Below are positions 1 through 42,146 of a stretch of 42,146 bases of DNA, one piece after another. Numbering within the stretch: position 1 is the stretch's first letter; each line of letters starts with the position of its first letter. Where the stretch lies: NCBI GenBank assembly GCA_027451445.1, contig DAIDJG010000175.1, positions 1-42,146 of the forward strand, written 5' to 3'. This DNA is from Singulisphaera sp. (GTDB lineage: Bacteria; Planctomycetota; Planctomycetia; Isosphaerales; Isosphaeraceae). The position numbers were made by a program, and so were the translations under genes. The notes beneath the pieces were generated by a model that was not told the origin of the DNA, did not search any database, and saw only the letters and a list, made by a program, of their open reading frames with translations.

Positions 1-3000
1 AGGTCCTTCCACGTACCCGCGGCACCCGGCACCTTGGCCTGGCCGCCGAGCTGACCTTCGACACCCACCTCGCGGGCCACCGTGGTGACCTGCTCGGCGA
101 AAGTTGCCAGGGTGTCGGTCATCTCGTTGATCGTATCGGCGAGCGACGCGATCTCACCCTTCGCTTCCACAACGAGCTTGCGCTTCAGGTCGCCGTTGGC
201 GACCGCTGTCACGACCTTCGCGATCCCGCGCACCTGGCTGGTGAGGTTGCCTGCCATGCTGTTCACGCTATCGGTCAGGTCCTTCCAGACGCCTGCAACG
301 CCGCGCACCTGGGCCTGGCCGCCGAGCTGGCCTTCCGTGCCTACTTCGCGGGCCACGCGGGTCACTTCACTGGCGAACGAATTGAGCTGGTCGACCATCG
401 CGTTGATCGTGTTCTTGAGCTGAAGAATTTCACCTTTGACATCGACGGTGATCTTCTTCGAGAGGTCGCCGTTCGCGACCGCCGTGGTGACTTCCGCAAT
501 GTTGCGCACCTGGTCGGTCAGGTTGCCGCCCATGGAGTTCACGTTGTCCGTGAGGTCGCGCCAGACACCGGCGACCCCGCGCACCTGGGCCTGGCCACCA
601 AGGCGTCCTTCCGTACCCACTTCGCGGGCCACACGAGTCACTTCGCTCGCGAACGAGTTGAGCTGGTCGACCATCGCGTTGATCGTGTTCTTCAGCTCCA
701 AGATTTCCCCGCGGACGTCTACCGTCACCTTCTTGGTCAAGTCGCCGTTGGCGACCGCCGTCGTCACTTCGGCGATGTTACGCACCTGACCGGTGAGGTT
801 ACCGGCCATGCTGTTCACATTGTCGGTGAGGTCCTTCCAGACGCCTGCAACACCTTGAATCTGGGCCTGGCCGCCGAGTCGTCCTTCCGTACCCACCTCG
901 CGGGCCACGCGGGTTACTTCGCTCGCGAACGCGTTGAGCTGGTCGACCATCGTATTGATGGTGTTCTTGAGCTGCGAGATCTCGCCCTTGACGTCTACGG
1001 TGACCTTCTTGCGGAGGTCACCGTTCGCCACGGCCGTGGTCACTTCCGCGATGTTGCGCACCTGGGCCGTCAGGTTGCTTCCCATGGAGTTCACGGAGTC
1101 GGTGAGATCCTTCCACACACCGGCGACCCCGCGCACGACCGCTTGCCCACCGAGCTTCCCTTCCGTACCCACTTCGAGCGCGACGCGGGTCACTTCGGAG
1201 GCGAAGCTGTTGAGCTGGTCGATCATGGTGTTCATCGTGTCCTTCAGCTCGAGAATTTCGCCGCGGACGTCCACCGTGATCTTCTTCGAGAGGTCGCCAT
1301 TCGCGATCGCCGTCGAGACCTCCGCGATGTTACGCACCTGGCCGGTCAGGTTGCTGGCCATCAGGTTCACGTTGTCGGTGAGGTCCTTCCAGGTACCCGC
1401 CACCCCTTGCACCTGGGCCTGACCGCCGAGCTTCCCTTCCGTACCCACTTCGCGTGCCACGCGGGTCACTTCGGAGGCGAAGCTGTTGAGCTGGTCGACC
1501 ATCGTGTTGATGGTGTCCTTCAGCTCCAGGATTTCACCCTTAACCGCCACGGTGATTTTCTTGGAGAGGTCGCCGTTCGCGATGGCCGTCGAGACCTCGG
1601 CGATGTTTCGCACCTGGCCGGTCAGGTTACCGGCCATGCTGTTCACGCTGTCGGTCAGGTCTTTCCACACGCCGGCAACGTCGCGCACCATCGCTTGCCC
1701 GCCGAGCTTCCCTTCCGAGCCCACTTCGCGTGCCACGCGGGTCACTTCGCTGGCGAACGAGTTGAGCTGGTCCACCATCGTATTCATGGTGTCTTTCAGC
1801 TCCAGGATTTCACCCTTGACGTCCACCGTGATCTTCTTGGAGAGGTCGCCGTTTGCGACCGCCGTCGTCACTTCGGCGATGTTTCGCACCTGGCCGGTGA
1901 GGTTACCGGCCATGCTATTCACGCTGTCGGTGAGGTCCTTCCACACACCGGCAACGTCGCGCACGACCGCTTGCCCGCCGAGCTTCCCTTCCGAACCCAC
2001 TTCGCGAGCGACGCGGGTCACTTCGGAGGCGAAGCTGTTGAGCTGGTCGACCATCGTATTGATGGTGTTCTTGAGCTGGAGGATTTCCCCCTTCACGTCG
2101 ACGGTGATCTTCTTGGAGAGGTCGCCGTTGGCCACGGAGGTGGTCACTTCAGCGATGTTACGCACCTGGCCGGTGAGGTTGCCTGCCATGCTGTTCACGC
2201 TCTCGGTCAGGTCCCTCCAGACACCGCCAACGCCTTGCACCTGGGCCTGACCGCCGAGCTTCCCTTCCGTACCCACTTCGCGAGCGACGCGGGTCACTTC
2301 GGAGGCGAAGCTGTTGAGCTGGTCGACCATCGTATTGATGGTGTTCTTGAGCTGGAGGATTTCTCCCTTCACGTCGACGGTGATCTTCTTGGAGAGGTCG
2401 CCGTTGGCGACGGAGGTGGTCACTTCGGCGATATTACGCACCTGGCCGGTGAGGTTACCGGCCATGCTGTTCACGCTGTCGGTGAGGTCCTTCCACACGC
2501 CGGCGACCCCGCGCACGACCGCTTGACCGCCAAGGCGGCCTTCGGATCCCACTTCGCGAGCGACGCGGGTCACTTCGGAGGCGAACGACCCGAGCTGGTC
2601 CACCATGGTATTCATGGTGTCTTTCAGCTCCAAGATTTCACCTTTGACGTCCACGGTGATTTTCTTGGAGAGGTCGCCGTTGGCCACGGCCGTGGTCACC
2701 TGTGCAATGTTACGCACCTGGGCCGTGAGGTTGCCTGCCATGCTGTTCACACTGTCGGTGAGGTCCTTCCAGGTACCCGCGACGCCCTGGACCTGGGCCT
2801 GGCCGCCAAGCTTTCCTTCCGTACCCACTTCGCGAGCGACGCGGGTCACTTCGGAGGCGAACGACCCGAGCTGGTCGACCATCGTATTGACGGTCTGGCC
2901 GATCCGGAGGAACTCCCCCTTGAGGGGTGAGCCGTCGTGCTCGAGCGGAATGCGCGGAGAGAGGTCGCCCTTCGCCACGGCACCGATCACGCGGGCGACT

Positions 3001-3359
3001 TCCTCGGTCGGCTGCACGAGGTCGCCGATCAGCGTGTTGATCGAATCGATCCGATCGGCCCACGCTCCGGTACCGGCGGCCGGCTTGGCGCGCTGGGTGA
3101 TTCGGCCTTCCTTACCGACGACGCGCGCCACGCGCGCAGTTTCCTTGGTGCTGTACTCGAGCAGCTCGGCCACATCGTTGAAAGCCTCGGCGATGGCGGA
3201 TCCGACAACGCTCTCATCAATCGGCAGCCGAACGGCGAAGTCGCCCTTTTTCAGGGTTTTCAACGCCGCGAGAAGTCCCTTCGCGTCGAAATGTCCATTC
3301 GCTGATCCAAGATCGGGCGCGCTCCCGTCAGCGACACTCGCCAGGGGCTTCTTGGCCAT
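1..3359 (-). CDS. Poly-HAMP signalling protein, probably Nik1-like hybrid histidine kinase (3' end outside window)
   Basis: The frame is open from an ATG at 3359 to the left edge, giving about 1119 residues of an unfinished protein. A GGGAG lies about 6 nt before the ATG. After roughly 140 residues of diverged repeat (GDFAVRLP, later GDLSPRIP), a 92-residue unit recurs ten times at exactly 276-nt spacing. Its landmarks are [61 protein letters not shown] and [15 protein letters not shown]. Near the edge a diverged unit appears ([20 protein letters not shown]). This is the HAMP-concatemer pattern of group III (Nik1/Os-1-type) kinases, which usually continue into HisKA, HATPase and receiver domains. 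That continuation is inferred, because it lies outside the window. No N-terminal membrane segment is seen, so a cytosolic sensor is likely. The HAMP call is firm; kinase identity is less certain, since chemoreceptor-like proteins also use HAMP arrays. Confidence 0.88.
133..2892 (-). repeat. Ten tandem 276-bp coding repeats (HAMP units)
   Basis: The segment encoding the DQLNSF-type core recurs at 382, 658, 934, 1210, 1486, 1762, 2038, 2314, 2590 and 2866, an exact 276-bp period with no indels. Neighbouring units are very similar in DNA, for example those starting at 2038 and 2314. That fits recent duplication or gene conversion. The unit nearest the left edge is clearly more diverged. Confidence 0.9.
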
Positions 3360-3795
3360 GGGTCTCTCCCGACTCTCGAGGTGTTGTCTCAAGGAAGTTT
3401 GCCGTCCACGCCGGAGTTCCGGATCCGGAATGGGAGTCGTGCAAGCTTGAGCGATTCAAGTGTAGCAGATGGGCGGGTTACGAAGAACAGAATGTACAAG
3501 AAGGACGCGCCCCGATCTCCAGACATGTCGCCCCGAAGGAATTAGCGCCTGGGTGCATCAGCAAAAGTACAGGTACGGATCGAGGTTTGGGACGATTCTT
3601 AACGAAGTCGTTGAACTGGACAACCCAAGGATTGGCGCGCATGGGGGGCCTTCATTTCGAAAGCACGATACGCGATTAAGCGAATCCCGCCCAGTACTCG
3701 TTGCCGCGTCGTGCCGGGAAGGGCCTCAGCGCAATCCGGGCGACCATCGCCCAAGCCCAGAACACTGTAGCAAATGGAATGCCGATTCTCGCGGT
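3360..3795. other. Gene-free interval upstream of the HAMP gene
   Basis: About 435 bp between the stop of the acyl-CoA dehydrogenase gene and the start of the poly-HAMP gene, both on the minus strand. I see no convincing gene: the open frames here resemble no family. The promoter of the HAMP gene is expected here. TACACT near 3465 on the minus strand is a possible -10, but no clear -35 accompanies it. Confidence 0.5.
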
Positions 3796-5604
3796 TCAGC
3801 TTGGCTTTTTCGCCGATGCTCGGAGTGCGGCGTTGGCAGTGCGGGTGGTCTGGGCGTCGTCGTTGTGGTAGAGCTCATGGATCGCCTGATCGAACCGGCG
3901 ATTGGCCATGCTGAGGTAGAGCTCGGCGGCATTGCGGTCGAGCTCGCTCGCGGAGTTTGTCGCTAGCTCGTGGTCGAGCCGGGCGAGGACGCACGAGGCG
4001 GTTGTGAGGGCGATGGCGGCGTCGGCGATGCGTTCCTGAATGTATTGGAGCTCGAGGATGGACTCACGATGCTTCATCAAGACATGCTCGACGGCGCGGG
4101 CGAACCGCGAAATGCGCCGGGTGAGCCGCTCGGCGGAGGGGCGGAGCAGGGGGGTGACGACGGGGATGGTCGGGACGTGGGCGAGCCGGGTGATGCGCTC
4201 GCGGCCGAAGCGCCAGAGCGTCGGCACGAACCGGGAGGGCCTCTTCAGTCCCTCCAGGGTCGATTTGAATCCTTCGCCGATGTCGCGCATTCCGACGAGA
4301 GCGATGAATGCCTTGAGGACCTCGTTGGCTCCTTCGCCGATGGTGTTGATGCGGGCGTCGCGCATCATCCGTTCGTAGGGTTCGTCGCAGAAGTAGCCCT
4401 GTCCGCCGTGGACCTGGAGGGTCTCGTAGGAGCCTTGCCACAAGGCCTCGGTGGAGAAGACCTTGAGGATGGCCGTTTCGAGCATGTAGTCCTCAGCGCC
4501 GGAGTCGATCAGGGCAGCGGTCTCGTAGGTGAGGGCCTCCATGGCGTAGGCGGTGGCCGCGAGGTAGGCGAGCTTCTTCTTGATGAGCTCCAGGTCGGCG
4601 AGCGGCCGGCCGAACTGCCGGCGACGGGCCGCATGGCGGGTTGCGGCCGCCAGGTACGTCTTGGCCGCACCGGTGCAGCTTGCGCCGAAGGTGGTGCGGC
4701 CGAAGTCGAGGACCGTCAAGGCGACCTTCAGGCCTTTGCCGAGCGGCCCGAGGATGTTCGAGGCCGGGACGGGCATGTCGTGGAAGGCCAGTTTTGCCGT
4801 CGCGGTCCCGCGGATCCCGCACTTTTCCATCCGGGCCTCGACGACCTCGAAGCCGGGCATGTCGGGCGTGACGAGGAAGGCGGTGACCTTCGACTCGCCT
4901 CCTTTCGGGTCGGGCGTGCGGGCCATCACGGTCAGGACGCCGGCGATGGCGCCATTGGTGATGTAACGTTTTGAGCCGTTGAGGATATAGGTCTGCCCGT
5001 CTGCGCTCGGCGTGGCCGTCGTCTGCACGTTGCTGGCATCGGAGCCGGCTTCGGTTTCCGTCAGGGCGAAGGCCGCGAGGGTTTCGCCACGAACGAGCGG
5101 GGGGAGCCATTTCGCTTTCTGCTCGGGGGTGCCGAAGAGCACGAGCGCGCGGATGCCGATCGAGTGGTGGGCGTTGACGAACACGGCCGTCGAGGAGCAA
5201 TGCCCGCCGATCACTTCCATGATTTGACAGTAGCCTGACTGCGAGAACCCCTGGCCGCCGAACTCGACGGGGGCAGCCATGCCGAGGACGCCGAGCCGTC
5301 CCAGGCCGTCGATGACCGATTGCGGAATATCGGCCGCGCGGTCGATGGCGGCAGCATCAATATTCGTGTCGGCGAATTCCCTGACCTGCGCAACGGCTTG
5401 CTCAACCCGGGTCTTCTCGTCGCCGGAGAGGGTGGGGTACGGGAAGATCGCCTGGGCCCGGAACTCGCCCTTGAAGAGTGCCTTGGCGAACCCCGCCCGC
5501 GAGGGTTCGGAGAACAGGAGTTCCTCCGCCTGGCGCATCTGCCGCTCTCGGGCACTGGTCGCGTCCTGCTGGGCTCGGTCGGCAGAGGGGAGGGTGGAGG
5601 ACAT
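3796..5604 (-). CDS. Acyl-CoA dehydrogenase with C-terminal extension (VLCAD/ACAD9-like layout)
   Basis: A 602-residue flavoenzyme expected to oxidise acyl-CoA to trans-2-enoyl-CoA and pass electrons to electron-transfer flavoprotein. The order is an N-terminal helical domain (about residues 60-170), a middle beta domain with the family signature ALTETEAGSDASN, and a C-terminal helical domain with RRQFGRPL and HGGQGYFCDEPYERMMRD. The probable catalytic base is E424 in INTIGEGANEVLK. The usual enzyme has about 380-400 residues. Here about 175 residues follow E424, and roughly 40 extra precede the domain, as in very-long-chain enzymes. AAGGAG lies 6 nt before the ATG at 5604, which supports the start. 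No beta-oxidation partner gene is adjacent, so chain-length preference cannot be read from context. Confidence 0.93.
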   Translation of the reverse strand: MSSTLPSADRAQQDATSARERQMRQAEELLFSEPSRAGFAKALFKGEFRAQAIFPYPTLSGDEKTRVEQAVAQVREFADTNIDAAAIDRAADIPQSVIDGLGRLGVLGMAAPVEFGGQGFSQSGYCQIMEVIGGHCSSTAVFVNAHHSIGIRALVLFGTPEQKAKWLPPLVRGETLAAFALTETEAGSDASNVQTTATPSADGQTYILNGSKRYITNGAIAGVLTVMARTPDPKGGESKVTAFLVTPDMPGFEVVEARMEKCGIRGTATAKLAFHDMPVPASNILGPLGKGLKVALTVLDFGRTTFGASCTGAAKTYLAAATRHAARRRQFGRPLADLELIKKKLAYLAATAYAMEALTYETAALIDSGAEDYMLETAILKVFSTEALWQGSYETLQVHGGQGYFCDEPYERMMRDARINTIGEGANEVLKAFIALVGMRDIGEGFKSTLEGLKRPSRFVPTLWRFGRERITRLAHVPTIPVVTPLLRPSAERLTRRISRFARAVEHVLMKHRESILELQYIQERIADAAIALTTASCVLARLDHELATNSASELDRNAAELYLSMANRRFDQAIHELYHNDDAQTTRTANAALRASAKKPS

Positions 5605-5725
5605 GGCGGTCTCCTTCGACAGGGGTCCGATCGTCGCACCGATCAGGCCCCATGGGTATTGGGGCGGGGGACTATCGGAATTCTAGCGGCAAACGGTGTC
5701 GAAGAAAGGTGCGGGGGAGCCGCCG

Positions 5726-6151
5726 TTACTCGGGTGAGTCGGCATCACTGGTGGGCTGGGTTGGCTTCGAGCGCGGACCGCCCCGGCCGACACCGGCGTC
5801 CTTGCCGAGCCAGAATGCGAGGATCACGCCGCCAACCAGCATAAGGATCTTGATCTGGGCCTTTTCGTGGAAGTGGGTGACCATGAAGGTGAAACTTTCG
5901 TCAGCGACGAAGGGGAATGCCTTCCACTCGGCGTAAAGTTCCAGAAGCAGGGCGGCGACAGCACAGAGAATGCCCCGTACGAATGACCGTTCCCGGGCCA
6001 CCAATCCGCAGCCGAAGCCGAGCAAACCGCCGGGGATCATGAGGCCGTAAAAGCCCTGCCTTACGAGCCACAGAAATACGATGTATCCTAGGAATCCGCC
6101 CACCGCCGCGCCGATCACCTCGAGGAATATGCCGATGACACGCTCTCGCAT
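5726..6151 (-). CDS. Small four-helix membrane protein of unknown function
   Basis: A 141-residue protein I do not recognise. Four hydrophobic stretches are visible: about 5-29 (IGIFLEVIGAAVGGFLGYIV), 34-50 (glycine-rich GLMIPGGLLGFGCGLVA), 57-75 (GILCAVAALLLELYAEW) and 98-114 (IKILMLVGGVILAFWLG). A hydrophilic Pro/Ser-rich tail follows. The spacing suggests an integral inner-membrane protein with a soluble loop around residues 76-97. GGAGGG lies a few nt before the ATG. It is on the same strand as the acyl-CoA dehydrogenase gene, 121 bp ahead of it, so co-transcription is possible but not indicated by coupling. Confidence 0.7.
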   Translation of the reverse strand: MRERVIGIFLEVIGAAVGGFLGYIVFLWLVRQGFYGLMIPGGLLGFGCGLVARERSFVRGILCAVAALLLELYAEWKAFPFVADESFTFMVTHFHEKAQIKILMLVGGVILAFWLGKDAGVGRGGPRSKPTQPTSDADSPE

Positions 6152-6485
6152 CCGCCCTCCCCTTTCACCGCGCGTACCCCGAACACGCTAGGACCCGCCA
6201 CCAACCTTACAGCGGAAGTCGGCGCAGCGGCAAGCCGTGCGGGAATGGTGTATTGGACTCCCGTAGTGACACTTCGTTCGGGCGAACGAAAGATTTCGAA
6301 GTTGTTGGTCGGCGCTACCGAAGCCTCACTTCTTGAGGGGATCACAACTGAGTCGCGCGTGACCGGGCGGCACAATCCTTCCCTCCCTCATCAACGCAAG
6401 GAAGATATATAACTCACTGCCTTGGAAAGGGGGGTAGGGGCAATACCGTTCAAATAGTCGTAAAGCTTACGAGCACAGGAAGATA

Positions 6486-6528
6486 AATACTCCCTCCACC
6501 CTTGTGGGGGAGGGCCGGGGTGGGGGGT
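6486..6528. repeat. Degenerate GC-run hairpin motif, left-arm type
   Basis: The stretch reads ACTCCCTCCACCCTTGTGGG, then GGAGGGCCGGGGTGGGGGG. It resembles, with changes, the left arms of the paired GC-run elements at 22086 and 37774. A right-arm-type copy lies at 6902-6938, so the two may be the ends of one older element enclosing the CCCTGAA palindrome. Confidence 0.5.
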
Positions 6529-6597
6529 ATCGCATTACCTGGGGCCGTTCGAACCCCCCGACCCCAACCCTGGCATGTTTAAAAGTCCGCCGCGTGT

Positions 6598-6633
6598 AAC
6601 GTTTTTCTCGCCCACTTCCCCGCGAAAAACGTT
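6598..6633. repeat. Hairpin with perfect 10-bp arms
   Basis: AACGTTTTTC (6598-6607) is repeated in inverted form as GAAAAACGTT (6624-6633) around a 16-nt loop. No gene ends next to it, so it is more likely part of the repeat cluster than a terminator. Confidence 0.6.
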
Positions 6634-6652
6634 GCGCATCAGTGCATTTTCT

Positions 6653-6840
6653 TGGCCCTGAAAGGGCCGGACAGGAAAGCCCAGGGCATCGCCCTGGGGA
6701 ACCGGTGCCTACCTGATATCTCTCCCGCCCTGAAGGGGCCGCGTCTGCCTGGCCCGCCCCTTCAGGGCGGAATCATGTTTTTGTGTCATGCATGCCCAGG
6801 GCGTTGCCCTGGGCTTTCCTGTCTGGCCCTTTCAGGGCCA
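6653..6840. repeat. Nested palindromic repeat (CCCTGAAAGGGCC family)
   Basis: Outer arms at 6653-6698 and 6794-6840 are inverted copies with only a few mismatches; each holds TGGCCCTGAAAGGGCC, ACAGGAAAGCCCAGGGC and a further GCCCTGGG. Inner arms at 6725-6739 and 6756-6770 (CCGCCCTGAAGGGGC) are perfect 15-bp inverted copies. Each outer arm also contains two smaller palindromes. The result can fold as a branched cruciform of about 190 nt. I recall similar sequence families spread through planctomycete intergenic DNA, but copy number cannot be judged from one window. Confidence 0.8.
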
Positions 6841-6901
6841 TGCGCGCAACAGAAATGACGGAACGTGCAACGCCATCCACCGGGACTTTTCAACTTCCCA
6901 C

Positions 6902-6938
6902 CCTGACCCCCCCCTTCCCAAGGGGGGGAGTTATATGT
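6902..6938. repeat. GC-run hairpin motif, right-arm type
   Basis: A C-run, TTCCCAA and a G-run are followed by GAGTTATATGTTG. This matches the right arms at 22250-22297 and 37910-37952, and reads as the reverse complement of a left arm. The C-run/TTCCCAA/G-run core is a perfect hairpin. It lies about 70 bp beyond the recA stop. Confidence 0.7.
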
Positions 6939-7009
6939 TGCTCGCGTGCGGACGAGGGAATGGCGTACGGGGTCGTCGTGCGCCATATATATCGGTGGCC
7001 GCTCGAACG

Positions 7010-8083
7010 TCACTCTTCCCCGTCGTGGTCCATCGCCCCGTTGGCACTCCCAGCGCTGTGCGTACCGCGGGTGCTCATGACCCGGGTGGTGATCTCCTGG
7101 GCGAGCTCCGGGTTGTCACGCAGATACTGCTTGGCGTTCTCGCGACCCTGGCCAAGGCGGGTGTCACCGTAGTTGAACCAGGAGCCCGACTTCTCGATGA
7201 TCTTGTCGGCAAGGGCCAGGTCCATCAGGTCGCCTTCGTGGGAAATTCCCCCGGCGTACATCATGTCGAACTCGCACACACGGAACGGAGGCGCAACCTT
7301 GTTCTTGACGACCTTCACCTTCACGCGAGAACCGACGACCTCCTCGCCCTCCTTCACCGGCCCGATCCGGCGCACGTCAATCCGGCACGAGCTGTAGAAC
7401 TTCAACGCCCGGCCCCCCGGCGTCGTCTCCGGACTGCCGAACATGACGCCGATCTTTTCGCGGATCTGGTTGATGAAGACCAGCACGGCCTTCGACCGCG
7501 CGACACCCCCCGTCAGCTTGCGCAGGGCCTGGCTCATGAGCCTCGCCTGAATACCGACGAAACTATCGCCGATCTCGCCTTCGACTTCCGCCTTGGGCAC
7601 GAGCGCGGCTACGGAGTCGACCACGATGATGTCGACCGCGTTCGACATGATGAGCATCTCGGCGATCTGGAGCGCTTCTTCAGCACTCCCCGGCTGGCTT
7701 ACGAGGAGCGATTCGATATTCACCCCCAGCCGCTTGCACCAGGAAGGATCGAGCGCATGCTCCGCGTCGATGAACGCGGCGACGCCCCCCATCTTCTGCG
7801 CATTGGCCACCGCGTGCAGCGCGATCGTCGTCTTGCCGCTCGACTCCGGCCCGAACAACTCAATGATGCGGCCCCGAGGTAGTCCCTTACCGCCCAGCGC
7901 CAGGTCGAGCGACAGGGCCCCCGTGGAGATCCCCTCCACTTCGAGATGACTCCCTTCACCCAGCTTCATGATCGCGCCGGCGCCGAACGTCTTCTCGATC
8001 TGCCCGATCGCATTGTTCAGCGCTTTCTCCTCCGCCGACATCGCCGCCGGCTTGACCTCCGCCCCACCCTGTCGCTTGGCCAC
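7010..8083 (-). CDS. recA: RecA recombinase
   Basis: RecA forms ATP-dependent filaments on single-stranded DNA for strand exchange and promotes LexA self-cleavage. From the GTG at 8083 the product is 357 residues, close to the usual 340-360. Walker A is GPESSGKT (residues 78-85). Other landmarks are [30 protein letters not shown], the loop L1 region [20 protein letters not shown], loop L2 [20 protein letters not shown], and an acidic C-terminus ending DHDGEE. I chose the GTG because GGGAGGGAG ends 4 nt upstream and the protein then begins MAKRQGG. The ATG at 8140 lies upstream of the SOS box and promoter -10, so it would not be on the transcript. thpR ends just upstream, inside the recA promoter. 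Confidence 0.97.
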
Positions 8084-8112
8084 GGCGCTCCCTCCCAAAA
8101 AGTCCCCGAAAA

Positions 8113-8130
8113 ACTGTACGTAAGGACAGT
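8113..8130 (-). promoter_or_regulatory. LexA-type SOS box upstream of recA
   Basis: ACTGTACGTAAGGACAGT contains CTGT (8114-8117) and ACAG (8126-8129) separated by exactly 8 nt, the core of the proteobacterial-type LexA operator. It lies 30 nt before the recA GTG and directly downstream of the predicted -10. This is the position expected for LexA to block transcription. LexA itself is not in the window. Confidence 0.78.
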
Positions 8131-8132
8131 AT

Positions 8133-8160
8133 AGTATCACCTCTTTTCGCGGCGAGTCAA
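8133..8160 (-). promoter_or_regulatory. Predicted recA promoter
   Basis: On the minus strand TTGACT (8160-8155) and GATACT (8138-8133) are separated by 16 nt, a good sigma-70-type match. The -35 overlaps the last codons of thpR. The SOS box begins a few nt downstream. Confidence 0.6.
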
Positions 8161-8768
8161 GGGGACGTTTCTGGTTTTTCCCCTTCGAGTCGAGCGGTGC
8201 TCAACGGGGCGTAAATTGGCCCCTCGGGCGCGAGGGTTGAGGCGAAAACGACCGCTTCGGACACGCGGAACGACCCCGCGGACCACGTCTGATGATGTCG
8301 CAAAATCGGCGAGAGGTCTCGCGCCGGTCCGCGTCCGACCTTGATCCTACCGAGAGTGATGTGCGGATGAAACCGGTTGTCCTCCGGCGGGCAACCCGCC
8401 TGCGTCGCGGCTGCCGCCACTTCTTTCTGAAGGCGCGCGAGCGGCTCGAGACCCGGGCCCGTCATCCCAACCCAGAGGACACGAGCCTTTCTTGGGTCCG
8501 GAAAGCAGCCCAGACCCTCCAGCCGCAGCTCGAACGGCGCGTGTGGCTTTGCCGCATCATTGACCGCACGACAGAGCCTCACCAGGTCAACGTCCGCGAC
8601 ATCCCCGAGGAACGCCAGCGTGAGGTGGAACGCCGTCGCCGTCGCCGACGCCCAGCGCACGTCCGGCACGTCCGGAGCGAGCTGCGCTTGCAGCCGCGTC
8701 AGCTTCTCGCCGATCTTATCAGGCACAGGAATTGCTAGAAATGTGCGCGTTTTGTCTGGCATGCTCAC
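8157..8768 (-). CDS. thpR: RNA 2',3'-cyclic phosphodiesterase (2H family)
   Basis: A member of the 2H phosphoesterase superfamily, the bacterial ThpR/LigT group that opens 2',3'-cyclic phosphate ends of RNA; some members show 2'-5' ligase activity in vitro. The 203-residue length is typical. Both catalytic HxTx motifs are present: HLTL at residues 48-51 and HITL at 136-139, within [11 protein letters not shown]. The start may be the GTG at 8768 or the ATG two codons later (8762); neither has a strong ribosome-binding site. It is on the recA strand and stops inside the recA promoter, so recA has its own regulated start even if some readthrough occurs. Confidence 0.92.
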
Positions 8769-9481
8769 TACGTCCCAATGCCGATTGTTTGGATGAGTGG
8801 TGCGCGTCTTCTCGACGACGAATTTTTCTTAGGCGGACCGGCGACTCGTATGACCCTTATATAAGGGAAAACGGGGGCAGAAGAGAAGAACATGCCCTCC
8901 GCGACCAGGGTGCGCCCTCACGTCACATACGACGCGCAGGTCGCGTCAACGTACTGTTTGCGCAATTGATCTCCGTATATGGTATTTTTAAATAAACCGG
9001 CACGGAATCAGAGCGAATTGGTGAATGAGAGATGAATTCTAGGAATTTGCAAAACACGCTCTTGCCTACGCAAATATGGTCGGTAAAATGTCGATTGCCT
9101 GGTGGGTTAGTCGTGTTCTTTCTCCTCGCAAGCGATGTGTCGTGGATAATGATGTCCGCGACCAGTGAGCGATTTTCCTAGTTAGACTCACGTCTGAGAC
9201 GCCGATCTCCGGGAGAAAGAGGGAGCGGAACGCCGAGGTTCCGGACACGATCCGCCAGGCCGCCGCCGAGGGGAGACCAGCTCCTCGGAAGGCGCCCGTG
9301 AGGGGTCATTGTCTGGGGTTCGCGCTGCGGGCGGGGCGACAACGCAGGTTGGTGGGGAGGGACCAAGCCACACGCTTTCCGGCAGACTCGCGCGAAACCT
9401 CAAGTCGATGCGACACACAGGGATGTTCTGGTGAGATTCGGGTAACTCGGAAACTCTATCTCACTTCAAGGACTCTCCGCG
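8769..9481. other. Gene-free divergent region between thpR and the giant exoprotein
   Basis: About 710 bp lie between the thpR start and the exoprotein start, which diverge. I see no gene. A perfect 14-bp palindrome, CCCTTATATAAGGG, lies at 8854-8867, about 90 bp before thpR, and could be an operator or part of a promoter. An AT-rich patch lies near 8970-9000. TTGCCT and TAAAAT 16 nt apart near 9062-9089 (+) are a weak promoter candidate for the exoprotein, which would leave a 5' leader of nearly 400 nt. Confidence 0.5.
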
Positions 9482-12400
9482 ATGAGCTCAGTTCAGCGGA
9501 CACGCATCTTCCGCGCGCACAGTTTCTCTGCTCGCCCCGCGCGGATGCTGTTGACGACAGGGCGACGCCTTCCTCGCAGGCAGGCACCTCGAATCGAAGC
9601 TCTGGAAGACCGCGTCGTTCTCTCCGTGACTGCGGTCGCCGATCCCTACAGCGTCCTCGCTGGGATGCCCCTTCAAGTCGCCGCGCCCGGCGTTTTGGGG
9701 AACGATTCGGACACGACGGGAACCCCTCTCACCGTCTCGGCGTCCACCCAGCCATCCCATGGCACGCTGGTGCTCAATACCGACGGCTCCTTCAGCTACA
9801 CGCCCTCTGCAGGCTATTCAGGGGTCGATTCGTTTTACTACACCGCAAAAGACGGCGCGGGGGGAACCGCGACCGCCAACGTCAATCTCTCAGTCGTCGC
9901 GTGCACGCCCGTCGCCTCGATCTTTGCCGGCCCGAGGTTGGTCAGCGTCAACTCGACGCAGGGTCCTCTGCTAAACGCAGTCCTCGGCGGACTGCTCGGC
10001 ACGAGCCTCAACCTCACCGCCGTCGACTGGACCGGCCTGGCCAACGCATCGGTTAACGGCTCGAAGCTGATCGACCAGTTGCAGACCAACCTTGGCCTCG
10101 CCAGCCCGAGCCAGGTGCTCACGACGAACGTGACGCTCACCCAGCTCCTGACCGCCGCCGCGCAGGTGGCGCAGACCGACAGCAACACGGCCGAGGTGAC
10201 CGCGCTCCACGACCTGATTGCCCAGATCAGCCCGTTGACCGGGACGATCCAGCTCGGCGACCTGCTCCAGGGCGAGTTCAACAACGGCACGCTCGCTACC
10301 ACCAACCTCAACGCCCTCGACCTGGTCACAGGCGCGATCCAGCTCTTCAACTTCAAGAACGTGGCGACGACGCCCTCCCCGATCACGATCTCGGGGAGCG
10401 AGCTGAGCGCCCTTGGATTGCCGGCGTCCGTCGGCAGTCTGAACCTCTACGCCCAGGTCGTCGAGCCCCCCATCTTCGAGACCGGGCCAGTCGGCACGCA
10501 GTTCCACACGGCGGCCATCCGCATCAAGCTCGATCTCAATAACCTGACCGGCGTGAACCTGAACACCTCGTCGTTGCTAGGCACCATCGCGGGCGCACTC
10601 GGCATCCCCGCCGGGCTCCTCACGGTGAAGGCCAGCCTCAACGACATGGCGGTCTATCTCGAGGTCGCCAGCGCATCGGGCACGATCACGATGATCAACG
10701 ACGTCACCGACGCGGTCACGGTCCAGGCTGTGCCCAGCATCGCCAACGTCTACATCGGCAATATCGCCGACAGCGTGTTCTTTAACCGAACTCATATCAT
10801 CAACCCGGCCACGGATCTCACCTATGGCAACGTGGGGACGCTCTCGGTCTCGGCCCTGGGAATCATCAACGATTCGGCGACGATCCAGGTCCGCGACTTT
10901 GCGCTCGGCCAGGCGCCGGCGTCGTCCACGTCGCTGACGTTCAACCCGCCGTACCCTGCGCCGGCGCAGACCGTGGGGTCGAGCGCGACGGCGGTCACCA
11001 ACCTCGTCAATCAGTTGTCGAGCAACCTCCAGGTGCAGGTGAGCGGCAATCTCGGGCCGGTGCTCAATCCGCTCGAGGGGACGCTTGCAGGCGACCTGGT
11101 CCAGCCGCTGGTTTCGGACGTGATCACGCCGATCGTGGCGCCGCTCTTGAGCGGCGTGGCCGACCCGCTGCTCGCGTCGCTCGGGATCGGGATTGGTGAG
11201 GCGATTGTCGACGCCGATGCCGTCGGCATGGACTGCCCGGTGATTGCGAACAACGACTACGCCACGACGCCGGAAAACTCGCCGGTGACCATCCCGGTCC
11301 TCTCCAATGACGCCATCATGCCCGGCGACACGGTGACGATCACGTCAACGACGCAGCCGAGCAACGGGACCGACGTGATCAACCCGAATGGGACGATCAC
11401 GTACACGCCGGACAACAACTTCGTCGGCACGGACACGTTCACATACACGATCACCGATGGCACTGGAACGCCGTCGACGGGGACGGTCACCGTCCTCGTG
11501 ACACCGCTTCCGCCCGTGGCGAACAACGACGCGTACAGCACGCCGGAGGGGGCAACGCTGACGGTTGCTGCACCTGGCGTTCAGGCGAATGACACGAACC
11601 CCGGCGGTGGTACGCTAAGCTCGACAGTTGTGGCCCAGCCGGCGGACGGGACGCTGACGTTCCATCCCAACGGCTCGTTCACCTACGTTCCCAACCCCGG
11701 TTTCGTGGGCACGGACAGCTTCGCGTACGACGACTCGAACGGACTTGCGACAAGCAACGTGGCGACCGTGACATTGAATGTCACACCCACTCCTCCCCCC
11801 GTGGCCAACGACGACACGTACAGCACGCCCGAGGGCACGACGCTGATCGTCTCTGCCCCCGGCGTGCTGACCAACGACAGCAGCCCGAGTGGCCGGCCCT
11901 TGACCGCGAGCGACGTGACGCAACCGGCGGACGGCACGCTGACGTTCCATGCTGATGGCTCAATAACGTACGTGCCCAACGCCGGCTTCGTCGGTACCGA
12001 TACCTTTACGTATCATGACTCCGACGGCAACAACACGAGCAACACCGCGACGGTCACGCTGCACGTCACCGCGACGCCCCCACCGATCGCGAACAACGAC
12101 GCGTACAGCACGCCCGAGGACACGACCTTGACGGTCTCCGCTCCCGGCGTGCTGGGCAACGACAGCAGCCCCAGCGGCCAGGCGCTGACCGCGAGCGACG
12201 TAACGATGCCGGCCGACGGCACCTTGACGCTCAACGCCAACGGGTCGTTGACCTACGTGCCCAACGCCGGTTTCGTGGGGACGGACAGCTTCACGTACCA
12301 CGACTCGGACGGTAACAACACGAGCAACACCGCCACGGTGACGATCAACGTGACGGCGCCGGCGAACCAGGCGCCTGTGGCGAACAACGACACGTACAGC

Positions 12401-15400
12401 ACGCCTGAAGGGGCCACGCTGACCGTGAGTGCTCCCGGCGTGCAGGCGAACGACACGAATCCCGGCGGCGGGACGCTTTCGTCGACAGTCGTAACCCCGC
12501 CCGCGGATGGTACGATGGTGTTCCATCCCAACGGCTCGTTCACGTACGTCCCGACCGCCGGGTTCGTGGGCACCGACACGTTCACGTACGAGGACTCGAA
12601 CGGGTCGGCCACGAGCAACACGGCCACGGTGACGATCAACGTGACGCCGACCGCGCCCCCGATCGCGAACGACGACGCCTACAGCACGCTCGAGGGGACA
12701 ACCATCATCGTCGGTGCGCCCGGGGTGCAGTCGAATGACCTCAGTCCCAGCGGCCGACCGCTGACGTCGTCGGTTGTCGCCAATCCCGCCCATGGGACAC
12801 TGAGCTTCAATGCCAACGGCTCGTTCTCCTACGCGCCCAACGCGGGGTTCGTGGGGGTCGACTCGTTCACGTATCACGACTCGGACGGTAACAACACGAG
12901 CAACCCGGCGACCGTGACGATCAACGTCACGCCGACGGCCCCACCGGTCGCGAACAATGACGCGTACAGCTTGGTCGAGAACACCACGCTGACCGTCGCT
13001 GCGCCCGGCGTGCTGGCCAACGACGTTAGCCCGACGGGTCGTCCGCTGGCCGCGACGGTGGTAACCAACCCGGCCGACGGCTCGCTGACGTTCAATTCCA
13101 ACGGGTCGTTTACCTACGTGCCTGCCTCGGGCTTCGTCGGTACGGACAGCTTTACGTACCATGACTCGGACGGGAACAACACGAGCAACACAACCACCGT
13201 CACCATCAACGTCACGCCGGCAGCGAACCAGGCCCCGGTCGCGAACAACGACACGTACAACACGCCCGAAGGCACGACCCTGACGGTCTCTTCGCCCGGC
13301 GTGCAGTCCAACGACACCAACCCCGGCGGTGGGACGCTCACTTCGACCGTGGTCACCGCGCCCTCGCAGGGGACGCTGACGTTCAACAGCAACGGTTCGT
13401 TCACCTACGTCCCCAACCCAGGCTTCACGGGGAGCGACAGTTTCACCTACGACGACACGAACGGGACCACGACCAGCAATACGGCGACCGTCACGCTCAA
13501 CGTCAGGCCGCCCACGAACCAGGGGCCCGTGGCCAACCCCGACACCTACACGACGCCCGAAGGGACGACGCTCACCGTCACTGCGCCGGGCGTGCAGTCG
13601 AACGACACGAACCCCGGCGGTGGGACGCTCACCTCGACCGTGGTGACGGAGCCGACCCAGGGGACGTTGACGCTCAATGGCAATGGCTCGATCACCTACG
13701 TTCCCAATCCGGGCTTCGTGGGGACCGACACGTTCACCTATGAGGACACGAACGGAACGACCACGAGCAACACGGCAACGGTCACCTTCGACGTGACCCC
13801 GACCGCGCCACCGGTGGCGAACAACGACACCTACAGCACGCCCGAGGGGACAACTCTGACAGTGAGCGCCCCCGGCGTCCTGGCCAACGACACCAGTCCG
13901 AGCGGCCGGCCGCTGACCGCCAGCGACGTGACGATGCCCGCTGACGGCACCTTGACGTTCAATGCCAACGGCTCGTTGACGTACGTCCCCAACCCCGGTT
14001 TCGTGGGCTCGGACAGTTTCACGTACCACGACTCGGACGGGAACAACACCAGCAACACGGCGACCGTCACGCTCAGTGTGACGCCGACCGCTCCGCCAGT
14101 GGCGAACAACGACGCCTACAGCACGCCGGAGAACACCACGCTGACCGTCTCCGCGCCCGGCGTGCTGGACAACGACGTGAGCCCCACGGGCCGCACGTTG
14201 ACGCCGGCTGTGGTCTCCAACCCGCTGGACGGGACCTTGACGTTCAACGCCAACGGCTCGTTCACCTACGTCCCCAACTCCGGCTTCGTGGGGACCGACA
14301 GCTTCACATACCACGACTCGGACGGCAATAACACGAGCAACATCGCCACCGTCACCTTGACCGTGACGCCCGCGGCGAACCAGGCTCCCGTCGCGAACAA
14401 CGACGCCTATAGCACGCCCGAGGACACCACACTCAACGTGGCCACGCCCGGCGTCCTGTCGAACGACACCAGTCCCAGCGGCAACCCGCTGACGCCCACC
14501 GTGCTCACCAACCCCGCGCACGGGTCGCTGACCTTCAACACGAACGGGTCGTTGACCTACGTCCCCGTCAACGGCTTCGTCGGGTCGGATAGCTTCACCT
14601 ACCATGACTTCGACGGCATCAACTCCAGCAACATCGCGACCGTCACTCTCAATGTGACCCCCACGGCGCCCCCCATCGCGAACAACGACGCGTACAGTAC
14701 GCCCGAGGACACGACCTTGACCGTCAGTGTCCCCGGCGTTCTGGTCAACGATGTCAGTCCCTCGGGCAATCCGTTGACGCCGACCGTCGTGGCCAATCCC
14801 GCGCACGGTACACTGACGTTCAACCCCGACGGCTCGTTTACGTACGCGCCGGATAACGGGTTCGTCGGGTCGGATAGCTTCACCTATCACGACTTCGACG
14901 GCAACAACCTCAGCAACATCGCGACCGTGACGTTGAACGTGACCCCCACGGCTCCTCCCGTGGCGCATGACGACCTCTACACGACGGTCGAGAATACAAC
15001 TCTGACCCTGAGCGCTCCGGCCGTGCTCAGCAACGACGTCAGTCCCTCGGGCAAGGCGCTCTCGGGGACCGTCGTCACCAATCCCTCGCACGGAACCTTG
15101 CAGTTCCACGCGGACGGTTCGTTCACCTACGTCCCGAACGCGGACTTCGTCGGGTCGGATAGCTACACCTATCACGACTCGGACGGGAACAACACGAGCA
15201 ACACCGCGACGGTCACCATCAACGTCACCCCGCTGCCTCCGGTCGCGGTCAACGACAATTACACCACGCCCGAGGACACGACCCTGACCGGGCCTGCGCC
15301 AGGCGTTCAGGTCAACGATTCGAATATCGGCGGCGGGACGTTGACGTCGACGGCCCTGACGCAGCCTGCGCACGGCGTGTTGACGTTCCACGCCGACGGT

Positions 15401-16630
15401 TCGTTGACCTACGTGCCCAACACCGGGTTCGTCGGCTCGGACAGCTTCACGTACCAGGACTTCAACGGCACGTCCGACAGCAACACGGCGACGGTCACCA
15501 TCGACGTCACCCCGGCGGCTCCTGTGGCGAACAACGATGCGTACACGACGCCCGAAGGCGCCACGCTGAACATCGCCGCACCCGGCGTGCAGGCGAACGA
15601 CGTCAATGTCGGCGGAGGCACACTGACCGCCACCGTTGTTACGCAACCTGTGCACGGCGTGCTCACGTTCCATGGCAATGGCTCGTTCACCTACGTGCCG
15701 AACGCCGGTTTCGTCGGGGTCGATACTTACACCTATTTCGACTCGAACGGAACGGCCACCAGCAACTCGGCGACGGTCACGATCAACGTGACCCCCACAT
15801 TGCCGCCGATCGCGAACCCCGACGCGTTCCACACGCCGGAGAATACGACGCTGACGATCAACCCGTCGGGCGTCCTGTTCAACGACGTGAGCCTCTCGGG
15901 CCGGACGCTGACCGCTGCGCTCGTGTCGATGCCCGCGCACGGGGCCTTGACGTTCAACGCCAACGGTTCGTTCACCTACGTGCCGGCCACGAATTTCGTC
16001 GGTATGGACAGTTTCATGTACCACAATTCCGACGGTAACAACGCGAGCAACAACACAACCGTCACCATTACGGTCACGCCAAACGGCGGCGTTGGCGGCG
16101 AGCAGATCACGTCCGGCCCGACGGTCCTGAACCTGGCGCGGTTGGGGTACCACAATCAGCCGACCCTGATCGTGTTGACGTTCAGCGAGCACCTGGATCC
16201 CACCCGGGCCCAGAACCCTGCCAATTACGTCTTGCTGGGGCTCCAGGGCCGAAAGACTCACTTCTACACATTTAACTCTGCGGTCTACAACGACGCGAAT
16301 TTGACCGTCACCCTCAGACCCAACGCTCGCTTGCCGCTGACGATCACGTACCAGCTCACGGTCCACGGGCTGCCGCCCGGCGGTCTGACCGACACCAACG
16401 GCGTGTTCCTCGACGGCAAGGCCAACGGCCAGCCCGGCAGTAACTACGTCGCGACGTTCAACCGGACCGCACTGGTCGGTCCTTCGGTTGACCCGCCGCC
16501 CAAGCGACCTCATCGCGCCGTGAAGCACGCGGTCGTGGCGGCTCATCCACGATTGTCGCCCGCGGCCGTCGATGCTGTACTGGCCTCGGCATCGGCACGC
16601 TCGCTACGTGCGTCGAAGTCGCGGCATTGA
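9482..16630 (+). CDS. Giant exoprotein with about 18 cadherin-like/Ig-like tandem repeats
   Basis: This 2382-residue protein is probably secreted or surface-bound. AAGGA lies 9 nt before the ATG. The basic N-terminus contains LEDRVVLS (residues 41-48), a motif I associate with planctomycete exported giant proteins; there is no classical hydrophobic signal peptide. One Ig-like repeat (about 50-135) precedes a unique region (about 140-585). Seventeen repeats of about 95 residues follow (588-2199), with landmarks ANNDAYSTPEGTTLTVSAPG, VLANDTSPSGRPL, GTLTFNANGSFTYVPN, GFVGTDSFTYHDSDGNN and TATVTINVTP. These match cadherin-like/VCBS-type domains, which often bind calcium. The last 180 residues include an SbsA-like Ig domain (FSEHLDPTRAQNPANYVL) and a very basic tail. 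Adhesion or an envelope role is inference. Confidence 0.88.
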   Translation: MSSVQRTRIFRAHSFSARPARMLLTTGRRLPRRQAPRIEALEDRVVLSVTAVADPYSVLAGMPLQVAAPGVLGNDSDTTGTPLTVSASTQPSHGTLVLNTDGSFSYTPSAGYSGVDSFYYTAKDGAGGTATANVNLSVVACTPVASIFAGPRLVSVNSTQGPLLNAVLGGLLGTSLNLTAVDWTGLANASVNGSKLIDQLQTNLGLASPSQVLTTNVTLTQLLTAAAQVAQTDSNTAEVTALHDLIAQISPLTGTIQLGDLLQGEFNNGTLATTNLNALDLVTGAIQLFNFKNVATTPSPITISGSELSALGLPASVGSLNLYAQVVEPPIFETGPVGTQFHTAAIRIKLDLNNLTGVNLNTSSLLGTIAGALGIPAGLLTVKASLNDMAVYLEVASASGTITMINDVTDAVTVQAVPSIANVYIGNIADSVFFNRTHIINPATDLTYGNVGTLSVSALGIINDSATIQVRDFALGQAPASSTSLTFNPPYPAPAQTVGSSATAVTNLVNQLSSNLQVQVSGNLGPVLNPLEGTLAGDLVQPLVSDVITPIVAPLLSGVADPLLASLGIGIGEAIVDADAVGMDCPVIANNDYATTPENSPVTIPVLSNDAIMPGDTVTITSTTQPSNGTDVINPNGTITYTPDNNFVGTDTFTYTITDGTGTPSTGTVTVLVTPLPPVANNDAYSTPEGATLTVAAPGVQANDTNPGGGTLSSTVVAQPADGTLTFHPNGSFTYVPNPGFVGTDSFAYDDSNGLATSNVATVTLNVTPTPPPVANDDTYSTPEGTTLIVSAPGVLTNDSSPSGRPLTASDVTQPADGTLTFHADGSITYVPNAGFVGTDTFTYHDSDGNNTSNTATVTLHVTATPPPIANNDAYSTPEDTTLTVSAPGVLGNDSSPSGQALTASDVTMPADGTLTLNANGSLTYVPNAGFVGTDSFTYHDSDGNNTSNTATVTINVTAPANQAPVANNDTYSTPEGATLTVSAPGVQANDTNPGGGTLSSTVVTPPADGTMVFHPNGSFTYVPTAGFVGTDTFTYEDSNGSATSNTATVTINVTPTAPPIANDDAYSTLEGTTIIVGAPGVQSNDLSPSGRPLTSSVVANPAHGTLSFNANGSFSYAPNAGFVGVDSFTYHDSDGNNTSNPATVTINVTPTAPPVANNDAYSLVENTTLTVAAPGVLANDVSPTGRPLAATVVTNPADGSLTFNSNGSFTYVPASGFVGTDSFTYHDSDGNNTSNTTTVTINVTPAANQAPVANNDTYNTPEGTTLTVSSPGVQSNDTNPGGGTLTSTVVTAPSQGTLTFNSNGSFTYVPNPGFTGSDSFTYDDTNGTTTSNTATVTLNVRPPTNQGPVANPDTYTTPEGTTLTVTAPGVQSNDTNPGGGTLTSTVVTEPTQGTLTLNGNGSITYVPNPGFVGTDTFTYEDTNGTTTSNTATVTFDVTPTAPPVANNDTYSTPEGTTLTVSAPGVLANDTSPSGRPLTASDVTMPADGTLTFNANGSLTYVPNPGFVGSDSFTYHDSDGNNTSNTATVTLSVTPTAPPVANNDAYSTPENTTLTVSAPGVLDNDVSPTGRTLTPAVVSNPLDGTLTFNANGSFTYVPNSGFVGTDSFTYHDSDGNNTSNIATVTLTVTPAANQAPVANNDAYSTPEDTTLNVATPGVLSNDTSPSGNPLTPTVLTNPAHGSLTFNTNGSLTYVPVNGFVGSDSFTYHDFDGINSSNIATVTLNVTPTAPPIANNDAYSTPEDTTLTVSVPGVLVNDVSPSGNPLTPTVVANPAHGTLTFNPDGSFTYAPDNGFVGSDSFTYHDFDGNNLSNIATVTLNVTPTAPPVAHDDLYTTVENTTLTLSAPAVLSNDVSPSGKALSGTVVTNPSHGTLQFHADGSFTYVPNADFVGSDSYTYHDSDGNNTSNTATVTINVTPLPPVAVNDNYTTPEDTTLTGPAPGVQVNDSNIGGGTLTSTALTQPAHGVLTFHADGSLTYVPNTGFVGSDSFTYQDFNGTSDSNTATVTIDVTPAAPVANNDAYTTPEGATLNIAAPGVQANDVNVGGGTLTATVVTQPVHGVLTFHGNGSFTYVPNAGFVGVDTYTYFDSNGTATSNSATVTINVTPTLPPIANPDAFHTPENTTLTINPSGVLFNDVSLSGRTLTAALVSMPAHGALTFNANGSFTYVPATNFVGMDSFMYHNSDGNNASNNTTVTITVTPNGGVGGEQITSGPTVLNLARLGYHNQPTLIVLTFSEHLDPTRAQNPANYVLLGLQGRKTHFYTFNSAVYNDANLTVTLRPNARLPLTITYQLTVHGLPPGGLTDTNGVFLDGKANGQPGSNYVATFNRTALVGPSVDPPPKRPHRAVKHAVVAAHPRLSPAAVDAVLASASARSLRASKSRH
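11243..16082 (+). repeat. Seventeen tandem coding repeats of about 285 bp
   Basis: The units come in two types. Type A has PGVQ, NPGGGTL or N(I/V)GGGTL, and a D(S/T)NG or FNG loop (units 2, 5, 8, 9, 15 and 16). Type B has PGVL, SPSG or SPTG and mostly HDSDGNN (units 3, 4, 7, 10-14 and 17). Unit 6 combines the type A PGVQ with type B SPSGRPL and HDSDGNN, so it looks recombinant. Unit 1 is the most diverged. Linkers are either TPTAPP-like or contain ANQAP. Confidence 0.85.
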
Positions 16631-16641
16631 TGGCAATGAAC

Positions 16642-16663
16642 GCGCGGGCAGGGAGGCCCGCGC
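16642..16663 (+). terminator. Possible terminator hairpin after the exoprotein gene
   Basis: GCGCGGGC and GCCCGCGC form a perfect 8-bp GC stem around a 6-nt loop, starting 12 nt after the stop at 16630. The following GGTTTGTG is a weak U-tract, so Rho-independent termination is uncertain. It could equally be one of the dispersed hairpins. Confidence 0.45.
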
Positions 16664-16833
16664 CGGTTTGTGCGCTCCTGAGATCAATAGTGCGCCGATC
16701 CGGGCGAAGCTCAGAGCGACCACGTCGGTCCGAACTTGAGCGCACGTGTTTTCCACGGTACGCTCTTTCTTTCGGCCTCAGCACCAAGACTCCGGTGAGC
16801 CTTGACGTTGGGGCGAGTGAGAAGGAGTCCGTC

Positions 16834-18123
16834 ATGGGGGCCTTGCCCCGAAATCGAGAGGCCTTGCCTCAGGTCGGGGTCGTGGGCGCCGGCATGATCA
16901 TGGAGGATCAGAACGGTCCCGCCCTCGCGCAGATGGTTTGCCGGGGAGAAATCGGGCAGATCCACATCGCTGCGCAAGGCAGCGGGAGCCTCCGCAAGCT
17001 CGTCGGTCTCTCCTGGTGGAGAGATCGTTTCCCGGACTTGCCGGCGGGTTGGCTCAAGACGTATCCGTCGCTCGACACCGACCCCGCCCTGCGACGGCCG
17101 GACTACTACCGCGACATGTACGCGGTGCTTCCGCCCGGCAGCATCGTCATGATCGCTGTCCCGGACACCGCGCATGAAACTCTGATCCTCGAAGCGCTCG
17201 AGGCTGGGTTTCATGTCGTGACGGTGAAGTCGTTGTGCACGAGCTACGCGGGGACCATCGCCATCCGCGACCTCGCCCGGCAGAAGGGTCTGTTCGTGGG
17301 CATCGATTTTCACAAGCGGTGGGACTACCGGGCCTTGCTCGCGCGCGACCACTGGCGCCAGGGTTACTACGGCATCCCTCGCGCCGCACGTGCGACGATG
17401 ATCGAGTCCGACCCCTACATCCGGGCGGGCAGCCCGTTCGATCGGCACTTTGTGCCCGCGACCTCTGACCCGGCGAGCTACGTGGGGTGCCATTACGTCG
17501 ATCAGTTCGGATGGTTTACCGGCTTCCGTCCCCATCAGGTCGCGGCTAATGGCGTGCTGGGCCGGTTCGAATCGGGAACGCCCTGCTACTCGTGGGCGGC
17601 GACTCAGATAACCTATGATCACTGCGTGCTCCAGCTCATCAACGGCCTGCAGCACGCAAGCGATCATCGCGGCCGCAACCATCAAGGCCTGGAGATCTGG
17701 GGCTACAACCCGACCGACCTGCGCGGGACGTATTTCCGGCACGAGGATAACCTCCGAGGCATGGATTACGTCTTCTGCCGCGACCGCAACCCGGGGCGAG
17801 TCGCCGACGGCGGCAGTGATTATGTCAGTTTCATCCCGCGGAGCGATGGCAGGCCTGGAAAGGAAATGGTGGGCTACGGTTGGCGCGCGATCGAAGCACT
17901 GGTAAAGGGGGCGCTGCGGGTCCAGGAACGATCCGACCTTGCCGAGCGCCAGGCAATGCTCGCTGAGATCGACGCCGCCGACCTCATCCCCACACCGGCG
18001 AATACCGCCTACCTCGGGCTGGTGTACGAAGCGATCCGGAGCTCGATTCAGGAACAGGGGTTCCCTGTCGTGATCGATTACGAGCGCGGTCTCACGCGCT
18101 ACCTCACCCTCAGCGGGGCTTAG
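16834..18123 (+). CDS. Gfo/Idh/MocA-family oxidoreductase
   Basis: A 429-residue NAD(P)-dependent oxidoreductase of the family that acts on sugars, inositols and related polyols. The nucleotide-binding motif is GVVGAGMIMED (GAG at residues 18-20) at the N-terminus. VKSLCTSY stands where the family usually has EKP, keeping the lysine but not the proline. GIDFHKRWDYR and GCHYVDQFGWFTG match the C-terminal substrate domain with its conserved histidine. I chose ATG 16834 because AGAAGGAG lies 6 nt upstream; the frame is open further upstream (to 16627) but is compositionally unlike the protein and overlaps a hairpin. No signal peptide or Tat motif is seen, so it should be cytosolic. The substrate is unknown. 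Confidence 0.87.
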   Translation: MGALPRNREALPQVGVVGAGMIMEDQNGPALAQMVCRGEIGQIHIAAQGSGSLRKLVGLSWWRDRFPDLPAGWLKTYPSLDTDPALRRPDYYRDMYAVLPPGSIVMIAVPDTAHETLILEALEAGFHVVTVKSLCTSYAGTIAIRDLARQKGLFVGIDFHKRWDYRALLARDHWRQGYYGIPRAARATMIESDPYIRAGSPFDRHFVPATSDPASYVGCHYVDQFGWFTGFRPHQVAANGVLGRFESGTPCYSWAATQITYDHCVLQLINGLQHASDHRGRNHQGLEIWGYNPTDLRGTYFRHEDNLRGMDYVFCRDRNPGRVADGGSDYVSFIPRSDGRPGKEMVGYGWRAIEALVKGALRVQERSDLAERQAMLAEIDAADLIPTPANTAYLGLVYEAIRSSIQEQGFPVVIDYERGLTRYLTLSGA

Positions 18124-18332
18124 GGCTCGCGCAGAAATAGCCTTTACAACTTGGCTATTAGCTATCTCTCGAATCATCTTAGTATGCTCTTCGTTTCCTT
18201 TGTTTCCTTCTGTTCAAGGCTTTTCCTGCCCGCCGCAATCAACGTTGAACAGAAGGAAACGAAGAGAGTCATAACAAAACACTCTTGATTCTGTAGTTCG
18301 GCCAAGTTGTAACGGTTATTTTTGCGCAAGCC
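18124..18332. repeat. Nested inverted-repeat element (209 bp)
   Basis: Outer 32-nt arms at 18124-18155 and 18301-18332 are inverted copies with about five mismatches; each holds TTTACAACTTGGC or its GTTACAACTTGGC counterpart. Inside, CTCTTCGTTTCC...TTCTGTTCAA (18187-18217) is inverted as TTGAACAGAAGGAAACGAAG (18245-18264), with the left copy carrying an extra TTTGTTTCC. The left end abuts the stop codon of the Gfo/Idh gene. The structure suggests a short non-autonomous mobile or REP-like element, with no coding capacity. Confidence 0.78.
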
Positions 18333-18392
18333 CCTGAGTGCGTTCATTGAGTTACCGAACTTTATTTGCACGTGTGCATACGGAGCTTTTCC

Positions 18393-19757
18393 ATGGGTCG
18401 CGAGTTTCCCCTGACACCGAGAGACGTTCCCCACATCACCACGACCCACCGGCGGATCGTGACGCCGATCCCCGTGCCGGCGTCGGTTGCGCGGTTCGAG
18501 CAACTGCGCAAGTATGAGCCGACCTCGATGGGCGGGCAGCCGCCGATCATTTGGCACGAGGGGGACGGGTTCCACCTCCGCGATCCTTACGGGAACCAGT
18601 GGATCGATTTCTCCGCGGGTGTCCTGGTCGCGTCGATGGGATACGGCCATCCTCGGGTGCTCGAGGCCATGCGAACCCAGCTCGACACGGGGCTGTATCA
18701 CACGTACTGCTTCGCGAACGAGCCGCGCGTCGAGCTCGTGGGAAAGCTCGCCGCCATGGCGCCAGCCCCCTTGGAGAAGGTGTTCCTGCTGTCGACGGGT
18801 TCCGAGGCCACGGAGTGCGCGATGAAGCTCGCGCGCACCTATGCGGTGCGCCGGGATATGCCAGGCAAGACGCGCCTCATCACCTTCGAGAACGGCTTCC
18901 ATGGGCGCACCCTCGGCGCCCAGCTCGCGGGCGGCTCTCCCGGTCTCAAGTCGTGGATCCCGGGGACGCATCCCGAATTCGTCCAGGTGCCGTTTCCCGA
19001 CGGATTCCGGACGAAGGATACGTCGTTCGCGTTCTTCGAAAAGAAGCTCGCCGAGCTCGGCGTGACGCCCGACACCGTGTACGGGGTCATGACCGAAACC
19101 TACCAGGGCTGCAACGCCCAGATGTTTCCGCCCGAGTACGCCCGGCAGATGCGCGCGTGGTGCGACAAGCACTCGGTACTCCTGATCTTCGACGAGATCC
19201 AGGCCGCGTTCGGCCGGACCGGGAAGATGTTTGGATTTGAACATCTCGGCGTTTCGCCCGATCTCATCACCTGCGGCAAGGGGATTTCCGGCGGTATGCC
19301 GTTGTCGGCCGTGATCGGGCGTCGCGATGTTATGGACCTGTACGGCCCCGGCGAGATGACCAGTACCCATACCGCGAATCCGGTCTGCTGCGCCGCAACG
19401 CTGGCGAATCTCCAGGCGCTCGAGGACGAGGGGGCCGTGGAAAACGCAGCGCGGCTGGGCGTGATCCTCGCCGAGGCGGCGGCCACGATTCAGCGTGCCT
19501 CGAACGGCAAGATTGGGCATGTCGCGACGGTCGGACTGGTCTCCGCTCTCCAGTTCGTCACGCCGGGGACGACGACCCCGGATCACGACACGGCCTGGGA
19601 AGTGGTGCGCTGCTGCGTGGAGTCGGGCGTGATGCTGTTTGCACCAGTAGGAGTCGGCGGCGGGGCGATCAAGATCAACCCGCCGTTGATCATCACCGAG
19701 GAGGGCCTGCGCGAGGGGCTCGACGTTGTGCTGGAAGCGGTGAAAGCGTTCGTTTAA
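18393..19757 (+). CDS. Class III PLP-dependent aminotransferase (GABA/ornithine aminotransferase-like)
   Basis: A 454-residue fold-type I aminotransferase that moves an amino group, usually from an omega-amino compound, to a 2-oxo acid. Landmarks in order are DFSAGVLVASMGYGHP, LLSTGSEATECAMKLAR (cofactor phosphate contact), ENGFHGRTLGA, LLIFDEIQAAFGRTGKMF (aspartate for the PLP ring nitrogen) and ITCGKGISGGMPLSAVIG with the Schiff-base lysine K296. A threonine in STHTANPVCCAA completes the cofactor site. ATG 18393 has CGGAG 7 nt upstream; a TTG nine codons earlier is in frame but has no such site. The neighbouring Gfo/Idh gene could supply an oxidised substrate, but a repeat element separates them. 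Exact substrate unknown. Confidence 0.9.
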   Translation: MGREFPLTPRDVPHITTTHRRIVTPIPVPASVARFEQLRKYEPTSMGGQPPIIWHEGDGFHLRDPYGNQWIDFSAGVLVASMGYGHPRVLEAMRTQLDTGLYHTYCFANEPRVELVGKLAAMAPAPLEKVFLLSTGSEATECAMKLARTYAVRRDMPGKTRLITFENGFHGRTLGAQLAGGSPGLKSWIPGTHPEFVQVPFPDGFRTKDTSFAFFEKKLAELGVTPDTVYGVMTETYQGCNAQMFPPEYARQMRAWCDKHSVLLIFDEIQAAFGRTGKMFGFEHLGVSPDLITCGKGISGGMPLSAVIGRRDVMDLYGPGEMTSTHTANPVCCAATLANLQALEDEGAVENAARLGVILAEAAATIQRASNGKIGHVATVGLVSALQFVTPGTTTPDHDTAWEVVRCCVESGVMLFAPVGVGGGAIKINPPLIITEEGLREGLDVVLEAVKAFV

Positions 19758-19819
19758 ACGCCCGCAGGCCATCGGGATCGATGGCGTCGGACAACGCTGG
19801 GGCAATGATGAAGATAATA

Positions 19820-19885
19820 ACACTAACCCGAAGCGCGAGCGAGGGATACATATTATCATTCCTCGCTTGCGCATCGGGTTAGTGT
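19820..19885. repeat. ACCCGAAGCGC inverted repeat
   Basis: ACACTAACCCGAAGCGCGAG... (19820-19844) is inverted at 19861-19885 with two mismatches in 25 nt around a 16-nt loop. A related, more decayed copy lies at 35941-36057. It sits 63 bp after the aminotransferase stop and could end its transcript, though no U-tract follows. Confidence 0.8.
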
Positions 19886-19940
19886 ATGGCATTCGATCCT
19901 TGGAACGACGGTGGGCGCTGTCCGCCGGACATGAGGTTTT

Positions 19941-22016
19941 ATGATGGGGCGTACATCCATGAAACGCTTGAGCCTCGCCCTGTTTGCCCTCATTCCGCTC
20001 GCTTGTGCGCCGAGGATTCAAGGCGCACCACTACCGAAAGCGATCGTCTCGTCTCCGTGCTCCAAGGCTCCGACCATCGATGGCGTGCTCGGCGCCGACG
20101 AGTGGAAGGAGGCGCCCGCACTCAAGTTTGACATGCCGCTGATCCGGTTCAGTCCGAACGGCATCGAAACGCGCCCGTGTGAGCTGCGCGTGATGAATTC
20201 GGCGAATGCCCTTTACGTCGCCCTGAGGGTGCCGGACAAGACGGTCGACAACAGTGTCTCGCCCCTCGTCGCCGACGGGGCCATGTTGGCGTTTGGCTCG
20301 GGACCTCAGATCGCTCCGGGTGACGATCGCAAGGCGATCGCTGGGCCCGTTTACCGTGATAAGCACGTCAAACCCGCGGGCAAAGGCGAAGACGACGACG
20401 CGAAGCAAGACGGCCAGGGCATGCTGGGTCGCGAGTCGGGGATGTGTGTATTCGAGTGGGCCGTGCCGCTTAATTCGGGCGACAAGCAAGACCTCCAGGC
20501 GAAGCCAGGCGACACGATCCGCTTCAATCTGGCCTACTTCGATGCGTTCCAGATTCCGATAACCAAGACCGTCATCGGCAGCATCCATGGCGCACCCCTC
20601 GACCGGGGAGATGCCTGGGGGACACTGCAACTCGCGTCGAACGTGAAGGACGACGGTGGCTCAGCGTTCCAAGGGCCGAGCTGGGTCAAACCGCTGTTTG
20701 AAGGGCTCAAGAGCAGTCCGGCCTCGCGCCTGCATTTTGTCGACGCACCGTTGACGCCGGGCTCGACGTCGTCCAAGGCGCTGCTGTCATTTACCTACCG
20801 TGACGAGCACGGCGCCGAGAAGGAAGGCAAGGCCAAGCTCTACCTGCCGGAGTCCGTCCGCACCGACCCGAAGGCGAAGCGTCCCCTGTTTTTCGCCAGC
20901 GGGTACGAGATGGCCGATGGCATGGACCAAATCTATTCGCGACTCGGATGGATCGTCTCGTCGCCCCGAGAGCTGCCAACCAATCCCTTACTCCGCACCA
21001 TCAACCCCGACAGCGCCCTGCTGCACATGGTGCGTGCGCTCCCGTTCGTCGACGACACGCGCGTGATCATCGGCGGTGGCAGTGCCGGCGGATACATGAC
21101 CTTGATGCAGGCGGCCGAGACCTTCCCACTCGCGGGGGCGATCCCGGACGTTCCGCCCGTGAACTGGGGCTACAACGCAGCCTATTTCTACAAACAGTTC
21201 GACAAGGCTGGTCCCCAGCAGGGGAGCAAGGATGCGAAACTTCCCTTCCTTTTCGCCGTGGCTACTCTCCTCAAGGGTTGCCAGAACGTCTACGGCGCCG
21301 ATTACGATGAGGCGACCTGGTTCGCCCATTCGCCCCTCGCCCATGTTCCCACGATCACGTGTCCCGTCTCCATCTACTGGTCGACCGCCGACATGCTCGT
21401 CCCCATCAACCAGGTCGGTGCGCGTTGGGTCCAACCGTTCGACGCCACGAAATTCCCCGAGGGGTTCACTATGGATCCGAAGTCCCTCATGACGAGTCGG
21501 GACGGGCGGTTGACGCTGCTGGATGTTTTACCGTCGAGTGATTATGAGGTGTTCACACACAAGGTTCCCGCAGGTACGTCGCTGGTGGGCGCAGCGGGGC
21601 CGCACGCCGTGTTTGAGCTGCCAATGAGCGCTGACAAGCTTTGGTCGATCGGGATCGTTGACGAGGGAGCTCCGGAGCCCAATCTCGGACACCGGAAATA
21701 CAACCTCAACCTGAATCGCGCGGGTTTCATCGAGCGAGCCGCCGCCGGCAAGGTCCCCGCCCGCCAGCTCACGCTCGTCAAGCTGGAGCGGCTGATGGAT
21801 CGCTACGCTGGTAAGGAGTGGCTCCCGACTCGACTGAAGCACCTCGATTTCCCCGACAGCGAGCGCGCCGACGTGCTGCGCGGACTGCGGACATACACCG
21901 CCGCCGGCGCGGAGAACGCAGGCACGTTCAGTGCACTTTATGGGCAGCTTCCGGCTGTCAAGCGCGTGTTGGAACCCGAGGTGGTCAAGGAGTTGGAGTC
22001 GGGTAAGTCCCGCTAA
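19941..22016 (+). CDS. Secreted alpha/beta hydrolase with N-terminal CBM9/DOMON-like domain
   Basis: A 691-residue exported protein. MKRLSLALFALIPLACA (starting at residue 7) is a signal peptide, so the ATG at 19959 may be the true start; GAGG precedes the ATG at 19941. Residues about 40-235 resemble a family 9 carbohydrate-binding/DOMON-like beta sandwich (TIDGVLGADEWKEAPALKF, ANALYVALRVPD). The second half is an alpha/beta hydrolase of the prolyl-oligopeptidase/dienelactone type: the nucleophile motif is GGSAGG with S381, and CPVSIYWSTADMLVPINQV matches the strand carrying the acid. The catalytic histidine may be in AAGPHAVFE or LGHRKY; I cannot decide which. It could be a carbohydrate esterase or a peptidase. 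Its place beside sugar-type oxidoreductase genes mildly favours a carbohydrate substrate. Confidence 0.78.
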   Translation: MMGRTSMKRLSLALFALIPLACAPRIQGAPLPKAIVSSPCSKAPTIDGVLGADEWKEAPALKFDMPLIRFSPNGIETRPCELRVMNSANALYVALRVPDKTVDNSVSPLVADGAMLAFGSGPQIAPGDDRKAIAGPVYRDKHVKPAGKGEDDDAKQDGQGMLGRESGMCVFEWAVPLNSGDKQDLQAKPGDTIRFNLAYFDAFQIPITKTVIGSIHGAPLDRGDAWGTLQLASNVKDDGGSAFQGPSWVKPLFEGLKSSPASRLHFVDAPLTPGSTSSKALLSFTYRDEHGAEKEGKAKLYLPESVRTDPKAKRPLFFASGYEMADGMDQIYSRLGWIVSSPRELPTNPLLRTINPDSALLHMVRALPFVDDTRVIIGGGSAGGYMTLMQAAETFPLAGAIPDVPPVNWGYNAAYFYKQFDKAGPQQGSKDAKLPFLFAVATLLKGCQNVYGADYDEATWFAHSPLAHVPTITCPVSIYWSTADMLVPINQVGARWVQPFDATKFPEGFTMDPKSLMTSRDGRLTLLDVLPSSDYEVFTHKVPAGTSLVGAAGPHAVFELPMSADKLWSIGIVDEGAPEPNLGHRKYNLNLNRAGFIERAAAGKVPARQLTLVKLERLMDRYAGKEWLPTRLKHLDFPDSERADVLRGLRTYTAAGAENAGTFSALYGQLPAVKRVLEPEVVKELESGKSR

Positions 22017-22479
22017 CGGGGGATCGCGACCGCGTTGTGCGCGACCGGTCGGCCCACGCGCTCAATTCATTCGTCTCAATGAGACGAACATATTAACTCC
22101 CCCCCTTGGGAAGGGGGGGTAGGGGGGGGGTGGGGAGTAACCGCGGCCGACGGCTCATCGCCGTCAACCGTCTGGTGGATGACCGCCATTCTTTGGGAAA
22201 TGACGAGATCGCGGGCGCCCAACGCCACAGGCCGTGGGCGGAGGCAAAGGCCCACCCCCCCTAACCCCCCCTTCCCAAGGGGGGGAGTTATATGTTCTCG
22301 CCGTCGCGAAGACGAAAATGGCGCACAGGGGTACCGTGAGCCATTCAAACGCGACAACGCGACCCACTCTCAGAGTTGCTCTTGGCCGATTTGGGGCTTC
22401 CGACTAAGATGCACCGCGCCTCGGGAGACCCGCACGCTCGTCATTTCGAAAATCCGTCGCGGGAAAGGCCAAAACGGTC
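22017..22479. other. 463-bp gene-free region holding a paired GC-run element
   Basis: Apart from the 22086-22297 inverted-repeat element I see nothing gene-like. The last 180 bp before the HEAT-repeat gene should hold its promoter, but no convincing -35/-10 pair stands out. Confidence 0.55.
22086..22297. repeat. Paired GC-run inverted-repeat element (212 bp)
   Basis: Left arm from 22086: GAACATATTAACTCC, a C-run, TTGGGAA, a G-run, TA, a G-run and TGGGG. The right arm (about 22250-22297) is its near-perfect reverse complement, ending GAGTTATATGTTC. Each arm also contains its own C-run/TTGGGAA/G-run hairpin and a G-rich tract able to form a quadruplex. About 110 bp of unrelated sequence lies between the arms. 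This is a MITE- or REP-doublet-like layout with no open reading frame of note. Confidence 0.8.
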
Positions 22480-23184
22480 ATGGATGACACGTTCTCGATA
22501 CGTCGGGCCTACGCATGTTGGGTCGCCCTTGCGGGACTCGCCCTGGGTGGGTGTGCGCACTTTTACCCGGTGGGCACCACCGCGACGAATATCCTCCGAC
22601 ACGCCCAGGAGGATCCCGATCCGAATGTGCGGTTCGTCGCCTACAACAAGCTCGCGTCGCCAAACGTGTACGACAACCAGGAACAAAAGGAAAATGTCGT
22701 TCGCGTCCTCATCAAGCGGCTCGAACTGGCCAACGAACCCGCCGCCAGCCGCGCTGCAATCTGCCGGACGCTCGGCGAAATTGGCCTCCCCGAAGCCCGC
22801 GACGCCATGCGTCGGGCCGTCGACGACCCGGAAGGGCTCATTCGGGTCGAAGCCTGCCGTGCCCTGGGCAAGGTTGGACGTGAAGAGGACGCCGTGATCC
22901 TCAGCCGGATCATGGCCGCCGACGCCTTGCTCGATGCCAATGTCGCCGCGATCGAGGGTCTGGCCAGCCTCAAACCGAAAGATCCGCGCATTCTGCAGGT
23001 CCTCGTGCAGGGAATGGACAACGATCGGCCGGCCATCCGGTATGCGTCGTTGAAAGCACTCCGGTCCATGACCGGCAAGGACTTTGGGATCCAACCCCAG
23101 CCCTGGCGCGAATACGTCCAGCCCATGCTCCAGTCGAACACCACCGCCACAGCCATCGCGCCACCGGCGACAGAGAAGAAGTAG
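22480..23184 (+). CDS. HEAT-repeat lipoprotein
   Basis: A 234-residue protein with a lipoprotein signal: hydrophobic residues about 13-24, then the lipobox LGGC with C25 as the lipidated cysteine. The mature part is helical repeats of HEAT type, for example DPDPNVRFVAYNKLASPNVY, AASRAAICRTLGEIGLPEAR, EGLIRVEACRALGKVGREED and RPAIRYASLKALRSMTGKDF, each about 30-37 residues with the DxxxxVRxxAxxAL pattern. It is probably membrane-anchored and serves as a protein-binding scaffold; the partner is unknown. The polar tail is Thr/Ala-rich and ends EKK. mutS2 begins 249 bp downstream on the same strand behind a hairpin, so shared transcription is uncertain. Confidence 0.85.
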   Translation: MDDTFSIRRAYACWVALAGLALGGCAHFYPVGTTATNILRHAQEDPDPNVRFVAYNKLASPNVYDNQEQKENVVRVLIKRLELANEPAASRAAICRTLGEIGLPEARDAMRRAVDDPEGLIRVEACRALGKVGREEDAVILSRIMAADALLDANVAAIEGLASLKPKDPRILQVLVQGMDNDRPAIRYASLKALRSMTGKDFGIQPQPWREYVQPMLQSNTTATAIAPPATEKK

Positions 23185-23210
23185 GCGTCGGTGCCGGAAG
23201 TGGAGCGGAG

Positions 23211-23264
23211 CCGAAAAAGGGGGATGGGCTCCGAGTCTTCGAGGTGCCTGTCCCCCTTTTCCGG
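23211..23264. repeat. AAAAAGGGGGA inverted repeat, possible terminator
   Basis: CCGAAAAAGGGGGATGGGCT... is inverted as GGTGCCTGTCCCCCTTTTCC (plus GG) with a few mismatches around a loop of about 10 nt. It starts 26 bp after the HEAT-repeat stop. The CCCCCTTTT end gives a modest T-tract on the plus strand, so it may terminate that gene. A partial copy (CCTGTCCCCTTTGGG) follows near 23376. Confidence 0.65.
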
Positions 23265-23433
23265 CGGAGCGGGCGTGTGTCGTTGTGCGGCCGCATTGCA
23301 GATCGCATACGCCGACGCAATGCAGCGACGTGGCCCGATTGGCCCGCGACGTGCGATAATAGACCCAGAGCGAACCTGTCCCCTTTGGGTCGTGTCGCTG
23401 TGGGGTCGATGGTCGAGTGCGCCGCGAGGTTTC

Positions 23434-25497
23434 ATGGACACGCATACGCTGGGTCTCCTGGAGTTCGACAAGATTCGCGCCTTGGTCGCCGCGCGCGCGG
23501 CGTGCTCGCTGGGCAAGGACGAAGCCCGGCGCATGGAGCCGAGCCGCGACCTGGGGGAGATCCGCTCGCGCCAGGCCCTCACGACCGAGATGGCCGACGC
23601 CCTTGTCGCGGGCCTCTCGCCGCCGTTCGGCGGCCTGCACGACATCCGGCCCCAGGTGCGCCGGGCACAGGTCGGGTCGATGCTCGATCCGGAAGAGCTG
23701 GCGCAGGTGGTTGAAACGTTACGGGCCGTGGGCAATCTCGACCGCTGGCTGGGCCGGATCGGCGATGAGTTTCCGCGACTCGGGGCGATCAAACGGGAGA
23801 TCGGCGAATTCTCGGGCGTGGTCAACGCGATCGAGGGGTGCCTCGACAGCCGGGGGACGATCCTCGATACGGCCAGCCGCAAGCTCTCGGAGATCCGCCG
23901 GGAGATCGGCCAGGCCGAGGAGCGGATCCAGGAAACGCTGCGCAGGATGCTCCGCTCCAACGAGATCAAACGCATCCTCCGCTATCCCAACTTCACGATG
24001 GTCGGCCACCATTACGTCTTGCCGATCGCAAAGGAGCACCGGGGCGAGATTCAGGGGTCGGTCCATCGCACGAGCTCCAGCAACGAGACCGTCTTCATCG
24101 AGCCCCAGGCCATTGCCGAACAATCGGCGCAGCTCTCGTTTCTGCGTGCCCGAGAGGCCAAGGAGATCCGCCGCATCCTCCGCTGGCTCAGTGCCCAGGT
24201 CGGGCATGTGGCCGAGTCGCTGCTCGGCTCGCTCGAGACTCTGAGCGAGCTCGACCTGGTCTTCGCCCGAGGACGCCTCAGCCTCGATTACCGCATGTCC
24301 CCTCCCGACTTCAACACGGAGGGGAAACTTGTTTTGCGAGGCGCCCGCCACCCGCTGCTCGAAGCGCTCTTCCGAGGCGAGCTGAGGCCCCCCGCTCCCG
24401 AGGCCCCGGAAGGGGAAGCCCCACCGGCCGTTGAGGCCCCCGCGCCGGCCGAGACGAGGACCGTCGTGCCGATCGACGTTCACCTTGGCCTTCAATTTCA
24501 CATCCTGATCGTGACCGGCCCCAACACCGGCGGCAAAACCGTGGCGCTCAAGACGGTGGGACTCCTCGCGGTCATGGCGCAATCGGGCCTACATATCCCC
24601 GCACATCAAGGCTCGCAGCTCCCTGTGTTCGACGCCGTGCTCGCCGACATCGGCGACGAGCAGAGCCTGGAGCAGTCGCTCTCCACCTTTTCGTCGCACA
24701 TCCGGCGCGTCGCTGAGATTTTTGCCCACGCGACAGAACATTCTCTAATACTCCTCGACGAGATGGGCGCGGGGACCGACCCGGCCGAAGGGGCCGCGCT
24801 CGGGCGTGCGATCCTCGACGAGCTGGACAGTGTGGGTTGCCGGGCGATCGTCACCACGCACCTCGGCGACCTGAAGACCTACGCGTTCACGAACCCGAGG
24901 GCCGAGAACGCCGCGGTTGAGTTCGACCTGGAAACCCTGCGACCGTTGTACCGCCTGCATACCGGCGACATCGGTCAGTCAAATGCACTCCAGATCGCGC
25001 GCCGGTTGAACCTGCCCGAACATCTGGTCGAGCGTGCCGGCCGCTACCTCGAACAGAGCCGGGGCGATCGCGTGCCGGAGATGGAGATCGTCCAGAAGCT
25101 GCGCCAGGACGCCGAGGCCGCCCGTCAAGCCGCGCTCGAGGCACAGGCCGAGGCCGAGCGCAGTCGCGAGGCGCTGGCCCAGCGCATGACCGACCTTCAG
25201 CGCCAGGCCGAGAACGACGCCCGCCTCGTCGAGGCCCGGGCCCGCCTTCAGCCGGGCGACCGCGTGGTCGTCCCTCGCTTTGGTTACGATAGGCCCGGGC
25301 GCATCGTGAAGCTCGACCCTCGCAAGAAGACCGCCATCGTCGCCATCGGCATGATGCAGTGGGACGTCGCGATCGACGAGCTGATTCCCCAGGTGGCCCG
25401 CACACCTGAGGTCCCGGCGACGTCGGGGGCGGGGAAGGGAAAGGGGGGAGCGGGACGCGGTGCAGGGAGGTTGGAGGATTTTGAAGATAAGGCTTGA
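23434..25497 (+). CDS. mutS2: MutS2-family ATPase lacking the Smr domain
   Basis: MutS2 proteins bind branched DNA or collided ribosomes rather than mismatches. From ATG 23434 the product is 687 residues. The frame is open upstream, but that part is read through a hairpin, and CGAGG lies 4 nt before this ATG. Landmarks: an N-terminal helical core beginning MDTHTLGLLEFDKIRALV; a connector including NEIKRILRYPNFTMVGHHYV; TSSSNETVFIEPQAIAE; Walker A GPNTGGKT (362-369); QSLEQSLSTFSSHIRR; Walker B LILLDEMGAGTDP with D442 and E443; TTHLGDLKTYA. A Pro/Glu/Ala-rich insert lies just before the ATPase core. A coiled coil follows the ATPase, then a short KOW-like stretch (GDRVVVPRFG). The usual C-terminal Smr nuclease domain is absent, and a low-complexity tail takes its place. 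Confidence 0.93.
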   Translation: MDTHTLGLLEFDKIRALVAARAACSLGKDEARRMEPSRDLGEIRSRQALTTEMADALVAGLSPPFGGLHDIRPQVRRAQVGSMLDPEELAQVVETLRAVGNLDRWLGRIGDEFPRLGAIKREIGEFSGVVNAIEGCLDSRGTILDTASRKLSEIRREIGQAEERIQETLRRMLRSNEIKRILRYPNFTMVGHHYVLPIAKEHRGEIQGSVHRTSSSNETVFIEPQAIAEQSAQLSFLRAREAKEIRRILRWLSAQVGHVAESLLGSLETLSELDLVFARGRLSLDYRMSPPDFNTEGKLVLRGARHPLLEALFRGELRPPAPEAPEGEAPPAVEAPAPAETRTVVPIDVHLGLQFHILIVTGPNTGGKTVALKTVGLLAVMAQSGLHIPAHQGSQLPVFDAVLADIGDEQSLEQSLSTFSSHIRRVAEIFAHATEHSLILLDEMGAGTDPAEGAALGRAILDELDSVGCRAIVTTHLGDLKTYAFTNPRAENAAVEFDLETLRPLYRLHTGDIGQSNALQIARRLNLPEHLVERAGRYLEQSRGDRVPEMEIVQKLRQDAEAARQAALEAQAEAERSREALAQRMTDLQRQAENDARLVEARARLQPGDRVVVPRFGYDRPGRIVKLDPRKKTAIVAIGMMQWDVAIDELIPQVARTPEVPATSGAGKGKGGAGRGAGRLEDFEDKA

Positions 25498-25692
25498 GGC
25501 GTACGTTCAATTCTCACGCGAGAATGCCTTGACGCTCCATGATCGCAGCCTGGTGTATGGGGATTAGCCCTTTCCGGCCCACCCATCGACCGATACAATG
25601 ACTTGTGTAGTTGTTAAACCAAGAGTGCGGTTCGGGCGGTGGACACCGGGTCAGACCGCTGAGCTATCCCTACCCCGGACCCGAGAAGGCAA

Positions 25693-26130
25693 ATGACGAC
25701 CGATTTGATCCATGATCGAGGCCGCGGGCCGGAGATTCAAGGCACCCGGATCACAATATACGATTTAATCCCCCACTTTCTGGATTCAGACGTGACAGAG
25801 GCATCAATCTGTCAGCGTTATGATCTGACGTCCGAACAGGTGGCCGCCGCGAGAGCGTACGTCCTGAACCAACCAGATGTCTTGGGGAGATTCTTGCGAA
25901 TCGAAGCCAAGATGGCTGCGGGAAATCCCCCCGAGGTGATCGAAAGAGCGGAGCAGACACGCGCTGCACTTTTGAGTTTCAAGGAATGGCTCGCCCAACG
26001 TCGGCGGGACGAGACTCAAGGTCAAAGCACCGAAGGGCAAGAGGAATGCAACGGATCCGCCTCGCGACAACTCCCAACCTTTAAGGAATGGCTGGCCGAA
26101 ACCGAACTGCGGTCAGGAAGCGCGTTGTGA
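25693..26130 (+). CDS. DUF433 protein, probable antitoxin
   Basis: A 145-residue protein whose first 75 residues match DUF433, a small helical, DNA-binding-like domain found as the antitoxin partner of PIN-like toxins: RGPEIQGTRITIYDLIPHFL, then EASICQRYDLTSEQVAAARA. GAGAAGG precedes the ATG by 3-4 nt. The C-terminal half is longer than in most DUF433 proteins and carries the hexapeptide FKEWLA twice (residues 96-101 and 130-135), separated by a polar Gln/Glu-rich linker. The toxin-like gene starts one nt after this stop, so the two are surely co-translated. DUF433 proteins commonly repress their own operon; no operator was identified here. Confidence 0.85.
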   Translation: MTTDLIHDRGRGPEIQGTRITIYDLIPHFLDSDVTEASICQRYDLTSEQVAAARAYVLNQPDVLGRFLRIEAKMAAGNPPEVIERAEQTRAALLSFKEWLAQRRRDETQGQSTEGQEECNGSASRQLPTFKEWLAETELRSGSAL

Positions 26131-26131
26131 C

Positions 26132-26560
26132 ATGGCGGGCCTCCTGGCGGATGTCAACGTTCAAGGTCACTTGCCCTATCTCGTCCGCTTGCTCCAAGCG
26201 ATGGGCTTAACCGAGGTTTTCGAATCGCTCAATCTTCGATTTGTCACGTTCCGAGACCTCGGGCTTGATCGAGGCATGGATGACCGCCCGCTGTGGAATT
26301 ACTGTCAGAGCGAACGGTGGGTCTTGTTCACCGACAACCGCAACGACGACGGTCCAAATTCCTTGAAACGTACGCTCGACGATTCCTGGATACTGGGTCA
26401 CCTCCCGATCCTCACACTCTCGAACAAGGGTCGGTTCGAAAACAACAGGGTCTACGCAGATAAGACCGCCGCAGACATTGCGAACGTTTTGTTTGACGTC
26501 TACACGACGGGCTCGTCTTGTGATCAACCGCGGATCTACGTTCCGTTTCAGTGGCCTTGA
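26132..26560 (+). CDS. PIN-like (DUF5615/Mut7-C-type) probable toxin nuclease
   Basis: A 142-residue protein. LLADVNVQGHLPYLVRLLQ at the N-terminus supplies the first conserved aspartate of the DUF5615-type PIN-like fold. VTFRDLGLDRGMDDRPLW provides the middle acidic cluster and VLFTDNRNDDGPNSL the later one, the usual metal-binding positions for RNA cleavage. The length is a little above the 110-120 residues common for this group. It directly follows a DUF433 gene, the classic antitoxin partner, which supports a type II toxin-antitoxin module; activity against RNA is inferred. Its stop TGA overlaps the ATG of the next gene (TGATG), so a third protein is coupled to the pair. Confidence 0.8.
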   Translation: MAGLLADVNVQGHLPYLVRLLQAMGLTEVFESLNLRFVTFRDLGLDRGMDDRPLWNYCQSERWVLFTDNRNDDGPNSLKRTLDDSWILGHLPILTLSNKGRFENNRVYADKTAADIANVLFDVYTTGSSCDQPRIYVPFQWP

Positions 26561-27126
26561 TGACTGCCGGTACGTTAACCACCCGATCAGCCTCGATGAC
26601 GCGACGAGAGCCTGCTACGTCCAAGTCACCTGTGGGCGGTCTGTTCCGAACACTGCTCGTCGGAACGCTGTTCGTCGTATGGATCGGTTTGTCCGCGCTG
26701 CTGTTATTCGGTCGCCCCGATCTCGAAGGCTTCCTTCAAATGACGTTTCGGCACGTCAGCCGCCCTGATGCTTTCGAGCAGATCAATGGCGTCGCTCTTC
26801 AGCTATGGGTGGTGCATTCCTCGCTCGTTCTGATCGCGCTTGCTGCGGCTTGGTTTCGTCGGCCTGACGTGATCGTCGTATTCGAGGTCGGGCTGGTTCT
26901 TGCCCTGGTCTTTGCACTCATATCGCAGGAGTGGAAGGACCCGAATTGGTTTGAGATCGTTGCTGTGACGACGATCTGCGAATTGGTCAGTGCTATAGTT
27001 GCGGTCGTTTGTTGGCACGTTGTGCGAGTTGGTAATCCGCGATGCTGCTGCTGCGGCAGTCCAGATTCGCCACTTGAATGCCATCCGCCTATTTCTTCGG
27101 ACCGCCCTTCAGAAGTGCATTTGTGA
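26560..27126 (+). CDS. Membrane protein coupled to the toxin-antitoxin pair
   Basis: A 188-residue protein with no family I recognise. Four hydrophobic segments are clear: TLLVGTLFVVWIGLSALLLF, LWVVHSSLVLIALAAAWF, VIVVFEVGLVLALVFALI and IVAVTTICELVSAIVAVVCW. A polar N-terminus of about 30 residues precedes them. I chose the ATG at 26560 because it overlaps the preceding stop as TGATG; a GTG three codons earlier is also in frame. After the last helix comes an unusual CCCC run and a polar tail. The final 38 bp overlap the convergent end of the kinase gene, so the tail could be poorly conserved. Coupling suggests a role with the toxin module, perhaps membrane localisation or immunity, but this is speculative. 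Confidence 0.62.
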   Translation: MTAGTLTTRSASMTRREPATSKSPVGGLFRTLLVGTLFVVWIGLSALLLFGRPDLEGFLQMTFRHVSRPDAFEQINGVALQLWVVHSSLVLIALAAAWFRRPDVIVVFEVGLVLALVFALISQEWKDPNWFEIVAVTTICELVSAIVAVVCWHVVRVGNPRCCCCGSPDSPLECHPPISSDRPSEVHL

Positions 27127-30100
27127 AGGATTGCACCTGGGTCGAGAGCCTCGATTGGATTCCCTTCGCGACCGCCTCGGACGGCGACACTGCGAGGATC
27201 GCCTCCGCCTCCGCCCGAAACCGATTGAGCTCGTCCTGGACGACTGCCAGGGAGAAGACGTGTCGCGCGTGCCATTCCTGTGCACGTTTGAGAAACTCCT
27301 TTGCCGTCTCCACGTGCCCCAGACGGTGGTGGGCGATCGCCAGGAAGTACAGATCCTGGGCGTCCGTTTGGCCGGTGCCGGTATCAAGGCTCTTCTGGAG
27401 ATGAGGCAAGGCCTCGGCGTCGCGGCCCGCGCGGCAGAGGGCGATGCCGAGCGTGTTGAGATAGTCGCGCGCGTTGGGGGCGATCTCGACGGCGAGTTTC
27501 GCGAGCTCAACGGTTTCTTGAGGGGCAGGGTCGGCCGGCTTGAGATTGAGGCGGCGGCGGGCGTGGCGATTCAGAATGAGCGCGAGCCCTTGATCCGGCC
27601 CTTCCTTGTGCGTGATCAGTTCGCGACGTCGCACGAGGTCGCGAATCGCTTCGCCGTCCTGCGCCCGGGCCGCCAACACGTTTCCTCGCATCATCAGGGC
27701 ATCCGTGTCATCAGGATTGAGCAGGAGCCGGACCGAAGCCTCGGCAAAGTCGTCCTGGTGTTTCGCGTCGGGCGCGAGCACCTGTCCAATGACCTCGACT
27801 TCGAGCGGTGGGGCGACCGGCTCCGCCCCGGCCGGATAGGGGGAACTGTCCCAGTCGAGCTTCATGGTGCGCAACCACTCGCGCACCCGCCTGAGGTTCC
27901 AGAGCAGCGCAGTTTTGGTACTGGTGCCCGCCAGGAGCTGCGTGCCGTCAGGGCTGAACGCGATCGGCGTGGAGTTGAGTGATAAGGAGTTCGACAGATT
28001 CGCCAGCGTCCGTTCCGTCGCCATGTCGATGAGGCGAATCTGAGAATCCGCGGTCAACAGACTCAAGATCGACCCGTCGCGGTTGAATACAGGGGCGCGC
28101 TGGGAGGCAAAGCCGCGCTCGGACAGCAAGGGCTTGCGCGTCCAGGAGTCCACGTCCCAGACGAAATAATCATAAACCGCAGCGAATGAGCTGGAAACCA
28201 TCTTCTTGCCGTCGGGGCTGAAGGCGACAAAGCAGATGCTGCTCCCGCTGGGCGCATCGCTCGCGGCGAGGATTCGAACGAGCCTACGCGCTGGCAGGTC
28301 CCAGAGCATGATCCCCCACTCTTTCCAGCCGCCGGAGGCCGCCCACCGGCCGTCGGGACTGATCGCAACCGTGGTGAGGCGGTGATTCTGTGCGCTGAAA
28401 AGTGCGTCGTACGGCCTGAGCGCCGGGTGCGACTGCGACATGTCGATCAACCGGATCTGCGCGGCGGGATTGTCGATCACGGCCAGCGTTTTCTGGTCGG
28501 GGAGCCATGCGGCCTTGGACACGTCCGGGCGTTGGGTCAATGGTGTGATCAACTCCGGCGGACCGATCCGGAGCGCCTCAGTGCGCACGCTCTCCGCGGC
28601 CGAGTTCCGAATCGATCGCCGTATGGGCCAACGGTAGTAACCCCAGACTCCTCCTGAAATCACGGCAGTTCCCGAGGAATCGTAATGAACCGAATCACAA
28701 GGACCCGAGTTGAGCAGACCCAGATAGGCGCCGGTCTTGGCCTGATAGAGGTGGAGGCCTTCCTGCAAGCCGATTCCCAGCAACTGTCCGTCCGGGCTGA
28801 ACTGCGCACAGCGAACCCCGTCCTGCTCGGTCTGTTCGTAGGAGCGGTTGCCGATCATCTCCGGATTGAGCGCCTGGTAGCTCTCGGGATAAGCCACGTC
28901 GCCCACGGCAAACTCTTTGTCGGCAAGCAGCAGCGCCACCCTCGTCTCGTCGGGCGCGAACGCCACGAAGCTCGCCTGTTTGACATCCAACAGGGGGCGG
29001 CCCAACGAGGCATCCCAGAACCGGAGCGTGTAGTCCCAGCTACTCGTCGCCAGCACGTGCGATCGGGGCGCGAACCGGCATTGTCCGACGAACTGGGTGT
29101 GCCCCAGCAGCGATGATGCGAGAGTTTGCCGCTTCATGTCCCAGATAAAGATCGACCCATTCGTGTCGGCCGACGCGAGCAACCGGCCGTCCGCGCTGAT
29201 CGACATCGCGTTGCGGCCCGACGACTCGGTCCAGCGCTCCAGCTCGCGCCCCGTCTCCAGGTCGACGATGCGAATGGCGCGCTCGACAATATCGTTGACC
29301 ATGAACCGGGAATGCTCGAGATCGAGCAGGAGCACCAGCGGGTTGCGGCCGCTGAAGGGAAGACGCTTCACCTCCCGCCGCGCTTCGAGGTCCCAGACCG
29401 CCAGGCCCGTCTGGCCCGGCGCGTAATAGAAGTCCCGGCCGTTGGGGTGAAATGCATAAGCATCCGCACGCGTTTGCGTGCTGAGCACGCACTGCCGGTC
29501 CTCTAGGCGCCAGACCTCCGTGATTCCTAGCTCCCCGCGGACCGCGTATCGGATGCGCAGGTATCGACCGTCCGGGCTGAAATTCGCCTTGCCGTACCAG
29601 AACGGTATCTTCGGAGCGGGGATCCGCATGAACGTCTCACCGTCGCGAACGCGCCGGATGAACGTCTCTCGCCTCCTGGCGTCTACGTAAGTGAGCAACT
29701 CAAAGTTTCGGTCGACTTCGATCATGAGATCGGTGTCGACATTGAATTTGTTGCGGATCCGAATGTCGGTCAGCCCGAGCGCAGCGATCACGTGGTCGCG
29801 AATGACGGGGATCTTGCTCTGGCCGTCGGGATCGTCGCGCAAGATCTGCGCGGCCCGGCCGAGCCTATCGAGGCTGAAGTGTCGCTGACCGATCGCGCCG
29901 CTACGCTGAAGTGCCGCGCCTTCGTTGAGCAACGATTCCCCGAGTGCGAGGCTGGCACGATGGCGTGCGGCGACGGCCTTGCGCTCCGCATCCCGGGTCA
30001 GTCCGAGTTGTCGTCGCAGGTCGCCCTCGGCCGACTCCGCGCGCGTAAGGCTGCTATGGGTTTTCTTCTGGGCGGCTTCGAGCGCATTGCGTTGCGTGCG

Positions 30101-31591
30101 GAAGACGTACGCCGCCGCCGTCGCCGCCACCGCCAGAGTGACGATCAGCCCCGCCGCCAGGGCCGTCAGCGAGGCCAGGCCTGGGTTCCGCTTGCACCAC
30201 CGCCAGACCCGCTCGTAGCCCGGGAACGCGCGCGACTGAATCGGACGGCCCTCGACGAACCGGCGCAGCTCTTCCGACATCTGCTGGGCCGTTGTGAAGC
30301 GGTCTCGAGGGTCTTTCGCCAGCGCCTTCAAGACGAGGATTTCCAGGTCCCCGGCGATCTTCCGGTCATGCTGTCGCAGAGAAACTGGCGGCTCGTGGAC
30401 GATCTGATGCATCAGCGCGTGCTGATCGGTGCCTCCGAACGGCGGACGCAGGGTCAACATCTCGTAGAGGGTCGCACCGAGTGCGTAGATATCGCAACAC
30501 CGGTTTGACACCCCGCGCAGCCGTTCGGGGGCCATGTAGCGGAGGGTGCCGATCAGGTCGCGCGAGAGGGAAACGTTCTCGCCCTCCTCGAATTTCGCGA
30601 GGCCGAAGTCGGTGACCCAAACATTGCCGAGCTCGTCGATCAGGAGGTTCGACGGCTTGATGTCCCGGTGCAAGATGCCGCGCTGATGGGCGTACGACAG
30701 CGCATCAGCCACCTGCGCGCCGATCCGGGCGACTTCGCGGTAGTAACGGTCTTCCGTCTGCTCGCTCAGGGCCGACGAGGTGTTCTGCCGCGTCGAAGAC
30801 GAGCGGGACGCCGACTCGACGGGCGTGTCCTGTGGATCTGCCCGCGGTTTCTCCTCTGCGGAGGGTTGGTTCGGTTCCGCCGGTTCGGCCGGACCGCCGA
30901 AGCATCCCGTGAGCAACCCCGTCACGACCGCGTTGGAGGCCGTCGCGCCCCTGGAAGAGGCGGGCGAATCGGCGTTGTCGCAGAGCGTCAGGTCCGATTC
31001 GAGACGATCGGAAGCTTTGTGGGCGACACGCGCGAAGTACTCATCGGAGAGCTTGCCCCGGATCCGTTTGATGTCGCGGAGGATTGTTTCGAGGCTCTGC
31101 CCGGTGATGTAGGGCATCGTATAATAGACGACGCCGTCGATCTCGCCGTAGTCGAAGACGCTGACGATATTGGTATGGTGGAGACATGCCGCTGCGCACG
31201 CCTCGACGTGAAATCGGCGGAGATACCGCGCGTTCTCCCGGAACCTCGGGTGCATGATCTTGAGCGCAACCCGGCTGCGGAGCGACGTACGCAACGCGTC
31301 GTAAACGATGCCCATGCCCCCTTCGCCGACGACGCCGAGAATCTGATAGTCGCCCAGTTTGGAGAGCACGGGGCGCTTGGTGGCGACGAAGGAGTCGGTC
31401 GCGCCCTCGGATTTGAGTTGTTCGACTTCGACGAGGGCGGGGAAGAGCTCTTCGATGTCGGTCGCGAGCTCAGGATTTGCCTTGACGTATTCGCTGATGG
31501 ATGGACGTTCACCCCGACGGAAGCGATCGAGGAATGACTCGGCCAGACGATCGAACGGGTCGCGTGTCGGCTGGCTGTCCGCAGTGTTCAC
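27089..31591 (-). CDS. Giant Ser/Thr protein kinase with TM helix, WD40-like and TPR regions
   Basis: A 1500-residue membrane-anchored Hanks-type kinase. The kinase domain spans about 82-445: glycine loop GVVGEGGMG, K111 in VALKIM, E130 of helix C, HRDIKPSN with D310, DFGLAKFE and GTLRYMAPERL. An insert of about 110 low-complexity residues (172-282, Pro/Glu/Ser-rich) separates the lobes. A transmembrane helix lies at about 471-496, followed by a coiled coil (LEAAQKKTHSSL). WD40-like blades cover about 640-1280, for example FSPDGRYLRIRYAVRGE and LLASADTNGSIFIWDMK; TPR-like helices lie near 1390-1470 (LNTLGIALCRAGRDAEALPH). The GTG start overlaps the sigma-factor stop as GTGA, showing coupling. 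By analogy with planctomycete ECF-STK pairs, the kinase may control the sigma factor by phosphorylation; this is inferred. Confidence 0.92.
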   Translation of the reverse strand: MNTADSQPTRDPFDRLAESFLDRFRRGERPSISEYVKANPELATDIEELFPALVEVEQLKSEGATDSFVATKRPVLSKLGDYQILGVVGEGGMGIVYDALRTSLRSRVALKIMHPRFRENARYLRRFHVEACAAACLHHTNIVSVFDYGEIDGVVYYTMPYITGQSLETILRDIKRIRGKLSDEYFARVAHKASDRLESDLTLCDNADSPASSRGATASNAVVTGLLTGCFGGPAEPAEPNQPSAEEKPRADPQDTPVESASRSSSTRQNTSSALSEQTEDRYYREVARIGAQVADALSYAHQRGILHRDIKPSNLLIDELGNVWVTDFGLAKFEEGENVSLSRDLIGTLRYMAPERLRGVSNRCCDIYALGATLYEMLTLRPPFGGTDQHALMHQIVHEPPVSLRQHDRKIAGDLEILVLKALAKDPRDRFTTAQQMSEELRRFVEGRPIQSRAFPGYERVWRWCKRNPGLASLTALAAGLIVTLAVAATAAAYVFRTQRNALEAAQKKTHSSLTRAESAEGDLRRQLGLTRDAERKAVAARHRASLALGESLLNEGAALQRSGAIGQRHFSLDRLGRAAQILRDDPDGQSKIPVIRDHVIAALGLTDIRIRNKFNVDTDLMIEVDRNFELLTYVDARRRETFIRRVRDGETFMRIPAPKIPFWYGKANFSPDGRYLRIRYAVRGELGITEVWRLEDRQCVLSTQTRADAYAFHPNGRDFYYAPGQTGLAVWDLEARREVKRLPFSGRNPLVLLLDLEHSRFMVNDIVERAIRIVDLETGRELERWTESSGRNAMSISADGRLLASADTNGSIFIWDMKRQTLASSLLGHTQFVGQCRFAPRSHVLATSSWDYTLRFWDASLGRPLLDVKQASFVAFAPDETRVALLLADKEFAVGDVAYPESYQALNPEMIGNRSYEQTEQDGVRCAQFSPDGQLLGIGLQEGLHLYQAKTGAYLGLLNSGPCDSVHYDSSGTAVISGGVWGYYRWPIRRSIRNSAAESVRTEALRIGPPELITPLTQRPDVSKAAWLPDQKTLAVIDNPAAQIRLIDMSQSHPALRPYDALFSAQNHRLTTVAISPDGRWAASGGWKEWGIMLWDLPARRLVRILAASDAPSGSSICFVAFSPDGKKMVSSSFAAVYDYFVWDVDSWTRKPLLSERGFASQRAPVFNRDGSILSLLTADSQIRLIDMATERTLANLSNSLSLNSTPIAFSPDGTQLLAGTSTKTALLWNLRRVREWLRTMKLDWDSSPYPAGAEPVAPPLEVEVIGQVLAPDAKHQDDFAEASVRLLLNPDDTDALMMRGNVLAARAQDGEAIRDLVRRRELITHKEGPDQGLALILNRHARRRLNLKPADPAPQETVELAKLAVEIAPNARDYLNTLGIALCRAGRDAEALPHLQKSLDTGTGQTDAQDLYFLAIAHHRLGHVETAKEFLKRAQEWHARHVFSLAVVQDELNRFRAEAEAILAVSPSEAVAKGIQSRLSTQVQSFTNALLKGGPKK

Positions 31592-32241
31592 GGTCGGAAC
31601 TCCACGCTGCCCCCCGGCATGGCGCTCAGGGCCACTTTGAGCCGGCGCAGGGCGCGGACGTAACGCTTGCTCGCAGCGGCCTCCTGGATCTCGAGAGTCT
31701 GCGCGACCTCGATGTTGGTCAGCTCCTCGAAATGGCGCAGGATGAGGACTTCGCGGTCCAGGGGCTCGAGGGCATCGATCGCCTGTTGCACGCGCGCCTT
31801 CCGTTCGAGCCTCATGGCGATGGCGCTGGCGCTGGACTCTCGGCCGAGCAGGTGAGCCGCGAGCGCGGCGGAGCTTGCCCCGGGCAAACCGGCACGTTCG
31901 AGGGAGACCTCGCGCCCGGCGTCGCGAATCTGGTACCTGAGGTGTTTCCGGTGCAACGTGGTCAGCCGGAGCCCTGTCAGCCAGCGCAGCCAGAGAAAGA
32001 ACGGCATCTCCTGCCGGGCCGCAAAGGCGGGCAGACCGGCCGTGGCGTCAAGGAACGCCTCCTGAAGCACGTCGGACGGATCGAGCCGCCCCTGAAGCCG
32101 CCGGTCCAGGCGAACGGCGACCATCTTCCGCAAGCGCGCACGATGCTCGTTGAGCAGGCCTTCCCAGGCCTCCTTATCACCCGCGGCGGCGCGGCGGACC
32201 TGTTCGGTCACCGACGGTTTGTCGATCGGTGCATGAGCCAT
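31588..32241 (-). CDS. ECF-type sigma factor paired with a Ser/Thr kinase
   Basis: A 217-residue RNA polymerase sigma factor with only regions 2 and 4. Region 2 is seen as RLQGRLDPSDVLQEAFLDA, followed by MPFFLWLRWLTGLRLTTLHR for core and -10 contacts. Region 4 is LEPLDREVLILRHFEELTN plus IEVAQTLEIQEAAASKRYVR, a helix-turn-helix for the -35. I chose ATG 32241 (MAHAPIDKPSV) because the upstream open part has no sigma-like sequence; no strong ribosome-binding site is visible. Its stop overlaps the kinase start. No anti-sigma gene is nearby, so the adjacent kinase is the probable regulator. The MFS gene diverges 213 bp away. Confidence 0.9.
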   Translation of the reverse strand: MAHAPIDKPSVTEQVRRAAAGDKEAWEGLLNEHRARLRKMVAVRLDRRLQGRLDPSDVLQEAFLDATAGLPAFAARQEMPFFLWLRWLTGLRLTTLHRKHLRYQIRDAGREVSLERAGLPGASSAALAAHLLGRESSASAIAMRLERKARVQQAIDALEPLDREVLILRHFEELTNIEVAQTLEIQEAAASKRYVRALRRLKVALSAMPGGSVEFRP

Positions 32242-32391
32242 AGAGAAATAATCGCGCGCGCCGTAACGGTAAGGACAGGTCTTTTTTCCAAATTCGTGAG
32301 CGATTACCGGTTTAAAGTTCGGGTCAGAACTTGCCGCGAAGTGTGCGTTTCGGTGCCGCGGTAACACTTGGATGCGTTCGTCGTTGGGTGC

Positions 32392-32419
32392 TTGACGACG
32401 AGCAAGTTCGAGCCACAAT
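32392..32419 (+). promoter_or_regulatory. Candidate promoter of the MFS transporter gene
   Basis: TTGACG (32392-32397) and CACAAT (32414-32419) are 16 nt apart and end 35 nt before the ATG. The -35 overlaps a 7-bp inverted repeat, TCGTCGT...ACGACGA, which could be an operator. The match to the -10 consensus is moderate. Confidence 0.4.
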
Positions 32420-32454
32420 AGATCCGCGCCAATCTTCCCCGGGGTACCTACAGC

Positions 32455-33786
32455 ATGTCCGTCGATGTCAGTCCAGAATTCTTTGAGCATTCCTCCGCAG
32501 ATGATTCGCTCGAACGAATCGTCTTCTCGAAGGTCGCACTCCGGCTCGTCCCGTTCCTGTTTCTACTTTATGTCGTGAACATCCTCGACCGGGTCAACGT
32601 CGGCTTCGCCCGGCTGAGCATGCTGAAAGACCTCGGCCTTAGCGAGGGTGTCTTCAGCTTCGGCGCGGGGGTCTTTTACCTGGGATATATGCTGTTCGAG
32701 GTGCCGAGCAACCTGATTCTGCACCGGATGGGGGCCCGTCGCTGGATCAGCCGGATCATGGTGAGTTGGGGCATCGTCTCGGCGTGCATGATGTTCGTGC
32801 GAAACGAGTGGAGCTTTTACCTGCTGCGGGTGTTGCTGGGGGTGGCCGAGGCCGGCTTTTTTCCGGGGATCATTCTCTACATCAGCTACTGGTTCCCCGC
32901 GCGCGAACGGGCGCGTGTGGTGGCCATTTTCATGATGGGGTCGCCCTTCTCGGGGATCATCGGCTATCCGCTTTCGGGAGCCTTGCTCCAGTACACCAAC
33001 GGCCTGGCCGGGTTGGCGGGCTGGCAATGGTTGTTCTTGATCGAAGGCATTCCGGCCGTGGTGCTGGGACTGATCACGTGGCAATACCTGACCGACCGGC
33101 CCGATGATGCGCGTTGGCTTACACCCACCGAGCGGGAGTGGTTGGCCAAGCGAATGGCGCGCGATGAGCAAAATCGCGAACAGCGCCACGGTCTATCGCG
33201 TCTCCGGGCGATGGGTGACCGCCGCGTCTGGCTGATGATCGCGATCTATTTCACGCTCGCGATGGGCACCAACGCGCTCGGGTTCTTCCTGCCCAAGATC
33301 CTCGAGGGCCATTTTTCCGGCGCGAGCAAACTTCGGCTGGGGTTGTTATCGGCACTGCCCCACCTGGCCGCCGTGATTGCGATGTTCTTCGTAGGCACAC
33401 ATTCGGACCGCGGCGGCGAACGACGGTGGCACGTCGCCCTGCCGGCATTCGTCGCGACCACCGGGTGGTGCCTGAGTGCTTACCTTCGTTCGCCGACCCT
33501 AGCCCTGATCTCGCTCGCCGTCGCGCAGGCGGGCATGATGAGCATGATGGGTCCGTTCTGGTCGTTGGCGACCTCCTTCCTGAGCGGCGCAGGGGCGGCC
33601 GGAGGGATCGCCCTGATCAACACCCTGGCCAATATCGGGGGATTCTTTTCACCGATCGTCATGGGTCAGTTGAAAACATCCACCGGCAGCTTTACCGCGG
33701 GCGAATTAACCATGGCGGTGACCCTGGCGATGGGAGGTCTCCTCGCCCTCAGCGTCCGGCACGATCCATCCGCCGATAGCGCCTGA
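32455..33786 (+). CDS. MFS transporter, anion:cation symporter (ACS) type
   Basis: A 443-residue inner-membrane carrier with 12 predicted helices. The first helix ends NILDRVNVGFARLSM, the D-R-x-N-x-x-x-A pattern of the ACS subfamily, which imports sugar acids, tartrate, hexuronates and similar organic anions with protons. GYMLFEVPSNLILHRMGAR and LLGVAEAGFFPGIILYISYW are further ACS landmarks. A central cytosolic loop (TDRPDDARWLTPTEREWLAK) divides the two halves. The ATG at 32455 lacks a clear ribosome-binding site. It converges on the DapA-family and Ldh2-family pair, which supports transport of the acid those enzymes process. The exact substrate cannot be read from sequence. Confidence 0.9.
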   Translation: MSVDVSPEFFEHSSADDSLERIVFSKVALRLVPFLFLLYVVNILDRVNVGFARLSMLKDLGLSEGVFSFGAGVFYLGYMLFEVPSNLILHRMGARRWISRIMVSWGIVSACMMFVRNEWSFYLLRVLLGVAEAGFFPGIILYISYWFPARERARVVAIFMMGSPFSGIIGYPLSGALLQYTNGLAGLAGWQWLFLIEGIPAVVLGLITWQYLTDRPDDARWLTPTEREWLAKRMARDEQNREQRHGLSRLRAMGDRRVWLMIAIYFTLAMGTNALGFFLPKILEGHFSGASKLRLGLLSALPHLAAVIAMFFVGTHSDRGGERRWHVALPAFVATTGWCLSAYLRSPTLALISLAVAQAGMMSMMGPFWSLATSFLSGAGAAGGIALINTLANIGGFFSPIVMGQLKTSTGSFTAGELTMAVTLAMGGLLALSVRHDPSADSA

Positions 33787-33849
33787 ACACCCTGAGAGCA
33801 GCCGAATCGACGTCGCCTTTCGCTGACCCAAGGGCGCATCGATAGTCGT

Positions 33850-33866
33850 CTTTCGCTCCGCGAAAG
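33850..33866 (+). terminator. Possible terminator after the MFS gene
   Basis: CTTTCGC and GCGAAAG form a perfect 7-bp stem with a 3-nt loop, 63 nt after the MFS stop, followed by CAAGTTTTC on the plus strand. The T-tract is short and offset by four bases. Confidence 0.45.
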
Positions 33867-33945
33867 CAAGTTTTCAACTATAATAACAATCCAATTCACA
33901 GCCAAACCCACAACTGTACAGCGCAAATCACCCGTCCTGCGCCCT

Positions 33946-34836
33946 TCAACCCATCAAGAACCGATCAATCCTCGCAGCCTGCTCGTCATCCGCCCTTGGC
34001 AGTGGCGCGACCGGGGTTCCCGGCCCGATCCCCAGCCGGCCCAATGCATACTTCGGCCCCGACAGCCAGCACGGCCCGCTCAGTACGAGCGCCGCAACGA
34101 GCGCCCGAATGCGCTCCTGGTGCCGCTCCAGCGCACCATCCTCCCGTCCGACGGCTTCCATCATTTCCAGATACGGCTTCGGCTCGATGTTCGCGCACAC
34201 CGGCACGAGCCCAACAGCGCCGATGCGAAGCGCCTCGGCGGCGTTCCGTTCTTCCCCGGCAAAGACCTTGAGGCCGTCGGCGCCCCCTTCGTGGACGAGA
34301 CGTGCGAGGTATTCAAGATCTCCCGAGCTTTCCTTGCAGTACCGCACCGCGCCTTCGCGGGCTAGCTTCGCAAACGTCTCGACGGCGATCACCGAACCGA
34401 CGACCTGCGGGATGTTGTAGGGGATGATATTGATCTCATCACCCACTTCGCGGCACGATTCGAACAGCCGCAGATGTTCGTCGTCGGTCGAGGAGCGCAC
34501 GTAGTAGGTCGGCGTCACGACAATATCGCGGTACCCGAGTCCGTAGAGCCGGCGCGCCTTCGCGACAACGCGGCGTGTCGACGTGTCCTGGGCCCCGGCC
34601 ATCAGGATGCCGCGGCCTCGCGTGGCGTCGAACGCGATCTCCATGAGCCGGTCCCACTCGCGATCCGCGAGCAACGGGCCTTCGCCGGCGGAGCCGCCCA
34701 CGAAGATTCCCTGCACGCCCGCGCCGATCAGCCGATCGATCGACCGCACGAGCGCTGGCTCATCCACGCGATCCTCGGCGTCCGTAGGCGTGAGCAAGGG
34801 GACGACGATCCCGGAAAGTTCAGCGGTTGCGGGCAC
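33946..34836 (-). CDS. DapA/NAL-family aldolase-lyase
   Basis: A 296-residue class I lyase of the dihydrodipicolinate synthase/N-acetylneuraminate lyase superfamily, which forms or splits C-C bonds next to a 2-oxo acid through a lysine Schiff base. Landmarks: IVVPLLTPTDAEDRVDEPAL; GGSAGEGPLL for carboxylate binding; TPTYYVRSS; Y140 in YNIPQVVGS; Schiff-base K168 in RYCKESSGDLEYL. The start is the GTG at 34836, preceded by GGAGGAGG with 6 nt spacing; the open frame upstream lies within the preceding gene. It overlaps the Ldh2-family gene by 17 nt. The partner is a dehydrogenase of 2-hydroxy or imino acids rather than a lysine-pathway gene, so catabolism of a sugar acid or hydroxyproline-type compound is likelier than lysine synthesis. 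Confidence 0.9.
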   Translation of the reverse strand: MPATAELSGIVVPLLTPTDAEDRVDEPALVRSIDRLIGAGVQGIFVGGSAGEGPLLADREWDRLMEIAFDATRGRGILMAGAQDTSTRRVVAKARRLYGLGYRDIVVTPTYYVRSSTDDEHLRLFESCREVGDEINIIPYNIPQVVGSVIAVETFAKLAREGAVRYCKESSGDLEYLARLVHEGGADGLKVFAGEERNAAEALRIGAVGLVPVCANIEPKPYLEMMEAVGREDGALERHQERIRALVAALVLSGPCWLSGPKYALGRLGIGPGTPVAPLPRADDEQAARIDRFLMG

Positions 34837-35905
34837 GGCCAACCTCCTCCATCGATAAGTCCGCCGCCAGAGCCGCGAGGCTTGACAGCACATCGCCGGG
34901 CAAGACGATCCCGTCGGCGAGGGCCTTCCGGCGCCGTTCCCACTCGATCTCGCCCGGCACGTAGATCCGGTCGACCCCGTCGGCCCGCGGTGCACTTCGA
35001 ATCTCGCGGCACACTCTGTCGACGCGTTGCTTGAACTGGGCAATCGGCATCATCGCGCCGATGTCGATGGCCACGAACGCGGCTCCATGACCTGTGGGCT
35101 GAGAAGGATCGTCGCTAATCCACGACAGGATCTGACGGGTCAACCCCGCGCCCGTCAAGACGCCCGCAAGCGACTCCATCATCAGGGCCAACCCATAGCC
35201 CTTGTGACCGCCCGCGGGGGTCAGAGCACCACCTTGGAGGAACGCAGCAGGATCGGTTGTTGGGTGTCCGTCGAGGTCGAGCAGCCATCCTTCGGGGATC
35301 GGTAAGCCCAGGGCGTGGGCCGCCGCGACCTTCCCGCCCGCGACGGTGCTGATCGCCATGTCGAGCAGGATCGGATCCCCTTCGCCGGTCGGGACGGCGT
35401 ACGCGAAGGGGTTGCTGCCGGTAACACGTCCGCGCGCACCGGGTGCATTGACGCTCGGGCCGTCGTTGGCCATCGCCAGCCCGATCATATCGGCCTCGGC
35501 GGCGAGTGCGGCGTAATACCCCGCAGCCCCGAAGTGGCAACTGTTGTGCACCCCTGCGTAGCCGATGCCGCAGGCTTTCGCCTTCTGCATGGCCGTCTGC
35601 ATCGCGAAGACCGAGACCACCATACCAAGTCCCGATTCGCCGTCGATCATGGCCCAGCCCGGCCCTTCGGCGACGATCGACGGCTTCGCGTGCGTACGGA
35701 GGCCGCCCGCCCGCAGGCGCCGGATGTAGCCGGCCAAGGCCTTCGCGCCATGCGTGTGGACGCCCCAGGTATCGGTCGTCACCAGTACGTCGGCCGTCGT
35801 ACGGGCGTCGGACTCGCCGACGCCGACCTTCGTGAGAGCGTCCAGGCAGAACGCGTGGAGGTCGCTGACCGAGATCGCCGAATTCTCCGTACTACCGCCG
35901 CTCAT
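34820..35905 (-). CDS. Ldh2/malate-lactate dehydrogenase-family oxidoreductase
   Basis: A 361-residue NAD(P)H-dependent enzyme of the Ldh_2 family, distinct from Rossmann lactate dehydrogenases. Members reduce 2-oxo acids such as malate, sulfolactate, ureidoglycolate or 2,3-diketogulonate partners, or the cyclic imine delta1-pyrroline-2-carboxylate. Landmarks: GVHTHGAKAL with probable catalytic H52; GESGLGMVVSVFAM; NSCHFGAAGYYA; GRVTGSNPFAYAVPTGEGDP; LLDMAISTVAGGKVAAAHA; GGHKGYGLALMMES. The ATG at 35905 lacks a strong ribosome-binding site. It overlaps the DapA-family gene by 17 nt, so they are translated together. A reductase plus lyase plus importer is a minimal catabolic set, with the substrate still unknown. 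Confidence 0.9.
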   Translation of the reverse strand: MSGGSTENSAISVSDLHAFCLDALTKVGVGESDARTTADVLVTTDTWGVHTHGAKALAGYIRRLRAGGLRTHAKPSIVAEGPGWAMIDGESGLGMVVSVFAMQTAMQKAKACGIGYAGVHNSCHFGAAGYYAALAAEADMIGLAMANDGPSVNAPGARGRVTGSNPFAYAVPTGEGDPILLDMAISTVAGGKVAAAHALGLPIPEGWLLDLDGHPTTDPAAFLQGGALTPAGGHKGYGLALMMESLAGVLTGAGLTRQILSWISDDPSQPTGHGAAFVAIDIGAMMPIAQFKQRVDRVCREIRSAPRADGVDRIYVPGEIEWERRRKALADGIVLPGDVLSSLAALAADLSMEEVGRARNR

Positions 35906-35940
35906 GTGCGATTGCGTTTCGATTGGAGTGAGAATTCACA

Positions 35941-36057
35941 ACACTAACCCGACGCGCAAGCTAATGGACATAATGTGATTCTATTGCTCGTAATGCTAAG
36001 CTGAAGCGCAAGTGATAAAACTATTATTATGTCCTCGCTTGCGCTTCGGGTTTGTAT
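35941..36057. repeat. Decayed ACCCGAAGCGC repeat cluster
   Basis: ACACTAACCCGACGCGCAAG at 35941 and CCTCGCTTGCGCTTCGGGTT at 36033 are inverted arms, and a third partial unit (CTGAAGCGCAAG) lies at 36001-36012. The same family forms the tidy hairpin at 19820-19885. It sits between the Ldh2-family start and the stop of the next gene upstream on the map. Confidence 0.7.
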
Positions 36058-36088
36058 TATGGTTCATATCATGTATGCGTAAGCTATT

Positions 36089-37762
36089 CTATTTCTTCTC
36101 CTCGCTCCGAACGACAGTAAGCCAGGCTTGTGTCGTCGAGACGTCGAAGCCCGCGATCGGAATCTGCGCCAGCCGAGTGCGCGGCGGCTCCTCGTTCGAC
36201 GCTCCGCGGACGCGGAACGGACTGGAGACGGGCGGTCCGCCTGGTTTGGAGGTCAGCGAGAGCGTCACCTTGCGCGACGAGTCCCCTTTCGGCTCGGACC
36301 GCAGAGGAGCGGCTTCGACACCGTCCGGCAGACCCTCGATGCGCACGTCGATCGGGCGGTCGTAGCCGCGCTTGCGCTCGACGGTGACCGGAATCTCGAG
36401 CGGCTTGCCGGGAGTGAGCGTGAAACGATCGGCGGCGAGGGAGAGGCGATAATCAGGCTCGGGGATCGACGCCGTAAGCCGATAGACATAACGGTCGCCC
36501 CCCTGGCTGTTGAGGTCGCGCACGGTGAGCCGGTACGTGCCATCCTCAGAGGCGGAAAAAGTCAGCTCGCCGTCGGCTTCTTTGCCCGCATCGTCGACCT
36601 CAGCCAGATTCTTGCCCGCGCGGTCGGTGATGCGCAGAACGGGGTCGAGAGGCGCACCGAGCGAGCGCGACTCGATCCGGAAGATGACCGCCTGACCCTT
36701 CTTCGCCGAGAACTCGTAGACATCCACGTCCCGCGCCGGGTTGATGCGGCCCGTGACCGTCGCGGGCACGGCCAGCGACTGAGGATGAGCGTAGTCATTC
36801 GGCTCATGCTCGACGAGGGCCGCGTGGGTCTCGAGGCGGACTTCGAACGCGTTTGCGAGTTGCGGGTGTGCAACGAAGGCCGTCTCCGCGTTGGCATCGG
36901 TCGGTACGGTGAGTCGCGTGGCTTCCGAGGGTACGTTCCAGCCGAACACTTCGACCTGGCCGGGCTCAGCACGCGAGACTGCGAGCGGATAGCTATGGTC
37001 GAGAAAGCCGCCGGTCGTCAGGGTGAGGCGGTAGAGGAACGCGTTGCCGCCTGCAAAGCCAATCGTGCTGTCCGGCGTGGCGGGGAACGCGAACAGGCGA
37101 ACGTGGTAGGTACCATCTGCCGGTACGGCGAAGGCAAGCTGGGGGTCGAAACCATGTTCGTCGTCGTTCTGCGCGAGCACGATCCCATCGGGGCGCGCGA
37201 TCTGGAGGACGGCATCCATGGGCGACTTGAGCTGACGGTTGGCCTCGACGGAGGCGACAAGCGTCTCGCCCTTCTTCAATGTGAGTGCAAACTCATCGAC
37301 AGCGCCTCGCTTGGTGAGCTGGCCGTTGACCGTGACCCGTGCAGTGTCGAGAACCTGTGGACCCTCCTTCGGCATGCTGGCGACCACCTCGGGGAGGTTG
37401 CCGACGATGAACGGTTTGAGGGCGGTGGCGCCTTCGTCATCGTAAAGGCGGATCCAGTGCACGCCGAGGGCCGCGTCGGGCGCGATGTCGATCGTGAGCT
37501 TGCCTTTGTCGTTCTCCGGTTTGATTGTGAGACCGGCGGGCTCGGACCAGCTCTGGATCGGCCAGTGGTCGAAGGATCCCGTCAGTGACACGGCGACAGA
37601 CTTCCCTTGCGGACCGCCGGGGGGAAAGAGTTTTTCGAGCGCAGGGGGCTTCGACCAAGCGAACGAACCCGGCAGCAGTACGAGGGCGATGGCGAGGAGT
37701 TTTGATGGCGCGCGTCTTCGGTTTTGCGTCTGCGGTTGGTGGTCGGCGCAGCTTTCGAGCAA
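36089..37762 (-). CDS. Exported pre-peptidase C-terminal (PPC)-type domain protein
   Basis: About 557 residues from the chosen start. A signal peptide is visible (KLLAIALVLLPGSFAW), followed by SKPPALEKLFPPGGPQGKSV, the usual opening of planctomycete proteins of this type. Two PPC-like beta domains follow: one around DEFALTLKKGETLVASVEAN with AVLQIARPDGIVLAQNDDEH, the second around VDVYEFSAKKGQAVIFRIES with RLTVRDLNSQGGDRYVYRLT. An Ig-like C-terminal part follows (FTLTPGKPLEIPVTVERKRG). The start is uncertain. TTG 37762 has GAGG 8 nt upstream and leaves the signal peptide near the N-terminus. The frame stays open to an ATG at 38062 that overlaps the DUF1501 stop, but that extension is read through a GC-run repeat element. 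It is the last gene of the DUF1549-DUF1501 operon; function unknown. Confidence 0.8.
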   Translation of the reverse strand: MLESCADHQPQTQNRRRAPSKLLAIALVLLPGSFAWSKPPALEKLFPPGGPQGKSVAVSLTGSFDHWPIQSWSEPAGLTIKPENDKGKLTIDIAPDAALGVHWIRLYDDEGATALKPFIVGNLPEVVASMPKEGPQVLDTARVTVNGQLTKRGAVDEFALTLKKGETLVASVEANRQLKSPMDAVLQIARPDGIVLAQNDDEHGFDPQLAFAVPADGTYHVRLFAFPATPDSTIGFAGGNAFLYRLTLTTGGFLDHSYPLAVSRAEPGQVEVFGWNVPSEATRLTVPTDANAETAFVAHPQLANAFEVRLETHAALVEHEPNDYAHPQSLAVPATVTGRINPARDVDVYEFSAKKGQAVIFRIESRSLGAPLDPVLRITDRAGKNLAEVDDAGKEADGELTFSASEDGTYRLTVRDLNSQGGDRYVYRLTASIPEPDYRLSLAADRFTLTPGKPLEIPVTVERKRGYDRPIDVRIEGLPDGVEAAPLRSEPKGDSSRKVTLSLTSKPGGPPVSSPFRVRGASNEEPPRTRLAQIPIAGFDVSTTQAWLTVVRSEEKK

Positions 37763-37773
37763 CGGAGTCGCCT

Positions 37774-37952
37774 CATAACTCCCCCCCTTGTGAAGGGGGG
37801 GTAGGGGGGGTGGGCATTGGCCGTCCGATGCCGGCAGTGCAGCCCCAAGCCACTCTCCTGCGCTTGACGGTTGAGACGCGCGGGACCAACTGAATACGTG
37901 CGCCGACTCCCCACCCCCCCAACCCCCCCTTCCCAAGGGGGGGAGTGATAGG
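37774..37952. repeat. Paired GC-run inverted-repeat element (179 bp)
   Basis: Left arm from 37774: CATAACTCC, a C-run, TTGTGAA, a G-run, TA, a G-run and TGGG. The right arm (about 37910-37952) is its inverted copy, ending GGGAGTGATAGG. It is the same family as 22086-22297 with a different spacer. It lies between the DUF1501 stop and the probable start of the PPC-type gene. Confidence 0.8.
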
Positions 37953-38061
37953 TGCTCGTGTTGCGGATGGACGATTGCCCGTCCGATATGCGTAACCCGA
38001 CCGTAAACCGCCCTAAACGAGAGCAGGGGAATGCTTCTCATGCCGCGTACGAATTGGTGCA

Positions 38062-39381
38062 TCAACCCATGAGCTCGGCAATCGGGTTCGGATCGCTCAC
38101 GAGGTGAGCGGGGCGTCCGTTCGGATTGTAATAGATCTTGCCCGGGTCGATGCCGAGCTTCATGTAGATCGTCGACGCGAAGTTCTCGGGCGAGAGTATG
38201 CGCTCGACGGCTGAGTATCCCTTCTTATCCGTGGCCCCGACGACCTGGCCGCCGGGCGTGCCGCAGCCGGCGAACAGGACGGACATGGCGTTCGACCAGT
38301 GGTCCCGCCCGGCGTCCTTGTTGATCTTGGGGGTCCGGCCGAACTCGCCCAAGGCGACGACGAGCGTCGAGTCGAGCAAGCCACGCGCATCAAGGTCCTG
38401 GATCAGAGCGGCGATGGACGCTTCGAAGGCGGGGAACCGTTTGTCGAACGAATCGAACAGCGACGTGTGATGGTCCCAGCCCCCTTCGTTGAGCGTGATG
38501 AAAGGCACGCCGGCCTCGACCAGCCGGCGGGCCAGCAGGCAGCGCTGGCCGAATGCGTTGCGCCCGTAAGCGTCGCGCACCGTGTCGGGCTCGCTCTGAA
38601 TGTTGAACGCTCGCTGCGCCTCGGCCGACGAGACGAGGTTGTACCCCTGCTCGTAATAGTCGTCGAGCGCATTGACCGGATCGCCCGCCGCCTTGTCGGC
38701 AATTCTCTGGAACCGGTCGACGCGCGTCCGCAGGTCGCGCCGGGCGTCGAACCGCTCGTCCTTCAAGCCTCGGGGAAGGGCGACGTCGCGCACGCGGAAC
38801 TCGGTGGAGCTGGGGTTATCGGCCAGGACGAAAGGCGCATAACGCGCACCGAGGAAGTTCGGCCCACCCGAGCGTGACATGCTCGGCATCGTGAAGTACG
38901 GCGGCAGGCCCCCCTTCGTTCCGCGCTCATACGCCGCAACGGATCCGAGGCTCGGATGGAAGCTGACGAACGCCCCGCAACCGACGGGGATCCGCGGCGG
39001 CGCACCGGTCATCATGTAGTGGTTGCCGGCGCCATGGTTCCCTTGCTCATGTCGGATCGAGCGGACAATCGCGAGCTTGTCGGCGATGGCGGCGAGCCGC
39101 TTCACGTGCTTCGAAAAGCGCACGCCGGGGACGGCGGTCTCGATGGTCCCAAACTGACCACGGATCTCAGCGGGCGCGTCCGGCTTGGGATCGAACGTCT
39201 CATAGTGGCTCGGTCCGCCGTCCATCCAGATCAGAATGCAGCTCGTCGGCCGAGCCCCGGCCACCGCGGCCTGGCCACGCAGCCGTAAGGCGTCGACCAA
39301 CCCGCCTCCGATCAAGGCACCCAGGCCGAGCCGCAGACAGTCGCGACGAGTCACAGACTCACAACTCTTATGAATCGCCAT
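38062..39381 (-). CDS. DUF1501 protein with Tat-type leader
   Basis: A 439-residue member of DUF1501, a sulfatase/alkaline-phosphatase-like family abundant in planctomycetes and of unproven activity. The N-terminus has a twin-arginine leader, TRRDCLRLGLGALIGGGLVD. Landmarks: CILIWMDGGPSHYETFDPKP, RHEQGNHGAGNHYMMTGAPP, ITLNEGGWDHHTSLFDSFDK and VVALGEFGRTPKINKDAGRD. Asp and His in these motifs occupy the metal-site positions of the superfamily. ATG 39381 has GGTGGAG 6 nt upstream; a TTG six codons earlier is in frame but unsupported. It follows the DUF1549/DUF1553 gene in a likely operon, an arrangement seen in many planctomycetes. Confidence 0.92.
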   Translation of the reverse strand: MAIHKSCESVTRRDCLRLGLGALIGGGLVDALRLRGQAAVAGARPTSCILIWMDGGPSHYETFDPKPDAPAEIRGQFGTIETAVPGVRFSKHVKRLAAIADKLAIVRSIRHEQGNHGAGNHYMMTGAPPRIPVGCGAFVSFHPSLGSVAAYERGTKGGLPPYFTMPSMSRSGGPNFLGARYAPFVLADNPSSTEFRVRDVALPRGLKDERFDARRDLRTRVDRFQRIADKAAGDPVNALDDYYEQGYNLVSSAEAQRAFNIQSEPDTVRDAYGRNAFGQRCLLARRLVEAGVPFITLNEGGWDHHTSLFDSFDKRFPAFEASIAALIQDLDARGLLDSTLVVALGEFGRTPKINKDAGRDHWSNAMSVLFAGCGTPGGQVVGATDKKGYSAVERILSPENFASTIYMKLGIDPGKIYYNPNGRPAHLVSDPNPIAELMG

Positions 39382-39407
39382 CGAATGCTCCACCGGCAAA
39401 AAAGAGG

Positions 39408-39524
39408 TTTATCCGCAGATGTCGCAGATGAACGCAGATTAAATTGAATTAGGAAATGCAAATAATTCCATTAAAAATCTTTCCAATGTTTTTCTCTGCG
39501 TCCATCTGCGACATCTGCGGATAA
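39408..39524. repeat. CGCAGATG inverted repeat
   Basis: TTTATCCGCAGATGTCGCAG, then ATGAACGCAGA (39408-39438), is inverted at 39495-39524 with few mismatches, around an AT-rich loop of about 55 nt. It fills the gap between the DUF1549/DUF1553 stop and the DUF1501 start. As a transcript it would form a 30-bp hairpin between two operon genes, which could attenuate or protect the message. Confidence 0.8.
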
Positions 39525-39529
39525 ATCTC

Positions 39530-41980
39530 CTAGTCTTTGAAAATGAATTCCGCCGAGTTCAGTAAGGCCCAGAGTAGATCCTCTGTGGATTCGCGTTTCG
39601 TGAATTTCGGCCGGTTGAAGATGTCCTGGCCGATTGCCCGTTCTTCATCGGTTGGGAATCGGTTATAGACCAGCAGGTACAGCTCTTCAACGATTTCTGC
39701 GGTCGATCGCTCACTCGCTGCGAGCCTGGCGGCTCGGCCTGAGTCGCTGGTGACCTTTTCGTGCAAGTGGGGCGAGTTCATCAGGTGGAGCGCCTGAACG
39801 ACGGATGTGTCAGTGGTCCGTTCGCAGGGCGGGTCCTGGTTGGGGTCGGGGCGGCCGAAGGTGTCGAGGAAGAGGGACGGGGTCCGGTGGGTCCAGATGG
39901 CCGTTGCGCGGGTTTTCGCGGGCGCGGCGTCGAAGGTTTCGGCCACCTGCGTGATGTCGGTCACGGCGTCGAGCAGGACCTCCGCGCGGAGCCGCTGGCG
40001 GTAGTGGCGCGAGTAGTTGCGGGTGTCGGGAGCGTTCCGGTCGTTGGGCCTCGAGCTGAGTCCGTAAACCGACGACGTCATGATCGTGCGAATCAGGTGT
40101 TTCAGGTCGTAGCTGTGCTCGCGAAAATCGGCGGCCAGTGCTTTGAGTAAGGGCGGGTTGCTCGCCGGGTTCGTGGCACGGAGGTCGTCCACGGGCTCAA
40201 CGATGCCTCGGACCATGATCTCGCCCCACACGCGATTGACGATCACCTCGGCGAAGTAGGGGTTCTCGGGGCTGGTCATCCAGTTGGCGAGGTTCTCGCG
40301 CGGGTCGGCCTCGGGATCGGTTTCCGTGGGGGCGGAGCCGAAGAGCGGCTTGGGAGGCAAGGTCTGACCCGTCAACGGATGCTGAACGGAGCCCGACTTC
40401 GCGGTGAACATCATCTCCTCGCTGCCGGAGATCGGGGGCGAGAGGCCGGTGCCCTTGCGGCCGATCCGGGCGAAGTAGGCGGCGAAGCCGTAGAAATCGT
40501 CCTGGCCCCAGACCTCGAATGGATGATGGTGGCACTTCGCGCATTCGAGGCGGATGCCAAGAAAGAGCTGGCTCACCATGGGCGCGATCTCGTCGGGCTC
40601 ACGACGGTCGCGGAAGACCGTGACCGCGCCGTTACGGAACGTGCTCCCCTTGGCCGTGACGATCCCGCGCACGAACTCGTCGTACGGCACGTTGCGCCGA
40701 AAGGCGTCGCGCACCCAGGCGTCGAGGTTCAGGACCGCCTTGATCCCCACCCGGTACGGGTTCGGCCGGAGCAGGTCGAGCCACTTATTCGCCCAGAAGT
40801 CGGCGTACTCCGGGCGTTCCAGGAGCCGGTCGACGAGCTTGGCCCGCTTGTCGGGGTCCTGATCGGCCAGAAAGGCGCGAACCTCCTCGGGCGCAGGATA
40901 GCGGCCGATTGCGTCGAGCGACGCCCTGCGCAGGAATGTCGCGTCATCACAGGGGCTCGATGGCGTCAGGTTGAGCCGTTGGAGCTTGGCCCAGACGTGG
41001 CCGTCGATGAAATTGGATTTTGGTAATGTGGCGTAGACCCCCGTCGGGACGAGTCCCGGCAAGGGGATCGTGACCTCGCACGTCGCGAATTTGTCGCGGA
41101 AGCGTGCGGTGATCGCTGCTTCGCCCGGGATTGGCCCCGCCTTGATGAGACCGTCCGGCGTCACCGCGACGATGGCGCTCTCGTTCGACTGAAAGGCGGC
41201 CAGTGGGGTGACATCCCGGCTGGTCCCGTCGGAGAACCTGGCGGTCACGACAAGTTGTTGGTCCGTGCCGTTGGCCATGATCCGGTCCGAGGGCTCGACG
41301 ACGATTCGCTCGAGCTTCGGCGCGGTCGGATCACTTCGGGGCATGCCTCGAGCGATCCAGTGTTGAAGCACCTGGAACGACTCGCTTTGCGGGTCGAGGC
41401 GCCGGCCGCCTCCGTGTGGAAGCTGGGCCGACGCCTTGCGGAGCAGCAGGCTCTGCTCGGGAGCCGCCGGGAAGACGCGTCGGCCGCGGGCTTCCTTGGC
41501 GATGGCGGCGTGGTCGAAGTCCGCGTCGAAACCGAGCAGCGAAAGCTGGAAGCCGTTCTGTCCCCGCGCCTTGCCGTGGCAGGCGCCCGCGTTGCAACCC
41601 GCTCGAGTGAGGATCGGCACGATGTCGCGTTCGAAGACCGGCTCGAAGGGCCGATTCGCGTTCGCGACCGTCAAGGTCGTATTTAGCGTCTGATCACCGA
41701 CCGACGCCACGATCACCACCGAGCCGTCTGCACGTGCGTGCGCCACGCCGTCTGGGCCGATTGTGGCCACCTGGTCGTTCTCGGAGCGGAATTTTGCCCG
41801 GCGCGTGAGATCCACCGCCCGGCCATCGAGCGTACCCAGCAGAAGGATCTGTTGCCGCGCCGACGGACCGTCAAGAACGATATTGGCGGGCGCAAGCTTC
41901 AACTCGGAGACAGGCTCTTCAGCCCGCCCCGCGGTGACGGTGAGGAGGATCAGCAGTATTGGGAGGGATGGACGGTCCAT
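39530..41980 (-). CDS. DUF1549/DUF1553 (PSD1-type) exported protein with cytochrome-like CxxCH motifs and Ig-like domains
   Basis: An 816-residue exported protein. The signal peptide is RPSLPILLILLTVTAGRAEE. In order: a BIG2-like Ig domain (about 25-105); a planctomycete cytochrome-c-like segment, FERDIVPILTRAGCNAGACH, with a CxxxCH-type motif; a second BIG2-like stretch (SDRIMANGTDQQLVVTARF); DUF1549 with FLRRASLDAIGRYP and LDLLRPNPYRVG; LECAKCHHHPFEVWGQDDFY, holding a true CxxCH; and DUF1553 with LANWMTSPENPYFAEVIVNR, ending LLWALLNSAEFIFKD. I chose ATG 41980 because the signal peptide starts there; an ATG or alternative start at 42043 would add 21 polar residues. Haem binding is possible but unproven. 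It is first in the operon with DUF1501 and the PPC-type gene. Confidence 0.92.
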   Translation of the reverse strand: MDRPSLPILLILLTVTAGRAEEPVSELKLAPANIVLDGPSARQQILLLGTLDGRAVDLTRRAKFRSENDQVATIGPDGVAHARADGSVVIVASVGDQTLNTTLTVANANRPFEPVFERDIVPILTRAGCNAGACHGKARGQNGFQLSLLGFDADFDHAAIAKEARGRRVFPAAPEQSLLLRKASAQLPHGGGRRLDPQSESFQVLQHWIARGMPRSDPTAPKLERIVVEPSDRIMANGTDQQLVVTARFSDGTSRDVTPLAAFQSNESAIVAVTPDGLIKAGPIPGEAAITARFRDKFATCEVTIPLPGLVPTGVYATLPKSNFIDGHVWAKLQRLNLTPSSPCDDATFLRRASLDAIGRYPAPEEVRAFLADQDPDKRAKLVDRLLERPEYADFWANKWLDLLRPNPYRVGIKAVLNLDAWVRDAFRRNVPYDEFVRGIVTAKGSTFRNGAVTVFRDRREPDEIAPMVSQLFLGIRLECAKCHHHPFEVWGQDDFYGFAAYFARIGRKGTGLSPPISGSEEMMFTAKSGSVQHPLTGQTLPPKPLFGSAPTETDPEADPRENLANWMTSPENPYFAEVIVNRVWGEIMVRGIVEPVDDLRATNPASNPPLLKALAADFREHSYDLKHLIRTIMTSSVYGLSSRPNDRNAPDTRNYSRHYRQRLRAEVLLDAVTDITQVAETFDAAPAKTRATAIWTHRTPSLFLDTFGRPDPNQDPPCERTTDTSVVQALHLMNSPHLHEKVTSDSGRAARLAASERSTAEIVEELYLLVYNRFPTDEERAIGQDIFNRPKFTKRESTEDLLWALLNSAEFIFKD

Positions 41981-42125
41981 GCCGCGATCTCGGGGCGGTT
42001 CGATGACGGCGCACAATGCGTGTCGAACAAAAGTATAACCCATCCGACGAGGCGGGGAAACGGGGACCCCAGGGCCGTTTCAATTTAGGTTTCGCGTAAA
42101 TTGCGGGGGCCGCAGGCTTTGGAGT

Positions 42126-42143
42126 GCGGGGGCTTGCTCCCGC
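42126..42143. repeat. GCGGGGGCTTGCTCCCGC hairpin at the window edge
   Basis: A short hairpin (GCGGG/CCCGC plus one imperfect pair, loop around GCTTGC) preceded by CCGCAGGCTTTGGAGT and followed by TTT. It lies about 145 bp upstream of the DUF1549/DUF1553 gene and may continue into a larger repeat outside the window. Confidence 0.45.
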
Positions 42144-42146
42144 TTT

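Follow-up and report, generated by a model that had tools for sequence, protein, structure and literature searches.

DUF559 genes are located inside inverted pairs of triplex-type arms in bacteria of many phyla, which is new here, and an arm pair of this kind, judged by its base order, constitutes the element at 22086–22297 of the window, i.e., the whole 42,146-nt stretch of Singulisphaera sp. DNA that was analyzed. The original prediction took this element for a transposable REP doublet or MITE whose arms are the conserved part. Its high copy number, its absence from a same-genus genome, and its several nesting contexts support the view of a MITE-like, transposable doublet in which the arms are conserved. 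The REP/RAYT part of the earlier reading was not supported, and the gene found between such arms encodes DUF559 instead. A literature search, which covered few subscription journals, gave no recognizable link of DUF559 to these repeats. Since inverted arm pairs flank its gene in many bacteria, DUF559 is a good candidate for spreading the arms.

DUF559 genes inside arm pairs

Five PF04480 (DUF559) matches were obtained in the source genome, two of which (L150 and L151) lie between exact arms of the window family, the right arm of L150 being invaded by another repeat. Two further genes (L148 and L149) are placed beside a different GC-rich arm type, with an inverted-flank score of 36 for L148, and the fifth match is a fused protein. 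The closest DUF559 match elsewhere, among the matches listed, belongs to an Isosphaeraceae bacterium. For other genomes, the best 80 of 571 DUF559 relatives were taken, of which 72 were scored using 250 bp on both sides and 8 were dropped. Inverted flanks scoring at least 35 were detected in 42 of these 72 loci from many phyla, compared with 0 of 496 shifted controls; because close relatives (Hymenobacter, Nitrospira) are among the loci, p-values do not come from independent samples. A second set, mostly of the same phylum and without L149, whose flank was too short, exhibited inverted arms in 16 of 21 loci (13 of 18 when the source genome is omitted) against 0 of 80 controls.

Of the 72 loci (best 80 of 571), 33 had a triplex-type motif facing the DUF559 gene on each side, and 57 had one on at least one side. 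The corresponding values were 0/496 and 16/496 for shifted positions, and 1/190 and 16/190 for gene-anchored controls taken at other genes of these loci. Motifs of the opposite orientation, which are expected because doublets adjoin the DUF559 gene in places, occurred on both sides in 7/72 and on at least one side in 32/72 of this set, and 15 of its 72 loci contained no triplex-type motif by the criterion used. Further arms elsewhere in the genome were found for 38 of 50 DUF559 loci, which is not an unbiased rate because the 50 were hand-picked from the 80 after the arm scores had been seen, leaning to arm-bearing loci. Co-occurrence within the phylum was modest, with arms above the reversed-pattern control in 8 of 18 strong-DUF559 genomes versus 20 of 101 without (hand count); the generic arm pattern of both these surveys covers only some arm types.

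The setting of the gene and of the arms varies. Evenly spaced inverted arm pairs without a DUF559 gene are present in Hymenobacter, and some DUF559 genes adjoin methylase or defense genes, not arms. The gonococcal gene is flanked by direct repeats containing an arm, motifs are left on just one side of the E. coli gene (ycjD), and the three Azospirillum plasmids compared all carry the same DUF559 locus. Phages gave just two weak DUF559 relatives. On two cyanobacterial plasmids (L265, L267), DUF559 adjoins genes annotated DUF1156, unlike the arm-bounded setting. On a Deinococcus proteolyticus plasmid (L268, 1300–2030), the arms flank DUF559 with their tails directed outward rather than toward the gene.

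Anatomy of the arm and its copies in the window

The element at 22086–22297 consists of two inverted arms, as had been predicted, with 36 nt at 94% complementarity and 43 nt at 79%. Each arm begins with GAACATAT(T)AACT, which is followed by the expected palindrome C7-TTGGGAA-G7, a short linker, and a G-rich tail facing the middle. On the plus strand, the left arm is composed of the outer box GAACATATTAACT (22086–22098), the palindrome (22099–22119), and the G tail (22120–22135), the last comprising the linker and a putative third strand. The family-B interior, or spacer (22136–22250, plus strand), leads to the right arm on the minus strand, which contains the tail (C strand, CCCACCCCCCCTAA, 22251–22264), the palindrome (22265–22285), and the outer box AGTTATATGTTC (22286–22297). 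The whole family-B repeat, from outer flank through arm, interior, and arm to outer flank, extends over 22018–22370 of the plus strand with ends that resemble the TAGAGCGG..TTGC terminal repeat, and its start coincides with, or immediately follows, the stop codon (22014–22016) of the ORF upstream. No known RNA family in Rfam was matched in the window.

Arms beside DUF559 genes of other genomes have a G tail, mostly set off by a 3-nt linker, that repeats the stem's purine strand in mirror order: G is matched by G, and A by either A or T. This mirror code was fitted perfectly by 47 of 119 DUF559-adjacent arms, and the mean mirror score was 0.498, compared with 0.302 (sd 0.016, with 0.347 as the highest of 500 shuffles) for tails permuted among arms. 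At a fixed linker, the 69 arms whose tails are G-rich had G opposite stem G in 395 of 432 cases and A or T opposite stem A in 139 of 177. Because the tail mirrors the purine stem, the arms agree with a known class, the intrastrand triplex motif (TM/PIT/BoxC). The window-type arm has a 3-nt linker and follows the triplex base code over 9 triads with a single mismatch, and would fit the same class of hairpins. The G-tract had been suggested to form a quadruplex, and it may do so, but the mirror relation of tail and stem, including the A/T positions, fits an intrastrand triplex better. Holder et al. 2015 (PMC4666352) reported such motifs (BoxC, PIT, and TM) in more than 260 genomes, linked them to instability, and described an E. 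coli motif that is stable as a triplex in vitro. That paper states that mobility functions were never found around them.

The source genome comprises 10.88 Mb in 622 contigs. A genome-wide search for the arm, proposed as a check of the original prediction, returned many further copies, as the palindrome gave 115 + 114 matches with up to 3 mismatches (approximately 229 copies) against 0 + 0 for the reversed pattern. The window alone holds 10 matches versus 0.03 expected. The palindrome was detected in 5 of 98 other genomes, mostly of the same family and class, at 1 to 7 copies with other centers, and it had no match in the same-genus genome among those 98. The approximately 229 copies here and the few in 98 other genomes indicate that the palindrome was expanded in the source lineage.

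A second copy had been assigned to the same family at 37774–37952, and its arms do match those at 22086–22297, one with a single change of the center. It lies in a family-A repeat on the minus strand (37717–38015), whose right end, TAGGGCGGTTTACG.. on the reverse strand, is located at 38015 and whose left end is decayed; the left palindrome (37781–37801, plus) has the center GTG in place of GGG, and the right one spans 37923–37943 (minus). A minus-strand ORF with a PPC domain (36089–38065), directly behind a DUF1501 gene, is open across this entire repeat, which may be read into its N-terminus. The decayed copy proposed at 6486–6938 merged two things. An intact palindrome of the family is present at 6907–6928 (minus), and its decayed partner is found near 6410–6434 (plus), where a decayed left arm is followed by the recurrent junction TAGGGGCAATACCGTTCAAATAG; the stretch at 6492–6580 (plus) is a decayed doublet of a different triplex-type arm, CCCTCCCCCC..GGGGGAGGG, as in the E family. 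Within the same 6.4–6.9 kb composite, another inverted pair (46 nt, 96%) with CCCAGGGC..GCCCTGGG hairpins occupies 6653–6840, directly downstream of recA (7013–8137, minus strand). The window also contains ACACTAACCCGAAGCGCGAGCGAGG hairpins at 19817–19885 and 36033–36060, which are the interior of a terminal-repeat family denoted D, and an inverted repeat of the kind ATCTGCG..CGCAGAT at 39404–39529 (40 nt, 90%), which is unrelated to the arms.

The spacers had been called unrelated, and this was not the case. A total of 55 distinct inverted doublets were extracted from 100 stretches fetched by place and from search-derived stretches, and their interiors, mostly 121–122 or about 145 bp long, link into two groups of 46 (A) and 9 (B), to which the window copies starting at 37781 and 22099 belong, respectively. 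In an alignment of 30 family-A and 9 family-B copies, the arms were almost invariant and the interiors partly conserved, a near-identity of arms that is biased because the copies were found via the palindrome itself. Arm invariance as a sign of conversion or selection was dropped for this reason, and no conclusion was drawn from it. In copies found by the terminal repeat, the arms are mostly intact, as in L277, L278, L279, and L283 where seen. One arm has one change in L300; one is of altered run length and the other not recognized in L307; the arm is truncated in L309; and the outer flank matches with the arm absent in L303 and L316.

Terminal repeats around the window copies

Conserved sequence in the A and B copies runs approximately 70–90 bp outward of the arms to a common TAGAGCGG(T/A)TNACG..TTGC terminus, so that the arms are nested inside and are not the outer ends of the repeat. 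The window copies are accordingly repeats of approximately 300–350 bp that end in TAGAGCGG inverted repeats, the lengths being 311 bp for A (L278) and 348 bp for B (L279). The same terminus bounds three families devoid of the window arm, namely D (226–232 bp in the copies displayed), F (roughly 272 bp), and E (roughly 277 bp); the interior of E is a doublet of another triplex-type arm. Most full copies have TA at both ends. Terminal inverted repeats are common to many short non-coding copies here, as in MITEs, and since the terminus bounds both the A/B copies and arm-less families, the window copies look like MITEs with a doublet nested inside. No empty site was found for A or B copies. The spread of A and B need not involve DUF559 because these copies carry the separate terminal repeat.

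The copies could then be nothing but miniatures of a TA-target transposon with TAGAGCGG ends, in which the arm pair is an inert passenger and DUF559 plays no role in the source genome. This explanation draws on the 146 + 129 genome-wide matches of the common 24-nt terminus (3 + 1 for the control), and on D, E, and F, which share their ends with A and B without containing the window arm. It is at odds with the presence of the same arms outside A and B, where they surround DUF559 genes, form outward-facing pairs, and belong to family C with its CTTACGCG ends. At 30 loci, neither a transposase nor a coding copy was found between the terminal repeats. A third setting of the arms, ending in CTTACGCGTTAAC, was recorded along with the outward-facing pairs. 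The arm–DUF559 units of other phyla would also be left unexplained, and we regard the explanation by terminal repeats alone as rather unlikely.

Proposed exchange at palindromes and known systems

An AlphaFold2 model of the DUF559 protein was obtained at a mean pLDDT of 80.6. Foldseek gave the best match to the endonuclease-like 3hrl (E 8.7e-6), which a sequence profile of DUF559 also finds, and then to I-Bth0305I (3r3p, E 2e-3); Vsr was weaker (E 0.25) and TnsA also lower. The protein is hence modeled with a Vsr/homing-type nuclease fold. E65, D67, and H71 (acidic residues and histidine) are conserved in the four DUF559 proteins of the source genome and are candidates for catalytic residues. 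YcjD-like proteins were placed in the PD-(D/E)XK superfamily by 2005 (PMC1189080).

Presence and absence of the unit were compared between related species. The joined flanks of the Aeromonas sanarellii DUF559 unit match 36 of 37 genus genomes, its own included. The loci of 29 relatives were examined, and in the 21 with both flanks reliable the gap is 142–252 bp, compared with 831 bp in A. sanarellii. The best-matching single-arm relative (L326) has one arm at the site with both flanks aligned; A. sanarellii has two direct copies of this arm, which enclose DUF559 and an inverted arm. A decayed single arm is present in two others (L324, L325). Among 29 Hymenobacter loci, the gap is 47 bp long in L359 and L360, which lack both the arm and DUF559, L386 carries a solo palindrome, L369 contains DUF559 with four arms, and most others carry other inserts. 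A family-B repeat of the source genome (L064) has one palindrome instead of two. The Aeromonas, Hymenobacter, gonococcal, and L064 cases agree with a unit that inserts into a solo palindrome or is lost to leave one, and the choice between insertion and excision in Aeromonas would follow from parsimony. In E. coli, most of the ycjD stretch is present in 3361 of 5426 genomes; a clean empty site was rejected there, as the two other genomes examined at the locus carry different genes beside sapF. The stretch beside sapF in E. coli is described as a known efflux operon locus (PMC12817139).

These observations can be arranged into a model. A small mobile unit would be enclosed by inverted triplex-type arms. 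In its coding form it would have a single gene, that of the DUF559 nuclease, and its empty forms would be the spacer doublets, including that of the window. DUF559 would recognize and cut the arm palindrome and thereby cause movement, with palindromes as the exchange site: insertion of a unit into a solo palindrome would duplicate the palindrome, and excision would leave a palindrome behind. In the source genome, doublets may have been captured inside TAGAGCGG-ended MITEs, leading to the further spread of A and B. What counts against this model is that only two DUF559 genes lie inside the same arms, compared with approximately 229 arms in the source genome. Further points against it are the separate terminal repeat of A and B, the modest co-occurrence within the phylum, the DUF559 genes beside methylase or defense genes, the 15 loci devoid of a motif, and the one-sided motifs at ycjD. 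The arm anatomy and the link between DUF559 and arms are well supported, whereas movement by DUF559 and exchange at palindromes are inferred. On balance, we consider it somewhat probable that DUF559 moves units bounded by arms into palindromes that already exist, and out of them again, and that A and B copies additionally spread as terminal-repeat MITEs.

DUF559 might instead serve as a nuclease of the host, or as an accessory one, with triplex-type hairpins as its substrate in repair, restriction, or silencing, and adjoin them without moving them. The Vsr-like fold of the model and the defense-like neighborhoods of some DUF559 genes agree with such a role, as does the Caulobacter DUF559 protein VsrA, which was tied to the SOS response when the cytosine methylase is missing (PMC12907096). 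The arms, however, are arranged as in a transposon, as an inverted pair facing the gene, and related species differ in having or lacking the entire unit, so that a stationary nuclease appears quite improbable. REPINs moved by a RAYT are hardly credible: high-copy inverted hairpin doublets and nine Y1_Tnp genes (PF01797 search) do exist in the source genome, but the RAYT with the same ends that had been anticipated was not among them, none of the nine loci having an arm within the fetched flank, and the GTAG/CGTC tag is absent at the hairpin foot, where the outer box is AACT and the inner one TT (82 places) or TA (62).

Returning to the exchange of units by DUF559, a broader proposal is that the DUF559 units of approximately 0.5–0.7 kb represent a new class of bacterial mobile DNA, for which a Vsr/homing-type nuclease and a pair of triplex-forming arms suffice, with entry and exit at palindromes and with TM/PIT/BoxC motifs as non-autonomous relics. 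This is offered tentatively, as a possibility toward which we are more doubtful than confident. Triplex-type repeats are known in many bacteria without a gene that explains their spread, and DUF559 between the arms gives access to a direct test. E. coli K-12, where ycjD and triplex-type motifs are both present, would allow such a test.

Four known systems are comparable. TM, BoxC, and PIT motifs, as described in PMC4666352, are likewise hairpins with a mirrored purine third strand that are intergenic, multicopy, and often in inverted pairs, and E. coli motif no. 23 of that work is nearly the motif beside ycjD. They differ in that no mobility genes were reported near them, whereas a DUF559 gene lies between motifs in the present case, and in that MITEs with terminal repeats enclose the window copies. 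The REP/REPIN and RAYT system (PMC3733652) likewise has hairpins in inverted doublets, and the same genome harbors a related form that carries a gene, but here there is no tag and no Y1 transposase with arms, and the gene is that of a PD-(D/E)XK-type nuclease. The fold of the DUF559 model is shared with Vsr and with I-Bth0305I (PDB 3r3p); the latter is annotated as a mobile-intron protein, in contrast to the free-standing DUF559 gene between hairpin arms. Finally, the window copies resemble bacterial MITEs in their length of 300–350 bp, terminal inverted repeats, lack of coding capacity, and many copies, and are distinguished from them by a triplex-arm doublet as the interior; no parent transposase was found at the 30 terminal-repeat loci.
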